Assembly (NCBI GenBank): GCA_951828515.1 | Contig: OX639992.1 | Coordinates: forward strand, 1,178,001-1,242,000 | DNA length: 64,000 nt | Direction of reading: 5' to 3' | DNA from: an uncultured Poribacteria bacterium | Lineage (GTDB): Bacteria > Poribacteria > WGA-4E > WGA-3G | Shown here: positions 1-64,000 of the stretch, in pieces | Position numbering within the stretch: the first letter of the stretch is position 1 | Layout of the letters: every line of letters begins with the position of its first letter | The notes under the pieces: model-generated | What the model was told of the DNA's origin: nothing | Database searches by the model: none | Seen by the model: the letters and a program-made list of their open reading frames with translations, nothing else | Position numbers and translations under genes: made by a program

Positions 1-1
1 C

Positions 2-307
2 GTCTTCGAGGATAGACCCGACGGCATCACGACGACCTTCACCGCTGAAGTCAACGATCAGGTATTTTTATGGATATTATGGGCAAACATCACAGAACAC
101 CACACCGTTAAAGTCTCATGGTTCTCACCGGAAGACGATCTGGACGATCCACCCTTCTGGACAGAGAAGCAAACCCTCACATCAACAACCGGCGAAAAAA
201 TTACGTGGTTTTACATCGACTTGCCAGACATTACAGGCGAGTGGTTTGTCGAAATCCACTTAGACGACGATCTCTTCGAACGGAGCCACGTCTTCTGGGT
301 GGAATGA
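2..307 (+). CDS. C-terminal end of an unidentified protein (5' truncated by window)
   Basis: An open frame runs from base 2 without a stop to TGA at 305-307, giving about 101 residues with no start in the window, so the gene begins upstream. The visible part is rich in Trp, Phe, Asp and Thr in alternating patterns (for example GEWFVEIHLDDDLF near the end), which looks like a small beta-sandwich domain. The same bases carry a longer ATG-started frame at 118-432 in another phase, but its Arg-rich translation looks like a shadow. I do not recognise the family. The next gene starts 47 bases downstream in the same direction. Confidence 0.6.
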   Translation, partial: VFEDRPDGITTTFTAEVNDQVFLWILWANITEHHTVKVSWFSPEDDLDDPPFWTEKQTLTSTTGEKITWFYIDLPDITGEWFVEIHLDDDLFERSHVFWVE

Positions 308-353
308 ATAACAAAGGCGATTACCGACTCACATCCCTTGGAGGAGGCAAGCC

Positions 354-1439
354 ATGGATAAACTCAAAATCGCGCACATCGGTACTGGCAGACGCGGTGC
401 CGGAACCTACCTTCCCCTTATCTCGAAATTGACGGATGACCTTGAACTCATCGCTGTTTGTGATCCACGCGAAGACAGCGTTACGGAACAGGGTGAGAAA
501 TACAGTGTCCCCGCCTACACAAATACCGAGCAGATGTTGGAAACAGTGAAACCTGACCTCTGCTCAATTGTGATTACTCCGAGCAACAATCACATTCCAG
601 GCCTCCTCTGTTCCGAGCATGGGGTTAGTTATTGCACCGAAACGCCCATTGACACGGATCTCGGATGGGCGGACAAGATGATCGCGTCTGCACAGGCGAA
701 CGGCACAAAATTGGAAGTCAATGAAAATTACTACCGCGTCCCTTCGGAGCGGATAAAACGCGAGATGATTCTCGCCGGGGTTTTCGGGAAAGTCAACGCC
801 GCCTATAACGACTTCCGAGGACACGGCTATCACGGTATTGGACTCATCCGTAGTTACGTCGGTTTTGACAATGAACCTGTTCAAGTTTACGGCTTCCGAA
901 AAGGATATAATGTCCAAGAGCACGTCTGGCGGCAGGGACAACCGACGCGCGATACTGAGGATTGGCAACATGCTGTGATTGAGTTCGCGGATGGTGCTGT
1001 CGGCATCTTCAATTTTAGCGGTCTTTCCTACGGCTCGCCACTGCGAGGCTTTAACGGGTCAAAATTTTACGCAGAACGTGGGATGTGCTTCCGAGATGAG
1101 GCAGTTATCTTAAACGAAACTGCCGATGCACAGCGCGCGATCAATATTTCGCGTAGAACGAACACCGTTAATGGCTACGAAACCTTGGCTGCCCTCGTCG
1201 CAGATACCGACCCCGAAGTGGTGTGGGAAAATCCGTTGCAAAATTATCCACTCAGCGATGGGGAAATTACTGTCGCATCAGAACTGATGAGTCTCGTAAA
1301 CGCAGTTCGTAACGACACAGAACCTGAATATGGTGCTTACAACGGTCGCAAAGACCGGGAGATCGATGTTGCGATGGCACGTTCATGGTCAAACAACGGC
1401 GCGCCTGTCAGCTTTCCCTTTGAATACGAGGAACGTTGA
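354..1439 (+). CDS. Gfo/Idh/MocA family NAD(P)-dependent oxidoreductase
   Basis: A 361-residue protein of typical length for this family. The N-terminal Rossmann fold starts with AHIGTGRRGAGTYLP, a variant of the GxGxxG dinucleotide-binding loop, and the sugar-dehydrogenase-like C-terminal domain begins near residue 125 (EVNENYYRVPSE). The usual EKP motif that carries the catalytic Lys is replaced by TETPIDTD near residue 95, so catalysis may be altered. The start ATG follows a strong ribosome-binding site, GGAGGAGG. Family members oxidise or reduce sugars and cyclitols; the substrate cannot be told from sequence. It stands alone before the tetrapyrrole cluster. Confidence 0.85.
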   Translation: MDKLKIAHIGTGRRGAGTYLPLISKLTDDLELIAVCDPREDSVTEQGEKYSVPAYTNTEQMLETVKPDLCSIVITPSNNHIPGLLCSEHGVSYCTETPIDTDLGWADKMIASAQANGTKLEVNENYYRVPSERIKREMILAGVFGKVNAAYNDFRGHGYHGIGLIRSYVGFDNEPVQVYGFRKGYNVQEHVWRQGQPTRDTEDWQHAVIEFADGAVGIFNFSGLSYGSPLRGFNGSKFYAERGMCFRDEAVILNETADAQRAINISRRTNTVNGYETLAALVADTDPEVVWENPLQNYPLSDGEITVASELMSLVNAVRNDTEPEYGAYNGRKDREIDVAMARSWSNNGAPVSFPFEYEER

Positions 1440-1461
1440 TACCGTTGTTAAAGAATTTGCC

Positions 1462-1490
1462 TTGCCGTTTGCAGAGATATTCTGTATACT
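1462..1490 (+). promoter_or_regulatory. Candidate sigma-70-type promoter upstream of the exported protein-hemB unit
   Basis: TTGCCG at 1462-1467 and TATACT at 1485-1490 are separated by 17 bases. The next start is about 47 bases downstream. The -35 is imperfect, so support is moderate. Confidence 0.4.
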
Positions 1491-1537
1491 TTAATAATTA
1501 AGTTGGAACAATCAAAACCTTGGAGGAACCTCCTATT

Positions 1538-2464
1538 TTGAAAAATTTTCGGTTCATTCCCGCCATTTTGCTTCTCTTCGGTCTCAGCGCGACTTTGATG
1601 GGAAATGAATGGGCAAACTACTACTTTCCAGATGCCGTCGGCAGTTACTGGGTTTATGAAGACCAGAACGGGGACGAGTTAACGCGCTACGCAATAGAAC
1701 CAGAAGAGATTGATGGCGAATCCTATCGCACCTTCAGTTACGATCCGGCTTTGGAGAATTGGGCAGACTTCGAGCATTACATTCAGCCCTATTTCTACCA
1801 GGTCGGTGCCGACTGGGTGGCGTTTTTTGTTGGCACTGAAATCGAAAACGCGCTCAAAGCCGCCACAATGGAACAGATGGAAGAAGCTATGATACTGATG
1901 CGCCAAGCACTGATGGAACAGATGCCTGAAGGACTAAACATCACTTTTGACTTAGATTACGATGTGGAAGTAGATTCCCAAGACTACTTCTACTTCCTGC
2001 CGACACCCGCCACCTTTGGCGAAGAGTGGACAGCCATAGAAATAAACGTCGTCCTAACGATGACAATCGATATCAAAGGCATGCCTATAGAGATACCGGG
2101 CGGCTCCACACAGACTGTTAAAACCTACACCACCCTCGTAGAGTCGGGTAATGTCACCGGCACAGAAACAGTGGAAACAGAAGCTGGCACTTTTGAGGAT
2201 TGTTTGGTCATTGAGTATCGCACAGATGCATCAACAGAGACAGTTATGTCTGTGGAAACTCCACAGCAGCCGGGACCACAAGAACAGCAAGATGTGACCC
2301 TAACAACTATCTGGTTAGCCCCTAACGTCGGTATCGTTAAATTTGAACACCAACACGAGGGGTCTGAGGAGAATGAAGCCCTTGGATTGGAAATGCCTGA
2401 AGACCAAACCCTTGAATTAATACAGTACGAAATCAAATCCTCAGGCTCGTCGGAGGATGAATGA
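1538..2464 (+). CDS. Exported protein of unknown function upstream of hemB
   Basis: About 308 residues. The preferred start is TTG at 1538, placed after the GGAGGA site at 1522-1527; an in-frame TTG at 1520 has no site in front. The protein begins [21 protein letters not shown], a clear signal peptide, followed by an acidic beta-rich body opening with [19 protein letters not shown]. That opening resembles exported proteins that carry a PDAVGSxWVY segment, but I cannot name a family. The stop overlaps the hemB start by four bases (ATGA), so the two are probably translationally coupled. A periplasmic or surface role is likely; a link to haem synthesis rests only on position. Confidence 0.7.
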
Positions 2465-3432
2465 GCACCTTCCCTGTCTATCGTCCGAGGCGACTTCGCG
2501 CAAATGAGAACCTGCGCCGACTGATTCGCGAGACAGCACTCTCTGTTAACGACCTTATCTACCCGATGTTTGTCGTTCACGGACATAACACTGGGACCGA
2601 AATTTCTGCGATGCCTGGGTGCTATCAGTACTCGGTTGATACCCTCGTCACCGCCGCGAAAGAACTCGCGGCTCTCGGTATCTCCGGAACAATTTTGTTC
2701 GGAATCCCAGAGGCAAAAGACCCGCTGGGTTCCGAGGCGTATGCCGACGATGGGATTATTCAGCAGGCAGTTCGAGCCATCAAAGATGCTGTGCCAGATC
2801 TGCTTGTCATGACGGATGTTTGTCTGTGTGAATACACCGATCATGGACATTGTGGCGTCGTTGAAGCGGGCGAAGTGCAAAACGATCCGACCCTGGAATT
2901 ACTCGTTAAGGAGAGCCTGTCGCACGCGCGTGCCGGTGCCGATGTTATCGCACCGTCAGATATGATGGATGGCCGCGTCGGCGCAATTCGCGAGGCGTTA
3001 GACGAAAACGGTTACGAAAACATACCGATTATGGCATATTCTGCCAAATACGCCTCTGCCTTCTACGGACCGTTTCGAGAAGCGGCGGAATCGACCCCTC
3101 AATTTGGTGATCGACGCGCGTATCAGATGGATCCAGCCAATGCAGAAGAGGCATTACGCGAAGTCGCATTGGATATACAAGAAGGCGCGGATATTCTCAT
3201 GGTAAAACCTGCCCTCTCCTACCTCGATGTTATCCATCGGGTCAAAACAGAATTTCAGGTGCCTGTCGCGGCTTACAACGTCAGTGGCGAATACGCCATG
3301 GTTAAAGCCGCCGCACAAAACGGTTGGATTGACGAAGAGCGGGTCGCGTTGGAGGTGCTCAACAGCATCAAGCGTGCAGGGGCGGATATGATTTTAACGT
3401 ATTTTGCGAAGTCGGTTGTCGAGTGGTTATAA
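2461..3432 (+). CDS. hemB: Porphobilinogen synthase (delta-aminolevulinate dehydratase)
   Basis: A 323-residue enzyme of full length that condenses two 5-aminolevulinate molecules to porphobilinogen in the cytoplasm. The two Schiff-base lysines are visible, K196 in [13 protein letters not shown] and K249 in [13 protein letters not shown]. The segment [13 protein letters not shown] near residues 119-131 carries three Cys (121, 123, 131) of the zinc-dependent type rather than the Asp-rich magnesium type. It overlaps the preceding gene by four bases and is followed by hemL after a 203-base spacer that holds a repeat, so hemL may be transcribed with it or separately. Confidence 0.97.
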
Positions 3433-3435
3433 CCT

Positions 3436-3582
3436 GGCTGTCAGTAATCAGAAGAATAGCCATCAGCAAGAATGGCAGTCGGCAATCAGGTCGGGTTTTC
3501 TACGAAAACCCTTTCAGCAGTCGGGCAGAGGGTTGTGTTAAACGAGAACCTCTTAACCGACGGTTTCCGATAGCTGACAGCC
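3436..3582. repeat. Intergenic repeat bounded by GGCTGTCAG / CTGACAGCC
   Basis: The hemB-hemL spacer holds inverted 9-mers at 3436-3444 and 3574-3582, and between them many short words such as GCAGTCGGCAATCAG, and CGGGTTTTC facing GAAAACCC. A related run lies at 50480-50575 upstream of another gene. No protein is seen here; the long open frame entering hemL from 3423 is this repeat read through. Confidence 0.5.
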
Positions 3583-3635
3583 AAGATGCCGATAGCCGAC
3601 AACCGATACCTATAGAAAATTTTGGAGGGAACGTT

Positions 3636-4919
3636 TTGGAGAGCAGTAAATCCCTGGCTGCATGGGAAAAATCACAACAATTTATACCCGGCGGGGTCAA
3701 CAGCCCTGTCCGAAATTTCAGCAAAGTCGGCGGACATCCCCGTTTCATCGAACGCGGCGAAGGCTCGAAAATCTACGACCTTGACGGAAACGAATATATT
3801 GATTATGTCGCCTCTTGGGGTCCCTTGGTTTTGGGGCACGCACATCCGAGCGTGATAGAGGCTATCCGTTCAACAGCGTTGAACGGGACCAGTTTCGGCG
3901 CGCCGACACCCCGAGAGACGGAACTCGCTGAAATCATTGTCAACGCCGTGCCTTCGATTGAACAGGTGCGACTCGTCAATTCCGGTACCGAAGCAACCAT
4001 GAGCGCAATCCGCGTTGCGCGCGGGTATACCGGTCGTGATAAAATCCTCAAAATCGACAGTTGCTATCATGGTCACGTGGACTATCTATTGGCGAAAGCT
4101 GGCTCCGGTGTCGCAACGTTTGGGCTTTCTGATAGCGGCGGTGTCCCAGAAGATTTCGCACGCAATACACTCACAGTCCCCTTCAACAATCCCGATGCTG
4201 TCCGTGAAGCGATAGAAGCCAACCCGGACGAAATTGCCTGTCTCATCCTCGAACCGATTATGGGTAATATGGGCATCATTCCACCTCGCGACGGGTACCT
4301 CAATCAACTCCGTGAAATCACTGAAGAACACGGTATTGTGCTCATCTTTGACGAAGTTATTACTGGTTTTCGAGTGGCTTATGGCGGTGCGCAATCCCGT
4401 TATAACGTTACACCGGACATGACCTGTTTAGGGAAGATTATCGGTGGCGGGTTGCCTGTTGGGGCATACGGCGGAAAACGGGACATTATGCGGTGCGTTG
4501 CCCCGGAAGGCGATGTTTATCAGGCGGGAACACTGTCCGGTAATCCGTTAGCCGTGACCGCGGGTATAACAACGCTGAAGAAACTTGCTGAACCGGGGGT
4601 TTATGAACAACTTGAGAACCGTGCCGCAACCCTCGCAGAGGGTCTCGCTGAGGCAACCCAAAAACACGGTATTGACGCTTGGCACAGCCGCGTCGGTTCA
4701 ATGCTGATGCTCTACTTTACGTCAGAAACTGTCACGGATGCCGATGGTGCGCGCACAGCGGATACTGAACGCTTTCAACAATACTTCTGGGGACTTTTGG
4801 AACGCGGTATCTATGTCGCACCCTCCCAATTTGAGGCAGGATTTGTCTCTTTAGTTCATTCCGAAGAGGACATCAACAACACCGTTCAAGCAGCGACACA
4901 GGTATTGGCGAATCTCTAA
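3636..4919 (+). CDS. hemL: Glutamate-1-semialdehyde 2,1-aminomutase
   Basis: Converts glutamate-1-semialdehyde to 5-aminolevulinate, the last step of the C5 route begun by hemA in this cluster. From TTG 3636, seven bases after GGAGG at 3624-3628, the protein is 427 residues, the usual length for the family; the open frame extends upstream to 3423 but that part is repeat-derived. It is a fold-type-I PLP enzyme: [13 protein letters not shown] at the N-terminus, [12 protein letters not shown] near 116-127, FDEVITGFR near 238-246 and the PLP lysine K267 in [17 protein letters not shown]. It acts in the cytoplasm. Confidence 0.96.
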
Positions 4920-4933
4920 AGAAAATAGGGGAA

Positions 4934-4954
4934 GGGCAACCACAAGGGTTGCCC
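4934..4954. repeat. Perfect hairpin repeat before the polyprenyl synthase start
   Basis: GGGCAACC at 4934-4941 and GGTTGCCC at 4947-4954 form an 8-bp stem with a five-base loop. It ends 7 bases before the next ATG and has no T-run, so it is more likely a dispersed repeat than a terminator, although it could hinder ribosome access. Confidence 0.6.
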
Positions 4955-4961
4955 CTACATT

Positions 4962-5942
4962 ATGTCCAACTTTAATCAAATTGTTGAATTAATTGCCGAT
5001 GACCTCGGTGCCGTTGAGGCGAAGCTCACCGAACACACCGCCAGCGAATATACCTTTGTTGACATGGCAGTTCAACACGTTGTGGAGGGTGGCGGTAAGC
5101 GGCTCCGTCCGATCCTCGTTGTGCTTTCTGCCAAAGTCTGTGGATACGAAGGCAGCGATGCGCACACCCTTGCCGCCGTTGTTGAACTCATCCATGTCGC
5201 ATCACTCGTTCACGACGATGTACTCGACGAAGCCGCAATCCGCCGTGGACGCGAGACGTTACAGACGAAATGGGGTAACAAAGTCGCAGTCCTCGTCGGA
5301 GATTACTTACACGCCCGGGTCCTTTCGATGCTCGTATCCCGTCGCTCCGATGATCCCGCGATGGCAATCCTCGCCGATACGACACAGGCAATGTGTGAAG
5401 GTGAGGTCATACACGCCTACAAGAGTGGCGATTTCGACATCTCCGAAGCCGAATATCTCAAAATTATCAGTTTCAAAACCGGGAAACTGATCGCGGCATC
5501 CTGCACACTCGGTGCGCATCTCGGTGCAACAGACAGACAGCAAGTTGAGGCACTCACAACCTACGGACAACAGATCGGAACGGCTTTCCAAATTGTAGAC
5601 GATTTGCTCGACTTCACAGAAGATTCCGATACATTGGGGAAAGACGCGTTCGGTGACCTCCGCGAAGGAAAACTCACCTTCCCGATCATCTATGCGCGGT
5701 CTGTCTGTAATGACGATGAAAAACATAAACTTGAGAAGATGCTGCACCCTGATACAGATGGAGCCGAAGCCATCGACTTTGTTAAATCTCTATTTCGGAG
5801 GTATGGTGTTGAGGAACATTGTTTAAAGGTCGCTCAAGGCTACGCCGACCGTGCCAAAGCGGCATTGGCAGCCTTATCTGAGACACCCGCTCGTATCGCG
5901 CTGGAACACCTCGCAGATTACGTCGTTTCACGCGAATCCTAA
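4962..5942 (+). CDS. Polyprenyl (octaprenyl-type) diphosphate synthase
   Basis: A 326-residue trans-isoprenyl diphosphate synthase that extends allylic diphosphates with isopentenyl diphosphate to make long-chain quinone or lipid-carrier precursors. Visible motifs are GGGKRLRP near 43-50, the first Asp-rich motif HDDVLDEA at 84-91, and the second, VDDLLDFTED, near 210. The chain length cannot be read safely. No good ribosome-binding site precedes the ATG; instead a GGGCAACC hairpin lies there. It lies between hemL and the sirohaem-type protein, so a link to quinone or haem-side-chain supply is possible but inferred from position. Confidence 0.93.
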   Translation: MSNFNQIVELIADDLGAVEAKLTEHTASEYTFVDMAVQHVVEGGGKRLRPILVVLSAKVCGYEGSDAHTLAAVVELIHVASLVHDDVLDEAAIRRGRETLQTKWGNKVAVLVGDYLHARVLSMLVSRRSDDPAMAILADTTQAMCEGEVIHAYKSGDFDISEAEYLKIISFKTGKLIAASCTLGAHLGATDRQQVEALTTYGQQIGTAFQIVDDLLDFTEDSDTLGKDAFGDLREGKLTFPIIYARSVCNDDEKHKLEKMLHPDTDGAEAIDFVKSLFRRYGVEEHCLKVAQGYADRAKAALAALSETPARIALEHLADYVVSRES

Positions 5943-6014
5943 GGAACAGTTGTTAGTTCAGAGGTGCTTTGGTTAACCAAAAATCTCTTTAACTGGCAAC
6001 CGATAACTCACAAA

Positions 6015-7217
6015 ATGTTTTATCCGGCGCACATAAACCTTCAAGACCGGAAATGCCTCGTTGGTGGTGGTGGAACCGTCGCGGAACGGAAAGTTGTCGC
6101 GATGCTTCTCAGTGGCGGCGATGTCACCGTCATCAGTCCGGATGCAACGGAATTGTTGACTTTCCTCGCAAACATTGGTACCATTCGTTGGCAGAAACGG
6201 CAGTTGAAATCGGGGGATACAGATGGTTATTTCCTCGTCTGTGCTGCCACCGATTTTACAGATATTAATTCTGCTGTCTTCGCCGAAGCGCACGACAAGA
6301 ACAAAATCCGCCTTGTCAACGTTGTTGATGTTATTCCACAATGCACTTTCGCTGCTGCCTCTGTCGTAACGGATGGCGAGATTCTGTTGAGTATCTCAAC
6401 GAGCGGTAAAAGCCCCGCGACGAGTCGCCGTATCCGTGAACATCTCGAAGAGACCCTTCACGCCACTTCGCTATACACACTCGGATACGAAGATGGTGAA
6501 CCGGTGTCAATTGCGAATCAGGGACTTCCTTACCCGGTGTATCTCCTGTTGGAAAATCGTCCGTGTGTTGTCTTATGTGCGCAGAAAACGCCAGCAATTG
6601 AACGTCGTGTCTCGCTCTTACGCCAGTGCGGTGCATCCGTGTTATGTATGGCACCCGACGCAGCGAAACCGCATCACCTCGAAGATGTGTTCCTCGTTAT
6701 TGCAGACCAGTCTTCTGCTGTAGATAGATTTTTGAGCACTAACCCCCCTTATCAGGGGGGAATTGACCAACGCAGAAGCAAGGGGACATTCATTCGGGAA
6801 TATCTTGATGCGCCGGACGCTGGCACCCACTTCACCCCCGATCTCGTAATAGATAATAACCTGATCATCAGTGTATCGGCGCGAAGTAGCACAAGTATTG
6901 ACGACGCGAAACGTCTCCATAAAGAACTCACGAACCAGTTTGAAAACAACGGGTACGGTGCTTTTATTGAATTCCTCGGATCGCGTCGCGCTGAGATTCT
7001 CAAGGCGTTCCCGACCCCTAAAAAACGTGCCGACTTCTTTGAAGTGCTTATCAACACTGTTGAAACGAACAACACACAACCACAGACATGCTGCCTCGGT
7101 CTCACAAATCCTGAATGTTCCGCCGAATGTCTTTTTAATTGGGTTCGACACGGCAAGTTGGAACGCGCGAATACATTTACCTCCAAACGACTTGACAAAG
7201 CGCTCGAGGGTTGTTAA
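6015..7217 (+). CDS. Precorrin-2 dehydrogenase-like protein with a second, degenerate Rossmann half
   Basis: From ATG 6015 the protein is 400 residues, twice the usual length of the sirohaem synthase N-terminal (CysG-N/Met8p) family; an upstream GTG at 5964 is also in frame. Residues 1-150 form a normal domain: FYPAHINLQDRKCLVGGGGTVAERK binds NAD, and CTFAAASVVTDGEILLSISTSGKSPATSRRIREHLE is the classic C-terminal part of that half. Residues about 171-312 repeat this layout in eroded form: YPVYLLLENRPCVVLCAQKT, then FLVIADQSS, then FTPDLVIDNNLIISVSARSS. A hairpin repeat is embedded in frame in the second half. The first half probably oxidises precorrin-2 to sirohydrochlorin; the role of the second is unknown. 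Confidence 0.85.
   Translation: MFYPAHINLQDRKCLVGGGGTVAERKVVAMLLSGGDVTVISPDATELLTFLANIGTIRWQKRQLKSGDTDGYFLVCAATDFTDINSAVFAEAHDKNKIRLVNVVDVIPQCTFAAASVVTDGEILLSISTSGKSPATSRRIREHLEETLHATSLYTLGYEDGEPVSIANQGLPYPVYLLLENRPCVVLCAQKTPAIERRVSLLRQCGASVLCMAPDAAKPHHLEDVFLVIADQSSAVDRFLSTNPPYQGGIDQRRSKGTFIREYLDAPDAGTHFTPDLVIDNNLIISVSARSSTSIDDAKRLHKELTNQFENNGYGAFIEFLGSRRAEILKAFPTPKKRADFFEVLINTVETNNTQPQTCCLGLTNPECSAECLFNWVRHGKLERANTFTSKRLDKALEGC
6743..6760. repeat. In-frame palindromic repeat (CCCCCCT / AGGGGGG) inside the sirohaem-type gene
   Basis: A 7-bp stem with loop TATC. It is translated as NPPYQGGI at residues 243-250 of the host protein, in the degenerate second half. The G/C runs are unlike the flanking coding sequence. 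Confidence 0.7.
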
Positions 7218-7334
7218 AATTGCACAAAAAAACGACGCGCCTTCTTTCAAGACTTTCAAAACGGTTGAGAACGGCTTTAACGATCTCACGCGGATAAGAG
7301 ACATTCCTGCCTTGATACGCAAAGGAAGAACATC

Positions 7335-8156
7335 ATGAATACGCTAAACGATTTTGAATTGAAGCAAAGAAAGTACATGCCTGTCTTTCCAAAAGCGAGC
7401 GGAAAACCGACCGTTTACATTGAGGGATATCCCTATGAGGACGATGAACCGATGGCCGCAACAGATTTTCACGCGGAACAAATTACCACCTTTTCCGAAC
7501 AACTCTCGCGATACTTTGCGAGCAACGCACATATTTACATCGGTGTTGATAACTTCATCTACTACCGTGAAGGCGACATGAGAAAATTCGTCTCACCCGA
7601 TGTTTATGTCGTTTTAGGTGCTGATAAATATCCGCTGCGGCGAAGTTTTTATACCTGGGCAGAAGGTACTGTTCCTGCGGCTGTTTTCGAGTTTCTTTCC
7701 GATGCCACCGCGCATCAAGATCGGCATGAAAAAGTCCGACTGTATCTACTTGAGATGGGCGTTCGAGAATACTTCATCCATCAGCCTGAAATGAAGAAGC
7801 CTGCGGAGTTTCGGGGCTGGCGGCGAAATCCATCCGGCGGCATTGTAGAACTTACACCGGACGCGCAAGGTGGGCTGTTCAGCGAAGCGTTAAATCTTTG
7901 GTTTCGGTGGGAGGATCAACTTCATAGCCATGTCAGACTGTTACGCCCCTATCTTCCTGATGGCACCCCGATTACAACTTCTATGGAGGAACATCACCTA
8001 CGCGTGGCGGCAGAAGAATTGGCATCCGAAGAATCGGAACGACGACAAGCGGCTGAAAGACTCGCCAGAGAGGAAACGGAACGGCGACAGGCTGTGGAGG
8101 CTGAGTTAGCACGTCTTCAGGCACAACTCGCTAACCGCCAAAATGAAAACGAATGA
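7335..8156 (+). CDS. Uma2 family (DUF820) putative endonuclease with coiled-coil tail
   Basis: A 273-residue protein of the Uma2 family, which has a PD-(D/E)XK nuclease-type fold. Typical elements are FVSPDVYVV around residue 90, the acidic strand AVFEFLSDATAHQDRHEKVRLYLLEMGVREYFI, and the tyrosine-rich context. The last 65 residues form a charged coiled coil of repeated ERRQAAERLAREETERRQAVE heptads, common in this family. The start ATG at 7335 follows AAGGAAGAAC. Its biological role is not established; it sits inside the tetrapyrrole cluster without an obvious functional link. Another Uma2 protein lies at 29818-30384. Confidence 0.85.
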   Translation: MNTLNDFELKQRKYMPVFPKASGKPTVYIEGYPYEDDEPMAATDFHAEQITTFSEQLSRYFASNAHIYIGVDNFIYYREGDMRKFVSPDVYVVLGADKYPLRRSFYTWAEGTVPAAVFEFLSDATAHQDRHEKVRLYLLEMGVREYFIHQPEMKKPAEFRGWRRNPSGGIVELTPDAQGGLFSEALNLWFRWEDQLHSHVRLLRPYLPDGTPITTSMEEHHLRVAAEELASEESERRQAAERLAREETERRQAVEAELARLQAQLANRQNENE

Positions 8157-8190
8157 ACACATCTAAGGGAAAGGCATATCCACTTGCTGT

Positions 8191-9063
8191 ATGTCCTTAG
8201 CGTCTCAAAATGCACGGAGCATGATAAATTTTCTATTTCTCGTCACCCTTTTAATATACTTAGCGGCAGGCATCTTTCAGACGCTCTCGCTGGCGATTGG
8301 GAATCGTAGCGAAGCATCCGTAATTCGTCCAGCAATCGAGCAGATCGCCTTTTGGTGTACCATCATCGGCTTCGCCTTTTTGAGCGTTTTTATCGCGCTG
8401 TGGTGGCTACAGCAGGGGCATTTTCCGATGACGCACTGGACGGATTCGACCGCCTTTTTTGCATGGGCGATCACGTTGGTTTATTTGCTCATTGTGCGTC
8501 TGACGCATCTCCGCACACTCGGTAGCTTCGTGATGCCGGTTGCGTTTATTGCCATACTCATCTCATATAGTTTCGCCACGCACACTGCTGCGCTCCCGGA
8601 ACCGCTCCAAAACTACTGGCTTCTGGCACATACCACACTCATTTTTCTGGCATACGCTGCGTTTATCGCTGCCTTTGGGTTTGGACTGATGTACCTCATA
8701 GCAGAACGGAAAATCCGCAAGAAGACGGACGCGCTCTTTGACAATCTCCTTCCTTCTCTCGGTACTTCCGATGAACTTGGGTATCGTTGCACAATTTTGG
8801 GTGTCATTTTACTTACAATGGGAGTTATCGTCGGAAGCCTCTGGACGCAATATATCCGAGATGTGCCGTGGAGATGGCTTGATGCAAAGGTAATCTCCAC
8901 ATTGGTGACGTGGTTTATCTACGTCGCGCAAATCGGTATCCGTCAATTTTGGGGGTGGCATGGACGCAGGGCGGCGTATGCCGCAATCATCGGTTTCGTT
9001 GCCGTCCTCTGCACCTACGTTGGCGTGGATCTGTTTTTAGACAGTATGCACACGTACCGCTAA
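8191..9063 (+). CDS. HemX/CcsA-like cytochrome c biogenesis membrane protein
   Basis: A 290-residue integral membrane protein with about eight hydrophobic segments. The segment SLWTQYIRDVPWRWLDAKVISTLVTWFIY near 215-245 corresponds to the tryptophan-rich haem-handling region of the CcsA/HemX family (the WxWD-type motif followed by TWxIY). In many bacteria hemX is found next to hemA, as here, and is linked to haem or GluTR levels or to cytochrome c maturation. ATG 8191 is used, although ATG 8221 is also possible because the first ten residues are not hydrophobic. It is the last gene before the hemA promoter. Confidence 0.82.
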   Translation: MSLASQNARSMINFLFLVTLLIYLAAGIFQTLSLAIGNRSEASVIRPAIEQIAFWCTIIGFAFLSVFIALWWLQQGHFPMTHWTDSTAFFAWAITLVYLLIVRLTHLRTLGSFVMPVAFIAILISYSFATHTAALPEPLQNYWLLAHTTLIFLAYAAFIAAFGFGLMYLIAERKIRKKTDALFDNLLPSLGTSDELGYRCTILGVILLTMGVIVGSLWTQYIRDVPWRWLDAKVISTLVTWFIYVAQIGIRQFWGWHGRRAAYAAIIGFVAVLCTYVGVDLFLDSMHTYR

Positions 9064-9070
9064 GGGCATT

Positions 9071-9089
9071 TATGGTAAAATATACAATT
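9071..9089. repeat. 19-nt repeat TATGGTAAAATATACAATT
   Basis: Identical to 24936-24954. Both copies begin within 8 bases after a stop codon. The sequence resembles the outer end of the element at 43348-43487. Confidence 0.6.
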
Positions 9090-9110
9090 CAGTTCTAACG
9101 GTGTGTATAG

Positions 9111-9140
9111 CGGGCAATAAATGGTTCCCCTGCTACGAAC
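9111..9140. repeat. 30-nt intergenic repeat, copy 1
   Basis: Starts CGGGCAATAAATGG and ends CTACGAAC. It matches 13114-13143 in 27 of 30 positions. It lies just upstream of the hemA promoter. Confidence 0.6.
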
Positions 9141-9162
9141 CAGCTCAATCTCAGTTCTAAAT

Positions 9163-9191
9163 TTGACACAACGGCTGATATGTGATATAAT
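9163..9191 (+). promoter_or_regulatory. Consensus extended -10 sigma-70-type promoter for hemA
   Basis: TTGACA at 9163-9168 and TATAAT at 9186-9191 with a 17-base spacer, and TGA directly before the -10 (extended -10). Transcription should start near 9198, about 40 bases before the hemA ATG. This marks hemA-hemC-cobA/hemD as its own transcription unit. Confidence 0.8.
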
Positions 9192-9240
9192 TTACTAAAC
9201 GCAAAATGCCTCACGTTTTTAGATTCTTTCGGTGAAAGGA

Positions 9241-10530
9241 ATGAACCACATCGTCTCCATCGGAACCAGCCATCATGTCGCCCCTATTGAATTCAGGGAA
9301 AGATTGGCGTTTTCCGAAGAACAACTCATTGAATCCTTCCAGCACTTCCGTGAATCTGATCAGGTTCAAGAAGCAGTGATACTCTCTACCTGTAACCGGG
9401 TAGAGGTGTATGCAGTCCTGAATTCCGTACGGACTGCCGAGGCAGTTGCCAAGGTGTTGGTTGAATTTCTATCTCGATGCCATCGGATTGATATGGAATC
9501 GTTGAAGAAATGGACGTATCTCCAGCATAACGTGGAGACAATCCGGCACCTCTTCAGAGTAACATCGAGTCTCGATTCTATGGTTGTCGGCGAATCTCAA
9601 ATACTGGGTCAAGTCAAAGATGCCTACGACACCTCACGTTCAGCAGGTAGTACGGGAACCATTCTCAACCGTCTTTTCACCAAAGCCTTCAGCGTTGGCA
9701 AACGCATCCGATCCGAGACGACAATCACGACTGGTGCTGTCTCCATTAGTTACGCCGCTGTTGAACTCGCCAAAAAGATTTTTAACACACTCGAAGGTAA
9801 AACTGTTGCGATTATTGGGGCAGGAGAGATGAGCGAACTCACGGCAAAGCACCTCGTTGCAAATGGGGTCTCTAACGTAATTGTTGCAAATCGCACTTAT
9901 GAGCGGGCAGTCAACGTCGCACAGAAGTTTGATGGAATCCCCCTCGCCTATGACAGTGACCTCAATTTCCTCATTGATGCCGATATTGTCATTAGTTCTA
10001 CCAATGCCCCCGATTATCTTATCAAGAGACAACCGCTCGCCAAAATCATGCGGAAACGGAAGCACCGATATATGTTCCTCATCGACATCGCCGTACCGCG
10101 CGACATCGAGCCGGATGTGAATAAACTCGACCACGCGTTCCTCTACAATATCGATGATCTGGAAGCCGTCGTTGCCTCAAACCTCAAAGACCGGCAGCAG
10201 GAAGCAACCCGCGCAGAGCAGATTGTCTCTGAAGAAACTAAGCGGTTCTATGACCAATTGCAAATCTTCCAAGTTAACCCTACGATTAAAGCACTGCATC
10301 AGCAGTTTCGAGAGATAGCCGACACTGAATTGCAAGCGTGTTTCTACAAAGCAACACTCTCTGATCAGCAGGAAGAAGTTATCGCCTCTATGACGCAGGC
10401 AATTGTCAAAAAACTGCTCCATCATCCAATGCAGAACCTACGTTGTGCCGTTAATGACGGCGATGCCGATCACGGGCAATACGTCCAAGCCCTACAAGAA
10501 TTGTTTGCTTTGGACGTAAACGATGAATAA
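9241..10530 (+). CDS. hemA: Glutamyl-tRNA reductase
   Basis: Reduces glutamyl-tRNA(Glu) to glutamate-1-semialdehyde with NADPH, the first committed step of the C5 pathway; hemL in this cluster takes the product. From ATG 9241 it is 429 residues. The N-terminal catalytic domain starts MNHIVSIGTSHHVAPIEFRE and holds the nucleophile C51 in ILSTCNRVEVYA; the NADPH domain has VAIIGAGEMSELTAKHL; the C-terminal dimerisation helices follow. GTG 9232 is an alternative start; AAAGGA abuts ATG 9241, so spacing does not settle the choice, but the homologous N-terminus favours ATG. Confidence 0.96.
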   Translation: MNHIVSIGTSHHVAPIEFRERLAFSEEQLIESFQHFRESDQVQEAVILSTCNRVEVYAVLNSVRTAEAVAKVLVEFLSRCHRIDMESLKKWTYLQHNVETIRHLFRVTSSLDSMVVGESQILGQVKDAYDTSRSAGSTGTILNRLFTKAFSVGKRIRSETTITTGAVSISYAAVELAKKIFNTLEGKTVAIIGAGEMSELTAKHLVANGVSNVIVANRTYERAVNVAQKFDGIPLAYDSDLNFLIDADIVISSTNAPDYLIKRQPLAKIMRKRKHRYMFLIDIAVPRDIEPDVNKLDHAFLYNIDDLEAVVASNLKDRQQEATRAEQIVSEETKRFYDQLQIFQVNPTIKALHQQFREIADTELQACFYKATLSDQQEEVIASMTQAIVKKLLHHPMQNLRCAVNDGDADHGQYVQALQELFALDVNDE

Positions 10531-10535
10531 AAAAA

Positions 10536-11441
10536 ATGCACAACTCGCTTGTAATTGGCACACGCGGCAGTCAACTCGCACTTTGGCAGGCACAATTCAT
10601 CAAGAATCAATTGGAACGCCATTTCCCTACCTTGGAAGTCTCCCTCAAGATCATCAAAACCACCGGTGATAGGATCCAAAATCGCTCGTTAGTTGGACTG
10701 GGCAAAGGTATTTTCACGAAAGAGATAGAAAACGCCCTTTTAACCGGCGACATCGACCTCGCTGTCCACAGTTTGAAAGATCTCCCGACAGAATTACCTG
10801 AAGGACTTGGCATTGCCGCCATCCCAGCGCGAGAAGACCCACGCGATGTGCTCGTCACAGACACAGGAGTGTCTTTAGAAGACTTGCGAGAAGGCGCAAA
10901 AATCGGCACCACAAGTCCACGTCGAAAGGCACAACTCCTCTATATCCGATCGGATCTGCAAGTCGTTGATGTCCGAGGCAACATTGATACGCGGTTGCGC
11001 AAACTTCGCGAAACCGACCTTGACGGAATCATCCTCGCCGCTGCAGGCATCAAACGTCTCCTCGAACCAGAAATTATCACACAATTTTTTGATACGGAAC
11101 AGATGGTCCCAGCGGTCGGGCAAGGCGCGCTCGCGATTGAAGTACGGGCAGGAGATGATAGGGTTGAAAAACGACTTCTACCTCTGAATGATGCCTCAGC
11201 AACAGCAGAAATTACAGCGGAAAGGGCTGTATTAGAAAGCCTCGGCGGCGGATGCCAAGTACCGATTGGCGCGTACGCGAAACATGTCAATGGTGAACTC
11301 TCGCTCATCGGCGCGGTTTGTCATCCAGATGGGACCCAACGCATTGTAAAGAGCAGCACAGGAACGCCAGATACCGCACAGCACTTGGGAAGCGTTGTTG
11401 CCGAAAAACTTCGGAACAGTGGGGCAACAGAACTGATATAG
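10536..11441 (+). CDS. hemC: Hydroxymethylbilane synthase (porphobilinogen deaminase)
   Basis: A 301-residue cytoplasmic enzyme that polymerises four porphobilinogens to hydroxymethylbilane. It begins VIGTRGSQLALWQAQ, has the active-site segments DLAVHSLKDLPTELPEGL and KIGTTSPRRKAQLL, and C240 in SLGGGCQVPIGAYA, which carries the dipyrromethane cofactor. The start lies five bases after the hemA stop, which supports one transcript. The product feeds the HemD half of the next gene. Confidence 0.97.
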   Translation: MHNSLVIGTRGSQLALWQAQFIKNQLERHFPTLEVSLKIIKTTGDRIQNRSLVGLGKGIFTKEIENALLTGDIDLAVHSLKDLPTELPEGLGIAAIPAREDPRDVLVTDTGVSLEDLREGAKIGTTSPRRKAQLLYIRSDLQVVDVRGNIDTRLRKLRETDLDGIILAAAGIKRLLEPEIITQFFDTEQMVPAVGQGALAIEVRAGDDRVEKRLLPLNDASATAEITAERAVLESLGGGCQVPIGAYAKHVNGELSLIGAVCHPDGTQRIVKSSTGTPDTAQHLGSVVAEKLRNSGATELI

Positions 11442-11519
11442 ACCGATTTCCTATTGAGAAAGCGTACCTTAAAAGTTATAATCGAAAACTTAGCCCGTAA
11501 TGAAATGGAGGGCGGATCT

Positions 11520-13085
11520 ATGGAAAGGCGCGCGAAGATTCAGACCCGCCTCATCGAACCGCAAGGAAAAATTAAAAATCAGAAACCGCACACAGGTATT
11601 GTTTACATTGTCGGTGCGGGTCCCGGTGATAGGAAACTCATCACGCTCAAAGGTGTGGAGTGCCTTCAGCGCGCTGATGTTGTCATCTATGATTTGTTGC
11701 TAAACGATGCCCTGTTAGAACATTGCCCCGCGCACACGGAAAAGATCAAGGCACCTGACCCAAGAATCCGAACGACACGCCAAGATGAACTCAATCATTT
11801 GCTGGTTGAACACGCCAAATCCGGTAAAGTCGTTGTTCGCCTCAAAGGCGGCGATCCGTATATCTTCGGGCGTGGTGGCGAAGAAGCGGTTGCTCTCACG
11901 GAAGCCAATATCCCATTCGAGATAATTCCGGGTATCACATCTGCGATTGCCGCATCCGCTTATGCGGGTATCCCGGTTACACATCGCGACTATGCCTCAT
12001 CGGTCGCTTTTGTTACGGGACATTCCGCGGCATTAAGTCCAGATTCAAACATCAATTGGGCACACCTCGCCACAGCCGTTGATACGCTTGTTGTCTACAT
12101 GGGAGTTGCGCACCTCCGTCAGATTGTGGAGCGGTTGACAGCACACGGCAGAAATCCACAAACGCCTGTCAGTTTAGTACGCGTCGGAACGACACCGCAA
12201 CAGCACGTCGTGCAAGGCACGCTTACCGATATTGTGGAAAAGGTGGCGGAAGCCGAACTCAAAAGTCCAGCGGTTATCGTTGTGGGAGAAGTGAACCGGC
12301 TACGCGATCAACTCCGCTGGTTCGATACCAAGCCCCTCTTTGGGAAACGGATACTTGTCACGCGCGCCCGTGCACAGGCAAGCGAATTCGCAGAACTGTT
12401 GGAGGCAAACGGCGCAGAGGCCATCCAATTCCCTACGATACAGATCCAACCTATTGAGGACGTGAACATACCTTCTCCCGACGGATACGATTGGGTTATC
12501 TTCACGAGCGTCAACGCCGTTGAAATTTTCTATGAACGTCTATGTGAAAACGGAAAGGATACACGCGCATTCGGTGAGAGTAAAGTTTGCGCAGTCGGAG
12601 CGAAAACGGTTGAGGCTCTAAATCGCATCGGTATCCATCCCGATTTTGTGCCTTCTCATTCTCGCGGAAGTGCGATCGCCGCTGAAATAGGTGACGTGAA
12701 CGGAAAGAAAATCCTCTTGCCACGTGCGAAAATCGCCACTGCCGACCTGCCCAACGGTTTGCGCCAAAAGGGTGCACACGTCGATGATGTGCCCCTCTAC
12801 GATACCGTCAAAGTAGCAAGCGATGGGAATAAAAGGCGCGACGAAATTGAAACCGATCTTTTGAACGGCAGGATTGATCTCGTTACGTTCACCAGTTCCT
12901 CAACTGTTATGAATTTTCTGGAAATGTTTCCCGCACAGGCACCTACAGCGTTACTCGCGAATGTCAAAGTCGCCGTGATTGGTCCCACAACGCAGGAAAC
13001 GGCACTGGCGCGTGATGTACGGGTTGATGTGATGGCAAAGGAGGCATCGGTCGAGAGCCTTGTGGAAGCGATTGTTGAGACATAA
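11520..13085 (+). CDS. Uroporphyrinogen-III C-methyltransferase / uroporphyrinogen-III synthase fusion
   Basis: A 521-residue fusion of CobA (SUMT, about 26-265) and HemD (about 280-520). CobA signs are VYIVGAGPGDRKLITLKG, VVRLKGGDPYIFGRGGEE and the PGITSAIAASAYAGIPVTHR segment; it methylates uroporphyrinogen III to precorrin-2. HemD signs are GKRILVTRARAQASEFAELLE and VIFTSVNAVEIFYERL; it cyclises hydroxymethylbilane. ATG 11520 is preceded by GGAGGG seven bases upstream. Residues 14-20 are encoded by a copy of a short repeat (11559-11580) that otherwise lies upstream of genes, in a tail before the CobA fold. Confidence 0.95.
   Translation: MERRAKIQTRLIEPQGKIKNQKPHTGIVYIVGAGPGDRKLITLKGVECLQRADVVIYDLLLNDALLEHCPAHTEKIKAPDPRIRTTRQDELNHLLVEHAKSGKVVVRLKGGDPYIFGRGGEEAVALTEANIPFEIIPGITSAIAASAYAGIPVTHRDYASSVAFVTGHSAALSPDSNINWAHLATAVDTLVVYMGVAHLRQIVERLTAHGRNPQTPVSLVRVGTTPQQHVVQGTLTDIVEKVAEAELKSPAVIVVGEVNRLRDQLRWFDTKPLFGKRILVTRARAQASEFAELLEANGAEAIQFPTIQIQPIEDVNIPSPDGYDWVIFTSVNAVEIFYERLCENGKDTRAFGESKVCAVGAKTVEALNRIGIHPDFVPSHSRGSAIAAEIGDVNGKKILLPRAKIATADLPNGLRQKGAHVDDVPLYDTVKVASDGNKRRDEIETDLLNGRIDLVTFTSSSTVMNFLEMFPAQAPTALLANVKVAVIGPTTQETALARDVRVDVMAKEASVESLVEAIVET
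11559..11580 (+). repeat. CCGCAAGG repeat copy inside the cobA/hemD coding start
   Basis: The 22 bases beginning CCGCAAGGAAAAATTAAAAA are identical to the reverse complement of 61065-61086 upstream of the ABC exporter. Here they are translated as part of the N-terminal tail. Confidence 0.7.
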
Positions 13086-13113
13086 ATCTGACCTGTAGGA
13101 ATAGTGCCCCAAA

Positions 13114-13143
13114 CGGGCAATGAATGGTTTCCCTACTACGAAC
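13114..13143. repeat. 30-nt intergenic repeat, copy 2
   Basis: Starts CGGGCAATGAATGG and ends CTACGAAC; 27 of 30 positions match 9111-9140. It lies in the spacer between cobA/hemD and the next gene. Confidence 0.6.
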
Positions 13144-13191
13144 AAAGTCTATCCGAATTTCAGGGTGGACAAAACAAAAGGAGATTACATT

Positions 13192-13935
13192 ATGAAAAGA
13201 AACCAAAATTTCTGTTATAGCGTGCTCGTTTGCTTACTCATGCTGAGTGCTGTCTGTATAGCAAACGCCGCAGACGAATCCTTCGGGGATCCATTCGAGA
13301 AGGGGAAGTTGCAAAATCCAAATTGGAAATGGCAAAACGAACCCCCGGATTGGGATGTGGGTGAAACCCGCGAGGATTACCTGTATATTGACAGTGAAAT
13401 CAATCGAAACATCTGGGCAACGGACGAATCCCACTTCCTCTATCAGGAAACGGACGCCGACATGTTTGATGTCGAAACCCATTTCTTTTCTAAATGGGAT
13501 ACCGATTCCGGTGTGAATGGACTCCTCGTCAAAAGCCCGAAGGACGATAACTGGGTCACCATTAAATTCTGGTCGCGTGATGCGGGGGCTAAAGGGCAAC
13601 TCCAGTTCCAAACCAAAGAGGCAGGTTTGGGGCCACCTGATCCGCCATGGCGTCCGGATTTTGGGGACACTGAATTGTTCCTCAGGCTCAAGAAAGAGAA
13701 CAATCATTACACCGGATGGTATAAAATGGACGCAAATGACGACTGGACAGATTTCGGGGAAGGCGACTTTAAGCTGACACCACCGCTGTGGCTCGGGATT
13801 TATGCCGGTGTTGCCTCAGGTGTCGGTTCCTTAGAGGTTGAATACGAGTATTTCCAAGACAACGTGACCCCCTGGGGTGTTGAACCTGAAGGTAAAGTGG
13901 CAACAACGTGGGGCATCCTGAAGTCACGCTATTAG
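13192..13935 (+). CDS. Exported concanavalin-like (DUF1349-type) protein with C-terminal TTWGxLK motif
   Basis: From ATG 13192, after AAAGGAG, the protein is 247 residues; the open frame extends to 13120 but lacks a site there. It starts with a signal peptide (KRNQNFCYSVLVCLLMLSAV, then CIANA). The body has patterns of the regulation-of-enolase/DUF1349 beta-sandwich: DPFEKGKLQNPNWKWQNEP near the N-terminus, VNGLLVKSPKDDNWVTIKF and LWLGIYAGVAS. This is a lectin-like fold, probably exported. The final residues VEPEGKVATTWGILKSRY match the ends of the LamG proteins at 33863 and 61211. The exact family assignment is tentative. Confidence 0.7.
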   Translation: MKRNQNFCYSVLVCLLMLSAVCIANAADESFGDPFEKGKLQNPNWKWQNEPPDWDVGETREDYLYIDSEINRNIWATDESHFLYQETDADMFDVETHFFSKWDTDSGVNGLLVKSPKDDNWVTIKFWSRDAGAKGQLQFQTKEAGLGPPDPPWRPDFGDTELFLRLKKENNHYTGWYKMDANDDWTDFGEGDFKLTPPLWLGIYAGVASGVGSLEVEYEYFQDNVTPWGVEPEGKVATTWGILKSRY

Positions 13936-14121
13936 TGTTAGGGTCAGGCAACTCCAAAAACGGACCGCTGACGGTTTCTCATTCACGGTTGGCAAGGTTT
14001 CCTCGGGTCTCTGTGGTGAAGAATGTATGGAAGCATACATCGCTTTTCTTTGAATTGATAGCGTTTTGGTTTCGTACGTTCAACCCAACCTACGATGAAG
14101 TCTTTTCTTAAATTGACAGTT

Positions 14122-14146
14122 ATGGGTAGGTCTTGTGCCTACCCAT
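14122..14146. terminator. Hairpin between convergent genes
   Basis: ATGGGTAGG and CCTACCCAT form a 9-bp stem with a seven-base loop, 13 bases from the end of the minus-strand transporter gene. There is only a weak T-run on either side, so a bidirectional terminator is likely but not certain. Confidence 0.5.
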
Positions 14147-14158
14147 CTGTTTAAGGCT

Positions 14159-15655
14159 CTACCCAAAAATCGGGAAAATATACGGCACAAGCACTTTTTG
14201 ATAGACAGTAATCGTTCCGAAGATAGAATAGTATCCTGCGCACAACACGAGTCCAATCTGTTTCCATAAGGGTGCTTGTATCTCCGGCGGTAAAAATTTC
14301 CGGTTCACGTAGAGCGTATGTAGCGCCGAAAATACGAGCAGATACCCGCCAACCGTTGCCGATACGAGAATCATGAAGAACGGTTTTGCGAGATACATCG
14401 CGATGATGCCCCAGATGATATAAACGCCGAGTATGGGATAGTAAATCCATTTTGCGCTGTGTTCGCCCAAATTTCGAGCACGTTTCACGCCTGTCCAAAT
14501 AATATCGGTAAAACCGCGCGGGACACCATCCACCCCACCGAGTTGTGTCGAAAACAGCACCCAGAACCCACAGAGCAGTGTGAGATACCACATACTTCTA
14601 CCGCCTTTTGCCTCAAGTCCTTGCGCTTGCATTGCCGCTGCCGACCACTGTTCCATCTCCTGCCCCTGAGGCACATACTGCAAGGTCAACATAGCGGGCA
14701 ACGCAATACCGATGAAACATCCGATCATCCAGATGTAATACTGTTCAAATCGGACATATTTCCACCACTCCTTGAACCGTTTAAGGTTCTCTGGTGTGAT
14801 GCGAAACACTTTGCCCCAGTGTGATAGTGTTACGTGCTGTCCACCGATCATGGAGGGAATCGCACCCACGAGACTGCTCATCCCCCATCCCTTATCGCGG
14901 ACGTAATGGGTCATGCCGACATTGCCTAAACCACCGCTGCCAGCATACGCCGCGAACGCACCGACAAGTAACCAATTCACCTGTCCATCTGCTCCAGGGG
15001 TAGGAAGTGCTCCGAAACTAAAGAAACCTTTGATGACAGCCCACCACACTTTTGGCGACACCATAAACAGGTCTACGACGATGAGGTAACTGATGATCCA
15101 TATCACCATAAAGAGTTGCACTTTCTCAAGAGAGTTGTAAATCTTCCCTCCGAACAGCACAATTCCCAGACAGGAGAAAAAGATGAGATATGCGAACACG
15201 CGCACCGTCCCGCCATCTGCATCCTGCGGCATATAGCCGAGCCACGCGGCAGCGAGTGCTGTCGCAGCCGTCATCGCCCAGCCGGGCCAAATTCCGAAAA
15301 AGTTTATACCCGAATAGAAAGATATCCAGAAAGGCGCGCCGGGTTTACAACGCATATAACCGCTCATCATCGGTTCGCCGGTATAGAGCGTATAGCGGAT
15401 CGCCTCTGTATTCAGAATTACTTGAAGTAGGATGGCGATTGTCGCGATCCAGAGCAATCTGCCACCGTATTGTGCGGTAATCGCAGGACCGAGCAGCCAC
15501 TCTCCACTACCGATTGAACCGCCCAAGGCGATGATGCCAGGACCTAAGATACTCCGAAACGCTTTTCCAAATTGATAAGGGGGCGGTGCAGGTAAATCAT
15601 CGACCTCCCAATCAGGGAGTGTGCCGCCTGATACAGTTTCTTTGGTTTCTGCCAT
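14159..15655 (-). CDS. Nramp-like membrane transporter without the DPGN motif
   Basis: A 498-residue integral membrane protein with about 11-12 hydrophobic segments and the Nramp/APC layout: an N-terminal YQFGKAFRSILGPGIIALGGSIGSGEWLLGPA segment aligns with TM1 of metal transporters. In canonical members TM1 carries DPGN and TM6 a Met-Pro-His metal site; here TM1 reads SIGSGEW and the TM6 region reads GLGNVGMTHYVRDKGW. The substrate may therefore not be a transition metal. The start ATG lies just downstream (in gene direction) of a repeat containing CCGCAAGG, with AAAGGTG as the likely ribosome-binding site. Confidence 0.75.
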   Translation of the reverse strand: MAETKETVSGGTLPDWEVDDLPAPPPYQFGKAFRSILGPGIIALGGSIGSGEWLLGPAITAQYGGRLLWIATIAILLQVILNTEAIRYTLYTGEPMMSGYMRCKPGAPFWISFYSGINFFGIWPGWAMTAATALAAAWLGYMPQDADGGTVRVFAYLIFFSCLGIVLFGGKIYNSLEKVQLFMVIWIISYLIVVDLFMVSPKVWWAVIKGFFSFGALPTPGADGQVNWLLVGAFAAYAGSGGLGNVGMTHYVRDKGWGMSSLVGAIPSMIGGQHVTLSHWGKVFRITPENLKRFKEWWKYVRFEQYYIWMIGCFIGIALPAMLTLQYVPQGQEMEQWSAAAMQAQGLEAKGGRSMWYLTLLCGFWVLFSTQLGGVDGVPRGFTDIIWTGVKRARNLGEHSAKWIYYPILGVYIIWGIIAMYLAKPFFMILVSATVGGYLLVFSALHTLYVNRKFLPPEIQAPLWKQIGLVLCAGYYSIFGTITVYQKVLVPYIFPIFG

Positions 15656-15670
15656 ATTCTTACACCTTTT

Positions 15671-15844
15671 TTTACTTTTACCTTGCGGTCTTTACTTTTA
15701 TCTTGCGAAGGAACAACGTGCGTTTCGACTTTGAAGTGCGTTCCTTATATCTGAAGAAAGGGAAATTTGAGGAAATTGGGGAAACGCCCTATCAAAAACC
15801 CCTATCAAAAACCCCCAGCAAAATCCCTGCGCCGTTGTTGCAGG
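15671..15844 (-). repeat. Composite intergenic repeat upstream of the Nramp-like gene
   Basis: This 375-base gap (15656-16030) holds two CTTGCG units (15671-15688 and 15691-15707), then GAACAACGTG at 15711-15720, and ends with CTGCGCCGTTGTTGCAGG at 15827-15844. The same outer modules in the same order bracket 61046-61172. The middle has a tandem CCTATCAAAAACC-type run. From 15845 to 16030 I see only AT-rich sequence with AGTTAAGAAGTTG/CGCAACTTC words and no gene. Confidence 0.65.
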
Positions 15845-16030
15845 AAACCACGGGTCTGGTAGAAAGTTGTAAAGTCTTCTAAAGCGTTAAAAATCTGTAA
15901 AATGTTCTAAAGTCAGTAAAGTTAAGAAGTTGAAAGAGGTTTCTTCATAACTTCGCAACTTTAGCACACTTCGCAACTTCAAAACTTTCGAGCGGACGGA
16001 TTGAGGTATTGACCCGTTCCTGTCCTGCTT

Positions 16031-17059
16031 CTACCACTCCCAACAGATAGGAACGTCTAACTTCTCAGCAATACCAGCGAGACCGCGTAAATGGTCTACG
16101 TGGATCGGAATGCCGTTTTCAAGGTAATTATCGTAGTTATTCCACTCAATTTCGCCGGGAAGATATGCCTGTTCCACGCCTTCTGCTGTCTTCGAGGCGT
16201 GAATCTTGCCAATTCCCCGCTGGATTTCCTCGGCGTAACCGTTGTAGTCTGTGAAACTCGCAATATTCAACGCGAAGAAGAAGTGTTCAGAAGGATCGCC
16301 CTCTTTATTACACGCCATCAAGCCACCGCATAAAGGACCGGCTAAAATTCCCATAATGAGTGCCAATCCGTAACCCCGCGGTCCGGCTGCCGGTGCGAGG
16401 AAACGTCCCTTCTCTGGATCGTTGGTAGGTTGACCGGTCTCATCTATAAGCCAGCCTTCTGGAATCGGTTTACCGTACATTCGGAGTGTGCCGATCTTCC
16501 CCCAGGCGGAAACGCCACACGCCATGTCCAGGACGATCGGATGCCCATCGCCGGTAGGTAAGGCGTAACTCATGGCGTTGTTTCCAACCACAGCTTCTGC
16601 GCCGCCAGGGGCTACAATAGAGGCTCCGCCTGTATTCGTTGTTGAAAATCCGATCATCTGCTTCGATGCCGCTATAATTGCGTAGCAGGCGGCTGCACCG
16701 AAATGTCCGGCATTGCGAACCCCTGCGGCAGCGATACCCGTTGCTTTTGCCTTCTCTATCGCCGTCTCCATTGCGAACGTGCTTGCGAGATGTCCCATCC
16801 CATTATCTCCGTCAACGACAGCGAAACTTGGGCCCTCTGTTGCGAGACAGAGGTCGGGTTGTGGATTCATTTTTTCATCAAGAACGAGGTTAAGATACCC
16901 CGGTAAAGCGCGTGTGCCGTGTGAATGCACACCGCGTAAATCGGTTAGCACCTGATGTTTCGCGATTGTCTCTCCGTCTTCCGAACGCAACCCAGCCTTT
17001 TCACAAAGCGTCCGAGCGAAATCGTGTAACTTCGCTGAATTGACCACAATTTCCTGCAT
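16031..17059 (-). CDS. Malate/L-lactate (Ldh2/YlbC family) dehydrogenase
   Basis: A 342-residue NAD(P)-dependent 2-hydroxyacid dehydrogenase of the type II malate/lactate family, unrelated in fold to classical Rossmann malate dehydrogenases. Recognisable segments are LRGVHSHGTRALPGYL near residues 42-57 with the conserved His, GHLASTFAMETAIEKAK, ATGIAAAGVRNAGHFGAAACYA, TNTGGASIVAPGGAEAVVGNNAMSYALPTGD and the C-terminal GYGLALIMGILAGPL. The start at 17059 has GGAGGGG six bases upstream; an upstream in-frame start at 17125 would add a 22-residue tail and has no such site. The substrate is unclear. It is divergent from the lipoprotein gene. Confidence 0.88.
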   Translation of the reverse strand: MQEIVVNSAKLHDFARTLCEKAGLRSEDGETIAKHQVLTDLRGVHSHGTRALPGYLNLVLDEKMNPQPDLCLATEGPSFAVVDGDNGMGHLASTFAMETAIEKAKATGIAAAGVRNAGHFGAAACYAIIAASKQMIGFSTTNTGGASIVAPGGAEAVVGNNAMSYALPTGDGHPIVLDMACGVSAWGKIGTLRMYGKPIPEGWLIDETGQPTNDPEKGRFLAPAAGPRGYGLALIMGILAGPLCGGLMACNKEGDPSEHFFFALNIASFTDYNGYAEEIQRGIGKIHASKTAEGVEQAYLPGEIEWNNYDNYLENGIPIHVDHLRGLAGIAEKLDVPICWEW

Positions 17060-17156
17060 AACATCCCCTCCAGTCATGAATTTATCGTCCATTTTAGCAG
17101 AGACGGGGTTATGAATCAAGCACAATCCGATTTTTTCAGGTGTCCCGTTATTTCTT

Positions 17157-17186
17157 TTGAAAATCGGATTCGTTTAACGCTAAAAT
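17157..17186 (+). promoter_or_regulatory. Candidate promoter for the lipoprotein gene
   Basis: TTGAAA at 17157-17162 and TAAAAT at 17181-17186 with an 18-base spacer, 34 bases before the ATG at 17221. Confidence 0.4.
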
Positions 17187-17220
17187 TTGCACAATAAGAA
17201 ATACACTGGAGGAAATACAC

Positions 17221-17760
17221 ATGCGTCCATGTAATCTCTCGAAAACAAAGAAAAAAATATGCTTCGTGTCTTCTATGCTCGCGTTCATCTGCCTAATTCT
17301 TTTTTCCTGCGCGAACCCATTGCTACCAGTGGACAGTAATGAGGCACAAGTGGTAAAAGCAGAACTAAAGGGTCGTTCATTTCGGCAATTTGAGCCTTCC
17401 AGAGACGCGAACAAGAGAAAAGCCGTTATTCTGGATTTCTTCAGCGGTATCGGTCTCTGGGCACAATACGCCGAAGGCAACACTGCTTTGAGCGAGTGGG
17501 AGATTTTAGCGGACGATTACAGTGTTGAAAAGTCGGGTTCAGAATACAGGATTTCTTTCGAGGCACCGCGTTCGGTACAAATCCTCCCAACACAGTGCGA
17601 CAATTGCATCGGGACTTCAGGGATTTCCATTTCGATTCGGAACCTTTTCGATAGCGAAAAGATACGGTTCAAGTTGAATATTGACAACGACGATTTTCCT
17701 CAACCTTTCCGCGTATTTGAATCCTGGACCGAGTTTAAGGAAGATGAGTATTTTGAATGA
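17221..17760 (+). CDS. Putative lipoprotein of unknown function
   Basis: A 179-residue protein with a clear lipoprotein signal: a basic start (RPCNLSKTKKKI), a hydrophobic stretch, and the lipobox LFSC ending near residue 30. A strong site, GGAGG, precedes ATG 17221. The mature part has a beta-rich pattern with one CDNC pair near residue 122 that may bind metal or form a disulfide. I do not recognise the family. It is read divergently from the Ldh2-type gene and followed by a hairpin repeat, so it is likely monocistronic. Confidence 0.65.
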   Translation: MRPCNLSKTKKKICFVSSMLAFICLILFSCANPLLPVDSNEAQVVKAELKGRSFRQFEPSRDANKRKAVILDFFSGIGLWAQYAEGNTALSEWEILADDYSVEKSGSEYRISFEAPRSVQILPTQCDNCIGTSGISISIRNLFDSEKIRFKLNIDNDDFPQPFRVFESWTEFKEDEYFE

Positions 17761-17795
17761 GTTGTTTAAGCATCATCCCTGTCCTAGGCAAGGTA

Positions 17796-17816
17796 GGTGC
17801 GGTTTCTAACCGCACC
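17796..17816. repeat. GGTGCGGTT-TCT-AACCGCACC hairpin repeat
   Basis: A perfect 9-bp stem with a three-base loop. Related hairpins lie at 24974-24994 and 40630-40654, all with GGTT-N3-AACC at the centre. It follows a gene but has no T-run. Confidence 0.65.
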
Positions 17817-17922
17817 GAAAGAAGCCAAATACCCCCAGATGCTTCACAAAAGATGTGGCAAATACGCTAAAGAATATGGTATAATAATGATCGAAAGTGC
17901 TACTTGAAAAGGAGTCTAACCC

Positions 17923-18342
17923 ATGCGTAAAACAATTTCATTGGACCAACTTCCACGTCAAATTGAAAACCTACTCCGGGCAAGTTGGGAAGGACATGAA
18001 AGTCTCGTCCTTGAAGATGATGGAAAGCCTGTAGCCGCAATCGTCCCGATGGATGAATATCGCAAATGGCATTCAGACACAGATGAAAACGTCTTTGACT
18101 ACGAACTTCCTACAGATTTGCTTGAGGCTTACCATAAATTATTAGATAAGAAATTCTCTACCGGCTTAACACCTCAAGAGGAAATTGAGTTGACCCAATT
18201 GGATCGGCAACTCAATGACGCAGAAGCAGCACAACCGCTCATACAATCCATGCAGAAGCGAATCGCCGCACGTGATGAAGATTGGAAGCAAAGATTTGAG
18301 GAGGTCGTTACCAAACTGCGTGAATTGAAGGAGCTGATGTGA
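17923..18342 (+). CDS. Phd/YefM-like antitoxin with helical C-terminus
   Basis: A 139-residue protein whose first 45 residues read ISLDQLPRQIENLLRASWEGHESLVLEDDGKPVAAIVPMDEYRKW, the pattern of prevent-host-death antitoxins (a DNA-binding dimer that also neutralises a toxin). The remaining 90 residues are a charged helical segment, longer than in most antitoxins. AAAGGAG precedes ATG 17923; an extended -10 (TGGTATAAT at 17877-17885) lies 38 bases upstream with no good -35. The gene ends directly against the next open frame in the same phase, separated only by TGA. Confidence 0.75.
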   Translation: MRKTISLDQLPRQIENLLRASWEGHESLVLEDDGKPVAAIVPMDEYRKWHSDTDENVFDYELPTDLLEAYHKLLDKKFSTGLTPQEEIELTQLDRQLNDAEAAQPLIQSMQKRIAARDEDWKQRFEEVVTKLRELKELM

Positions 18343-18642
18343 ATCAAAACACCTCCTGTCGTATCCGACGACGGTTTACTTCAACCGCTTACACCTTGCG
18401 GTGAATACCATATTTCCACGCTTCGCCTTAATCGCTCATGGCTGCAGCAACACCGTCGTGACCGGACTCAGAAGTGGGCAAGATTCAATGAAGCTTATCA
18501 ATTGCAGATAGAACTTGAACGGGCTATTGAAGCGCGACCGGCAGACGATGCAACTCGGATGATGCAACGCCTGCTCTCTTTCCTGTCCCAAGAGATCGAA
18601 GCCTTGCAAAACGAATTGGTAGTGGCCATCCCAATGTGGTAA
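18343..18642 (+). CDS. Partner ORF with no standard start codon (AUC start, readthrough or frameshift)
   Basis: After the antitoxin stop (18340-18342) the same frame stays open for 99 residues to TAA at 18640. The translation looks like a real protein: it begins IKTPPVVSDDGLL and continues with helical stretches such as QKWARFNEAYQLQIELERAIEARP and RLLSFLSQEIEALQNELV. No ATG, GTG or TTG occurs at its beginning, but AAGGAG at about 18326-18331 is at the right distance from the ATC at 18343. A GTG at 18341 overlapping the antitoxin stop is one base out of frame, so a single-base change could also explain it. Function unknown; it may be the toxin-side partner. Confidence 0.5.
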   Translation: MKTPPVVSDDGLLQPLTPCGEYHISTLRLNRSWLQQHRRDRTQKWARFNEAYQLQIELERAIEARPADDATRMMQRLLSFLSQEIEALQNELVVAIPMW

Positions 18643-18813
18643 TCTGAGGAATACGTCCAATAAAGACCAAAAATGGTACCTGCAATGTGAGTGGACACTA
18701 TCGAATTATTACAATTTAGCCATGTACCTAATTTATTACTCTACTGCCCTTCTATTCCTGAGGTTGCGGGCGAAATTTGTGACATCAACTCTGAATGAAA
18801 CATAAGGGAAGCA

Positions 18814-19440
18814 ATGATTGAAGAAATCGGAATAGGAATTTTAATTACGATTATAGGAGCACCCATTCTATGGTTTTTAAAAAAGGCTATAGGGGTGCAC
18901 ATTCTACGGTTTTTAAAAAAGGCTTATGGATCAGTTGCGAATAAATGCCGAGAGTTAAAGGCAAAAGTTGTAAACAGTCGTCGAAAATTAAAGACAAAAG
19001 CTGCAAACAGCCCTCATAAGTCTGATGAAAACTACAAGTTAAAGACAGAAGTCGAAGACCCGTCTCATCAGTACAATGAGAACTACAGAAAACGTTACGG
19101 CTCACTTGAAGGTTCTCACGTCAAAAGGCAAGTACCGATGTCGCTTGACAATGTTTCTGTAACAGTCGAATCTTTGTGGAAAGATGAGGTGTCTAAGTAT
19201 CAGTCGCCAGAAGGCATTGAAAGGATACTTCGAGAGGAAAGTAAAAGTTATTTTGGGTCGAGTCTTTCAAAAGATGGAATAAGCGTTGCAAATGATGAAC
19301 AATATCTGATGGTACTCGGCAGTCCCGGTTCTGGAAAATCAACCTTTCTCCGCAAGGTTGGATTTGAAGCGTCGAAAGGAAAAGAGGGGAGTTTTGAACG
19401 CGAATGTATCCCCAACCGCATCGGCTCGACGAAGGGGTAA
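18814..19440 (+). pseudogene. NACHT NTPase, N-terminal fragment (Walker A half)
   Basis: A 208-residue frame with an N-terminal hydrophobic segment (GIGILITIIGAPILWFLKKA), a basic repeated linker, and at residues about 169-182 VLGSPGSGKSTFLRK, the Walker A of a NACHT/STAND NTPase. It then runs ECIPNRIGSTKG and stops. Intact proteins of this type have about 150-200 more residues with Walker B (LDGLDE-type) before the helical part that appears in another frame from 19404. The junction near 19410-19430 therefore looks like an internal deletion with a frame change. Residues 14-25 are duplicated in tandem (36 bases). NACHT proteins act in bacterial immunity; this one is probably inactive. Confidence 0.75.
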
Positions 19441-20972
19441 GAATCTCCAAACAATGTTGTGAGATATTAAATGCGGAAGAACATCAAGCAACCAAAGCAC
19501 TAACACAGAACCCATTATTGCTTGCAATGCTGTGCATGGTTTACGATGATAAGAAAGATTTTCCGCTAAATCGAACAAATCTTTATGAGAGAGCGTTCAA
19601 CATTTTTCTCAAAAATCGGATGTCTGAGAGACTTGTTTACCGAGACTCGCCTGTAAATCAGTACTTGGAAATTTCGACTGTAAAGGAGATGCTTCTTGAA
19701 ATTGCAGCGAGGAATTTCAAGGCAGACCGTCCGCTTTTCAGTCGGGATGAACTCATCAACCAAATTCAAGAATTCTGCCAAGAGAATGTCAATACACCAT
19801 TAACCTTTGAGGCTTCTAAAATCCTAGACATGATCCTTGTTGATCAGGGACTCTTCGTTGAGCGACTCAAAGGTTTCTACTCTTTTCCCCACTTAACGTT
19901 TCAGGAGTATTTAACAGCAAACCATTTCACTGGAGATGCTGGGTCAATTCAGGTGTTGGTAACTGAATATTTACACGACAAGCGATGGCGTGGAATCTTC
20001 TTATTTGCTGCTGAACTGATGCCTGAAGCAGACAGTTTACTCTTCAAGATGGAAGTTGAAGCCTCTAAGTCTATCAACACTGATGGTCTCAAAGCATTGT
20101 TTGGATGGGCAAAACGTATCACAACCACCTCAGATAATCCATATAGTGGAATCGTCAAACGCGCATTTGCGGTCCGCCAATACTTTTCTTTGCGTATCTT
20201 GAATGAAATTTATGAAGAGGTCACTAACTTCGTTAACCGAGGCCGTAAGCCCGATCCAGACTCTAGACTCGATCAAGACCTTAACTTCTACCGAGAGCTT
20301 ACCGAAGACTACAGTCTCAAGGACAACCTCTATCTTGACTTCGACGAAGTTCCCAATCTGAGTTTCTACCATGAAGGCAGAGTTGACGCGGAACTTCTTG
20401 ACGTTTGTGGCTACTCTGAAGAAGACCTCTGCCTCTATCTCAATCAAAACCTCATCTCCTACCGAGATCTCTCTTTTTTCCTTTACCTCTATGAAAATCT
20501 CAACATTGACCTCTTACCCGATCCTGATTTCAACTCCTATCAAGATCTCTACCGATATACAGATGCCGATTTTTATCCTCTTGTTTATCCCAAATTTGGA
20601 GATGGATTTGACCTTGAGTTAAGAAAACGGATAACGCTCGTCCAACTTATAGAACAAGCAAAGATTTTCAAAGGAGTAGATTTACAGCGGTTGATTCACC
20701 GATTTAACGATCAACGGCAATTTATCAAGGCAGCAAGCGAAGGAGAGTCTGTTAAAACGCCAAACCAGTCTATTCACTACATATGGATCTCCGTTTTGGG
20801 GATCACCGATGATATGCTAGCGATTCCACGCGAAGAGATAGAGAACTATCGTCAGTATCTTCGCGCAGTGGCCCTCATTGTTAAATGTAAGGAAGCAACA
20901 GGCTGTGTTTCACCTGAGGTATGGCAGAGAATTGAAGATCGGTTGCTGAATTGGGATGTGGAAGGTGTATAA
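19404..20972 (+). pseudogene. NACHT NTPase, C-terminal fragment
   Basis: A 522-residue frame that continues the NACHT gene after the deletion. LTQNPLLLAMLCMVYDDKKDFPLNRTNLYERAFNIFLKNR is the typical helical region after the NTPase core, and FPHLTFQEYLTANHF the winged-helix part. Residues about 285-405 are a degenerate run of Tyr/Leu/Asp repeats (LSFYHE, YRDLSFFLYLYENLNIDLLPD, YQDLYRYTDADFY), followed by a conserved-looking tail EVWQRIEDRLLNWD. The only start near the beginning, ATG 19404, lies inside the upstream fragment's frame. It may still be expressed as a separate sensor-like piece, but Walker A and B are not on this fragment. Confidence 0.75.
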
Positions 20973-21083
20973 GGACTGGTGATTGACGGAGTTTATGGTC
21001 CTTGTATCAACCCTTTAACATATCACTCCACTTAAACAGATAGGACTATATGGTTTTGGGTTTTTTAGGTATTTTAGGGAAGG

Positions 21084-21143
21084 GTCGCGATCAGGAAATC
21101 CCTTCTACAGCAAAGCGTCGGGATTCGGAGATCCCTCCTACAG
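21084..21143. repeat. Two TCCCTNCTACAG-type repeat units
   Basis: The spacer 20973-21233 holds two related units, at 21084-21110 and 21117-21143, each ending ATCCCTTCTACAG or ATCCCTCCTACAG; the second forms GGGAT/ATCCC. Related ends (GCTCCTACAG) appear at 25970-25979 and 30397-30407. No gene is seen in the spacer. Confidence 0.5.
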
Positions 21144-21181
21144 AAGAACTAAATGCTCCCAATTTCAACGCCAAAAAACGC

Positions 21182-21211
21182 TTGACATGAAGGGCAAATC
21201 CAGACTAAAAT
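21182..21211 (+). promoter_or_regulatory. Promoter for the TPR-UnbV-ComEA unit
   Basis: TTGACA at 21182-21187 and TAAAAT at 21206-21211, 18-base spacer, 22 bases before ATG 21234, with GGAGG at 21219-21223. Confidence 0.55.
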
Positions 21212-21233
21212 GATTAGTGGAGGATAAACCATC

Positions 21234-22877
21234 ATGTCGCAAAAGGGAGTCCCGCTTCTTGCCTTTCTCCTAATCGTTTCCGTCAATCTTGCGTGGAATG
21301 CTACCGCACAAACACCCGAAGATCTTTACGGGCGCGGTATGCAAGCCGCACAGCGAGGACACTACACACAGGCAATCCGGTATTTTCAGCACGTTATTCA
21401 AAATGATCCTGCGTCTGCCAAAGCATACGCTGGGATCGGAACGGTTTATATTCAACTCAGTAAATTCGCTGAGGCGGAAGTTGCTCTCAAACAGGCACTG
21501 GATATCACACCGGGATTGTTACAAGCCGAAGCTAATCTTGCTTTGCTCTATACAAGAACCGGGCGTAATGACGAAGCAATTGACCTCTATCGAAAACTCA
21601 GCCAAAACCGCCCAGACTCCCTCCAAATACAGATTGGCCTCGCAACTGCTTATCAGAAAGCCTCCCGGTTTGCAGAAGCCATAGAAGCGTATCACCAGAG
21701 TCTCAATCTTTCACCGAAACTCGCCGAAGCCATGACGAATCTCGCCTCCTGCTATGAAGCAGTCAAACAGCAGGAGCAGGCAATTCATTATTACATATCT
21801 GCGTTAACCTTGAATCCTGAACTTACTATGGCAAACGGGAACTTAGGTGCTATTTATCAAAAACGGGGTGAACTGAACAAAGCACGTCCACTGTTAGAGA
21901 AGGCAATTCGGTTGGACCCTAATTTTACGGCGGCTTCCTATAGTCTGGGTTTAATCGCATCAAAGCGACGGGAATTCCAGCGTGCCGTCGCATTGTACCG
22001 CAGTGTCATCGCACAACAACCCGACCATATCGGGGCGTACTATAACCTCGCGCAGGCACTGTTCCGATTAAAGCAGGCGGCGGAAGGCACGCGCGCCATG
22101 GAAACCTACCGTCGTTTAAACGCAATCGCCCAAGAGATTGACACCCGCGAGCGCGCGATTCTTAACGAACCGAGCAATCCTCGCAAACAGTACCAACTCG
22201 GACTCACTTACGAAAAGCATGGAAAATTCGATAAGGCACTTGAGGCGTATCAGGCAGCAGTCAGACTTCAGCCACACTACGCCGCGGCACACTATAAACT
22301 CGGCAGACTCTATTTTCGCGAGCGCGAGTTCGACGAAGCAGAAAAAGCATATCTCAGTGCGATTGCGATTGAGCCAGAGCAAGCCGCTCTGCACGCTGGA
22401 TTAGGGGCAGTCTATTATTCGCAAGACCGGTTCGATGAAGCACTTATTGAATACAAAGCCGCTCTCGTTTATGATGCCTCATTAGTTCATGCCCAGATCG
22501 GCATCGCGGTCATCCACCACCGTCGCGGCGAATTTGAGGCAGCAATTGCAGCGTATCAGGCAACTTTAAAGTTAGACGCAGAGGCGCATTATGCCCTAAA
22601 CGGATTAGCAAGGCTTTATCTTGAAGGTGGTTCTGCTTCAGTATTGACAGGTAAAAAAAAGGTTAAAATCCAAGAAACTATCGCCTTGGCTGAACAAGCT
22701 GTCCGTTTAGCCCGTGTCCCGCAATACCTGCATACCCTCGCTTTGGCCTATTTTCAGGCAGGCGCGCATCAAGAAGCGTTGAAGACGATTCGGACCGCCA
22801 TCAAAATGGAACCCAAAAACGATGCTTTTCAACGAACATTGGCAAAGATGAAGGAGGCAGATGGAAAGCAGAAGTAG
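21234..22877 (+). CDS. Exported tetratricopeptide-repeat protein
   Basis: A 547-residue protein with a signal peptide (LLAFLLIVSVNLAWNATAQ) followed by about 14 TPR units from residue 26 to the end, for example AIRYFQHVIQNDPASAKAYAGIGTVYIQ and AIAAYQATLKLDAEAHYALNGLARLYLE. TPR arrays are protein-protein scaffolds; the signal places it in the periplasm or outside. It is longer than single-domain TPR proteins and has no attached catalytic domain. Its last 17 bases overlap the start of the FG-GAP/ASPIC gene, so the two are probably made together. Confidence 0.88.
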   Translation: MSQKGVPLLAFLLIVSVNLAWNATAQTPEDLYGRGMQAAQRGHYTQAIRYFQHVIQNDPASAKAYAGIGTVYIQLSKFAEAEVALKQALDITPGLLQAEANLALLYTRTGRNDEAIDLYRKLSQNRPDSLQIQIGLATAYQKASRFAEAIEAYHQSLNLSPKLAEAMTNLASCYEAVKQQEQAIHYYISALTLNPELTMANGNLGAIYQKRGELNKARPLLEKAIRLDPNFTAASYSLGLIASKRREFQRAVALYRSVIAQQPDHIGAYYNLAQALFRLKQAAEGTRAMETYRRLNAIAQEIDTRERAILNEPSNPRKQYQLGLTYEKHGKFDKALEAYQAAVRLQPHYAAAHYKLGRLYFREREFDEAEKAYLSAIAIEPEQAALHAGLGAVYYSQDRFDEALIEYKAALVYDASLVHAQIGIAVIHHRRGEFEAAIAAYQATLKLDAEAHYALNGLARLYLEGGSASVLTGKKKVKIQETIALAEQAVRLARVPQYLHTLALAYFQAGAHQEALKTIRTAIKMEPKNDAFQRTLAKMKEADGKQK

Positions 22878-24543
22878 CATTATAGGCATCGTAACCCTGT
22901 TCTTAATCGCAATTGTCGCACAAGGTATCCCTATCCACACTGTGGGTGCGGACACCGGCATTCAATTCGTCGATGTGACGCAGGAAGCAGGTATCCACTG
23001 GCAACACGTTGACGGACGGAGTGGACAGAAGTACTTCATGGAAACGCTCGGTTCCGGTGCGGCTTTCTTTGACTACGACAGGGACGGTGATCCTGATTTG
23101 TATTTTGTTAACGGCGCGCCACTTCCGGGATACGTCTCGCAAGAGATTCCAACCAATTGCCTCTACCAAAATAACGGCGACGGCACATTCACGGATGTCA
23201 CCGAAAAAGCAGGTGTGGGGGATACCGGCTACGGACACGGTTGCGCCGTGGGCGATTATAATAACGATGGTAAACTGGATCTTTACGTCACAAACTACGG
23301 CACTAATCGGCTCTATCGTAACAACGGTGACGGCACGTTTACAGAGATTGCCGAATCCGCAGGCGTGACGGAGCCACGTTGGAGTACGAGCTGCGCCTTC
23401 GCTGATTATGACCGAGATGGCAACCTCGACCTCTACGTCGTCAATTACATTGTTTTTGACATCGATGAAAATCCGTGGTGTGGACTCAAGGAAAAAGGGA
23501 TTCGCGCCTACTGCGAACCCGATAACTTCATCGCTCAATCCGATACGCTCTATCGCAACAACGGTGACGGCACGTTCACCGACGTTACAAAAACAGCGGG
23601 CATTTACAACACGACCGGCAAAGGTTTAGGCGTTGTCTGGGGTGACTATGATAACGACGGTGCACTCGACATCTATGTCGCTAACGATTCTACAGAAAAC
23701 CTCTTTTATCAGAACAATGATGACGGCACTTTTGAAGAGGTCGGTTTCATGGTCGGAGTCGCCCTCAGCGAAGACGGTGCCGCTGAAAATGGAATGGGCA
23801 CAGCTTTTGGCGATTGGAATAACGATGGATGGCTCGACCTCACCGTCACGAATTATGCCCTACAGACGAACACGCTCTACCATAACGACGCAGACGGCTT
23901 TTTTACAGACGCAACAGCCATGACAAAAACGGCGCAACTCACCTATCCCTATCTCGGCTGGGCAACCGCTTTTATTGATTACGATAACGATGGATACCAA
24001 GATCTCTTCGTTGCCAACGGGCATCTACACGAGAATCTCGCCGAGATTGAATTGGAAGGCACCTACGGGCAACGCAATCTACTCTTCCGAAATAACCATG
24101 ACAACACCTTTACCGAAGTCTCTGAAACCCTCGGTCCCGGTATGAAGTTGGCGGACGTAAGTCGCGGTGCTACTTTTGCAGATTATGATTTAGATGGTGA
24201 CATCGACATTGTGGTAACCAATTCCAACACCGCGCCACGCCTTCTACGTAATGATGGCGGTAACCGAAAAAACTGGCTACAGATCCGATTGACTGCAACA
24301 AACGGTTCTACGGATGCGATTGGCACGCGTGTCAAGATCACGACGGAAAAACTCACACAGATACGTGAGGTACGGAGCGGAGACGGCTACCTTTCACAGC
24401 AAGATCTTACGCTCCATTTCGGAATCGGGGATTACGAACAGGTGGATAGTATTGAAGTGCAGTGGCAAAGCGGAAAAAAGCAGTTTCTCAGAAGTGTCCG
24501 AGCAAATCAGGTACTATCTCTTGAGGAAAATGGGAATGAATAG
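22861..24543 (+). CDS. Exported FG-GAP/VCBS repeat protein with ASPIC/UnbV C-terminal domain
   Basis: A 560-residue protein with a signal peptide ([23 protein letters not shown]), then repeated calcium-binding-like FG-GAP/VCBS units such as [35 protein letters not shown] and [17 protein letters not shown], which build a beta-propeller, and a C-terminal ASPIC/UnbV domain ([52 protein letters not shown]). Such proteins are outside the cell membrane and may bind carbohydrate or protein ligands. The start overlaps the TPR gene by 17 bases, and the stop overlaps the ComEA-like gene. Confidence 0.92.
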
Positions 24544-24934
24544 CGTATCGGATGCCGTTGAACGCCATTATTGGAAAGCGGTTACTTTTCTGGTGATACT
24601 GATATTAGCTGGTAGCGGATTTTGGGGGGTGCGGCGGTTTGCACCTGCCGTGTTCCTTGGAAAACCGGATTTAATTGCCGTCCCGAACGAGGAACGTCCA
24701 CACGTCCAAACAACAGAGATATTAGCACCCAACACGCCCGAACTTCTCAATATCAACACCGCCTCTGCGGAAGAACTCCAAATCCTTCCGAACATCGGCA
24801 CACAGATGGCACAAAGAATTGTCGACTATCGAACGCAACACGGCACGTTTGCCAGTGTGGATGCTCTTCAGAACGTTAAAGGTATTGGTGCCAAGACGTT
24901 GGAGAAGTTAAGACCTTTCGTTGATGCGAAATAA
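24536..24934 (+). CDS. ComEA-like helix-hairpin-helix protein
   Basis: A 132-residue protein with one N-terminal membrane segment ([18 protein letters not shown]) and a C-terminal double helix-hairpin-helix: [30 protein letters not shown] and [25 protein letters not shown]. This is the DNA-binding module of ComEA, which captures DNA outside the inner membrane during uptake. No other competence gene is visible, so the role is inferred. ATG 24536 is preferred because GAGG at 24523-24526 is nine bases upstream; ATG 24530 is too close. It overlaps the end of the ASPIC gene by eight bases. Confidence 0.85.
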
Positions 24935-24935
24935 C

Positions 24936-24954
24936 TATGGTAAAATATACAATT
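24936..24954. repeat. 19-nt repeat TATGGTAAAATATACAATT, second copy
   Basis: Identical to 9071-9089; begins two bases after the ComEA-like stop. Confidence 0.6.
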
Positions 24955-24973
24955 ACCTATACACCAGAAGATT

Positions 24974-24994
24974 GGCGAGGTTAGAAACCGCGCC
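24974..24994. repeat. GGCGAGGTT-AGA-AACCGCGCC hairpin repeat
   Basis: Nine-base stem with one mismatch; same family as 17796-17816 and 40630-40654. It lies between convergent genes but has no T-run on the plus strand. Confidence 0.55.
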
Positions 24995-25034
24995 AGCGGG
25001 GGTGGGGGTTTTTCGCTTCCATTGAAATGTAAAC

Positions 25035-25628
25035 TTATTTTGATAATTCACCATAAATCTCTATCCGACCGGTCTCTGTAAAAACATGCTGAACCGGCAC
25101 ATCCCACTTCTGCGGGAACGTATCTTCTACAAGTTGCATCTGATATGCCAATCCGATTGCAACAGCGTGTGGACACTTCGTGAGAAACCGGTCGTAGAAA
25201 CCTTTGCCGTATCCGAGACGATACCCATTACAATCGAAAGCGATACCGGGAACCACGATGAGTTGAAGGTGTTCGGTGGGAAAGATTGGGCATGCCGCGC
25301 TCGGTTCCAACATGCCGTAGGAATGGCGCACTACCTCTGTTTTTAGGTTCTGAATCCGTCGCGGGACGAGTTCCAATCGCTCAGTATCGACAACAGGCGC
25401 GCACACCTGCTTGCCTGAATTAAGTAAGCCTTCAAGCAAACCGGTGGTTTCAACTTCACTTCTCATATTCAGATAGAGCATCACAGCGTCGAAACCCTGA
25501 CGCTGTATCCAGCGCGCAGTGGAATCAACGATACGCTGGCTGAGCCGCCTCCGCTCTTCCGAGGAGAGTGTCTCGCGTCGGTGGAGTGTTTCAGCACGGA
25601 CGCGTTCCCTTTCGGTCGCGATCTTCAT
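25035..25628 (-). CDS. 5-formyltetrahydrofolate cyclo-ligase
   Basis: A 197-residue enzyme of family length that converts 5-formyl-THF to 5,10-methenyl-THF with ATP. Diagnostic segments are RRETLSSEERRRLSQRI near the N-terminus, AVMLYLNMRSEVET, and the C-terminal signature LIVVPGIAFDCNGYRLGYGKGFYDRFL with the phosphate-binding glycines. It lies six bases downstream of the BMC vertex gene, so the two are likely on one transcript. It acts in cytoplasmic one-carbon metabolism. No ribosome-binding site of note. Confidence 0.93.
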   Translation of the reverse strand: MKIATERERVRAETLHRRETLSSEERRRLSQRIVDSTARWIQRQGFDAVMLYLNMRSEVETTGLLEGLLNSGKQVCAPVVDTERLELVPRRIQNLKTEVVRHSYGMLEPSAACPIFPTEHLQLIVVPGIAFDCNGYRLGYGKGFYDRFLTKCPHAVAIGLAYQMQLVEDTFPQKWDVPVQHVFTETGRIEIYGELSK

Positions 25629-25634
25629 CGTTCT

Positions 25635-25922
25635 TCACTTCTGAAACCGGACTTTTCCAGCGACTTCTACGATATCAACAATCGCCATAATCACAGCGTC
25701 GACCGGTTTGTTGCTTGTCACTTGGGTCTGACGCGCGGAACTGCCGGTCGCGACAAGAACAATCTCGCCGATACCTGCCCCGACCGCATCTACAGCGACA
25801 GTATATGTCCGATCGACCTCTCCATTGAGATCCACATTTTGGACAACCATCAGTTTGCTTCCGATTAATTTTTCATCTTTCTGCGTCGCGACGATTGTCC
25901 CGGTAACTTTACCAAGGATCAT
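25635..25922 (-). CDS. EutN/CcmL family bacterial microcompartment vertex protein
   Basis: A 95-residue protein that matches the pentameric vertex (BMC-P) family over its whole length: MILGKVTGTIVATQKDEKLIGSKLMVVQ at the start, VDAVGAGIGEIVLVATGSSAR in the middle and KPVDAVIMAIVDIVE near the end. Such pentamers close the corners of protein-shelled organelles. No shell hexamer (BMC-H) or encapsulated enzyme gene is in the window, so here it is an orphan next to the folate gene. It may serve a shell encoded elsewhere or have another role. Confidence 0.9.
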   Translation of the reverse strand: MILGKVTGTIVATQKDEKLIGSKLMVVQNVDLNGEVDRTYTVAVDAVGAGIGEIVLVATGSSARQTQVTSNKPVDAVIMAIVDIVEVAGKVRFQK

Positions 25923-25945
25923 GTAATAAAAAACCTTTCGTATGA

Positions 25946-25977
25946 GTAGGGGAATCGCGAGTAAAACTCGCTCCTAC
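25946..25977. repeat. GTAGG...GCGAGT-AAA-ACTCGC...CCTAC hairpin repeat
   Basis: Inner 6-bp stem GCGAGT/ACTCGC with loop AAA and outer GTAGG/CCTAC. It lies just upstream of the BMC vertex gene and belongs to the CTCCTACAG-type repeats. Confidence 0.5.
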
Positions 25978-26152
25978 AGGAAGAATTTATTTCAGCATCA
26001 TCGGATTTGAGTGAGCCTATTTCACGAGAGTTGTAGTAATTATACACGGAATCCGCTGAAATTTCAAGTCGCAATCTACACTATCAAAAAGTGCATCCAA
26101 AAATGTGTATAGGTGGTAGAACCGAAATGCCCTGAGACATCGGAAGGCAAGA

Positions 26153-26181
26153 TTGACAAGAGACCGATAATGTGCTAAACT
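26153..26181 (+). promoter_or_regulatory. Promoter for the thiO-like gene
   Basis: TTGACA at 26153-26158 and TAAACT at 26176-26181 with a 17-base spacer and TGC before the -10. The predicted start site near 26188 leaves a leader of about 39 bases to TTG 26227 and excludes the TTG at 26194 as a start. Confidence 0.65.
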
Positions 26182-26226
26182 AATTTTAGAGTATTGTTTC
26201 GATTCTCTGGTAAAGTGGAGGGAAAT

Positions 26227-27345
26227 TTGAGCCGAAATCATGCCGATGTCATCATTATCGGTGGAGGCATTATTGGATGCGCCATCGCTTACGATCTCGC
26301 CAAACGAAATGTGAAATCGTTAGTGATCGATAAAGCATCCGCCGTTGGCACAGAAGCCTCATGGGCAGGTGCGGGAATTTTAACATCACACGCTTCAACA
26401 CATGAGCCGTATCCAACTTTGTGCAGAGCGAGCCTTGCACTCTACCCGACTTTAGCGGAAGAACTCCGAGCAGAGACTCAGATAGATATTGAGTTGATCC
26501 AATCTGGAACGCTGTCGGTATTCTTCGATTCAACCGAAGCGGCAGGATTAATTGGCCTCGCGGACCGGCGCGTGAAACGCGGCTTCTCAGCGGAAGTTCT
26601 GACAGCAGAACAAGCATGGCAGTTGGAGCCTGAACTCTCAAAATCTATCGCGGGTGGCGTTCTGTTCCCTGAAGATGCACAAGTTCGTAATCCGAAGATG
26701 GTGACTGCACTCGCCAAGGCTGCAGCAAAACTGGGTGCGAAATTCCAAGTAGGCAATCCTGTTACCGATTTTATCCGAGTGAGGGAGGGCGGTGAGGAAC
26801 ACGTCGTAGGTGTCGTTGTGAACGGTGAGACCTATTACGCCGACACGTTCATAATTGCTGCCGGATGCTGGACAGGGACGCTTACGGCTCAACTTGACGT
26901 CCCAATTTACGTTGAACCTGCGAAAGGACAGATAGTCCTCGTTGAAACGATGCCGCCACTCTTCGAGCGAACCATTGATGGACTCGGTATCTACATCGTA
27001 CCGAGAGCCGATGGCAAGGTCCTACTCGGGGCGACGGTCGAATTTGTCGGCTATGACAAAACCGCAACAGTGGACGGTGCCAAGCAGTTGATTGACGCAG
27101 GCATTGCCATCGCGCCTGAACTCGCGCAGAGTACTTTCGTGCAAACATGGGTCGGTTTACGTCCTTATGCCAAAAAGGGACCGCTTCTGGGGTATCTGCC
27201 CGGGTATGACAACGTCGTTTTGGCATCGGGGCATTTCAAAAATGGTATTCTCCTTGCACCGATCACGGGACAACTTATTGCTGAACTCATCACCACAGGA
27301 CAGCCATCGTTGCCCCTGGAGCCATTTCAGCCAACAGGGGTGTAA
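26227..27345 (+). CDS. FAD-dependent amino-acid oxidase, glycine oxidase (ThiO)-like
   Basis: A 372-residue flavoenzyme of the DAO family. ADVIIIGGGIIGCAIAYDLAKRNVKSLVIDK is the FAD-binding Rossmann motif at the N-terminus; GTEASWAGAGILTSHA, a hallmark of ThiO-type glycine oxidases, follows; the C-terminal QTWVGLRPYAKKGPLLGYLPGYDNVVLASGHFKNGILLAPITGQLIAELI is the usual FAD-closing segment. ThiO oxidises glycine to iminoglycine for the thiazole ring of thiamine. No other thiamine gene is present, so another amine substrate is possible. TTG 26227 is chosen because GGAGGG precedes it and because of the promoter position. Confidence 0.88.
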   Translation: MSRNHADVIIIGGGIIGCAIAYDLAKRNVKSLVIDKASAVGTEASWAGAGILTSHASTHEPYPTLCRASLALYPTLAEELRAETQIDIELIQSGTLSVFFDSTEAAGLIGLADRRVKRGFSAEVLTAEQAWQLEPELSKSIAGGVLFPEDAQVRNPKMVTALAKAAAKLGAKFQVGNPVTDFIRVREGGEEHVVGVVVNGETYYADTFIIAAGCWTGTLTAQLDVPIYVEPAKGQIVLVETMPPLFERTIDGLGIYIVPRADGKVLLGATVEFVGYDKTATVDGAKQLIDAGIAIAPELAQSTFVQTWVGLRPYAKKGPLLGYLPGYDNVVLASGHFKNGILLAPITGQLIAELITTGQPSLPLEPFQPTGV

Positions 27346-27465
27346 CAGAATATTTTCGTATATTTTGGAAACCGAATTAAAAGCGTGAAATATTTTTTAA
27401 TTTTAAATGAATTGTTTGAAAATATATGGGTTAAACTTTAAGTAAATCTTTTTAATGATCGAAAA

Positions 27466-27487
27466 AGGGGCATCAAACACTGCCCCT
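27466..27487. other. AGGGGCA/TGCCCCT hairpin in the sigma-factor leader
   Basis: A 7-bp stem with an eight-base loop and no following T-run, between thiO and the small leader ORF. It may be a repeat or part of a leader structure. Confidence 0.4.
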
Positions 27488-27520
27488 ATCTGACGAATAA
27501 ACTAAAAAGGAGTTTTCACA

Positions 27521-27784
27521 ATGGGTCAGGACATTTTGTGTTCTATGCAGGTAACGCCTCACGCTTGGGCGATTAGAAAGAGATTATGGAACAACGGAAC
27601 CGGCGGAAATGAGCGAGATTGTACTTCGGGAGATTGGGTTTCGCTGAAGACACGGGCATCTAAAATTGCCAACGTGTTCTGTTGTTGGACAAGGACTCGA
27701 CTATGGAGACGGCACAGACCGAGGAGTGAACAAGCAGGCATCTTCCATTACGCAATGGAAGGAGGGTTACGCGCCTTGGCTTGA
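27521..27784 (+). CDS. Possible leader ORF upstream of the sigma factor
   Basis: An 87-codon frame that starts ATG after AAAAAGGAG (nine-base spacing) and ends at TGA 27782-27784. Its composition (five Trp, many Arg, four Cys) does not look like a folded protein and I recognise no family. The stop lies four bases before a 6-bp hairpin that sequesters the sigma-factor ribosome-binding site, and an 8-bp hairpin (27742-27761) lies inside its end. If translated, terminating ribosomes would open the sequestering hairpin. Real expression is uncertain. Confidence 0.35.
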   Translation: MGQDILCSMQVTPHAWAIRKRLWNNGTGGNERDCTSGDWVSLKTRASKIANVFCCWTRTRLWRRHRPRSEQAGIFHYAMEGGLRALA

Positions 27785-27788
27785 TATG

Positions 27789-27804
27789 CTCCTCTTTTGA
27801 GGAG
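27789..27804 (+). promoter_or_regulatory. Hairpin sequestering the sigma-factor ribosome-binding site
   Basis: CTCCTC at 27789-27794 pairs perfectly with GAGGAG at 27799-27804 across loop TTTT. GAGGAG is the only good ribosome-binding site for ATG 27811 (six-base spacing). Confidence 0.6.
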
Positions 27805-27810
27805 ACACGC

Positions 27811-28401
27811 ATGTTACACACTGACGAACAGTTGATGCTCTCTGTGAAGGACGGAAACAGAGATGCATTTCGAATTTTAACCGAGCGTCATTATACAAAC
27901 ACTTTAAATTTTATCTATCGATTTGTCAAAAACCGGACGGTTGCGGAAGACCTTTGTCAAGAGACGTTCCTACGGGTGTGGCGTTGTGTGCCAACGTATC
28001 GCCCGATTGCGAAATTTAGAACGTTCCTTTATCACATCGCCAAGAACGTATGTTTGAAGCAGTTAGCGAAGGATCAGAGAACACCGCAGATCGAATCTTT
28101 GGATGCACCCTATAGCGATGAAGATGAAAACTCTCACCCCATTGCGGTTGCTATCGCAGACACCAACTACTCTCCAGAGGCATTGCTTATCGCTAAGGAG
28201 ACTTACGAGGCAATTCAGGCGGCAATCAACAAACTGTCGCAAGAACATCAATTAGTGTTTCAGCTGACAGAAGTTCAAGGATTATCTTATCAGGAAGTTG
28301 CCGAGATCGTTCAATGTCCGATTGGCACTGTTGCCTCACGTAAAAACGCTGCGATTCGACAACTCCGGAAATTTTTGGCACCCTACAGGACCCGTCTATG
28401 A
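27811..28401 (+). CDS. ECF-type RNA polymerase sigma factor
   Basis: A 196-residue sigma-70 family protein with only regions 2 and 4. Region 2 reads LNFIYRFVKNRTVAEDLCQETFLRVWR near residues 32-58 and recognises the -10; region 4 reads INKLSQEHQLVFQLTEVQGLSYQEVAEIVQCPIGTVASRKNAAIRQLRKFL and includes the -35-binding helix-turn-helix. No anti-sigma gene is adjacent, which is unusual for the class; control may be at translation through the hairpin on its ribosome-binding site. It is followed by a strong terminator, so the transcript holds only this gene and the leader. An in-frame TTG at 27781 would add ten residues but lies before the hairpin. Confidence 0.92.
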   Translation: MLHTDEQLMLSVKDGNRDAFRILTERHYTNTLNFIYRFVKNRTVAEDLCQETFLRVWRCVPTYRPIAKFRTFLYHIAKNVCLKQLAKDQRTPQIESLDAPYSDEDENSHPIAVAIADTNYSPEALLIAKETYEAIQAAINKLSQEHQLVFQLTEVQGLSYQEVAEIVQCPIGTVASRKNAAIRQLRKFLAPYRTRL

Positions 28402-28438
28402 TATATAGGTTCTTAGGTTTTAAATATAAACCCTTTTA

Positions 28439-28478
28439 GCACTCTGGCGTACGATTTCACGCCAGGGTGCTTTTTTTT
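28439..28478 (+). terminator. Intrinsic terminator of the sigma-factor transcript
   Basis: A 12-bp stem (GCACTCTGGCGT / ACGCCAGGGTGC, one G-T pair) with an eight-base loop, followed by eight T. This is the clearest intrinsic terminator in the window. Confidence 0.9.
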
Positions 28479-28576
28479 AGAGGAGTACCCATGAAAGTGC
28501 CGAACCTCACCTCCAACGCAATATTCCGTTTTGAAGTATAACAACATACATTGGAAAACCCGCAAAGGAAATTGAG

Positions 28577-28966
28577 ATGAAACCACATATTACCATTATC
28601 ACGCTTGGGGTCGAAGACCTACAACGCTCCATTGATTTTTATGAAAAAGGATTAGGACTACCTCGAAAGGATGAATCAGAGAGCATCGCATTTTTTGAGA
28701 TGTCAGGGACGATGCTCGCCCTCTATCCGAGAGACGAACTCGCTGAAGACATTACAATCTCACCTGAAGGCACAGGTTTCCAAGGGTTCACACTCGCCCA
28801 TAACGTCGCCTCTCCAAAGGAGGTAGATTCAACTTTAGCAGAGGCAATCGCTGCGGGGGCTGAACTCGTTAAACCCGGACAGGAAGCCTTTTGGGGTGGC
28901 TATTCAGGCTATTTCAAGGACCCTGATGGTTTCTACTGGGAAGTCGCACACAACCCGTTTCTGTGA
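28577..28966 (+). CDS. VOC (glyoxalase/bleomycin-resistance) family protein
   Basis: A 129-residue protein with the paired beta-alpha-beta-beta-beta units of the vicinal oxygen chelate superfamily. ITIITLGVEDLQRSIDFYEKGLGLP starts the first half and AFWGGYSGYFKDPDGFYWEVAHN closes the second; the Glu in WEVAHN and the His residues are typical metal ligands. The family covers glyoxalases, dioxygenases and resistance proteins, so the substrate is unknown. AAAGGAAATTGAG precedes the ATG. It is transcribed separately from the sigma factor, after the terminator. Confidence 0.88.
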   Translation: MKPHITIITLGVEDLQRSIDFYEKGLGLPRKDESESIAFFEMSGTMLALYPRDELAEDITISPEGTGFQGFTLAHNVASPKEVDSTLAEAIAAGAELVKPGQEAFWGGYSGYFKDPDGFYWEVAHNPFL

Positions 28967-29077
28967 AACAATTTAATAGACAATTGCGATGAATTGATAT
29001 ATGATGTGACTTTAGACTGAACAAAAACGGACCCTCCCTCTTGGAAAATCTCAGACAACAGAAAGGAACGGAAGACA

Positions 29078-29797
29078 ATGCAAAACGCACGTTCCCACGT
29101 CAAAGCACTCACTTTTGATGTTTTCGGCACGGTTGTAGATTGGTACAGTTCAATCGTTGCCGAGGGCGAAAAATTTGGAGATACCCACGGCATCGATATC
29201 GATTGGACGCAATTCGCTTTGAAATGGCGCGCTGGCTATGGTCCTGCGATGAATAGGGTTCGGAGTGGTGAATTGCCGTGGCAGAACATTGACGCACTGC
29301 ATCGACTCATTTTGGACAGCCTCCTCGATGAATTTAAAATCGAAGGCGTGAGCGAAGCCGATAAAAATCATTTGAACCGAGTTTGGCATCGCCTGAAACC
29401 GTGGCCCGACGCGGTCAGTGGTTTGGAACGGCTCCGCAAGCGATACATCGTCGCTACACTCTCTAACGGGAACGTCGCCTTGCTAACCAATATGGCGAAA
29501 TTCGCGGGGCTACCGTGGGATTGTATTCTGTCTGCCGAATTAACAGGGCATTATAAACCGGATCCCGAAGTCTACCAGACCGCTGCCGCGCTGCTCGGTT
29601 TGTCCCCGAATGAAGTTATGATGGTAGCCACACACCCTGGTGATCTTCGAGCCTCGCAAGCCGTTGGTTTTCAAACAGCGTTGGTACCGCGTCCTCTGGA
29701 GTACGGACCCGGTAGAGTTCAAGGCGTAAATGCACATCCGTCGGACCTCGTCGCCAATGATTTTAATGAGCTGGCAGACTTATTAGGAATAGCATAG
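29078..29797 (+). CDS. HAD family hydrolase, haloacid dehalogenase type II-like
   Basis: A 239-residue HAD-superfamily protein close to the 2-haloacid dehalogenase subgroup. Motif I is LTFDVFGTVVDW with the nucleophilic Asp near residue 14, motif II is ATLSNGN, motif III the Lys in GHYKPDPEVYQTA, and motif IV VATHPGDLRASQAVGF, where the usual VAAHxWDL is altered. The helical cap between motifs I and II has the size of type II dehalogenases. It may act on a phosphate or halide substrate. ATG follows AAGGAACGGAAG. The downstream Uma2 gene starts 20 bases later and may share the transcript. Confidence 0.9.
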   Translation: MQNARSHVKALTFDVFGTVVDWYSSIVAEGEKFGDTHGIDIDWTQFALKWRAGYGPAMNRVRSGELPWQNIDALHRLILDSLLDEFKIEGVSEADKNHLNRVWHRLKPWPDAVSGLERLRKRYIVATLSNGNVALLTNMAKFAGLPWDCILSAELTGHYKPDPEVYQTAAALLGLSPNEVMMVATHPGDLRASQAVGFQTALVPRPLEYGPGRVQGVNAHPSDLVANDFNELADLLGIA

Positions 29798-29817
29798 TTT
29801 GTAAGGAGGAACGAAAA

Positions 29818-30384
29818 ATGGATTTACAAGAAGCTGCCGAAGCCGGGCAAGAAATGCACCCGCCCGAACACACCACAATGACAGTGGAAGAATTTCTCGC
29901 ACGCGATATAGAGGGGTATGAATATGTTAAAGGAGAATTAGTACCGATGTCGTCTCCGTCATTAGGACACGCTAAGATTAGTGCAAGAATCACACGCTAC
30001 TTGCTAACGTATGTAAGCGAAAATCAGTTGGGTGATGTGTTTGTAGAAGCAGGATTTAAAGTCGGAGAACGCGGGATGAAACCGGATGTGGCGTTTATTT
30101 CTACCGCGCGCCTGCCTGAAGACGAAAGTAAGGGATCCCCAATTCCACCTGATCTTGCTGTCGAAGTCGTCTCGCCAACAGATGTCCAGTGGCGCGTCAC
30201 TGAAAAGGTCCAAGCCTACTTGGATGCCGGAACCCAAATGGTATGGGTCGTTGAATCCGTTATGAAAACAGTAACAATGTATCGTTCTACAACAGATATT
30301 AAGGTGTTTACGGGTGCCGACACGCTTACCGGTGAGGATGTCGTGCTGGGGTTTTCCTGTCGGGTTGCACAACTTTTTGAATAG
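29818..30384 (+). CDS. Uma2 family (DUF820) putative endonuclease
   Basis: A 188-residue Uma2 protein, the core form without the coiled-coil tail of the copy at 7335. The family signature is complete: MTVEEFLARDIEGYEYVKGELVPMSSPSLGHAKIS at the N-terminus, GMKPDVAFIS near residue 87, and PDLAVEVVSPTDVQWRVTEKVQAYLDAGTQMVWVV, which carries the acidic residues of the PD-(D/E)XK-like site. A strong site, AAGGAGG, precedes ATG. Its substrate is unknown; the family is amplified in cyanobacteria and several other phyla and is often mobile. Confidence 0.9.
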   Translation: MDLQEAAEAGQEMHPPEHTTMTVEEFLARDIEGYEYVKGELVPMSSPSLGHAKISARITRYLLTYVSENQLGDVFVEAGFKVGERGMKPDVAFISTARLPEDESKGSPIPPDLAVEVVSPTDVQWRVTEKVQAYLDAGTQMVWVVESVMKTVTMYRSTTDIKVFTGADTLTGEDVVLGFSCRVAQLFE

Positions 30385-30429
30385 GATACAGTAAGAAGTC
30401 GCTCCTACAAGCGAATTGGAGAATACATT

Positions 30430-31449
30430 ATGGACAAAATCCGAATTGCTTTTATCGGCTGTGGTGGTATGTCATCGCAATTGCAACAGTGTATACCGAT
30501 GGTGCCAGCGTTTGAATTTGTTGCGACCTGTGACCTCGTGGAAGAGAAGGCAGCGTCGAACGCTCGAAGGTTCGGAGCACTCCGGCACTACACCGATTAC
30601 AATGAGATGTTCAAAAATGAAGATCTCTACGCAGTGGCTGTCGTCGGTAGACCGGAGGATAAACTGCATCGAGACATCGGTATTGAGTGCCTCCAGCGCG
30701 GCTATCACATCTACACCGAAAAGCCACCCGCGACCACTGCTGAAGGTGCAAAGATGCTCGTCGATGCGTCAGTCGATACCGGCAAAACAGGGATGGTAGG
30801 CACAATGTGGCGACATGCTCCTGCACATCAGATTGCCAAACAGTTGATGGATGAAGCAGAGTTCGGTGAAGCCTGCCAATACCATACCCGCTACCTCGCT
30901 CCGGGTCCGCGTCTGCAGGAGGCGGGATCCCCCTTTGCGTGGCCCTTTATGCTTGATCAGGTGATCCATCCGACCGATTGTATGCGTTTCTTTATGGGAC
31001 AGGTCATCGAAGTCTTCGCCATGGGTGAAGTGGATGCCGCATCGAGTACCGTTTCAATGTCCGTGAACTTGCGTTACGAGAACGGCGGTATCGGTACGAT
31101 GACACTCGGTACCGGTCCTATCTTGGAAGCGATGGTTTTCGTCAAAGGCACCGGCAATCAGGCGATTCAGGTACTCGAAACACGTAGACTGCGCCGTTAC
31201 CGTATGCCGACATGGCTTGGCACCGGTGGCGGTTATGCGGATACACCCACCGAAGAATGGGATCTCAACACCGCGCTCCATAGTATCGGTAGACCCGGCT
31301 ATCTTGAAGAGATGCAACACTGGGCAGCGTCATTGCAAGCGGGAACACAACCCCACGCCAGCCTCGAAGATTCCTACCAAAACATGCGCGTTTTGGAGGC
31401 AATTAGCCGTAGCATTGAAACTGGAGAGGTCGTTCAAACCTCAGTGTAA
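30430..31449 (+). CDS. Gfo/Idh/MocA family NAD(P)-dependent oxidoreductase
   Basis: A 339-residue protein. The Rossmann half begins RIAFIGCGGMSSQLQQ, with a changed but recognisable GxGxxx loop. YTEKPPATTAEGAKMLVDA near residue 96 gives the EKP motif whose Lys is catalytic in this family. The C-terminal domain contains FMLDQVIHPTDCMRFFMG, with the HxxD residues used in substrate binding. It is better conserved at the catalytic site than the copy at 354-1439. The substrate, probably a sugar or cyclitol derivative, is unknown. GGAG precedes ATG. A DUF433 gene begins 11 bases after its stop. Confidence 0.9.
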   Translation: MDKIRIAFIGCGGMSSQLQQCIPMVPAFEFVATCDLVEEKAASNARRFGALRHYTDYNEMFKNEDLYAVAVVGRPEDKLHRDIGIECLQRGYHIYTEKPPATTAEGAKMLVDASVDTGKTGMVGTMWRHAPAHQIAKQLMDEAEFGEACQYHTRYLAPGPRLQEAGSPFAWPFMLDQVIHPTDCMRFFMGQVIEVFAMGEVDAASSTVSMSVNLRYENGGIGTMTLGTGPILEAMVFVKGTGNQAIQVLETRRLRRYRMPTWLGTGGGYADTPTEEWDLNTALHSIGRPGYLEEMQHWAASLQAGTQPHASLEDSYQNMRVLEAISRSIETGEVVQTSV

Positions 31450-31460
31450 GGGAGGTAGAA

Positions 31461-31691
31461 ATGGAAAAACTAGATCGAATTCAGATTAATCCGAAAATTT
31501 GTCTTGGGCAACCTGTGGTTCGAGGTACCCGAATTACGGTCAGCGTAATCCTCAAATTGTTAGCCAATGGTCGGTCAATTGAGGATGTTATTGAACTTTA
31601 TCCAGAATTGGAAGCTGTTGATATTCAGGAAGCAATGAAGTATGCTGCTTGGGTGGTTTCAGATCAGCTTTTAGAGACGCAAGTACTGTAG
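31461..31691 (+). CDS. DUF433 antitoxin-like protein
   Basis: A 76-residue protein that matches DUF433 throughout: RIQINPKICLGQPVVRGTRITVSVILKLLANGRSIEDVIELYPELEAVDIQEAMKYAAW. The family has a winged-helix-like fold and is treated as the antitoxin of a type II pair with DUF5615 PIN-like proteins. The next gene, 11 bases downstream, encodes exactly that partner. GGGAGG precedes ATG 31461. Confidence 0.92.
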   Translation: MEKLDRIQINPKICLGQPVVRGTRITVSVILKLLANGRSIEDVIELYPELEAVDIQEAMKYAAWVVSDQLLETQVL

Positions 31692-31702
31692 TAGGATTTT
31701 GA

Positions 31703-32077
31703 ATGACCTTGCTTCGATTTCTGGTCGATATGAACCTTTCCCCAAAGATAGTCATTAATTTGCGCCAAGAAGGTTGGGATATTCTTCGAGTTTCGCAAGT
31801 TTTACCTATGGATGCCGAAGATTCGGAAATTCTCAAGTTTGCGCGGCAACAAAACCGTGTGATTATTACGCAGGATTTGGACTTTTCTTCACTACTGGCA
31901 TTGGGAGGCTACGAAAAACCCAGTTTAATTACTTTCCGCTTATCCGTACCTGATCCTGAAATAATCACACGAAAATTATTGGAACTTCTACCCGATATTG
32001 AAGAAGCACTGTTGGGAGGTTGTGCAGTAGTGATTGATGATCGGAGGGTGCGTGTTCGCCACTTGCCGATTTTATAG
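31703..32077 (+). CDS. DUF5615 PIN-like toxin
   Basis: A 124-residue protein of the DUF5615 (Mut7-C-like PIN) family. FLVDMNLSPKIVINLRQEGWDILRVSQ holds the first acidic residue of the nuclease site, and EDSEILKFARQQNRVIITQDLDFSSLLAL the next ones (DSE, TQDLDF). PIN-like toxins cut RNA. The pair with DUF433 upstream is typical of type II toxin-antitoxin modules; genes are close and in antitoxin-toxin order. The start ATG at 31703 has no strong site, which fits translational coupling to the antitoxin. Confidence 0.9.
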   Translation: MTLLRFLVDMNLSPKIVINLRQEGWDILRVSQVLPMDAEDSEILKFARQQNRVIITQDLDFSSLLALGGYEKPSLITFRLSVPDPEIITRKLLELLPDIEEALLGGCAVVIDDRRVRVRHLPIL

Positions 32078-32099
32078 ATTGAAGTTCAAAGGAAACACT

Positions 32100-32990
32100 A
32101 TGGATTGGGCACCCCGTGTAAAACCCATCAAAATTCGGCGACTCTATCGGTATGCTCGGCTCGGTATCTACGATGATACGTTGCTACACGATGTCGGCTG
32201 GGAACTCTACGCTCGGTGTATGGACATCGCTACAGTCGCCGATGTTTACCGAGGGGGACGTGTGCCTTGTCCGAAGTGCAGCACAAAGGTAGTCCGTCGG
32301 ATTGACCCGCTCTTCAGTTCTGGCGAAGGTGGCACGCACGAACACTGGTTTCGCTGTCCACATTGTACTGAGCGGCTGCTTTGGCGCGACTGCCGTCAGG
32401 CACTCCGAAACGTTCCGCGATGTTTCGACTGTCATGCTGTTCTACACAAAGAAGTTATGTTCCGATGTGCCTGTGGGAAAACATGGTCCCCGGAAACTTA
32501 CAAACAATCCCTGAGAACCCGCGTCCTCTTACCGTGTCCTCACTGTTTTGATCTTGTCCGCAGACCGGAACCCCCGGTTCAAACTGTCAGACATCGGCAA
32601 CGCAGTCCTGAATTGAACTGCCCCAAATGTCAAGGCGTTGCCCTCCATCAGCACGGTAATATCGAGTGCACGGTCTGCGGCTACAAACGCCGATGGCGAG
32701 ATTATCGAAAAAGTTTGAAAAAGAAGGACGAGAAACTCGAATGCCCGAACTGTCAATATACCTTCAGATGGCAGGCGTGGCGTAAAAGCACCCGTTCACT
32801 CAGAACTGGCAACCCGAGACCGGCGCGCGACTTCGTTAAAAGATGGCTCGGGTGCCGCACACCGCAACAGCGCATGATACAGATCGATACCCTACTTCAA
32901 ACCTTGCATGGTAGAGGTCCATTAGCCCCTCTGTTTATTGATAGTGGTGAACACAACATCCGCCAGATGCTTGACGACCTGGCATCATAA
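32100..32990 (+). CDS. Protein with a tandem array of zinc ribbons
   Basis: From ATG 32100 (after AAAGGA, six-base spacing) 296 residues; the longer open frame from 32034 overlaps the toxin gene. After a leading segment (KIRRLYRYARLGIYDDTLLHDVGWELYARCMDI) come repeated CxxC pairs: CPKC, CPHC, CFDC, CAC, CPHC, CPKC, CTVC and CPNC, making about four zinc ribbons. Each ribbon is followed by a Trp/Arg linker of the type RLLWRDCRQALR, KTWSPETYKQSLR, RRWRDYRKSL or FRWQAWRKSTR. I recognise no named family. Nucleic-acid or RNA binding is plausible from the basic linkers. It follows the toxin-antitoxin pair in the same direction. Confidence 0.75.
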   Translation: MDWAPRVKPIKIRRLYRYARLGIYDDTLLHDVGWELYARCMDIATVADVYRGGRVPCPKCSTKVVRRIDPLFSSGEGGTHEHWFRCPHCTERLLWRDCRQALRNVPRCFDCHAVLHKEVMFRCACGKTWSPETYKQSLRTRVLLPCPHCFDLVRRPEPPVQTVRHRQRSPELNCPKCQGVALHQHGNIECTVCGYKRRWRDYRKSLKKKDEKLECPNCQYTFRWQAWRKSTRSLRTGNPRPARDFVKRWLGCRTPQQRMIQIDTLLQTLHGRGPLAPLFIDSGEHNIRQMLDDLAS

Positions 32991-33054
32991 GGGACGGCCA
33001 CTTCGTGTTTCTGCCCAAGATGGAAAAACAGTGTGAAATAGCAAGGTAAATTTT

Positions 33055-33813
33055 ATGCAAGACGCTGTCACTACGCCTCAATGGGAAGAGGAAAATTCCC
33101 AAGATTTCATTGACTACGGAAAATACTTCGTTCCTGATCGGGAGATCCAGATTAATTGCATCTGTGAGGTCATTCCCCCACCGTCGGAATCGGCGTATGT
33201 ACTCGATCTCTGCTGTGGAGAAGGACTCCTCACGCGTGCTTTGTTAGACAAGTTTCCTGAATGTCATGTCTACGGTTTAGACGGTTCTCCGAAAATGATA
33301 GCGCACACAGAAAAGGCACTCACCGCTTATGGGGAGCGTTTTAAGGCAAAGCAATTTGATTTGGCGGCAAGCGATTGGCGTGAGTTTCCTTTTCCTGTCC
33401 ATGCTGTTGTATCTTCTCTTGCAATCCATCATTTGGACGGTACTGAAAAACAGGTATTGTTCAAAGATGTGGCATCTATACTCGCACCAGGCGGAAGTTT
33501 CATTATCGCGGATCTGACTGAACCGATGGACCGATTTGGAAGGAAGTTCGCGGCGGATACATGGGACGAAGTAGTGCGTCAACGCTCGCTCGATCTCGAT
33601 GGGGATCTGCGGGGTTATGATTCCTTCTGTGAACTTGGCTGGAATCATTACGCACAATCCGAACCCGATCCAGATTCGATTGACAAACCATCGTCCCTAT
33701 TTGATCAACTCAAATGGCTTGAACAGGCTGGGTTCACCAATGTTGACGTGTTCTGGATGAAGGCTGGACATGCTATCTTCGGTGGACGCACACCAAACTT
33801 AGAAGTGAAATAA
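33055..33813 (+). CDS. Class I SAM-dependent methyltransferase
   Basis: A 252-residue protein. YVLDLCCGEGLLTRALLDKFPECHVYGLDGSPKMIAHTEKAL is motif I plus the acidic residue that binds the SAM ribose; FPVHAVVSSLAIHHLDGTEKQVLFKDVASILAPGGSFIIADL covers motifs II and III. The shape is that of small-molecule methyltransferases such as UbiE-like or SmtA-like enzymes. The substrate is unknown. The ATG is preceded by AAGGTAAATTTT, a weak site. It is a stand-alone gene between the zinc-ribbon protein and the LamG protein. Confidence 0.88.
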   Translation: MQDAVTTPQWEEENSQDFIDYGKYFVPDREIQINCICEVIPPPSESAYVLDLCCGEGLLTRALLDKFPECHVYGLDGSPKMIAHTEKALTAYGERFKAKQFDLAASDWREFPFPVHAVVSSLAIHHLDGTEKQVLFKDVASILAPGGSFIIADLTEPMDRFGRKFAADTWDEVVRQRSLDLDGDLRGYDSFCELGWNHYAQSEPDPDSIDKPSSLFDQLKWLEQAGFTNVDVFWMKAGHAIFGGRTPNLEVK

Positions 33814-33862
33814 ATAATTTCTAATTGCTAATCGATGAAATTGGCAACTCAGGAGGAAAACT

Positions 33863-34621
33863 ATGAAAGTTCTATTTTTTATGACCCTCGTTATCAGTTT
33901 GGCAATGCCCGGCACACTTTGGGCGAAAAATCTGGCACTGGAGTTAGATGGGGCGACGGCTATTGAAGTCCCAAACAGTGACAGCTTAAATCCGAAAACT
34001 GCGATAACGATAGAAGCGTGGATGAACATGAGCAAACCTGTCGGTGAGTGCCTTGCAAAGGACTGGGGCGGTCAAAGGGATTACATCTTTCCAGAGATTG
34101 TCCAAAATGGAAACGGATTACGGTTTGTCCTCTGGCCCGGCACGAAAATCCTTGATGTCCCTGGATTGGAGCCCAACAAATGGCAACATGTCGCTGGCGT
34201 CTGGGACGGTAAAGAGATGCGAACATATATTGATGGGGAGGAGAAGGGTGCGGCACCTTTTGGAGCAAAGGAATTAGCGGCAACCGACGCTTCGCTGTAT
34301 ATCGGTGTCGGTGATAGTAAAAGTTGGTTCTGTACAGGCTCCATTGATGAAATCCGTATCTGGGAAGTCGCTCGGACCGAAGAAGAAATCAACGAGTTCA
34401 TGATGAAGGTGCTCAACGGCGATGAACAGGGCTTAAACGCACATTACACTTTCGATGAAGGCAACGCCAACGATAACACCAAAAACGGAAACGATGGTGA
34501 CGGTGGGTTTGGAAAGGCGAATTACGTTGATGTTACCAACGTCTTGGATCTCGAACCGCTTTCTGTTGACCCGGACGATAAACTGACGACTACGTGGGCA
34601 TGGGTGAAACAGACCCGATAA
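33863..34621 (+). CDS. Exported LamG-domain protein with C-terminal TTWAWVK motif
   Basis: A 252-residue protein with a signal peptide (KVLFFMTLVISLAMPGTLWA) and one LamG/concanavalin-like domain: ALELDGATAIEVPNSDSLNPKTAITIEAWM, then WQHVAGVWDGKEMRTYIDGEEKGAA and SIDEIRIWEVARTEEEINEFM, the usual laminin-G pattern of this large family. It probably binds a polysaccharide outside the cell. The end, VDPDDKLTTTWAWVKQTR, matches the C-termini of the proteins at 13192 and 61211. AGGAGG precedes the ATG. Confidence 0.9.
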   Translation: MKVLFFMTLVISLAMPGTLWAKNLALELDGATAIEVPNSDSLNPKTAITIEAWMNMSKPVGECLAKDWGGQRDYIFPEIVQNGNGLRFVLWPGTKILDVPGLEPNKWQHVAGVWDGKEMRTYIDGEEKGAAPFGAKELAATDASLYIGVGDSKSWFCTGSIDEIRIWEVARTEEEINEFMMKVLNGDEQGLNAHYTFDEGNANDNTKNGNDGDGGFGKANYVDVTNVLDLEPLSVDPDDKLTTTWAWVKQTR

Positions 34622-34644
34622 TTGGTTTCAGAAGGAATAAGAAA

Positions 34645-35466
34645 TTGTATCAACCTTCAGATGAGATTCTTTCGTTTTACAGACAGACACAAGAATCGGA
34701 AAGACTTACGACCCATACCAAAGGTCAGTTGGAATTTGTACGTACCCAAGAGATCATCACACGCTATTTGCCCGCACCACCGGCAGTGGTTTTGGACATC
34801 GGTGGCGGTTCGGGTCCCTATGCCTGTTGGTTAGCAAAAGCAGGCTATGAGGTCCACCTCGTGGATCCAGTCGATTTACATATTGAACAAGCGAAGGAAG
34901 CCTCAAACCAACAGATAGATCATCCGATCGCCAGCATATCGCTCGGTGACGCGCGGGATCTGCGTTTTTCGTCTATGTCGGCGGATGCCGTTCTGTTATT
35001 GGGACCGCTTTATCATCTGATTGATAAAAGTGAACGGCTGCTTGCACTCGGAGAGGCATACCGCGTCCTAAGAAAGGGTGGCGTTATGGTTGCCGCGGGT
35101 ATTTCACGCTTTGCGTCTATGCTCGACAGTTTTTTTGAGGGACGATTCAGGGATCCTGTTCATAGAGACATCGTTCAAAACGATCTCGAAACGGGTTACC
35201 ATCGTAACCTCACTGACACCCTCAAGTATTTTACAGATGCCTATCTTCACCGCCCGGAAGAACTCGGTTCCGAAGTTATCGAAGCGGGTTTTCAGCATCA
35301 GGCGACACTTGCTGTGGAAGGACCGGCATGGCTTTTTGAGTCGTTTAAAAATTATTGGACGGATCCGGATCTGCGTTCTGTCGTTTTAGATTTGATTCGC
35401 ATAGTCGAAGCAGAGCCTTCGCTCCTCGGTATGAGTGCGCACATCCTTGCGGTAGGGACGAAATAG
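34645..35466 (+). CDS. Class I SAM-dependent methyltransferase
   Basis: About 273 residues from TTG 34645, eight bases after AAGGA at 34632-34636. The open frame extends upstream to GTG 34594 or ATG 34600, but that would overlap the LamG gene. VVLDIGGGSGPYACWLAKAGYEVHLVDPVDLHIEQAKEA is motif I with the SAM ribose acid, and SADAVLLLGPLYHLIDKSERLLALGEAYRVLRKGGVMVAA gives motifs II-III, with GPLYHL typical of a subgroup acting on small molecules. The substrate is unknown. It is followed by the tnpB remnant. Confidence 0.85.
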   Translation: MYQPSDEILSFYRQTQESERLTTHTKGQLEFVRTQEIITRYLPAPPAVVLDIGGGSGPYACWLAKAGYEVHLVDPVDLHIEQAKEASNQQIDHPIASISLGDARDLRFSSMSADAVLLLGPLYHLIDKSERLLALGEAYRVLRKGGVMVAAGISRFASMLDSFFEGRFRDPVHRDIVQNDLETGYHRNLTDTLKYFTDAYLHRPEELGSEVIEAGFQHQATLAVEGPAWLFESFKNYWTDPDLRSVVLDLIRIVEAEPSLLGMSAHILAVGTK

Positions 35467-35542
35467 AGGGTAAGTTGCAGTTCGGTATTTCCTACTAAAA
35501 CCTATAAGAACCAGTTAGAATCTAAAGTTGTGTCATTTTTTC

Positions 35543-35571
35543 TTGACAATACTTTGAGAAAGTGCTATGAT
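35543..35571 (+). promoter_or_regulatory. Strong promoter of the structured RNA / tnpB remnant
   Basis: TTGACA at 35543-35548 and TATGAT at 35566-35571 with a 17-base spacer and TGC before the -10. The start site is expected near 35578, at the first helix of the structured region. Confidence 0.75.
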
Positions 35572-35575
35572 AAGT

Positions 35576-35659
35576 GTATCACGTGGCGAGGACTTTTCAC
35601 CTACCCACAAGGGTAGCCTCCTCGCCGACCGACAGTGAAAAGCGGTAAAAGCGTGATAC
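35576..35659 (+). ncRNA. Candidate structured RNA: nested pseudoknot in the 5' leader of a tnpB remnant
   Basis: Four perfect helices fill 84 bases. Outer helix: GTATCACG 35576-35583 with CGTGATAC 35652-35659. Helix A: GGCGAGGA 35585-35592 with TCCTCGCC 35119-type partner at 35619-35626. Helix B: CTTTTCAC 35593-35600 with GTGAAAAG 35635-35642. Hairpin C: CTACCC 35601-35606, loop ACAA, GGGTAG 35611-35616. A and B cross, so this is an H-type pseudoknot with a hairpin in its loop, and A, B and C abut without gaps on the 5' side. The order of strands is that of the nested pseudoknot of HDV-like ribozymes, but a P1.1-like pairing and a sure catalytic C are not evident. It could equally be a regulatory leader or transposon-end structure. 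Confidence 0.7.
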
Positions 35660-35669
35660 GTGAGAATCC

Positions 35670-36025
35670 ATGCCTTTACGAACACAGCAAATCGAACTGA
35701 ATCCGAATAACAAGCAATCTACGTGTATGTCTCAACATTGTGGCTATGCGCGCGTAGCGTTCAACTTTGGTTTGTCGTCGTTCAAAGTCGGTTTAGACCA
35801 AGACGAATGGCGAAGCCATGTTGACATCAAGCGTGAGTTTAACGCCGTCAAATACGATAAGTTTCACTAACGCAGCAATCAACCTGTGTCCTGTCTCATA
35901 AAGCACCGTCGCGGTGAGTTGCACCGAGACGCGAAACGCCTGTGGAGTTTCGGTAAGACCTCGTTGAGAGGCACGAAATGAAGAAGCAGGAAGTCGACAC
36001 AAACTCAAAGATCTATAGGTTTTGA
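35670..36025 (+). pseudogene. tnpB (IS200/IS605 family RNA-guided nuclease) remnant
   Basis: Frame 35670-35870 encodes LRTQQIELNPNNKQSTCMSQHCGYARVAFNFGL, the conserved N-terminus of TnpB-type proteins (helix with Asn-Lys-Gln and the CGxAR-FN pattern). At 35866 the sequence passes in another frame into TNAAINL, which matches the DRDxNAAxNL catalytic end of TnpB. A later stretch at about 35930 reads CTETRNACGVSVRPR and one at 35978 reads MKKQEVDTNSKIYRF, matching TnpB C-terminal tails after further frame changes. The RuvC core is therefore deleted and the protein inactive. ATG 35670 lies 10 bases after the last helix of the structured leader. Confidence 0.75.
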
Positions 36026-36070
36026 TAGGTTCTTTAGGTTTTGATAGGTTCTACACAACGGTGATTGATA

Positions 36071-36892
36071 ATGCCTGAAGGTCAAGTAGTTCACAAAACG
36101 GAAACACCTGTCACGGTTGAGTCGCTGCGAGCTGATTTTGAAGCACTCGGTATCGAAAAGGGGATGGTCTTACTCGTCCATTCGTCTTTGAGCGCGATGG
36201 GATGGGTCTGCGGCGGTGCTGTTGCCGTTATTATCGCACTTCAGGAAGTATTGGGGGAAACTGGCACGCTTGTGATGCCGACCCATTCGACTGACCTCAG
36301 CGATCCGAGTCAGTGGGAGAATCCGCCCGTGCCGGCATCGTGGTGGCAAACGATACGGGAGACGATGCCTGCCTATGATCCCGATTTGACCCCGACCCGT
36401 TCAATGGGCAAAATTGTCGAAACGTTCCGAAGGCAAAAAGGTGTTCTCCGCAGCATGCATCCACAGAATTCCTTTTGTGCGAGCGGACCTCAAGCCTCTT
36501 ATGTTACAGATAACCACCCCTTGGCGTTTGGCTTTGGTGAAGACTCACCACTTGGTAGAATCTATGACTTGCACGGTTCTGTTCTGCTCCTCGGTGTTGG
36601 GCACTCAAACAATACGTCCATACATCTCGCAGAATATCGGGCAGACTTCCCAACCAAACGCGTCGTCCGAGAGGGTGCCCCGATTTCACAGTCGAGTTCA
36701 AGGGTATGGAGTACCTTTGAAAATATCGATGTAGACGCTTCGGATTTTGATCGCATCGGTGAGGATTTTTTGCGATCTGATATGGGAAAGGTGGTTCGGC
36801 ACGGCAAGGTCGGTAACGCAAATTGCCAACTGATGCCGCAACCTGCTATGGTTGACTTTGCCGTCGATTGGCTTGAGAGAAATAGAATTTAG
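36071..36892 (+). CDS. Aminoglycoside 3-N-acetyltransferase (AAC(3)/YokD family)
   Basis: A 273-residue member of the antibiotic NAT family. VLLVHSSLSAMGWVCGGAVAVIIALQEVLGETGTLVMPTHS is the acetyl-CoA-binding N-terminal signature, and GSVLLLGVGHSNNTSIHLAEYRA holds the catalytic His and conserved HLAE. Family members acetylate aminoglycosides, but many environmental ones have unknown natural substrates, so resistance should not be assumed. ATG 36071 is preferred over TTG 36065. It starts 19 bases after the tandem repeat at the end of the tnpB remnant, which could have brought it or altered its promoter. Confidence 0.9.
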   Translation: MPEGQVVHKTETPVTVESLRADFEALGIEKGMVLLVHSSLSAMGWVCGGAVAVIIALQEVLGETGTLVMPTHSTDLSDPSQWENPPVPASWWQTIRETMPAYDPDLTPTRSMGKIVETFRRQKGVLRSMHPQNSFCASGPQASYVTDNHPLAFGFGEDSPLGRIYDLHGSVLLLGVGHSNNTSIHLAEYRADFPTKRVVREGAPISQSSSRVWSTFENIDVDASDFDRIGEDFLRSDMGKVVRHGKVGNANCQLMPQPAMVDFAVDWLERNRI

Positions 36893-37198
36893 GCGCGATC
36901 TAAAAAATTGATTTTTCGTTATGTCCGTGTTATACTATAATAACGCAAGTTTCTACACAGATGTTGAAGAAACGCCCAAGCAAAAACCCCCGCTGGGGCT
37001 TTGGAGTAAACAATTCTTGATTTCTATACCCTAATTACTGATAGAAATCCGATGAGCCCAAAACCTGATGAAAATAACCTCGCTTATTTGAAAGTGGCAA
37101 CTTGGGTTATGAGAACAGATACACTGATGAGCCACTTTGTTAGGGACAAAATCTAAAAAATGAGTCTCAAACATGGATAAACCGAAGGAGAATGTCAA
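36893..37198. other. Gene-free spacer with two repeat fragments
   Basis: The 306 bases hold a GAAACGCCCAAGCAAAAAC repeat at 36969-36991 (relatives at 43400-43423 and 61098-61121) and GTGGCAACTTGGGTTAT at 37094-37110 (identical to 43604-43620). I see no gene in it. The ribosome-binding site AAGGAG of the next gene is at its end. Confidence 0.5.
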
Positions 37199-38245
37199 AT
37201 GGCGGAATTATTAAGAGAACTTCGCGTATCTAACGATGCGATGAATGATCCGGAAGAATTGCGTCACCGGATCTCGGAAGAAGGATATGTCTTTTTCAAG
37301 AAGCTGCAAAATCCCGACAAACTCTGGGCGTTGCGGCGAGAAATGCTAACGACGATGCAGGAAGGCGGTTGGCTCGTCGCGGGCACCGACCCGATGGACG
37401 GCATCGCTGATGTATCTACCCAGTGTACCGAGGGTGATCCTGAATACACGGACGTATACCATGAAGTGTATAAGTTAGAAGCGTTCCACCGTTCCGGACA
37501 CTGGCCCGAAGTCGTCGATATGGTGGAGAAGATTGTCGGTAGAGAGGTGCTACCGCATCCCCAGAAGATTGCGCGTCTCTGGTTTCCTAAGTACACGGCG
37601 CACACCACACCGATACACCAAGACTTCGTCCACTTCCAAGGGAATTTCCAGACCTATACCTGTTGGGCACCTGTCGGGGACTGTCCGATAGAATTGGGTG
37701 GTTTGGCTGTCCTACCGGGTTCGCATAAGATTAACAAAGTCATGGAGCATCACTTTTCGCTCGGTGCTGGGAGTTTGTGCGTTAATGAGGACGAGTTGTC
37801 CGGTGAGTGGCACTCTACGAACTATGAAGTTGGCGACACGCTCATCTTCCCTGCTTTGACCATTCATAAGGCACTCCCAAATTTGACCGAGGATCGGTTG
37901 CGTGTGTCGCTCGACAACCGCTATCAGGCTGCCGATGACCCGATCGCCGAGCACATGCTTGAACCGCACCTGAACATTTTCAACTCCCTCCAGTGGGAAC
38001 ACGTCTACCGCGATTGGGAGTCTGATGCGTTGAAGTATTATTGGAAGAACCGTGACTTGACTGTCCTATCAAAGGATTTAAGTTACGGGAACAAAGGGTT
38101 TGAGGAAGCGTTGGAGTTGGCAAGAGGTGGGGACGAACGCGCCATCCTACACTTAAACCGATCGGTCAAGCGTGATGCCACGACCGAATTGGCACAGCGA
38201 GCAGTTGCAGTCCTGCAAGAAATTGGGGGCGGTGTCTCCGGTTAA
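37199..38245 (+). CDS. Phytanoyl-CoA dioxygenase (PhyH) family protein
   Basis: A 348-residue Fe(II)/2-oxoglutarate-dependent oxygenase. ELRHRISEEGYVFFKKLQNPDKLWALRREM is the typical N-terminal helix-strand, HQDFVHFQGNFQTYTCWAPVGDCPIELGGLAVLPGSHK has the HxD iron-binding pair and the following jelly-roll strand, and LIFPALTIHKALPN plus DRLRVSLDNRYQ give the distal His and the 2-oxoglutarate-binding Arg. It hydroxylates an unknown small molecule. Such genes are numerous in Poribacteria. AAGGAG precedes ATG. A paralogous family member is at 43617-44372. Confidence 0.93.
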   Translation: MAELLRELRVSNDAMNDPEELRHRISEEGYVFFKKLQNPDKLWALRREMLTTMQEGGWLVAGTDPMDGIADVSTQCTEGDPEYTDVYHEVYKLEAFHRSGHWPEVVDMVEKIVGREVLPHPQKIARLWFPKYTAHTTPIHQDFVHFQGNFQTYTCWAPVGDCPIELGGLAVLPGSHKINKVMEHHFSLGAGSLCVNEDELSGEWHSTNYEVGDTLIFPALTIHKALPNLTEDRLRVSLDNRYQAADDPIAEHMLEPHLNIFNSLQWEHVYRDWESDALKYYWKNRDLTVLSKDLSYGNKGFEEALELARGGDERAILHLNRSVKRDATTELAQRAVAVLQEIGGGVSG

Positions 38246-38261
38246 AGAGGGAACCTATCCC

Positions 38262-38867
38262 ATGGCTTATAGCAATTTCACCTTAGAAACGGTGCGCGAA
38301 AAATTTCAGTTGGAGATGACTGAAGCCGCAAACATCTTTTCCAACATAGAACCCGTGCCACCGAGCGAGGCGCTCGTCGCGGAATTGGCGAAAAAGGTGC
38401 AGTTAGCGGTCGCTATAAGAACAGAAAAGGCACGCTCGGAACTTATTGTGACCAACGTCCTCGTTGAACTCCGCGAGCAATTCAATCGGCGTATCAGTCT
38501 TTTTTCGGGGATCGACTTCAGTGTCGATACAGAAAAGGGATTAACAGGAACTTGCGATTTTTTGATTAGTCTGTCGCCGGAACAATTTTATTTAGAGGCA
38601 CCCGTTATCGTTCTCGTCGAAGCAAAGAATGCTGATCCCACACTCGGCATCGGGCAGTGCGTCGCTGAAATGCTCGCAGCACAATGCTTTAATCAGCAGA
38701 AAGGCAATAGTATCTCTTGTATTTATGGAGCTACCACTACTGGCACGGAGTGGCTATTCCTCAAATTGGAGGGGCAGAAACTTTATATTGATATGTCTGT
38801 GTACGCGATTGAACGGTGTGACAAAATCCTCGGTATCCTCTCCAGTATGGTTAATCAAAAAGCGTGA
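38262..38867 (+). CDS. PD-(D/E)XK nuclease-like protein
   Basis: From ATG 38262 a 201-residue protein; a longer frame from 38172 overlaps the PhyH gene. The N-terminal half is helical (FTLETVREKFQLEMTEAANIFSNIEPVPPSE). The core reads GLTGTCDFLISLSPEQFYLEAPVIVLVEAKNADPTLGIGQCVAEMLAAQ, which carries the D...ExK arrangement of the PD-(D/E)XK fold (Asp in CDFLI, Glu and Lys in VEAKN), followed by a helix with a conserved Gln. Similar stand-alone proteins occur in cyanobacteria. The substrate is unknown. It starts 16 bases after the dioxygenase stop and may share its transcript. Confidence 0.8.
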   Translation: MAYSNFTLETVREKFQLEMTEAANIFSNIEPVPPSEALVAELAKKVQLAVAIRTEKARSELIVTNVLVELREQFNRRISLFSGIDFSVDTEKGLTGTCDFLISLSPEQFYLEAPVIVLVEAKNADPTLGIGQCVAEMLAAQCFNQQKGNSISCIYGATTTGTEWLFLKLEGQKLYIDMSVYAIERCDKILGILSSMVNQKA

Positions 38868-38891
38868 GGCGTTCCGGTAGGTATAATTAAC

Positions 38892-39575
38892 ATGGAGTTC
38901 CGTTACCAAGACATCGTTCCGTGGGGTAGATCGTTTGACGAATACCTGGGTATGTTTGACCTCTCCGAGGACGACTTGGCGCGGGACATTGTTGGCATAG
39001 GCGACGGTCCCGCGTCGTTCAATTCCTTGATGCACCAGCGAGGCACGCCAATCGTCTCGGTTGATCCGATTTACCGATACTCAGAAGCGGAATTGCGCCA
39101 GCGAATTCAGAAAACCTACGAGGATGTTATCGCGCAAGCCCGACAGAATCAGGATAAATTCGTCTGGACACACATCTCGTCTGTTGATGAATTGGCTGAA
39201 ATTAGGATGCAGGCAATGGATGCGTTCTGCCGAGACTTTGAAAGCGGCAAGCAACAAGGTCGCTACATAGATGCATCACTTCCCAATTTACCTTTTCCTG
39301 ACGGTCGCTTCGACCTTGTGCTCTCCGCACATCTCCTTTTTTTCTACTCAGCGAACAGAGATTTAGTGTTCCACCTCAATGCTGTCCGGGAACTGCTCCG
39401 TATCGGAACTGAAGTGAGAATTTTCCCAATCGTTGATGTCAACAGCAACCCTTCCCCTTTCTTATCACCTGTTGTTGACGAACTTAAAAAAGACGGGATC
39501 ATTTGCGCAGTGGAATGTGTCCCGTATCACTTCCAGAAAACAGGGAATGAGATGCTGCGGTTAAGGGCATGCTGA
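38892..39575 (+). CDS. SAM-dependent methyltransferase-like protein of unknown function
   Basis: A 227-residue protein. IVGIGDGPASFNSLMHQRGTPIVSVDPIYRYS near residues 33-64 looks like a modified SAM-binding motif I, with Asp-57 for the ribose, and LPNLPFPDGRFDLVLSAHLLFFYSANRDL covers motif II. The end IFPIVDVNSNPSPFLSPVVDELKK is typical of a distinct subgroup. Between them is a helical stretch with RQRIQKTYEDVIAQARQNQDKF. The substrate is unknown. No strong ribosome-binding site precedes ATG 38892. It is convergent with the GNAT gene (17 bases apart). Confidence 0.75.
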   Translation: MEFRYQDIVPWGRSFDEYLGMFDLSEDDLARDIVGIGDGPASFNSLMHQRGTPIVSVDPIYRYSEAELRQRIQKTYEDVIAQARQNQDKFVWTHISSVDELAEIRMQAMDAFCRDFESGKQQGRYIDASLPNLPFPDGRFDLVLSAHLLFFYSANRDLVFHLNAVRELLRIGTEVRIFPIVDVNSNPSPFLSPVVDELKKDGIICAVECVPYHFQKTGNEMLRLRAC

Positions 39576-39591
39576 TCGCCTGAATTACAGA

Positions 39592-40518
39592 CTACCACTT
39601 GTGTGTCGGTGCTTCGGAGAGATCTTTGACGAATTCGTAGGTCCAATCTACGGTCCGATACCCGCAGTTGCTATAAAAGAGGAACGCTCGGTGGTTATCC
39701 CAAGCGGTACTAATCGCTGCGTGCCGGTATCCGATTTTCTTCATCTCTTGAAGTGCGTATTGGAGCAGGTAACGTCCTAAACCCTTCCCCTGAAAATCGT
39801 CCTCAATACCGAGCCACGTCGTATGAAGCCAGGTTTGTGCATCGGTATGGCTTGAGAACTCACCACCACCAAGGGATTCACAGATACCGACCTGTTCACC
39901 GTTTTGGTGCGCGAGCACAGTGCAATTTGGAAATTGTCCGCGTCCGTCCTTCCACTCGACAGAAAGCTTTACCGGTAGACTTGAAGGGATGGGTGTAATG
40001 GAATAGTCTTCCCAATCCAAAAAGACCTCACCACTCGAACGTCGGTATCCGTTAAATCCGAGGAGTCCCTGAACTTGATCCAGTGCATCGGATAGATAGG
40101 CGTGTTCAAAATGATAGAAACGATACTGACATTCCTGTGGGAAAGCGGAAATTTGGGAAACGTTGAACGTTTTCAGATGTGCCTCCGCTTTTTCAAGCAC
40201 GACTTGTCCAGCGCGCCGGGCACCGCGTTCGTAACCGAAAAACCGAATAACACCTAATTTCTCCTCCCTATTTTCTCCAGATCGACTGATACCAACGTGA
40301 ATAAACGCCTGTATAACACCGTCCGCTACCGCGATAAAGGCAGCTTCGGAATCGAGGCCATCATCCTTTATATCGGCTTTGTCGGCAGTAATTCGGTGCA
40401 TTGCAATAGCGAATTCTTCCTCTTTCACTGGATAGCAATGCGGCACGTTGGCGGTCATACGGTTGTAAAATTGGGTTAAAGGTTCTTGCATATTGGGTGT
40501 GTATTGGATAATTTCCAT
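39592..40518 (-). CDS. GNAT family N-acetyltransferase, two-domain
   Basis: A 308-residue protein, about twice the single GNAT length. The C-terminal half is a clear GNAT: TWLGIEDDFQGKGLGRYLLQYALQEMKKIGYRHAAISTAWDNHRAFLFYSNCGYRTV contains the acetyl-CoA pyrophosphate loop (QGKGLG). The N-terminal half (AAFIAVADGVIQAFIHVGISR) keeps the fold but not the loop, so it may bind substrate or be degenerate. The acceptor is unknown. AGGAGGA precedes ATG 40518. It is convergent with the methyltransferase-like gene, with 16 bases between the stops. Confidence 0.88.
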   Translation of the reverse strand: MEIIQYTPNMQEPLTQFYNRMTANVPHCYPVKEEEFAIAMHRITADKADIKDDGLDSEAAFIAVADGVIQAFIHVGISRSGENREEKLGVIRFFGYERGARRAGQVVLEKAEAHLKTFNVSQISAFPQECQYRFYHFEHAYLSDALDQVQGLLGFNGYRRSSGEVFLDWEDYSITPIPSSLPVKLSVEWKDGRGQFPNCTVLAHQNGEQVGICESLGGGEFSSHTDAQTWLHTTWLGIEDDFQGKGLGRYLLQYALQEMKKIGYRHAAISTAWDNHRAFLFYSNCGYRTVDWTYEFVKDLSEAPTHKW

Positions 40519-40629
40519 CTGTTCCTCCTAATTTTTTGTTTGTAGTCGCGTAATTCTGCGGCGTACTCGCCCAAATGCGACGTGCATTATTGCGCCTTGC
40601 GTAAGTCCTATTACTTATACAGCAGAAAA

Positions 40630-40654
40630 TTGGCGGGGTTCGTAACCCCGCCAA
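40630..40654. repeat. TTGGCGGGGTT-CGT-AACCCCGCCAA hairpin repeat
   Basis: An 11-bp perfect stem and three-base loop between two minus-strand genes. Same family as 17796-17816 and 24974-24994. It could act as a terminator for the metalloprotease transcript but lacks a T-run. Confidence 0.65.
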
Positions 40655-40699
40655 TAGATATATGGTTTACAGAAATTCTAACGGAAAATATAGAACCCT

Positions 40700-43324
40700 C
40701 TAACGTTTCTCTACTTGGAAACTGGCATCCAATGCTTTCTCTACTCGGACTTGTGATTCTTCAAGATGCGCAAAACTGTAATCGTCAAGAGTGCCTCTGG
40801 CATTTTGAAGCGCGCTCTGTATCTTACTCCTGATTTGTCCGAGGTGGAGACGTGCAAGCGATCTTGCATCCTCAGGTGTGCCACTGTCGGCTTCCAACAC
40901 CAGTTTGATGAGTTGTTTCAAGTGTTCACGCTGCAAACCGCGACGGAAACTGGAGATAAATGCATCCGAGTTCGACCACTGCTTCGCACCCGCATCCTTT
41001 CCGAGTTCAACCCAAACCGCATCCGTAATGCCTGAAAAGAGTTCCGGCAGTGTGAACGCGTCCTCACCCTTAGCAAACTTGAGTTCTGTGTCCTGAACAC
41101 GCGAGAGGATCGTCGGATAAAGCAACCGCTCCAAGATAAGGGTTTGGTTTCGGAGAATGACATCATGCACGGGATAATCGAAACGTAAGGAGTTCCAACT
41201 GTCTCCGCCCCAATCACTCCAACGGGTGATTGCCAGGCTATTGAGTAATTCGGGCGAGAAACTGAAGGCTTTATCCGAAAGTGCATGTTCTTTGATGAAT
41301 TGGAGTGCCTCTCGTTGTTTCGTCGCTGGCACAGGCACGAAGGGCAAACGACCATTCTCATCGCCTCGGTGATCGCGATGGTGATACTGTCCACCAATAT
41401 ATCGGCTTGCGAGGTACATTGTGAAACCGTGTTCAAACAGCAGACTCCCGAAGGCGCGCCTGACACGCTGATAGCCCATCCCTTCTTTCGTAACTTTACC
41501 TGCAATCTTATCCCAGAGTCCTATGACGACTTCACGCCGTTGCTTGGCAAACGCGAGCGGGTCAGCACCGAGGTCCCACCGATTTACCAGTGGATCGAGG
41601 TCTCTGAAGCGATACCCATAAGCATCCTCATCTGTCCCGTAAGTGAGGTCTGATGTCGCAACACGGGAAGCGATCTCACCTAACGCTTTCAATTCACCTT
41701 CGGGTTTGCTCGCATCGACCGGTTTGTAGGCGTACTCGACCACCCAATAATCCCAAGGTCCGATCGTCTTTGTATAGTAATCTCCCTGCTCTTGACCTTC
41801 AGGTGCGATATTCACGGCATCGTATTCCATGACGGAGCCAATAAGTGCTTCGTCCCTTTTTTTGTTTAGGTCATCAAGAGAGAATATCGTACTCGCTTTG
41901 AAGTTGTGGCGGAATCCCAACGTATGTCCGACTTCGTGCATCGTTAAAGTCTTGAGTGCCTGCCCAATGAATTCCTCTGGTAGTTCGCCGTCTTCGTCAG
42001 TCAAATCCCGCGCCTGCAAGACGCTCGCCATAAAGCCCATCTGTCGCGCCAAGCCGGAGGCGATCTGACATTGGAATCGTGAAGAGTGGTCCATCGGGTG
42101 ATCGCGTTCATACACGACTTCATCAAAGAAGGTCATATACTCTCGTTGCCAGTACCGGATCCAACTCTCACCGATAAGGATATCGGCATCCAGGATCTGA
42201 CCCGTCAACGGGTTCACGCGAGAGGGACCGATTGCGAACCCTGCGCCAACCATCCAACGAATCGTGTTATACCGTGCATCTTCAGGGTCCCAGTCCTCAT
42301 GGTCTTGCTGAATACGTGCTTCAATGGCATCCGCAAATCCTATTTTTTCAAACGCCTTGTTCCACTCCAGAATCCCCTGTCGGACATAGGGTCGGTAGCG
42401 GTGCGGCACGGTTTTTTCGATGTAGAAGATGATCGGTTCTTTTGGGGGTGAGAATTTTGCATCTTTGTCCGCTTTCTCCAAATGCCAGCGGTTGACATAC
42501 CGGATAAAAGGGGCATCGCTGGTTCGAGACGAATAGTCTTTGACCGCTGTCATAAAATGTCCGAGGCGATCATCAGCCAATCGGGGACGATAATTGTTTT
42601 CTGGAAGTCCCGCGAGGCTGTAGTGTAGGGTCAACTGGATACCACGACTGTCCGGAATGGTGCTCATATTCCTTTCTGAACTGTATACCGCATTGACTTT
42701 CAACTCAACGTTTTTGGGAAACGCCTTGACCGCTCCCCACGTGCTGCGCGTTTTGTCGAAGCGGGCATCAGGGGCAATCCTGCGTGCCAGAGGCGGCAGA
42801 TCGGATATAAAAACAGGAGAGATGTTCACCAGCACACTCTTCCGTTGCGGATGGATGCTTTCAATCTTGAGCGAAAACAGCACGGAGTCGTTGTGCCCCA
42901 AGTCAACCGCTTCTGCAATCGGTGTCCCTTTATCAGCACGGAAACGCACATTTTTTCGCACCAGATGTACCCTATCACCGACACGCCGCCAGACGAGCAT
43001 CCACTCTTCCAGCGTCATCCCTGAAAGCAGGAATCCTTGCCCGAGACCGCGCGCAACGCTAATCATGCAGAGAAACGGTTTGTCCAATTGGGACGGCTGA
43101 ATTTCGCAATAGACATTCTCTTTTTTCTGGTATAGTTTGAAAAAGCCCTCGTAACTTTTACTGTCCTCGGTCACCTTTGAAAAGTCTTCAAACTCTTTTT
43201 TCTTTTTTGCGGGTGCTTCCTGCGTCGCAGGTTTTGCGGGTTGTGCCGCTTCCTGAGCAGATACCGAAAAGCAATAAGCACCTATTAGAATTAAACAGAT
43301 CCCAAAAATCAATTGGCATCGCAT
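40700..43324 (-). CDS. Large exported zinc-dependent metalloprotease (metzincin, DUF5117-type)
   Basis: An 874-residue protein with a signal peptide (CQLIFGICLILIGAYCFSVSAQ). Near residue 465, TLTMHEVGHTLGFRHNFKAS gives the HExxHxxxxxH zinc site of metzincins. Flanking regions (SYEGFFKLYQKKENVYCEIQ, GFLLSGMTLEEWMLVWRRVGDRVHLVRKNVRFRA, and the long C-terminal helical domain with RDHRGDENGRLPFVPVPATKQREAL) are those of the DUF5118/DUF5117/DUF4953 metalloproteases of Bacteroidetes and related phyla. It probably acts in the periplasm or outside. GGGAG precedes the start; a MITE-like element begins 24 bases upstream. Confidence 0.92.
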   Translation of the reverse strand: MRCQLIFGICLILIGAYCFSVSAQEAAQPAKPATQEAPAKKKKEFEDFSKVTEDSKSYEGFFKLYQKKENVYCEIQPSQLDKPFLCMISVARGLGQGFLLSGMTLEEWMLVWRRVGDRVHLVRKNVRFRADKGTPIAEAVDLGHNDSVLFSLKIESIHPQRKSVLVNISPVFISDLPPLARRIAPDARFDKTRSTWGAVKAFPKNVELKVNAVYSSERNMSTIPDSRGIQLTLHYSLAGLPENNYRPRLADDRLGHFMTAVKDYSSRTSDAPFIRYVNRWHLEKADKDAKFSPPKEPIIFYIEKTVPHRYRPYVRQGILEWNKAFEKIGFADAIEARIQQDHEDWDPEDARYNTIRWMVGAGFAIGPSRVNPLTGQILDADILIGESWIRYWQREYMTFFDEVVYERDHPMDHSSRFQCQIASGLARQMGFMASVLQARDLTDEDGELPEEFIGQALKTLTMHEVGHTLGFRHNFKASTIFSLDDLNKKRDEALIGSVMEYDAVNIAPEGQEQGDYYTKTIGPWDYWVVEYAYKPVDASKPEGELKALGEIASRVATSDLTYGTDEDAYGYRFRDLDPLVNRWDLGADPLAFAKQRREVVIGLWDKIAGKVTKEGMGYQRVRRAFGSLLFEHGFTMYLASRYIGGQYHHRDHRGDENGRLPFVPVPATKQREALQFIKEHALSDKAFSFSPELLNSLAITRWSDWGGDSWNSLRFDYPVHDVILRNQTLILERLLYPTILSRVQDTELKFAKGEDAFTLPELFSGITDAVWVELGKDAGAKQWSNSDAFISSFRRGLQREHLKQLIKLVLEADSGTPEDARSLARLHLGQIRSKIQSALQNARGTLDDYSFAHLEESQVRVEKALDASFQVEKR

Positions 43325-43347
43325 TATCTTTTCTCCCTATTTTAAAC

Positions 43348-43487
43348 TATAGTAAAGTTTAGAATTAATTAGACCCTCTAAAGAGGCGAGGATACTAGAG
43401 GAAACACCCAAGCAAAAACACCCTCGCCAGCGGCGGGAAGGGTTGTTTCGCTAAGCAACTGTCTACATATTTTTCGACTTTACTATA
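43348..43487. mobile_element. MITE-like element with inverted TATAGTAAAGT / ACTTTACTATA ends
   Basis: An 11-base perfect inverted repeat at 43348-43358 and 43477-43487 bounds 140 bases. Inside is the 24-base GGAAACACCCAAGCAAAAAC-type repeat (43400-43423) and CTCGCC/GGCGAG-type pairing. No transposase. The outer end resembles the repeats at 9071 and 24936. It lies just upstream of the metalloprotease. Confidence 0.55.
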
Positions 43488-43616
43488 AACTGTTATGCAA
43501 TAAAAAACCATACAGAGACCATTATATTCATCACAACATTTTCTTCAATATTTATGTCTTCCTATGCCCAATAGGTCAAGAAAACAGACTAACTTCAGAG
43601 AAGGTGGCAACTTGGG

Positions 43617-44372
43617 TTATTGATAATGAATCCGACGACTGCCATCGAATGAGAATCTGGGCCAATCGCGTTCCCAGTTTTCGGAGGCGTAAGGGATATA
43701 ATGGCATGCTAACGCGTGTCTACGTGTTCCAGGCTTTAAAATCTGCGCGCCGCCGTGGATTAACTTTCCGTCAAATAGGATTACATCTCCAGCGTTGACC
43801 ATAACCTGAACCGCGTCAGTCCCGTTTTCGAGGAAAACCTGTTTGACGGCTGGAAAATAGCGGTTGTGTTGTTGCAACTCGTATGTCTCTCCGGGAAGCA
43901 GTGCCATAGGCACATCACTTTTCGTAATCAATCTGCCTCTATTAGAACCGGGTTGGACGATCAGCGGTCCGTTGTTTTCATCGACACGAACCATCGCCAT
44001 CCATGCCGACATACAATCCGGCAGATAATATTGATCTTGATGCAACGGATGCTCCGATCCTTCATAAAAATGCATCGTTTGAATGCCTTCCGGCTCGCCC
44101 CCGAAACAGTCCGCGAGTGGCTTATGTAAGCGAGGATGGATTAGCAGATCCAATACGAAGGGGTCGTAGAGATGCTGATTAAAGGTTCGCGCCCCATATT
44201 TATCCTGCTGACAGAACCCTTCAAGCTGCTTACGTCCTGCGTGAAGGTCTTCCATGTGCTCAACAAAACGTTGGCACTCTACTTGTGAGAAAACACTTTC
44301 AAGAACGAGATACCCGTTCTCTTGATAAAACGTTTTTTGTGCAGGAGTCAAACCTGTCTTTTCGGATGCCAT
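43617..44372 (-). CDS. Phytanoyl-CoA dioxygenase (PhyH) family protein
   Basis: A 251-residue member, shorter than the copy at 37199 and of usual PhyH size. TPAQKTFYQENGYLVLESVFSQVE is the N-terminal signature, HPLHQDQYYLPDCMSAWMAMVRVDENNGPLIVQPGSNRG has the HxD pair and the conserved gp motif, and LIHGGAQILKPGTRRHALACHYIP the distal His and Arg. It is a 2-oxoglutarate/Fe(II) hydroxylase with unknown substrate. Its start is preceded by the CCGCAAGG repeat (44375-44392); its stop lies inside a 17-base repeat (43604-43620) also found before the other PhyH gene. Confidence 0.92.
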   Translation of the reverse strand: MASEKTGLTPAQKTFYQENGYLVLESVFSQVECQRFVEHMEDLHAGRKQLEGFCQQDKYGARTFNQHLYDPFVLDLLIHPRLHKPLADCFGGEPEGIQTMHFYEGSEHPLHQDQYYLPDCMSAWMAMVRVDENNGPLIVQPGSNRGRLITKSDVPMALLPGETYELQQHNRYFPAVKQVFLENGTDAVQVMVNAGDVILFDGKLIHGGAQILKPGTRRHALACHYIPYASENWERDWPRFSFDGSRRIHYQ

Positions 44373-44374
44373 TT

Positions 44375-44392
44375 TTTTAATTTACCTTGCGG
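44375..44392 (-). repeat. CCGCAAGG repeat supplying the ribosome-binding region of the PhyH gene
   Basis: On the minus strand CCGCAAGGTAAATTAAAA ends two bases before the ATG at 44372, giving AAGG about 11 bases upstream. Relatives at 61046-61086, 15671-15707 and 11559-11580. Confidence 0.65.
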
Positions 44393-44599
44393 ATAAGTCA
44401 TAGGTTCTGTGAATTTAACGGTTTTCGTGTTCAAGCCGTTCTTCATTTCATTCTGAACTTGGTTTTCGGTTGGCGTGTTGCTATCAGTAAAGCAAAGCCA
44501 AATTATGCCAAGGACAACTATCAGTCATTTTATCACGATTACGAATTGGTTGTCAAATTCTCAATTGTCTCAGAAACCGCCGAGCCTCGAAAATATGTC

Positions 44600-44628
44600 T
44601 TGACGGATTGCATGTGCCGTGCTATCCT
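44600..44628 (+). promoter_or_regulatory. Promoter upstream of the alcohol dehydrogenase
   Basis: TTGACG at 44600-44605 and TATCCT at 44623-44628 with a 17-base spacer and TGC before the -10. Confidence 0.5.
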
Positions 44629-44729
44629 ATCCCAATCAACACTTTTTAGGAGGAGGGTGACCCTTTCTCTCCATAACAAACTTTGTCAGTCTACATCGGA
44701 CTGTGGAGAGTTTTGGTTATTATAATTTT

Positions 44730-45746
44730 ATGCAGGTTGCAGCAATGTTTGGTGAAGGTAAAGGGGGCGTGGTAGACAAACCCGACCCTCAGGCAGCAGG
44801 GGATGTCGTCGTTGTCAAAATTCGTGCCGTCCCAATGTGTACAGAATATAAAGGATTCACATCTGGAGGCACTGGCGAACACTTTGGACATGAAGCCGCT
44901 GGGGAAGTCGTCGAAGTCGCACAACCCGGTCGTGTTAAGGTAGGGGACCGCGTAGTGGTGCAGCCACAGAACTCTTGTGGGACGTGCCAGATGTGTGCCA
45001 TTGGCGAGCACATCCATTGTCAGAGCGGACGTAACATCCGGGAAATCCTCGGGACGGATCCGGCTTCAGCGACTTATGCGCAGTATATGCACAAAATGGA
45101 AGATTTGTTATCTCTGATTCCAGAGGGTGTGAGTTATACACATGCCGGGATGGCGTGCTGTGGATTGGGACCGACATTCGGTGCGATGGAGCAGATGCAA
45201 GTCAATTCGTTAGATACAGTCATGGTTACTGGATTGGGTCCCGTTGGACTCGGCGGGATTATCAATGGACGGTACCGCGGCGCGCGTGTCATCGGCGTTG
45301 AAAGCCACCCGTATCGCGCCGAACTCGCGAAAAAGTTAGGTGCAGACCTCGTCTTGAACCCGAATGATGAGGATATCCTTGATCGGATCAGCGATTTCAC
45401 GGACGGAATCGGTGTTGACAAAGCAGTAGACTGCTCAGGTGCGTCTGCGGCACATCGGTTGATGGTCGATGCCGCCCGGAGAAAAGGACAGGTTACGTTC
45501 GTTGGAGAAGGCGGCGAATTTCCACTCGGTGCAAGCCGAGATATGATTCGGAAAGGTCTGGTGCTACGCGGGAATTGGCACTACAATCTCGGTGTCTATC
45601 CAAGATTGATGAAGATGATCCAGGACTCCCTCGAACAGATAGATACGTTTATTACGCACACTTTCGCGATGCGTGACGTACAGAAAGCATGGGAACTGCA
45701 AGCGACAGGCGAATGTGGGAAGGTTGTGCTGGATCCGTGGGCATAA
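44730..45746 (+). CDS. Zinc-dependent alcohol dehydrogenase (MDR superfamily)
   Basis: From ATG 44730 a 338-residue protein; GTG 44703 is an alternative. The GroES-like half has GEHFGHEAAGEVVEVAQPGRVKVGDRVVVQP with the catalytic-zinc GHE and NSCGTCQMCAIGEHIHC with four Cys for the structural zinc. The Rossmann half has VMVTGLGPVGLGGIINGRYRGARVIGVE. It probably oxidises an alcohol or polyol with NAD(P). The ATG lacks a close ribosome-binding site; the only strong one nearby (44648) belongs to an upstream mini-ORF frame, so the start or its control is unclear. Confidence 0.9.
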   Translation: MQVAAMFGEGKGGVVDKPDPQAAGDVVVVKIRAVPMCTEYKGFTSGGTGEHFGHEAAGEVVEVAQPGRVKVGDRVVVQPQNSCGTCQMCAIGEHIHCQSGRNIREILGTDPASATYAQYMHKMEDLLSLIPEGVSYTHAGMACCGLGPTFGAMEQMQVNSLDTVMVTGLGPVGLGGIINGRYRGARVIGVESHPYRAELAKKLGADLVLNPNDEDILDRISDFTDGIGVDKAVDCSGASAAHRLMVDAARRKGQVTFVGEGGEFPLGASRDMIRKGLVLRGNWHYNLGVYPRLMKMIQDSLEQIDTFITHTFAMRDVQKAWELQATGECGKVVLDPWA

Positions 45747-45797
45747 TCTATTTTTAAATGTTCCTTAATAATCATAAAGACTTCACTGAACCGTCTT

Positions 45798-47150
45798 TCA
45801 GGCGGTTGCGTCTTGGAGGCGGCGGAGTTTGAGGACGAAAGAATCCTCGTCTAACTCCACCATATCATAAGAGATCGCTTCCTCTTGCGGAACATCGCAT
45901 TTGAGTTTGACATTATAAGCCAAACCGAGGGGAAGCAGATTTTCAGCACATGCGATTTCCGCCTTTTCAATGAGTCCGTTAACGGTATACCCACCACTTC
46001 CATCGAGAACTTCTCCCGCTTTCAAATCTCGCTTGGCAACCGTGATAACGTCCGCAACAGGCGTTGGTAGCGGTGTACCTGTCGGTTGTCCATAGAGCGC
46101 GGCTTTCGCAATCGAAATCGGTGCTTCAACAGCCACAAGGTGATACGGACGATAAAGTAGATAGTTTTTGCCGTTTCCACCCGGATACAAATTGTAGCCC
46201 GCGAGATCCTCCTGCGTGAACGGATGATCGGTCCGAATGACAACGAATACCCCCATCCGAAGCGGGTTATCCAGCATCGTCTGGTTTCCATCGGCGGCAA
46301 CGCTGTTCGCGAGTTCAACGACTCCGTGCCGGTTTAGGATGCCACCCTCCGCTTGAAGGCTAAAGACCTTAGCAATATCCTCAATGTTCACTGACGGTTC
46401 GTGCATCCCGCGAACGTCCGGTGGTAGCCCTGCCATGTTTGCCAACGAGGTCATCTCAATCTGTGCCTTTGACCCATCCCGAAACGAATTGAACATCTTG
46501 AAGTTAATTGTGCGCCGCTCAATATGTTCCTGACTAAACCCGAATCGCTGAGGGACGGTATCTGGTATCCCAACACGGTCATCGTCATAGAATATGGTGC
46601 CACGTCCGGCAGCGACGATTTCAAAACCGAGTGTCTTTGCCCATTCAACGATGTTCATCGTCACACCGGGTTGATCCCCGTCAACAAGCGTATAGACGAC
46701 CCCCGCATTGTCTGCCAAGCGTCTCAGAAACGGACCAACAGTAACATCGGTTTCGACGTTAACCATCACGAGATGCTTCCGATGCATCAGGGTGTGGTAC
46801 GCCATCCGCGCACCGACCTCTGGAATACCGGTGGCTTCCACAACGACATCAACCATATCCGATTGAATAATGTGTAGTCCATCTTCAGTGATTGCTGGTT
46901 TACCATTTCGGATTGCATCGTCCATCGCGCCAACGTTTCCTACCCGTTGAATCCCGTCGGACGGGACATTACTGGCTTCATACGCACCCGTAGCATGTCC
47001 CAAATCGATATCGGCGATTGCACTCGCTACCATACCCTGCATCTGCGAGATTTGCGCCACCAGTCCGGCACCAAATTTCCCCGCACCGATAATCCCGACA
47101 CGGATCGGATTATTTTCTGCTGCCCGCTTGGCAAGTTGTGTGCTGAACAT
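45798..47150 (-). CDS. NAD(P)-binding oxidoreductase with C-terminal SAF domain (homoserine dehydrogenase-like)
   Basis: A 450-residue protein. IRVGIIGAGKFGAGLVAQISQMQGMVASAIADID is the Rossmann motif, and VDVVVEATGIPEVGARMAYHTLMHRKHLVMVNVETDVTVG resembles homoserine-dehydrogenase-like proteins. The C-terminal part ITVAKRDLKAGEVLDGSGGYTVNGLIEKA is an SAF domain, as in UxaA and sialic acid synthase-type proteins. Such fusions occur in sugar-acid catabolism clusters, but no partner is here. ATG 47150 with GAGGGGG upstream is preferred over the TTG at 47153. Confidence 0.85.
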   Translation of the reverse strand: MFSTQLAKRAAENNPIRVGIIGAGKFGAGLVAQISQMQGMVASAIADIDLGHATGAYEASNVPSDGIQRVGNVGAMDDAIRNGKPAITEDGLHIIQSDMVDVVVEATGIPEVGARMAYHTLMHRKHLVMVNVETDVTVGPFLRRLADNAGVVYTLVDGDQPGVTMNIVEWAKTLGFEIVAAGRGTIFYDDDRVGIPDTVPQRFGFSQEHIERRTINFKMFNSFRDGSKAQIEMTSLANMAGLPPDVRGMHEPSVNIEDIAKVFSLQAEGGILNRHGVVELANSVAADGNQTMLDNPLRMGVFVVIRTDHPFTQEDLAGYNLYPGGNGKNYLLYRPYHLVAVEAPISIAKAALYGQPTGTPLPTPVADVITVAKRDLKAGEVLDGSGGYTVNGLIEKAEIACAENLLPLGLAYNVKLKCDVPQEEAISYDMVELDEDSFVLKLRRLQDATA

Positions 47151-47173
47151 CAAGCCCCCTCTGATTTGAAATT

Positions 47174-47743
47174 CTATTGAACACGTTTCTCATATTCTGC
47201 GCGTGTCATCTCAAAGTCCAACGTTTTCCCGTCATCCAATTCCCTTGAAACGACAAATCCCAACGACTGCCACAACGCTTTTGAAGGGGCATTGTCTGCC
47301 CGAACATCCATCGGACAGAACCGATCAATCCCCAATTTCTCGAATGCGTGCGTCACCAAGCATCGCACGACTGCTTTTCCGTAGCCTTTACCCCACAAGG
47401 TTTTGTCCCAAATTCCGATGGGGAGGCGCGTTACCTTTTCACCCTCAATCTTCCCCCGTTCCAAGTTCATCCACTGCAAACATACCTCGCCGATGGTGCG
47501 CCCACTCGCTTTTTCCACGATTGCGAACAAAAAGCCGTCTTTTGCCATCGCCTTGCCAGCGGCTTTGAGATAATCTTTCGTTATAGGTTCATCCGGTGGC
47601 TCACCTTCCATCGCCTGCAGGAAATCAGGGTCGTTGTAAAAAGGGACCGCAACATCAAAATCTGCATCTTTAAAGGGTCGAAGTATCAGACGTTCGGTTT
47701 CCAAATGAATATTGTGCCCTGCGAAGTTGTCTAATTCTACCAT
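47174..47743 (-). CDS. GNAT family N-acetyltransferase (RimJ/RimL-like)
   Basis: A 189-residue GNAT. LETERLILRPFKDADFDVAVPFYNDPDFLQ at the N-terminus is the RimJ/RimL signature; RLPIGIWDKTLWGKGYGKAVVRCLVTHAFEKLGIDRFCPMDVRADNAPSKALWQSLGFV has the acetyl-CoA loop (WGKGYG) and the substrate-facing end. These enzymes acetylate protein N-termini or small amines; the substrate is unknown. It lies 23 bases upstream, in gene order, of the SAF-domain oxidoreductase and may be co-transcribed with it. Confidence 0.9.
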   Translation of the reverse strand: MVELDNFAGHNIHLETERLILRPFKDADFDVAVPFYNDPDFLQAMEGEPPDEPITKDYLKAAGKAMAKDGFLFAIVEKASGRTIGEVCLQWMNLERGKIEGEKVTRLPIGIWDKTLWGKGYGKAVVRCLVTHAFEKLGIDRFCPMDVRADNAPSKALWQSLGFVVSRELDDGKTLDFEMTRAEYEKRVQ

Positions 47744-47768
47744 AGTTGTAACTCTTCCTTATCCGTTA

Positions 47769-48182
47769 TCAGAGGATCTCTGTAATCCATTCGCCATCAT
47801 GTGCGGGGTTATAGATGAGCCCCTCTTTTATATCAAGGCAGAGATCGAGATGTTCCAATACCATGTGTCCGACGAGAACCGGCGATCCTTCAGGCAGATC
47901 GGTGATCTGCATTAGACTTGCTCGTTCTAATATCGTAAATTGGACTGCTGAGTAAAGCATCCTATCAACGATGCCAGTGGCGGTGCGGGCTCGCGTCACT
48001 TTAATGGGCGTGAGACCGAGTTGTTCAATGAGAGAAGTCGGCAGACAGAGTCCCGGCGCGCCCGTATCAACGAGGGCATCCGTGATGGTCAGCCGCCGCA
48101 CGTCTTCAGGATTCATAACGCCTAATTTTACCGCTACCAAGTCATACTGATTTTCGAGATCGATTTGTGTTGTGTGTCTCAT
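47769..48182 (-). CDS. Retropepsin-like aspartyl protease
   Basis: A 137-residue protein from ATG 48182, four bases after GGAGGA; an upstream frame to 48269 begins inside the promoter. LTITDALVDTGAPGLCLPTSLIEQLGL gives the DTG catalytic triad of one-domain (retroviral-type) aspartyl proteases, and VLVGHMVLEHLDLCLDIKEGLIYNP the C-terminal flap side. Bacterial members of this length are thought to work as dimers. The substrate is unknown. It reads away from the outer-membrane protein gene upstream, on the same strand. Confidence 0.85.
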   Translation of the reverse strand: MRHTTQIDLENQYDLVAVKLGVMNPEDVRRLTITDALVDTGAPGLCLPTSLIEQLGLTPIKVTRARTATGIVDRMLYSAVQFTILERASLMQITDLPEGSPVLVGHMVLEHLDLCLDIKEGLIYNPAHDGEWITEIL

Positions 48183-48239
48183 GTTTTCCTCCGCTCTTGA
48201 CATTGAATTCTGAAATTGCGTATTGTATTGACACGGACA

Positions 48240-48269
48240 ATTATAGCAGATTTGAATAAGAAACATCAA
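48240..48269 (-). promoter_or_regulatory. Promoter for the retropepsin-like gene (minus strand)
   Basis: On the minus strand TTGATG (48264-48269) and TATAAT (48240-48245) with an 18-base spacer and TGC before the -10. The open frame upstream of ATG 48182 begins inside the -35, which supports that start. Confidence 0.6.
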
Positions 48270-48311
48270 GACGAAGGTGTCTGATTTCGCGTAGAGATCA
48301 CAACTACAACA

Positions 48312-50462
48312 CTATAGACTGAACAGATAGGTAAACTTGCTCAAGACTGTCCATTCGTGCTCCTGCAAGCCGTCCGCTGCATTCCACACCTGATCGAACA
48401 CGAAGTAAAAATCACTTCCCGGGCGATAGATGTAATTGACTAAGAAATTCGCACTTGCCCGTTCTGCACTATCGTTCCACTGTGCGTACAATTTGGTGAA
48501 GAAACGGGTGTTCAACGCATAACTGATACGTGTGCCGACAACATTCGTCGTGAACAGATCGCTTTCGGGCAAGTTAATCCAATTGCGTTGGTATCGCGTT
48601 TCAATTGCGAGTTGATACGTCATCCGCCACTGACTATCAATGTTCAAACTCACGCTGTTGCCGTGAAAGTAATCTCCATAATCTACACCACCGAACACAG
48701 CGAACGGACGACTGGTCTCTGAGAAAAACATTAGGGAAACTTGGTTCATTTCGTAATCACCAGCGAGGATCTCGACATCACCGATACTGAAAGGTTCTTC
48801 AACGCGGTCGAAAAATCGTCGGAAATCGAGACTGAACCCATCATCGGACTCCGAGAGCAGATCTCCACCAACCCCGATATCCCAACCGATGGGTTTATTA
48901 TCGTGGTCTAACAGATAGCTACCATTGAAAATTGCCCCAACATCTCGAACGCCATACCGTCTAACTTGGACTTCGTAATCAGCATTCAACATCAATGAAC
49001 GAATGTCCCGCCGATGCATGAACCCCATTTTACTGGTAAATTGGGGACCGATGTCGAGATAGGAAGCATTAACGTGAAGATAGTCGTTGCGCCAGTCGTT
49101 TGAGAGATACCATGCGAAATCGCGTTCGTCCGGGTCTGGAGACCAACTTCCAACAGTCATGGCACGCATCCGCCACTGATCATGAGGTCTAAAAAAGAGG
49201 TCTACCCCACCGTTGCGATGATACTCGCCGAGGTCGCTCTGCCGATTCGTGAGAATGAAACCGACACTGGAATCGCTGAGAATATCGCGCTGCATTCTCA
49301 GGACAGAGAAGTTCGTCAGTGGCGATTCCGCTGAGGCGGCGGTTGTCATGTTGAGCGCGCCTACACTGTACGCTCCGACCTTTCCAGTCAGTTTACCACC
49401 CCCAAGAAGCCGAACCCGCTTTTCATCTTCAATGCCGATACGCCGACTGTAAAAAACCGACAGCGGTGGGGGACCGAAGTCTCCGAGCCCCGCCCCAAAC
49501 GAGAACAGTCCACTGCCCTCAAGGAAGAACTCGCGCCGCTCCGGAAAAAAGAGACTAAAACGTGTGAGGTTAACCTCCTCTTGGTCGGCTTCCACCTGTG
49601 CGAAATCGGTATTCAACGTCATATCTAATGTCAGGTTCGATGTCACACCGTATTTCATATCGAGTCCGAGGTCCTGTTCGGTGGTTCGCTGCCAACCCCC
49701 ATCACTCAGATTCCGAGCTAAACCGCCGAGTAGGTACGGCTTGACATTATAATATGATGGTGAGGCGATGCCCTGTAGCCCAATCAGTTCGCCCTGATAC
49801 GTCGGGTGGTAGGTGCCGGGCCAGCTCTCACTCCGAGGCACTTGTATCCATTGTGTCGTTTCATTCTTTCGGGCGATATTGCGTCCAAAATTCACACCCC
49901 AGACCATCGAATCGTCTTTTTTGAACCGTAACTGATTGAACGGGATCGCGATTTCAACTGTCCACCCCTTATCGTGCCGCCGTCCGGCAGCCTCCCAGAT
50001 ACAGTCCCAGCTTCCGTTAAGGTTTTCGCCGCCGTCCGTGACTGCGGTGTCCGACTGTGCCCCGAGCGCATTCATTCGGAAGAAGACCCCTTGTCTTTTA
50101 TCACCGTAGGTGTCAAGCATCACATAAACGTTGTCGTTCTGCCAAAGCTGCCCATCACGCCGCATTTCGTTCGCAACAACCTTTTCAGGTTCGGAGTCGT
50201 AACACTCAAACCCGATGTAAAGTTTCTCGGCACTATACAACATGCGAACTTCTGTGCGTTCAGTACTCGGCTGCCCTTCATCGGGTGATTGTTGGGTAAA
50301 GTCATCGATGACTTGTGCCCGCGCCCAATCTTCCTCGTTAAGATGCCCGTCGATTTCGATTGTGTCTTTTGTGAAAAATGGTTTAATTTCTTTGCTAGCT
50401 TCGACATTTATGCTCGTTGCTGCAACCGCCGCCAATATCACAAGAACGATTCTGTGACGCAT
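48312..50462 (-). CDS. CBM9-like / DUF5916 outer-membrane protein
   Basis: A 716-residue protein with a signal peptide (IVLVILAAVAATSINVEA). Residues 30-215 resemble a family 9 carbohydrate-binding module (IDGHLNEEDWARAQVIDDFTQQSPDEGQPS, LYIGFECYDSEPEKV, WTVEIAIPFNQLRF). The remaining 500 residues form the DUF5916 region, with alternating aromatic strands that suggest a beta-barrel, and the final residues WTVLSKFTYLFSL look like an outer-membrane barrel end with terminal aromatic pattern. It may bind polysaccharide or act as a pore at the cell surface; the role is inferred from the family. Confidence 0.9.
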   Translation of the reverse strand: MRHRIVLVILAAVAATSINVEASKEIKPFFTKDTIEIDGHLNEEDWARAQVIDDFTQQSPDEGQPSTERTEVRMLYSAEKLYIGFECYDSEPEKVVANEMRRDGQLWQNDNVYVMLDTYGDKRQGVFFRMNALGAQSDTAVTDGGENLNGSWDCIWEAAGRRHDKGWTVEIAIPFNQLRFKKDDSMVWGVNFGRNIARKNETTQWIQVPRSESWPGTYHPTYQGELIGLQGIASPSYYNVKPYLLGGLARNLSDGGWQRTTEQDLGLDMKYGVTSNLTLDMTLNTDFAQVEADQEEVNLTRFSLFFPERREFFLEGSGLFSFGAGLGDFGPPPLSVFYSRRIGIEDEKRVRLLGGGKLTGKVGAYSVGALNMTTAASAESPLTNFSVLRMQRDILSDSSVGFILTNRQSDLGEYHRNGGVDLFFRPHDQWRMRAMTVGSWSPDPDERDFAWYLSNDWRNDYLHVNASYLDIGPQFTSKMGFMHRRDIRSLMLNADYEVQVRRYGVRDVGAIFNGSYLLDHDNKPIGWDIGVGGDLLSESDDGFSLDFRRFFDRVEEPFSIGDVEILAGDYEMNQVSLMFFSETSRPFAVFGGVDYGDYFHGNSVSLNIDSQWRMTYQLAIETRYQRNWINLPESDLFTTNVVGTRISYALNTRFFTKLYAQWNDSAERASANFLVNYIYRPGSDFYFVFDQVWNAADGLQEHEWTVLSKFTYLFSL

Positions 50463-50772
50463 CTTTCTCCTCTTTTAATGGCTGTCGGTTGTCAGTTACC
50501 GAAAACCGACGACTGATGGTTTCTTTGCTGACCGCCATTCCTGTTGACTGCCAACGACCGATGGCTGACGGTGATAAGCATTTAACCTTCAGTTTCCCAG
50601 AAAATTCACATTTTTTCAAGGAAAACGAAGCAGTTTACAACTAAAGATGAAAATGAAACAGTCGTATATCGGCTTTACAACGGAGTGCAGGGTGTCGGGA
50701 ATCGGAGTGTTTTTACAATGTAATACAAGGATTTAGATCCAGAGGAAAAAATAAGGCTAAAAGTACCCAGTT
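50463..50772. other. Spacer with GGCTGTCGG-type repeat
   Basis: The 310-base divergent spacer holds a run at 50480-50575 of words shared with 3436-3582 (GGCTGTC, ACCGACG, CGACTGATGG, GGCTGACGG). The rest, 50576-50772, shows no gene and no clear promoter. Confidence 0.45.
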
Positions 50773-52338
50773 ATGAAACAGTACATAAAATTTTCATTGG
50801 GCTTCTTGGTAACCTTGTGCCTTCTGTTCTCATGTGCGCGACCGCCCCAACAAGTTATTGAAACACCCCAAAGTGTCTTAGAATCTGGAAGCACAAGAGA
50901 TTTCACAGTAATTCGTATGGAGGGTGAATTTGGGGTTGCCAGCGGTTTCTTTGTAGACCAGGACAAAATTGCAACCAACATCCATGTTGCCGCATATCCC
51001 GGTATCATATTCGCAAGATCGCCTGACCAGAAAACAATCTGGACTGTTGAAGGCATAACTGCGTTCGATGCCAAAAATGACCTCGTCATTCTGAAAGTTG
51101 CAGGGAAGGGAGTACCGTTCCCAATTGCTGACAGTGATACCGTTAAGGTAGGCGATATAGTTATGACCGCAGGATATCCCAATGGAAAATATAGGATCAC
51201 GAAGGGAACCATATACGGAGTTCGCGGCAGCGATAAATGGATTCAGATGAGGATTGAGCTCTCTGGTGGGAACAGTGGCGGTCCGGTACAAAACAGTAAA
51301 GGACAGATTATAGGAATCGTCTCTGGCGTAGAAACGCCATATAGTTACGCGATCCCTTCAAACGCGCTGAGAGCCTTGCTTACCCATTCAGAACCAATCG
51401 AATTTTTGACACAGTGGCGTAAGCGAGAACCGATACGTGCCTATGTCTATTCCGTTCAGGGACAAGTGAAATATAACGCTAATCGCTATGACGAAGCAAT
51501 AGCAGACCTTGATAAAGCCATCGAACTTAACCCTAAAAAGGCTGATGCTTACTACAATCGAGGACTCTCAAAATTCAGGCTCGGTGATCTCGAATCTAAA
51601 AAAGGAAATACAGAAAAAGCCAGACGATTATATGAGTCAGGAATTGAGGATAGCACGCAAGCTATCAAACTCATCCCGGAAGATGTCTTTGCATATCACA
51701 ATCGCGCAGGTGGAAAGTTTCGCCTTGCACAATTAGAGACCGATATAGCAAAGACACAGCAATACTACCAAGACGCTATTGATGATTGGACACAGGTTAT
51801 TAAACTGAATTCAGAACTTGCCGATCCGTATAACAATCTTGGGATTGCCAAGGTTAGGCTTGGTGAAACTAACGCGGATCAGGGGGATATATCAGCGGCA
51901 CAGGAACTATATGTGGCAGCGATTCAAGACTGTACGCAAGCAATACAACTCAATCCAGAGTATCCAGACCCATATATCAATCGAGGGTATGCACAGTCCC
52001 GCCTCGGTAAAACTAAGACAGATAAGGGAGATATAGTGGGGGCAGAGGCGTTATACACAGCAACAGTTCGAGACTGCACACAAGCGATACAACTGAATCC
52101 AGAAAATGCCGCCGCCTACGGCAACCGGGGTGTTGCCAAAGCTGCCCTTGGTAACGCTGAAGGCGCGATAGAGGATTTTGATGCCGCTATCCGACTTGAT
52201 CCAGAGGAAGCAGAATACTTCCATGAGCGTGGACTTGCGAAAGAGGCACTTGGGCAACACAAAGCAGCGAAGGCAGATTTTGAGAAGGTTAAAGAACTGG
52301 ATCCAGATGTGGGCAAGTCGTTAGAAATAATAAGGTGA
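50773..52338 (+). CDS. Trypsin-like protease-TPR lipoprotein, first of a tandem pair
   Basis: A 521-residue protein with a lipoprotein signal (FLVTLCLLFSCARPP). Residues 45-200 are a trypsin-like (HtrA/S1) domain with a full triad: His in KIATNIHVAA, Asp in AKNDLVILKVAG, and Ser in ELSGGNSGGPVQNS. The rest is TPR units of AIADLDKAIELNPKKADAYYNRGLSKFRLGD type, some lengthened by a KGNTEKARRLYESGIED insert. It is probably anchored to a membrane and acts on exported proteins. It is followed 13 bases later by a paralogue. Confidence 0.92.
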   Translation: MKQYIKFSLGFLVTLCLLFSCARPPQQVIETPQSVLESGSTRDFTVIRMEGEFGVASGFFVDQDKIATNIHVAAYPGIIFARSPDQKTIWTVEGITAFDAKNDLVILKVAGKGVPFPIADSDTVKVGDIVMTAGYPNGKYRITKGTIYGVRGSDKWIQMRIELSGGNSGGPVQNSKGQIIGIVSGVETPYSYAIPSNALRALLTHSEPIEFLTQWRKREPIRAYVYSVQGQVKYNANRYDEAIADLDKAIELNPKKADAYYNRGLSKFRLGDLESKKGNTEKARRLYESGIEDSTQAIKLIPEDVFAYHNRAGGKFRLAQLETDIAKTQQYYQDAIDDWTQVIKLNSELADPYNNLGIAKVRLGETNADQGDISAAQELYVAAIQDCTQAIQLNPEYPDPYINRGYAQSRLGKTKTDKGDIVGAEALYTATVRDCTQAIQLNPENAAAYGNRGVAKAALGNAEGAIEDFDAAIRLDPEEAEYFHERGLAKEALGQHKAAKADFEKVKELDPDVGKSLEIIR

Positions 52339-52351
52339 GAGGTATCAATCC

Positions 52352-54064
52352 ATGAACACGAACAAAAAATCGCTATTGAGCTTATTGGCTTTCGCGATGC
52401 TCTTTTCCTGCGCGCCGGAACCACGGCAATTGGTGTCCGAAAAAAACTCGGTCTCTACAAGTCTCTCGGAGTCCCAAAGGATAAAAAAAGCCACATTATG
52501 TTTGGTGAGAAACGGAGGAATTGTCGGTAGGTGCTTTTTTGTGGCACGGGACAAGATTGCGACAAACATTCACGTTATGGACAGTGCTGATCCTGCCTCC
52601 ACATACGTAAGAAGCAGACACGCAACTTGGTCGATTCAAGGTGTGACGGCGTATGATCTGGAAAGTGACCTTGTCATTGTAAAAATATCGGGTGAAGGCA
52701 CACCGATTCCACTGGAGGACAGTGATACCGCTCAGAGCGGCGAGACTGTTTCCGTTGTGGAATACTCTGGTGTAATAGAATACAAAGTCACAGAAGGGAC
52801 TATACACAGCGTCCGGAATACTGACAAATGGCTTAGGATGAAAATCGATGCGCCTCGTGGGACGAGTGGTAGTGCAGTGCTAAACAGTGAAGGAAAAGTC
52901 ATTGGCGTCGTTGCTAAAGGAGGCCTTTCTTACGTCTACGCGGCTCCATCAAATGTGCTGAAGGCATTGCTTGCCCGTTCAGAGTCAACAGAACCTTTAG
53001 CACAATGGCAACAGAGAGAAGAAATATCTGCACATCGTTATTGTACGCAGGCAAACGAGAAATATGTTGACAAACGTTATGAAGAAGCAGTTGTTGATTT
53101 AGATAAAGCCATTCAGTTAAATCCTGAGTTTATCGAAGCGTACTATGGACGTGCTACTGTAAAGCTCAGTCTTGCTGTGTCTGAATTCAAGTCGGGAGAT
53201 GTGAAAAAAGCACGAGGTTTGTACCAAGCAGCGATTGAAGATTTTGATGAGACTATCAAATTAGATCCTGAGTATAGCATGGCTTACAATACGCGTGGTG
53301 CTGCGAAAATTGAGGCTGCTAAACTTGAATCCAACGCAGGAAATGAAAAGGAAGCACAGGCTTTATATGCAAGAGCAATTGACGATTTAACGCAAACTAT
53401 CAAATTGGAACCAAAGGTGTTCGCAGCATATTACAATCGTGGAATTGCGAACTCTTCCCTTGGCAAATTTAAAGCGAATCAGGGAAACATCGCGGCAGTC
53501 CGAAGACTGCATCAAGCAGCGGTTGCTGATTTCACTAAAGCAATCCAACTCGAACCAGAAAATGCTATAGTATACAACCGTCGAGGATGGTTGAAGTATC
53601 AAATGGGACGATCTGAGGATGAGAAAGGGCATGAATCAGAGGCACGAAGGTTATATCAAGCCGCTATTGACGATTATACGCAGGCGATACAGTTAGACTC
53701 AGAGTACGCCTATGCTTACAACAATCGAGGGAAAGCGAAGTATCTCCTTGGCAAGTCTGAAACTGCAGCGGGAAATAGCGAGGAAGCCAGAAAACTATAT
53801 GAAGCGGCGATAATCGATGTCAACAAATCTATTCAATTAGATTCAGATAATGCCAGTGCCTACAGAAATCGCGGCGTTATAAAGACTGCTCTTGGTAACC
53901 CGCAGGATGCAATTGTGGATTTCGATAAAGCCATCGAGATGAATCCTGAATACGCCGATGTCTACTACGAGCGTGCACAAGCGAAAGAAGCACTTGGGCA
54001 CATGGAAGAAGCCAAGGCAGATTTTCAAAAAGCTAAAGAACTGGATCCAGATGTGGGCAAGTAG
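52352..54064 (+). CDS. Trypsin-like protease-TPR lipoprotein, second of a tandem pair
   Basis: A 570-residue paralogue of the preceding gene with the same layout: lipobox LFSC (LSLLAFAMLFSCAPEP), protease domain and TPRs. The triad is His in KIATNIHVMD, Asp in LESDLVIVKISG, and Ser in APRGTSGSAVLNSEG; the Gly-rich sequence after Ser (GSA instead of GGP) differs, so activity may differ. The TPR part is longer and regular, with the same ARRLYQAAIDDYTQAIQL inserts. It ends with the same ELDPDVGK residues as the first copy. A local gene duplication is likely. Confidence 0.92.
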   Translation: MNTNKKSLLSLLAFAMLFSCAPEPRQLVSEKNSVSTSLSESQRIKKATLCLVRNGGIVGRCFFVARDKIATNIHVMDSADPASTYVRSRHATWSIQGVTAYDLESDLVIVKISGEGTPIPLEDSDTAQSGETVSVVEYSGVIEYKVTEGTIHSVRNTDKWLRMKIDAPRGTSGSAVLNSEGKVIGVVAKGGLSYVYAAPSNVLKALLARSESTEPLAQWQQREEISAHRYCTQANEKYVDKRYEEAVVDLDKAIQLNPEFIEAYYGRATVKLSLAVSEFKSGDVKKARGLYQAAIEDFDETIKLDPEYSMAYNTRGAAKIEAAKLESNAGNEKEAQALYARAIDDLTQTIKLEPKVFAAYYNRGIANSSLGKFKANQGNIAAVRRLHQAAVADFTKAIQLEPENAIVYNRRGWLKYQMGRSEDEKGHESEARRLYQAAIDDYTQAIQLDSEYAYAYNNRGKAKYLLGKSETAAGNSEEARKLYEAAIIDVNKSIQLDSDNASAYRNRGVIKTALGNPQDAIVDFDKAIEMNPEYADVYYERAQAKEALGHMEEAKADFQKAKELDPDVGK

Positions 54065-54294
54065 TTAGAAATAACGTAAGTTTGACATAAGCGTATCATT
54101 GGAAACCTGCCTCATTTTCACAGTGGATTGTCGGGTTTCGCTATGTTTATTTTTCTGAATGTGCTATGAAAAAAGAGACGTTTCTGGGTAAACTGAAGGA
54201 TTCTGGGACCTTCATCGCTCTACCCGACCTACAGGGCCCTTTTCAATTTTTATTATCAAATTCACGTTAAAAATAATAAATGGGGAAAAGATAC

Positions 54295-55080
54295 ATGAAA
54301 ATAACGGCAATTTTGTCGGTTATTCTGTCTATACTGTTGATACTGTTGTCGGCCGCTCTTTCTTCTTCATGTTCGCGCGAAGAAACGGAAACAGTCACTG
54401 ATCCGGTTATTATGGATCAGGACATAGTTCAGAATATAGAAGAAGAGACTGATCCGGTTATTATGGATCAGGACATAGTTCAGGATATGGAAGAAGAGAT
54501 TGTTGCGGATTTTACCGTGACACTCGGCACCCATGAGGATGGTGAGGCACTGTTTGATTCACTGACCAAAAATCACTTCAGAGTGAGCAAATGGTCGATA
54601 CAGGCACTTACCCATCGGAATTTTCCTGTTGAGGAAGCAGAGCGGGAGGTTGATGTTATTGTGATGAGCCTTTTAGAAATGGGCTTCCTTCAGGATGAGC
54701 TGGTGTCCCTTGATACGATCATCAAACGTGCGAAGAAACTCGGATTTGAAGTATGCACACCTGAGCTTGCCGCGCAACTTCGGTTGCAGTATACCGACCA
54801 GCCTGACTGGTCAACGGGCGACCGTCTCGGTCAGTTTTTTGTGGCGACTGAAGCGATTGATCTGTATGCCGACGGTCTGCGGAAAATCTTCAGTGTCATC
54901 AGGGACGATGAGTTCCCGCACAAAGAAACCGGTATCGGCTTGTGGCTGATATCCAACAATGTCGTGGATGCCGCCGATCCAGGCCACCGCGCCCGGCTGT
55001 TCAACCCAGCCGATCAAAATGATGCCGACCTTGGCGGACGCTTTGCTTTCATTATTCCAGCGATAAATGATGAAGAATGA
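54295..55080 (+). CDS. Lipoprotein of unknown function with a 17-residue tandem duplication
   Basis: From ATG 54295 (GGGGA eight bases upstream) about 261 residues; ATG 54280 is an alternative. It has a lipobox (ILLILLSAALSSSC), then an acidic linker with TDPVIMDQDIVQNIEEE and TDPVIMDQDIVQDMEEE in tandem, a near-identical 51-base duplication, and a helical body, for example FPVEEAEREVDVIVMSLLEMGFLQDELVSLDTII. It has repeated segments such as DLYADGLRKIFSVIRDDEFPHKETGIGLWLISNNVVD. I do not recognise the family. A surface or periplasmic location is likely. Confidence 0.65.
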   Translation: MKITAILSVILSILLILLSAALSSSCSREETETVTDPVIMDQDIVQNIEEETDPVIMDQDIVQDMEEEIVADFTVTLGTHEDGEALFDSLTKNHFRVSKWSIQALTHRNFPVEEAEREVDVIVMSLLEMGFLQDELVSLDTIIKRAKKLGFEVCTPELAAQLRLQYTDQPDWSTGDRLGQFFVATEAIDLYADGLRKIFSVIRDDEFPHKETGIGLWLISNNVVDAADPGHRARLFNPADQNDADLGGRFAFIIPAINDEE

Positions 55081-55127
55081 TGAAAAATTTATGTGCTGAA
55101 GCTTACAGAACTTCACAAATGTCTCGG

Positions 55128-56672
55128 TTATGGGTTTACCCCAACTCGGAACGCGTAGAGTTTTGCTCGGTTCAGCATAAAACGGAGCCGTAAGGGTTGC
55201 GCTGCATCCGCTAACGTTGCGGATTTCCATTGCACGGAGTGCCTTATACTATCATTCGTCATCGGAACACAATCGTCAAGTGAAAATCCTTGTTGAACCT
55301 GTCCATCAGCCGTCAGCACTTCAACGCCGATCTGCCCTGCACTTGCATCGGCGTTAATTTCAAGCCCGCCGTTTGGAATCTGCAATGGGACGGTTTCAAT
55401 GACACCGCCCTCCGCATCAGCATCAAGCGAGACGAAACCATCCAATCTCCACTTCGCGAGTCCAATCTCCTTGTGTCTGTCCTTCATCTGAGCACCGTGA
55501 GTATGGACGGTCCCCGTATAGTACCAGCGAATTTCATCATCGGTGATGATCGGTTCTATAGCAGTTCCCATAACCATACCGGTGTCGAATGTACCGCTTT
55601 CGCCGCGTGGAATAATCGGGGTCCGAATCGAATCCGGGTATTCCCAATTAAACCCGTTTCGACTGCAAACGAGTTGTGCGTCAATCGGTCCGTCAATAGG
55701 AATCTCGTGCTCAGCGGCTCCCGGTCCTGTTACATACAACACGCCAGCGAGACCGATGTAAATGTTGTGATAGAGGAAACCCGACATGTTGTGAATCTCA
55801 GCACGATCCGCGCCATACCGTTGCACACCGACTGCATCGTCCTCGTCAGTTGCCCCGAACATCGGTTCGAGGGGTTTCCACGGTCCCTCTAAGCGTGAAC
55901 TTTCGGTATATGCGATCATACGTCGTGCGTCTTTGTCGTCTCCACGTATCAGCGCGTAAGCCCGGTACATCTCTTTTTTCTTATCGTAGATTACATTGAA
56001 CGCACCTTCGTTGTCCCGATCTGCGACGGGTTCCAAGTAATCTGAATCGTCCCATCGGATACCATCGGGGGATGTGAGCAGAAAGACGTTGCGATACCGT
56101 CTGCAAAAACCGATCATCTTATACCGTTTCTGCGGATCTGGTTCGTCATCATTACGGAAGACACACGCGCCGTGTAGATCCCATACAATGTTGTTGTTGG
56201 GATTTCCGTTGAATTCAAAGCGTCCGAGATTCGGTTTCGTCCACGTCAATCCATCGTCGCTTTCGGCGTAGCAGGTAAGATCGCCACGATCGTTTTCGAC
56301 GAACTTTCGTCCGTAAGCATCGTGTGTCTGTCCCCTATATGTTGAGGGGTTTCGGTCTGGACGCGGAACGTAAAGCCCTGGAATCTCGTTCGCTTGAAAC
56401 CGCCAATGCGGTCCCATGCGACACATGTACCACATCCGATATTTCCCAAATGCGGCATCGTACATCGTGGTGCCGTAGAGATGAACGCGCCTGGATTGAT
56501 CAGGACCTCCGTGTTCCCACGGATTGTTAGGATCAGGTTTAAGTACAGAAACATCATGCTTCACGCATTGATGCAGTGTGCGCGTTACGTTGTGTTTAGA
56601 AGCGATCAGCATATCATCAACGAACAGTTCTGTGTTTCCGGTGTTAAGCGTGTGAACAGTGTTTGAATTCAC
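55128..56672 (-). CDS. Glycosidase-like (GH32/43/68-type five-bladed propeller) protein
   Basis: A 514-residue protein without a signal peptide. ELFVDDMLIASKHNVTRTLHQCVKHDVSVLKPDPNNPWEHGG at the start and later GTTMYDAAFGKYRMWYMCRM, CYAESDDGLTWTKPNLGRFEFNGNPNNNIVWD and FNVIYDKKKEMYRAYALIRGDD repeat the strand pattern of glycoside-hydrolase-type beta-propellers. Similar proteins are common in planctomycetes and Poribacteria. The catalytic acids cannot be set without alignment, so a hydrolase function is inferred. It is convergent with the lipoprotein gene (47 bases). Confidence 0.75.
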   Translation of the reverse strand: MNSNTVHTLNTGNTELFVDDMLIASKHNVTRTLHQCVKHDVSVLKPDPNNPWEHGGPDQSRRVHLYGTTMYDAAFGKYRMWYMCRMGPHWRFQANEIPGLYVPRPDRNPSTYRGQTHDAYGRKFVENDRGDLTCYAESDDGLTWTKPNLGRFEFNGNPNNNIVWDLHGACVFRNDDEPDPQKRYKMIGFCRRYRNVFLLTSPDGIRWDDSDYLEPVADRDNEGAFNVIYDKKKEMYRAYALIRGDDKDARRMIAYTESSRLEGPWKPLEPMFGATDEDDAVGVQRYGADRAEIHNMSGFLYHNIYIGLAGVLYVTGPGAAEHEIPIDGPIDAQLVCSRNGFNWEYPDSIRTPIIPRGESGTFDTGMVMGTAIEPIITDDEIRWYYTGTVHTHGAQMKDRHKEIGLAKWRLDGFVSLDADAEGGVIETVPLQIPNGGLEINADASAGQIGVEVLTADGQVQQGFSLDDCVPMTNDSIRHSVQWKSATLADAAQPLRLRFMLNRAKLYAFRVGVNP

Positions 56673-56714
56673 GTTATATCCTCAGTCGGGCGTGATTTAC
56701 GAGAGTGCTGTGTG

Positions 56715-57116
56715 TTAGTCTGCAGACGCGCGGCGTTCATCAAGTTTATAGGCGAGGTCCGCGGGATCTCGCGATGGAGTTGAGGCATCCTTAAGACTGT
56801 TGTTAGCTGCCGTTAGCGGCTCAATTGAAAGTTGACATCCAAAAGCATTAAGAATAATTCTAAGTGCGTCAATCCGCGGGGCATCGCTGCTTGATAGGGT
56901 TTCTGAGAGGACTTGTGGATCAATATCCGTTTTTTTGGCGAACTCGGAAATCCCGCCTTGCGATGCTACAACGGTATCAAGTGCTCCTATAACCGCTGCT
57001 GGATTCCCATGGATTTGATACTCTTCCATGACCGCGTGTAGAAAGCCAATCGCTTCTTCTTTGTCAGTGGCAAAGCGTTCAATTAAGTACTCAGTCCATG
57101 TTCTCAGTTTTTTCAT
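56715..57116 (-). CDS. HigA-like antitoxin
   Basis: From ATG 57116 a 133-residue protein. The middle holds a helix-turn-helix: ALDTVVASQGGISEFAKKTDIDPQVLSETLSSSDAPRIDALRIILNAFGCQL, as in antidotes of the HigA/addiction-module family. The first 40 residues are helical. It follows the toxin gene with a four-base ATGA overlap, an order (toxin first) typical of HigBA. AGGAG precedes ATG. The last 30 residues are a variable charged tail. Confidence 0.85.
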   Translation of the reverse strand: MKKLRTWTEYLIERFATDKEEAIGFLHAVMEEYQIHGNPAAVIGALDTVVASQGGISEFAKKTDIDPQVLSETLSSSDAPRIDALRIILNAFGCQLSIEPLTAANNSLKDASTPSRDPADLAYKLDERRASAD

Positions 57117-57451
57117 CTTCGTGTCTCCTTGTATTCCAACCAATAGGCTTTTGCGCGTACAATATCCCTTGCCTGCGAAGACTTGTCACCTCCACAAAGC
57201 AGAAGGACAATTGTGTTATCCACCACACCGAAATAGATGCGATAGCCGGCTCCGAAGTGAAGGCGCAACTCAAAGACACCATCGCCAACAGATTGACAAT
57301 CCCCAAAATTGCCGTATTTAATCGAGTTAAGTCGAGCCTCAATCCGAGTTTGTGTTTTTGTATCTTGAATTGATTCAAACCATTCGGTGAAAGGTTCTCG
57401 CCCGTTCGAGGTCCGGTGGACCTGTAGATTTCTCAGATGTGCGTCGCGCAT
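57113..57451 (-). CDS. HigB/Gp49-like (RelE superfamily) toxin
   Basis: A 112-residue protein. REPFTEWFESIQDTKTQTRIEARLNSIKYGNFGDCQSVGDGVFELRLHFGAGYRIYFGVVDNTIVLLLCGGDKSSQARDIVRAKAYW is the phage-derived Gp49-like/HigB pattern, with the GAGYRIYF and LLLCGGDKSSQ segments characteristic of this ribosome-dependent mRNA interferase group. It overlaps the antitoxin gene by four bases, so the pair is translated in series. The start is uncertain; only a weak AGAAG lies before ATG 57451. Confidence 0.9.
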   Translation of the reverse strand: MRDAHLRNLQVHRTSNGREPFTEWFESIQDTKTQTRIEARLNSIKYGNFGDCQSVGDGVFELRLHFGAGYRIYFGVVDNTIVLLLCGGDKSSQARDIVRAKAYWLEYKETRR

Positions 57452-57554
57452 TGATTATTTCTTCTCTATCAATAATATCATGTGCCATTACAAAAGTCAA
57501 ACGAAAGGAACAAACAGTTCCCTGTTTGCCAGGAGTATTCACAGAGCGTCCACT

Positions 57555-59306
57555 TCAATCACCTGCCCATAACTTCCGCATCTCCTCAGAGGAAGCGAGC
57601 AGTTCATCCAACGTTCCGACTGCCTCAACGCGCCCGTCTTTGAGAACAATAATCTGATCTGCTCGACGGAGGGCGGGACGCCGATGAGAAACGACGAGGC
57701 AGGTCGCTCGTGTCGTCTCAAAAAGGCGTTCCCATAGGGTCTGTTCCGTCTCAACATCAAGCCCGGACGAAAGATCGTCAAAAACGAGCAGATCCGAGTC
57801 TCGCATGAACATCCGTGCTGCCGCCGTGCGTTGCATTTGTCCACCCGACAACTTGACACCACGCGGTCCAACAACAGTTTCAAGACCGTCCTCAAGTGTT
57901 GGTAGATCTGTCTCCATGACACCGAGTCGAATTGAGCGATTGAGGGTATCCCAATCCCACGGTAAACCCATGAGAATGTTGTCACTTAATTTTTCACTGA
58001 AGAGTTTCGGGGTCTGGGGTGTATACGCGCAACGAGGTGGAACGAAAAACGACTTCGGGTCCTCAACGATTTCGCCGTTCCAGCGAATCTCACCTCCCTG
58101 TTTCGGCAGAACACCTAATAGTGTTTGCACCAGCGTTGTTTTGCCTGAACCAATCTGTCCGGTAACAACGGTGAACGATCCAGCCGGAATTTTCAAATCA
58201 ACCTCAGCAATTCCCGCTGCGTCGCCGTCGTAGCGGTAGGTGAGTCCAGAAACGGTAAGCTCATTCAGCCGATCCACCTCGCGCTTTTGAGGGATAATGA
58301 GCGGTGGTTGGTTTTCTCGTAAATATACCGGCGTGTGTTCGACTAATTTCTCTTGTGGCATCTCATCAACGGTCTGTTCCATACGGGAGAACGAGACCTT
58401 TGCGCGTTGGTGCTGTGCCATTATACTGCCGACGAGTGACCCACTTCTGGCAACTTCACCGATATATGTGGTGAAAAGTGCGAAATCCCCAACCGTAAAT
58501 TCGCCTGTGCTCATCTGTTCTGCAATCAGAATCAAAACCACACCAGTCGCAAGATTGTTAATATTGAAACTAATGGATCGGAGGAGTTGATTGAACACAT
58601 TATCCACCACAGTTGCCTTGCGGCGCGCATCGTTGAGTTTCTGAAAATGGTCAATCACATTCGTCTCCGTCCGTGCGACCTTCACTGCTAAGATAGATTG
58701 AAACAGTTCGTTGATAAAATTAGTTGACTGTTCGGTGGTGATACGTTGTGCAGTACGATACCTCTGAATGAATCGCCTTGACACGTTGACGACTGTGATA
58801 ATCAGGATACACGGGATAACTGTAATGAATGTCACGGCAACGTCGATTTGAGCCATAACGATGATTGCCAAGATCGCGAAAATAAGATTCCCCCATAAGT
58901 GAATATATTGTTCCAGATAACTTAAAATCGCCTGAACATCGTCCCGTAGCCGATTTGTCGTTTCACCGGAGGCAGTTGATACGTTATGCGGTGCCGACAT
59001 GTTCATGATGGCTGTCATCAGGTTTTTTCGCAAGAGTGTTGAAACAGCGTAACGCCAACGCGCCCATACGAATGCTGAGGAGATCAGTACCCCTCGATCC
59101 GCGAGGTGAGCGACAACAAAGAGCGCAACGTATGTCCAAGCGTTGAATCCTACTCCCGATTCTCCAGTGAGCGCATCAAAAAAACCCTTCCTAATAAGTC
59201 CCTCAAATAACGGCATTAGGTCGTCCAATCCGCGAAACAGGATGGTGCCAAGGAAAAGGAATGGACGGTAACGGATAAGGCGAATTGAGGCGCGTCCTGT
59301 TGTCAT
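57555..59306 (-). CDS. ABC exporter half-transporter (degenerate ATPase site partner)
   Basis: A 583-residue protein with an N-terminal six-helix exporter domain and a C-terminal ATPase. Walker A is [12 protein letters not shown], the signature is [15 protein letters not shown], and Walker B is [12 protein letters not shown], where the catalytic Glu is Asp. Such a substitution marks the non-catalytic site in heterodimeric exporters of the TM287/288 or BmrCD type. It overlaps its partner gene by four bases. Cargo unknown; drug or lipid export is the usual guess. Confidence 0.92.
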
Positions 59307-61045
59307 TGCGTCGCTTCCTCCAGTCCGGTTTTCAGCAACTGTGAGAAGACCGAATCAGGGTCTTGAACAAGCTGATTGCGTTCGCCGTGTTCTTGAATCT
59401 CTCCGTCGGCGAGAATCATAATTTCGTCTACCTGTTGAACCGTTCCGAGTCGATGCGCAATGATGATACTGGTGCGTCCTTTCAGTAGACGCTGCACTGC
59501 GCTGTCAATGCGCTGCTCGGTTGCCGGATCAAGCCTTGAAGACGGTTCATCGAGAATAACAACTTTCGGATCTTTGAGGAACACTCTTGCAAACGCCAGT
59601 AGTTGCGCTTCTCCCGCAGAAAACCCTGTGTCTTCAAGCAGCGTATCAAGCCCGCTCGGTAGAGATTGATACCATTCTGATAATCCGAGTTCTTCAATCA
59701 CTAATAAAATTCGGTCATCAGGGATTTCGGCATCAAAGAGCGTTAAGTTCTCACGCACGGTTGCATTGAAGAGTTGCACATCTTGTGTAACCATACCGAT
59801 TTGGTTCCGCAGATCGTCTAATAGAATCTTCTCAATTGGCTTACCTCCGACGCGAATCTGCCCGCTATTAATCTCATAGAACCGAAGCAGGAGTCGGGTG
59901 ATTGTTGTCTTACCGCTACCTGTTCGTCCGAGTAACCCCAATGACTTCCCTGATTGTAATTGGAATGAAACATCCTTCAGTACTGATTCGTCTTCGGTGT
60001 AACTGAATGTGACCTTGTCAAAATCAATACCGAGCGCGTCGGATGCAGGAAGTGCTTCTGTTCCATCTTCAATATTTGAGGTGACGCGATAGAGTTCTTC
60101 AATCCGTTTGAACCCCGCCGTCGCCCGTTGAAGTTCATTAATTTGACGACCAATCATGATTAACGGACCTCGGAGCATCATCGTGTAATGAATGACAAGG
60201 TAGACGGTCCCGATCGTAAACACCTCTATCTCATACAGGTAGATACTCATGCCCATCGCCAGTGCAACGCCCAATGCAAAAAGCACACCGCTGATCGTTT
60301 GGAGTACTTCTCCCATCACGTGTGCTTTTACGGCTCTACCGTATACATCGCGATTCACATCGTAGAACCGATCCATGGTATAGCCGATGCCGCCGTTCGT
60401 GCGGAGATCTTCAATACCTGTTAACCGTTCTTCGAGAAAGCCGAACAGTCTGGAATATCCCTCTCGCTCGGCAGTGTAAACCGGAACGGCGATGTTCCGA
60501 GTAAGATTGTAAACGAAGATAGAAACCCCCACGAAACCCGTTAATGCGATACCGATCCGCCAATCTTCGAGAGTGATCACAATTAGGATACCGCCGAGCA
60601 GCAATAAACTCCCTACTACTTGAAGTATGAACTCAGAAAAAAAGTTTGAGAGTGCTGCTGTATCGCCGTCAACGCGCTCGACCATCTCACCAGGCGTGTG
60701 TTCATGATGGAAGGACATGTCGAGCTGTAAACAGTGGTACGCGAGGTCACCACGCATCCAGTTTGTTGCTCGCCAACCTATGTCTTGTCCTAAATAGGTG
60801 TTGACCAACATCAACACTTGTCCAAGGAGCCCGATTGCAAAGAAGGCAACACCAGCGAGAATCAGGGCTCGCCGCTCGCCTCCTTCTCTTGCGGTGTCAA
60901 TGAAGTAGCGGAGGATTTGTGGATTGAATAGGGCAAGACCTATCGCGCTGAATATGAAGATAGCGAGCAACGTCACGCGTATCCACTGGGGTTTCAGATA
61001 CTGTGAAAGGAGTGCGGCGTATTGCCGGAAAGGCACTTTTTCCAA
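59303..61045 (-). CDS. ABC exporter half-transporter (consensus Walker B partner)
   Basis: A 580-residue partner of the preceding half. Walker A is [12 protein letters not shown] and Walker [15 protein letters not shown] with the catalytic Glu, but its own signature is [11 protein letters not shown] rather than LSGGQ. Because the two ATPases pair head to tail, the LSGGQ of the other half completes the active site. TTG 61045 is used; no ATG is near. Its ribosome-binding site AAGGA comes from the repeat unit CCGCAAGGAAAAATT that lies directly upstream. Confidence 0.92.
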
Positions 61046-61172
61046 ATTTTAATTTTTCCTTGCGGATTTTTAATTTTTCCTTGCGGAAGAACAACGTGGG
61101 TGTTTTTGCTTGGGTGTTTCCCCTAGGACTTTGACGTGCCTGCCTCACGAGTCGCTGCGCCGTTGTTGCAGG
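61046..61172 (-). repeat. Composite intergenic repeat upstream of the ABC exporter
   Basis: Two tandem CCTTGCGG units (61046-61065 and 61065-61086), GAACAACGTG at 61089-61098, GGGTGTTTTTGCTTGGG at 61098-61114, and CTGCGCCGTTGTTGCAGG at 61155-61172. The same outer modules, in the same order, lie at 15671-15844. Confidence 0.65.
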
Positions 61173-61210
61173 CTACGTTTCCAATATAGGAGGAAACTCC
61201 GATATTTCGT

Positions 61211-61966
61211 CTAATTTTGTTTCAGTGTTGCCCAGGTGACCGCGAGTTTCCCTTTACTCTCGACAGGCAGTCCGATGGTTGCGAGCCTTTTGAGGTCGTC
61301 GGCACCCAATGTTCGGTCATAGATCATCACTTCATCGATCAACCCTTTGAAGTATCTGGCACCGCAGCATTCATCCCATCCGAACTTTAAGTTTTTGACT
61401 GTTTGTTCGATATGGGGAATGTCATTTACCTCAGAATCGAGTTTATCAGTCGCTCTGTGATAAATGTAGCTCGTTGCTTTATCAGGTTCAATCGCTATCG
61501 CGACCAACGCCCATTTATCTTCTGGGATTTCTGGTGCGCCTTGCCAGTTCCACGTCAGTGCGGAGTTGTTGTTCCATACATAGGTTAGGGTGTTGTTCGC
61601 GGCGACCCCCATCCACCACGATGCTGGATCACTTCGACCGACGACAATTCCTGACCAATCTATCGTTTTCCAGCCGTTAATTCGGGCGATCACCGTGATT
61701 GCGGTCGTTGTTAACTCAAACGTATCATCAACAACAGCATGTCCTCCACCACCGTCGAATTCAACGGCACCGTTCACCCAACCGTCGTCGGACCATTTCG
61801 CGCCTTTTTCCAAATTGGCATCGTTTCTGTTGCCTGATTCGTCGTTTCCATTGCCATCAAGGGGCCAGTAACCGACGAGTCCTTCGGTCAGATCCGCTGC
61901 GAAAGTGCCTGTAGAGCAAAGGCTCATAGCAACGGCAAAAACTACAATAACGCTTATTCTGTACAC
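61211..61966 (-). CDS. Exported LamG-domain protein with C-terminal VTWATLK motif
   Basis: A 251-residue protein with signal peptide (ISVIVVFAVAMSLCSTGTFA) and a LamG/concanavalin-like domain: LVGYWPLDGNGNDESGNRNDANLEKGAKW, FDGGGGHAVVDDTFELTTTAITVIARI and YFKGLIDEVMIYDRTLGADDL. It probably binds polysaccharide outside the cell. The C-terminus LPVESKGKLAVTWATLKQN matches those of the proteins at 13192 and 33863. Start at 61966; no strong ribosome-binding site was identified. Confidence 0.9.
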   Translation of the reverse strand: MYRISVIVVFAVAMSLCSTGTFAADLTEGLVGYWPLDGNGNDESGNRNDANLEKGAKWSDDGWVNGAVEFDGGGGHAVVDDTFELTTTAITVIARINGWKTIDWSGIVVGRSDPASWWMGVAANNTLTYVWNNNSALTWNWQGAPEIPEDKWALVAIAIEPDKATSYIYHRATDKLDSEVNDIPHIEQTVKNLKFGWDECCGARYFKGLIDEVMIYDRTLGADDLKRLATIGLPVESKGKLAVTWATLKQN

Positions 61967-62211
61967 CTCTTATCTCCTTATGTACTGTTCATTGTCCTGC
62001 ATTCCACCCCTTTAGTGGCGGAAAGTAGAGACACAGTTTTTGATAGAGAAAAACAACCAAAGATGCTATACTTTCAGCAAGCACCACTTCAAAAGATAAA
62101 CAGTATCTTCATAAATCTTTATCATACAGAGAAAAATAGTTTCGCGCAAGAAAAATCGCACAACATACGTTGGTATTACCTGTCATTGGCTAAAGACTTG
62201 AGAACGTTCGA

Positions 62212-63114
62212 ATGATCAACTCCGAAAATCATCCTATTATTGTGCTCGGTGTTGAGCGCAGTGGAACATCTGTCGTCGCTGAGATGGTGCACAGATGGGG
62301 TGCTTACGCGGGTCCTTCCGAAAAGTTACATCAGGCTGATGCACATGCCCCCAAAGGCTATTGGGAGTTTCTGCCCCTATGGGATCTGCTTGCTGAATTA
62401 GGGGATTTTGATACGGGAGCGACTTGGTGGGATAGCGACTTCCAACACCGAATTGCAAAAAAAGCCGCTGACCCTACGTCCAGAAAGAAAGCCATTGAAC
62501 TGATGGCTGAAATGCACAAAGAGGGTCCTTGGTTTTGGAAAGATCCGGCACTGAGCCATTTTTTGCCGTTTTGGAAACAGATATGGGGCGATGCGATTTA
62601 CATAATCACGGTTCGCAATCCTCTCGACATAGCAGTATCGTGGCAGAAGTTTATTATGCCATCCAATTTAAAAGCCTGTATCTCCTTTGTCGCGATGAAT
62701 TTGCTCCGTTGGCAGCATATAATGATGCAAATCCTGCAGCACACAGAAGATGCACAACACCGACTTTTTTTCGGCTATGAGGACATTATGCACAACCGAC
62801 GTGCACAAGCCGAGAGGTTGGCTTGCTTTCTGAATTCAAAACTTGGAAAGCGAGTTTCACCGATTCAGGAGATGGTTGATGCGGTTGAACCTCAGTTGTG
62901 GCGAAACAATTGTGGAATCCCGTTTGAACAGGTCCCTGAAGCAACATCGGAACAGAAAGCACTTTATGCCTTTGCAAAGCGGAAGATTGACAATCCGCTT
63001 GAGCTGTTTGATATTGCAAAATATCCACTACCCCCCGGATACCTTGAGTTCCTAAATGTTCAAGAGGCATTGCTAAAAGCCTGTCACGAACTTGAAGCAT
63101 CAGCAAATATCTAA
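62212..63114 (+). CDS. Sulfotransferase family protein
   Basis: A 300-residue protein. PIIVLGVERSGTSVVAEMVHRWG at the N-terminus is the 5'-phosphosulfate-binding loop, and YIITVRNPLDIAVSWQKFI near residues 131-149 is the 3'-phosphate-binding region (RNPxDxxxS) that binds PAPS. It transfers sulfate to a sugar, lipid or small molecule. No carbohydrate-synthesis neighbours are visible to name the acceptor. ATG 62212 has no strong ribosome-binding site. It is followed by the GNAT gene after 53 bases. Confidence 0.9.
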   Translation: MINSENHPIIVLGVERSGTSVVAEMVHRWGAYAGPSEKLHQADAHAPKGYWEFLPLWDLLAELGDFDTGATWWDSDFQHRIAKKAADPTSRKKAIELMAEMHKEGPWFWKDPALSHFLPFWKQIWGDAIYIITVRNPLDIAVSWQKFIMPSNLKACISFVAMNLLRWQHIMMQILQHTEDAQHRLFFGYEDIMHNRRAQAERLACFLNSKLGKRVSPIQEMVDAVEPQLWRNNCGIPFEQVPEATSEQKALYAFAKRKIDNPLELFDIAKYPLPPGYLEFLNVQEALLKACHELEASANI

Positions 63115-63167
63115 TAGAGGTCTGCAGTTATCCTCCGCTTATAAGATGTACTAAAAGATACAAAACC

Positions 63168-63578
63168 GTGTATATTGACATTGTTCACGCACAAAATCAT
63201 ATGCCTGACCATTACGACGATTACCTGCAAGGCTATCGCGCTGTCCGTTTGCTGGCAGAAGACGGCACCATCCTTGGTGAACTCGTTTGGCGTGTCGCAT
63301 CAGGACATAATATTGAGATTACGGAATTCGGTATATTTGAGGCAGACAGTAAACGAAAGGGTTGGGGTACTCGGTTGTTAGAAGCCGCATTTGAAGATAT
63401 GCGTCAGTACTTTGCGAAAATTAACCACCCTTTATTGAAGATATATCTTTTCTGTGAAGAAGACAACGAGGAAGGTCGAGGTTTCTACGAATCACGCGGA
63501 TTTCGATTAGAAGTTGTTTTGAAAGATTTTTGGGCAGATGGCAACGCAGTCATGTATAGTCAAGTTCTAAAATTTTGA
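63168..63578 (+). CDS. GNAT family N-acetyltransferase
   Basis: About 136 residues. The core is ITEFGIFEADSKRKGWGTRLLEAAFEDMRQYFAKINHPLLKIYLFCEEDNEEGRGFYESRGFRLE, with the acetyl-CoA loop RKGWGT and the GFYESRGF tail that define GNATs. The start is uncertain: GTG 63168 has no clear site, and ATG 63201 (MPDHYDDY) would give 125 residues. The substrate is unknown. The Nudix gene follows after 19 bases. Confidence 0.8.
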   Translation: MYIDIVHAQNHMPDHYDDYLQGYRAVRLLAEDGTILGELVWRVASGHNIEITEFGIFEADSKRKGWGTRLLEAAFEDMRQYFAKINHPLLKIYLFCEEDNEEGRGFYESRGFRLEVVLKDFWADGNAVMYSQVLKF

Positions 63579-63597
63579 TCCAATTAAGGAGTTGTGA

Positions 63598-64000
63598 ATG
63601 TCGCGTGCGCAGTGTCTCGTTCACAGGCAGAAAAGAATCCTAATGGTCAAACACCGTCATGAAGGAGAAGAATGGTGGTGCCTTCCGGGTGGACGTTTGG
63701 AAGCAGGCGAAACGCCGGAACAAGCCGCGCTGAGAGAACTTCGGGAAGAGTGCCGTGTTGAAGGCACTATAATCCGCCCAACATCTGTTGTTACTTTTGC
63801 ACCTAATGATCAATACTACACCTATTTAATAGAAATAGGCACGCAGACAGTGTCCTTAGGGAGCGATCCTGAACTAAAAGAGAATCAGGTTCTTGTGGAC
63901 GTTGCATGGATATGTCTAAACGAACTCACAGAACGAGATAGAGCATTTTTATGGACTGCTGGCTTGTTGACAATTCCTGAATTTTCTGGGGAGATTTGTT
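63598..64000 (+). CDS. Nudix hydrolase (3' truncated by window)
   Basis: ATG 63598 follows AAGGAG; the frame stays open to the end of the window (134 residues). It reads CLVHRQKRILMVKHRHEGEEWWCLPGGRLEAGETPEQAALRELREECRVEG. The Nudix box Gx5Ex7REUxEExGU is present except that the last Gly is Cys (EECRV). Nudix enzymes cleave nucleoside diphosphates linked to other moieties; the LPGGRLEAGET form is common among MutT- and ADP-ribose-pyrophosphatase-like members. The C-terminus is missing. Confidence 0.88.
   Translation, partial: MSRAQCLVHRQKRILMVKHRHEGEEWWCLPGGRLEAGETPEQAALRELREECRVEGTIIRPTSVVTFAPNDQYYTYLIEIGTQTVSLGSDPELKENQVLVDVAWICLNELTERDRAFLWTAGLLTIPEFSGEIC

Follow-up and report, generated by a model that had tools for sequence, protein, structure and literature searches.

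A conserved pseudoknotted 5' leader of Poribacteria tnpB genes, probably a translational switch

Structured RNAs of mobile elements and the tnpB leader

TnpB is the ancestor of the Cas12 nucleases and its gene is among the commonest in nature, and to our knowledge the means by which a transposon holds TnpB at a safe level are hardly known. In the pseudoknotted translational riboswitches and ribosomal-protein leaders a folded core competes with a helix over the ribosome-binding region. The HDV-like ribozymes are nested double pseudoknots in which P1 and P2 cross and P1.1 closes the core; their P1 extends ~7 bp from the cleavage site and is of near-constant length, and the catalytic C lies in the junction that precedes the P2 3' strand. 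Among the mobile elements, IS200 has a structured 5' leader on tnpA (PMC12594629), and the structured 5'-UTR of ISPpu9 tnp likely includes the ribosome site and permits more translation when its structure is weakened (PMC8450116). In tisB, a pseudoknot near the mRNA 5' end governs 30S access from a standby site ~100 nt from the ribosome site (PMC7708055). The TnpB omega RNA, or RAGATH-18 reRNA, is located at the 3' end of tnpB and guides the nuclease (PMC10278001, PMC11061315).

The segment described here stands between a promoter and a tnpB remnant in the window, by which we mean the whole 64,000-nucleotide stretch analysed (contig OX639992.1, positions 1,178,001 to 1,242,000) from an uncultured Poribacteria bacterium. 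We consider it probable that this segment is a conserved structured 5' leader of Poribacteria tnpB mRNA that acts as a bistable switch of TnpB translation. Comparison of related leaders, which is a comparison of sequences, supports five helices, two alternative pairings of the outermost helix P0, the promoter and the association with tnpB; from these we infer that the pairings alternate, that they control translation, and which of the two states is ON.

As a structured 5' leader on a mobile-element mRNA it resembles those of ISPpu9 and IS200, but each of those is a single structure on a transposase gene, and small RNAs take part there, whereas the tnpB leaders form a pseudoknotted family with hundreds of copies and two alternative partners for one strand. 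With the tisB standby element it shares a pseudoknot near the mRNA 5' end, although the two are unrelated in sequence and topology, and we know of no duplicated partner strand in tisB. The likeness to translational riboswitches and ribosomal-protein leaders lies in the proposed competition between a core and a covering helix; the tnpB leader differs from riboswitches in having no Rfam match and no conserved unpaired core that would hint at a small-molecule pocket, and in preceding a transposon nuclease gene. The omega RNAs are likewise structured RNAs of tnpB transcripts, but the leader models have no match at the 3' ends of the elements, where omega RNAs are found, and an omega RNA was rejected because the models match only the 5' side of the elements.

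Helices of the leader and their covariation

The preliminary description of this DNA reported a consensus promoter, TTGACA-17-TATGAT, followed by perfect helices of 8, 8, 8 and 6 bp, two of which cross within an outer helix. The promoter is present at 35543-35571 and all of the helices are found in the sequence; their coordinates were verified in the window, and every pair of P0 to P3 is Watson-Crick. The preliminary description missed a fifth helix, P4. When folded as RNA the window leader has a z-score of -4.4, with 0 of 200 shuffles equally stable. The features are as follows.

35469..36061, forward strand: internally deleted mobile element lacking tnpA, with ends GGTAAGTTGCAGTTCGG ... CTACACAACGG (end bases uncertain by 1-2 nt)
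35543..35548, forward strand: -35 box TTGACA, as read in the sequence
35566..35571, forward strand: -10 box TATGAT, after a 17-nt spacer; P0 begins 4 nt later
35576..35583, forward strand: P0 5' strand GTATCACG, the putative switch strand, with partners 35652-35659 or, alternatively, 35659-35665
35585..35592, forward strand: P1 5' strand GGCGAGGA, partner 35619-35626, 8 bp
35593..35600, forward strand: P2 (pseudoknot) 5' strand CTTTTCAC, partner 35635-35642, 8 bp, crossing P1
35601..35616, forward strand: P3 hairpin CTACCC-ACAA-GGGTAG, 35601-35606 paired with 35611-35616, 6 bp
35619..35626, forward strand: P1 3' strand TCCTCGCC, paired with 35585-35592
35628..35646, forward strand: P4 stem, ACCG (35628-35631) with CGGT (35643-35646), with the P2 3' strand inside
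35635..35642, forward strand: P2 3' strand GTGAAAAG, paired with 35593-35600
35652..35659, forward strand: P0 3' strand, proximal copy CGTGATAC, 8 bp with 35576-35583
35659..35665, forward strand: P0 3' strand, distal copy CGTGAGA, 6 of 7 pairs in the window, with the start codon 4 nt downstream of its end
35670..35870, forward strand: tnpB remnant, the first 66 codons and then an out-of-frame junction to the tnpB 3' end (PF12323 HTH_OrfB_IS605, E 3.3e-6)

The transcript start had been placed at the first pair of the outer helix. It is indeed expected in that helix, but because the P0 5' strand lies 4 nt past the -10 box, typical spacing would put the start inside P0, at ~35577-35579, rather than exactly at its first pair; if transcription begins at the third base of P0, the helix in the RNA would have 6 bp instead of 8.

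Related leaders fall into types A and B, which have all five helices, and a smaller type C, which lacks P3; the window leader is of type B. Compensatory changes, which the preliminary description proposed to seek in related tnpB leaders with a covariance model, are found. In an alignment of 13 divergent leaders from which the window and its close sisters were left out (A2), 96.8% of cells are paired and 17 pairs have two-sided changes, compared with 27-43% paired when the partners are slid. Since the sequences compared are related to each other and not independent, the counts given in this account overstate how many separate events there were. Crossing helices broken in homologous leaders had been named as evidence against a pseudoknot, and the opposite is seen: in 66 non-redundant type A leaders 97.8% of P2 cells are paired, with 42 different 5' strands, and the value falls to 64% when strands are swapped between leaders. 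P2 is also the most variable helix, with a mean pairwise difference of 0.45 among the copies of the window's genome compared to 0.14 for P1. We note that in the type A alignment (A3) P2 is hypervariable while the sequences of P1 and P3 are more conserved, and that copies with identical P2 in one genome are rare (6 of 406 pairs).

The remaining helices behave similarly. P3 has 99.4% of cells paired in type A leaders, and P4 has 97.3%, with A-U/U-A and C-G/G-C exchanges. The full-length type B sister L012 carries a compensatory U-A to A-U change in P2, and its P3 (CTGCAC/GTGCAG) differs from that of the window (CTACCC/GGGTAG) by compensatory substitutions. In type C leaders P0, P1 and P4 are predicted de novo by RNAalifold, and the P2 runs average 7.3 bp as against 5.3 in controls; here P2 connects the P1 loop to the P4 loop as a kissing-loop pair, closed by P0. 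Because P4 encloses the P2 3' strand, we describe the core as a kissing-loop fold.

The preliminary description also noted that the strand order is that of HDV-like ribozymes, and considered that the RNA might cleave itself; a ribozyme here would trim the tnpB transcript. The order P1-P2-P3-P3'-P1'-P2' does match in types A and B, P1 and P2 cross, and R2-type mobile elements use HDV-like ribozymes. However, no P1.1 is seen, as had already been remarked, and in its stead P4, with covariation of its own, is formed around the P2 3' strand rather than between P1 and P2; P1 varies from 8 to 11 bp among homologues (A2 and A3), and type C has no P3. At the place of the HDV catalytic junction there are 0 nt in type C and 1 nt, an A, in type A between the P4 5' strand and P2', and 3 nt in type B (ACA in the window), with no junction conserved across the types. 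Very few unpaired nucleotides are conserved, and conservation and covariation extend to P0, upstream of the point where cleavage would fall. Searches of Rfam at the gathering level with the window and ten homologous loci gave no match, and relaxed thresholds (E up to 10 or 5) gave meaningless ones, such as twister-P3 at E 5.6 inside tnpB; neither the HDV family models nor any other ribozyme model matched meaningfully at either level. On these grounds, an HDV-like or other self-cleaving ribozyme seems to us highly improbable.

Two partners for one strand

The 3' strand of P0 is present twice, the same 7-mer recurring after the proximal copy. Types A and B have the two copies in tandem (CGTGATA-CGTGAGA in the window, and elsewhere CCTGATA-CCTGATA, CTTGATA-CTTGATA and CACGATA-CACGATA), and in type C they are 8-13 nt apart, as in GAAACAG-aaacctttcaag-GAAACAG. 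Both copies match the P0 5' strand equally well. In type A, 94.8% of distal and 95.1% of proximal cells are paired, compared with 85-87% for swapped strands, and in type C there are 6.68 distal and 6.66 proximal pairs of a possible 7, compared with 5.15 in the control. Two-sided changes across the leaders are evident in the distal pairing also. Where the proximal copy has a mismatch or a G-U pair the distal copy is often perfect (L144, L069, L182 and the CTTGAGA/CTTGATA leaders), which argues that the distal copy is not mere idle duplication, and several leaders pair better with the distal copy than with the proximal one. Such three-way covariation among the P0 5' strand and both copies is as expected of a switch strand with two partners.

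Relative to the start codon the distal copy occupies about -11 to -5, and its end is ~2-6 nt upstream of that codon. Many type C leaders have an AGGA-like ribosome site joined to the distal copy; type A leaders have no clear Shine-Dalgarno motif, and what the distal pairing would hide is therefore less obvious in type A than in type C. The leaders thus contain two mutually exclusive predicted pairings, one of them over the ribosome-binding region and both kept by covariation. For the nested parts of the fold, the energies of the two states are nearly the same in type C (a median difference of 0.05 kcal/mol), whereas type A favours the proximal state by 3.1 kcal/mol with the pseudoknot not counted, such that the distal state in type A may need help. 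Of the alternatives raised in the preliminary description, a leader for translational control of TnpB gives the best fit to these data, with the P0 3' strand duplicated beside the start codon.

Transcription would begin at or just inside P0, and the RNA would form two hairpins, P1 (topped by P3 in types A and B) and P4, tied together by the crossing helix P2 as a kissing interaction. Pairing of the P0 5' strand with the proximal copy would close the core, and we take this to be the ON state, in which the kissing core is folded, the 5' strand is held on the proximal copy and the ribosome-binding region would be free. In the OFF state the 5' strand would occupy the distal copy, opening the core and covering the ribosome-binding region.

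A static leader, one that does not switch, would account for some of these features: it could be a 5' stability element or a structure for ribosome standby or recruitment, with the second copy serving as no more than an alternative register. P0 is at the extreme 5' end of the transcript, where stems protect mRNA, the 5' pseudoknot of tisB recruits 30S and S1 (PMC7708055), and type A has both the absence of a clear Shine-Dalgarno motif and the ~3 kcal/mol preference for the proximal state. It leaves unexplained, however, why the distal copy is complementary to a 5' strand that changes, why this is so in both leader types, and why it occupies a constant site by the start codon, and we regard a static leader as unlikely.

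If the leader is a switch, the first candidate for its regulator would be TnpB or its guide-RNA complex, which would then regulate the mRNA that encodes TnpB; the link between leader and tnpB makes this a natural choice. The wider proposal, that these leaders are a new bistable RNA class in which the kissing-loop core senses TnpB or the RNA-guided complex and sets TnpB translation, is a tentative one that we would sooner doubt than accept; if true, dozens of transposon nucleases per genome would be dosed by their own leaders. The diversity of P2 among the copies of one genome could limit cross-talk in trans, and the crossing helix may be free to diversify in such a way that these copies avoid interacting. 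A leader on about nine-tenths of the tnpB copies of a genome, together with two conserved pairings, would constitute dedicated expression control, and if this holds the leader could provide a natural switch part for compact genome editors.

Distribution of the leaders and their host elements

The description of a nested pseudoknot RNA that is driven by a promoter and leads into a tnpB remnant is borne out, and the RNA belongs to a large conserved family. A covariance model built from A2 with the crossing helix P2 omitted (R1) recovers the window site at E 1.5e-10 in a search of its genome, and within the window the leader is its single match. R1 identifies 40 copies in this 5.85 Mb single-contig Poribacteria genome, the window copy included, and, at a cut-off of E <= 0.001, a total of 649 matches in 50 of the 98 genomes searched. 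The genomes with matches include all 38 of the same genus (among them the window's own), together with some from its family and order. A search of 85 genomes of the phylum with a second model (R2), for type C, gave a further 89 matches, distributed over 23 of them. Close homologues in public genomes are from Candidatus Poribacteria, and the same architecture with very different sequence is seen in the leaders of other tnpB genes, both in the window's genome and in related ones. Outside the Poribacteria, R1 had no match in 40 genomes of another phylum and R2 none in one genome of a third, and the out-of-phylum genomes within the first R1 search gave no match, these being weak tests of wider spread. 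The preliminary description knew of no described RNA of this kind in this position, and we similarly found none that matches in Rfam, nor any description of one in the open-licence literature on tnpB leaders, Poribacteria RNA motifs and IS leaders. Structured mRNA leaders being known already, we regard the conserved kissing-loop tnpB leader with a duplicated partner strand as a new class among them.

The promoter and the gene context are as consistent as the fold. A promoter that keeps at least 9 of the 12 consensus bases lies ahead of 84 of 88 type A/B leaders and 46 of 52 of type C, compared with 5 and 3, respectively, in shuffled sequences, and the distance from promoter to P0 is 4 nt in 76 of the 88 type A/B leaders and a near-fixed 7 nt in type C. 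Most matches lead directly into a tnpB frame (83 of 89 for type A/B, 45 of 52 for type C), and those that do not are mostly at contig ends or are relics. Conversely, 41 of the 46 tnpB matches in the window's genome have a leader within reach. The leader ends 0-3 nt before the tnpB start codon, and is thus a structured RNA between the promoter and start codon of one type of gene.

This placement bears on whether the leader could instead be processed into a stable small RNA acting in trans, like the 5'tnpA RNA of IS200. In favour of this, the transposon transcript begins with a compact and stable fold, for which IS200 is a precedent (PMC12594629), and the leader is retained in non-autonomous copies that no longer code for full TnpB. 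Strict placement before the tnpB start and the two-copy P0 strand nonetheless favour control in cis, and we think there is very little chance that the leader acts in trans.

The leader is absent from elements whose transcript carries a Resolvase-family tnpA ahead of tnpB, although their ends and promoter are the same, and it thus appears to be retained where tnpB comes first in its transcript. In the IS607-type elements L048, L050, L051, L052 and L057, with a serine-recombinase tnpA and tnpB, the tnpA start is directly behind the promoter and the tnpA mRNA is probably leaderless. Y1 transposases (PF01797) are present in the genome, and none of the five such loci tested carries the leader. One truncated leader remnant (L146 300-396; genome 4278899) is directly before a 290-aa frame not linked to TnpB, and it is possible that the promoter and leader have been captured by another gene.

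The ends of the window element are shared with a copy at 5.02 Mb, with full-length tnpB elements and with IS607-type elements carrying a Resolvase-family tnpA; left and right ends are as in L048, L050-L052 and L057, and the tnpA of L050 is a PF00239 Resolvase. No tnpA is present in 35469-36061, and the element, whose ends are IS607-like, is a derivative that is not autonomous. Its copy at 5.02 Mb (L015; genome 5021501-5022081) shares 97% identity and the internal tnpB deletion but has other flanks, and this derivative seems to have been mobilised in trans. The full-length sister L012 encodes a 364 aa TnpB with OrfB_IS605 and Cas12f1-like_TNB domains. Isolated pieces of this element family's right-end region also occur in the genome (L009 and L010; genome 61592-61681 and 1637798-1637911), for which no matching left end was found.

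A transposon-end structure, also considered in the preliminary description, does not agree with this arrangement: the leader is optional, being absent from the tnpA-carrying sisters with the same ends, and it is internal, lying ~110 nt into the element and downstream of the promoter. That reading was rejected on both counts. A DNA-level element could alternatively be a repressor operator of inverted and direct repeats, in keeping with the location in a mobile element and with the P0 motif, which is an inverted pair plus a direct repeat by the promoter. An operator gives no reason, however, for the covariation of crossing and nested helices with G-U pairs, and we consider a DNA-level element highly improbable.

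Leaders and tnpB genes do not share the same relationships. The window leader (35576-35669) is 78% identical to that of L073 (1407-1500), whereas the starts of the two tnpB genes are 50-56% identical; with L013 (609-705) the leaders are 56-60% identical and the tnpB starts 85%. From these alignments it appears that elements have exchanged the leader as a cassette.

A gene with an Antibiotic_NAT domain (36065-36892), that of the aminoglycoside 3-N-acetyltransferase family, has its likely start ~10 nt from the right end of the window element (window 36051-36071), and the insertion may alter expression of this gene.
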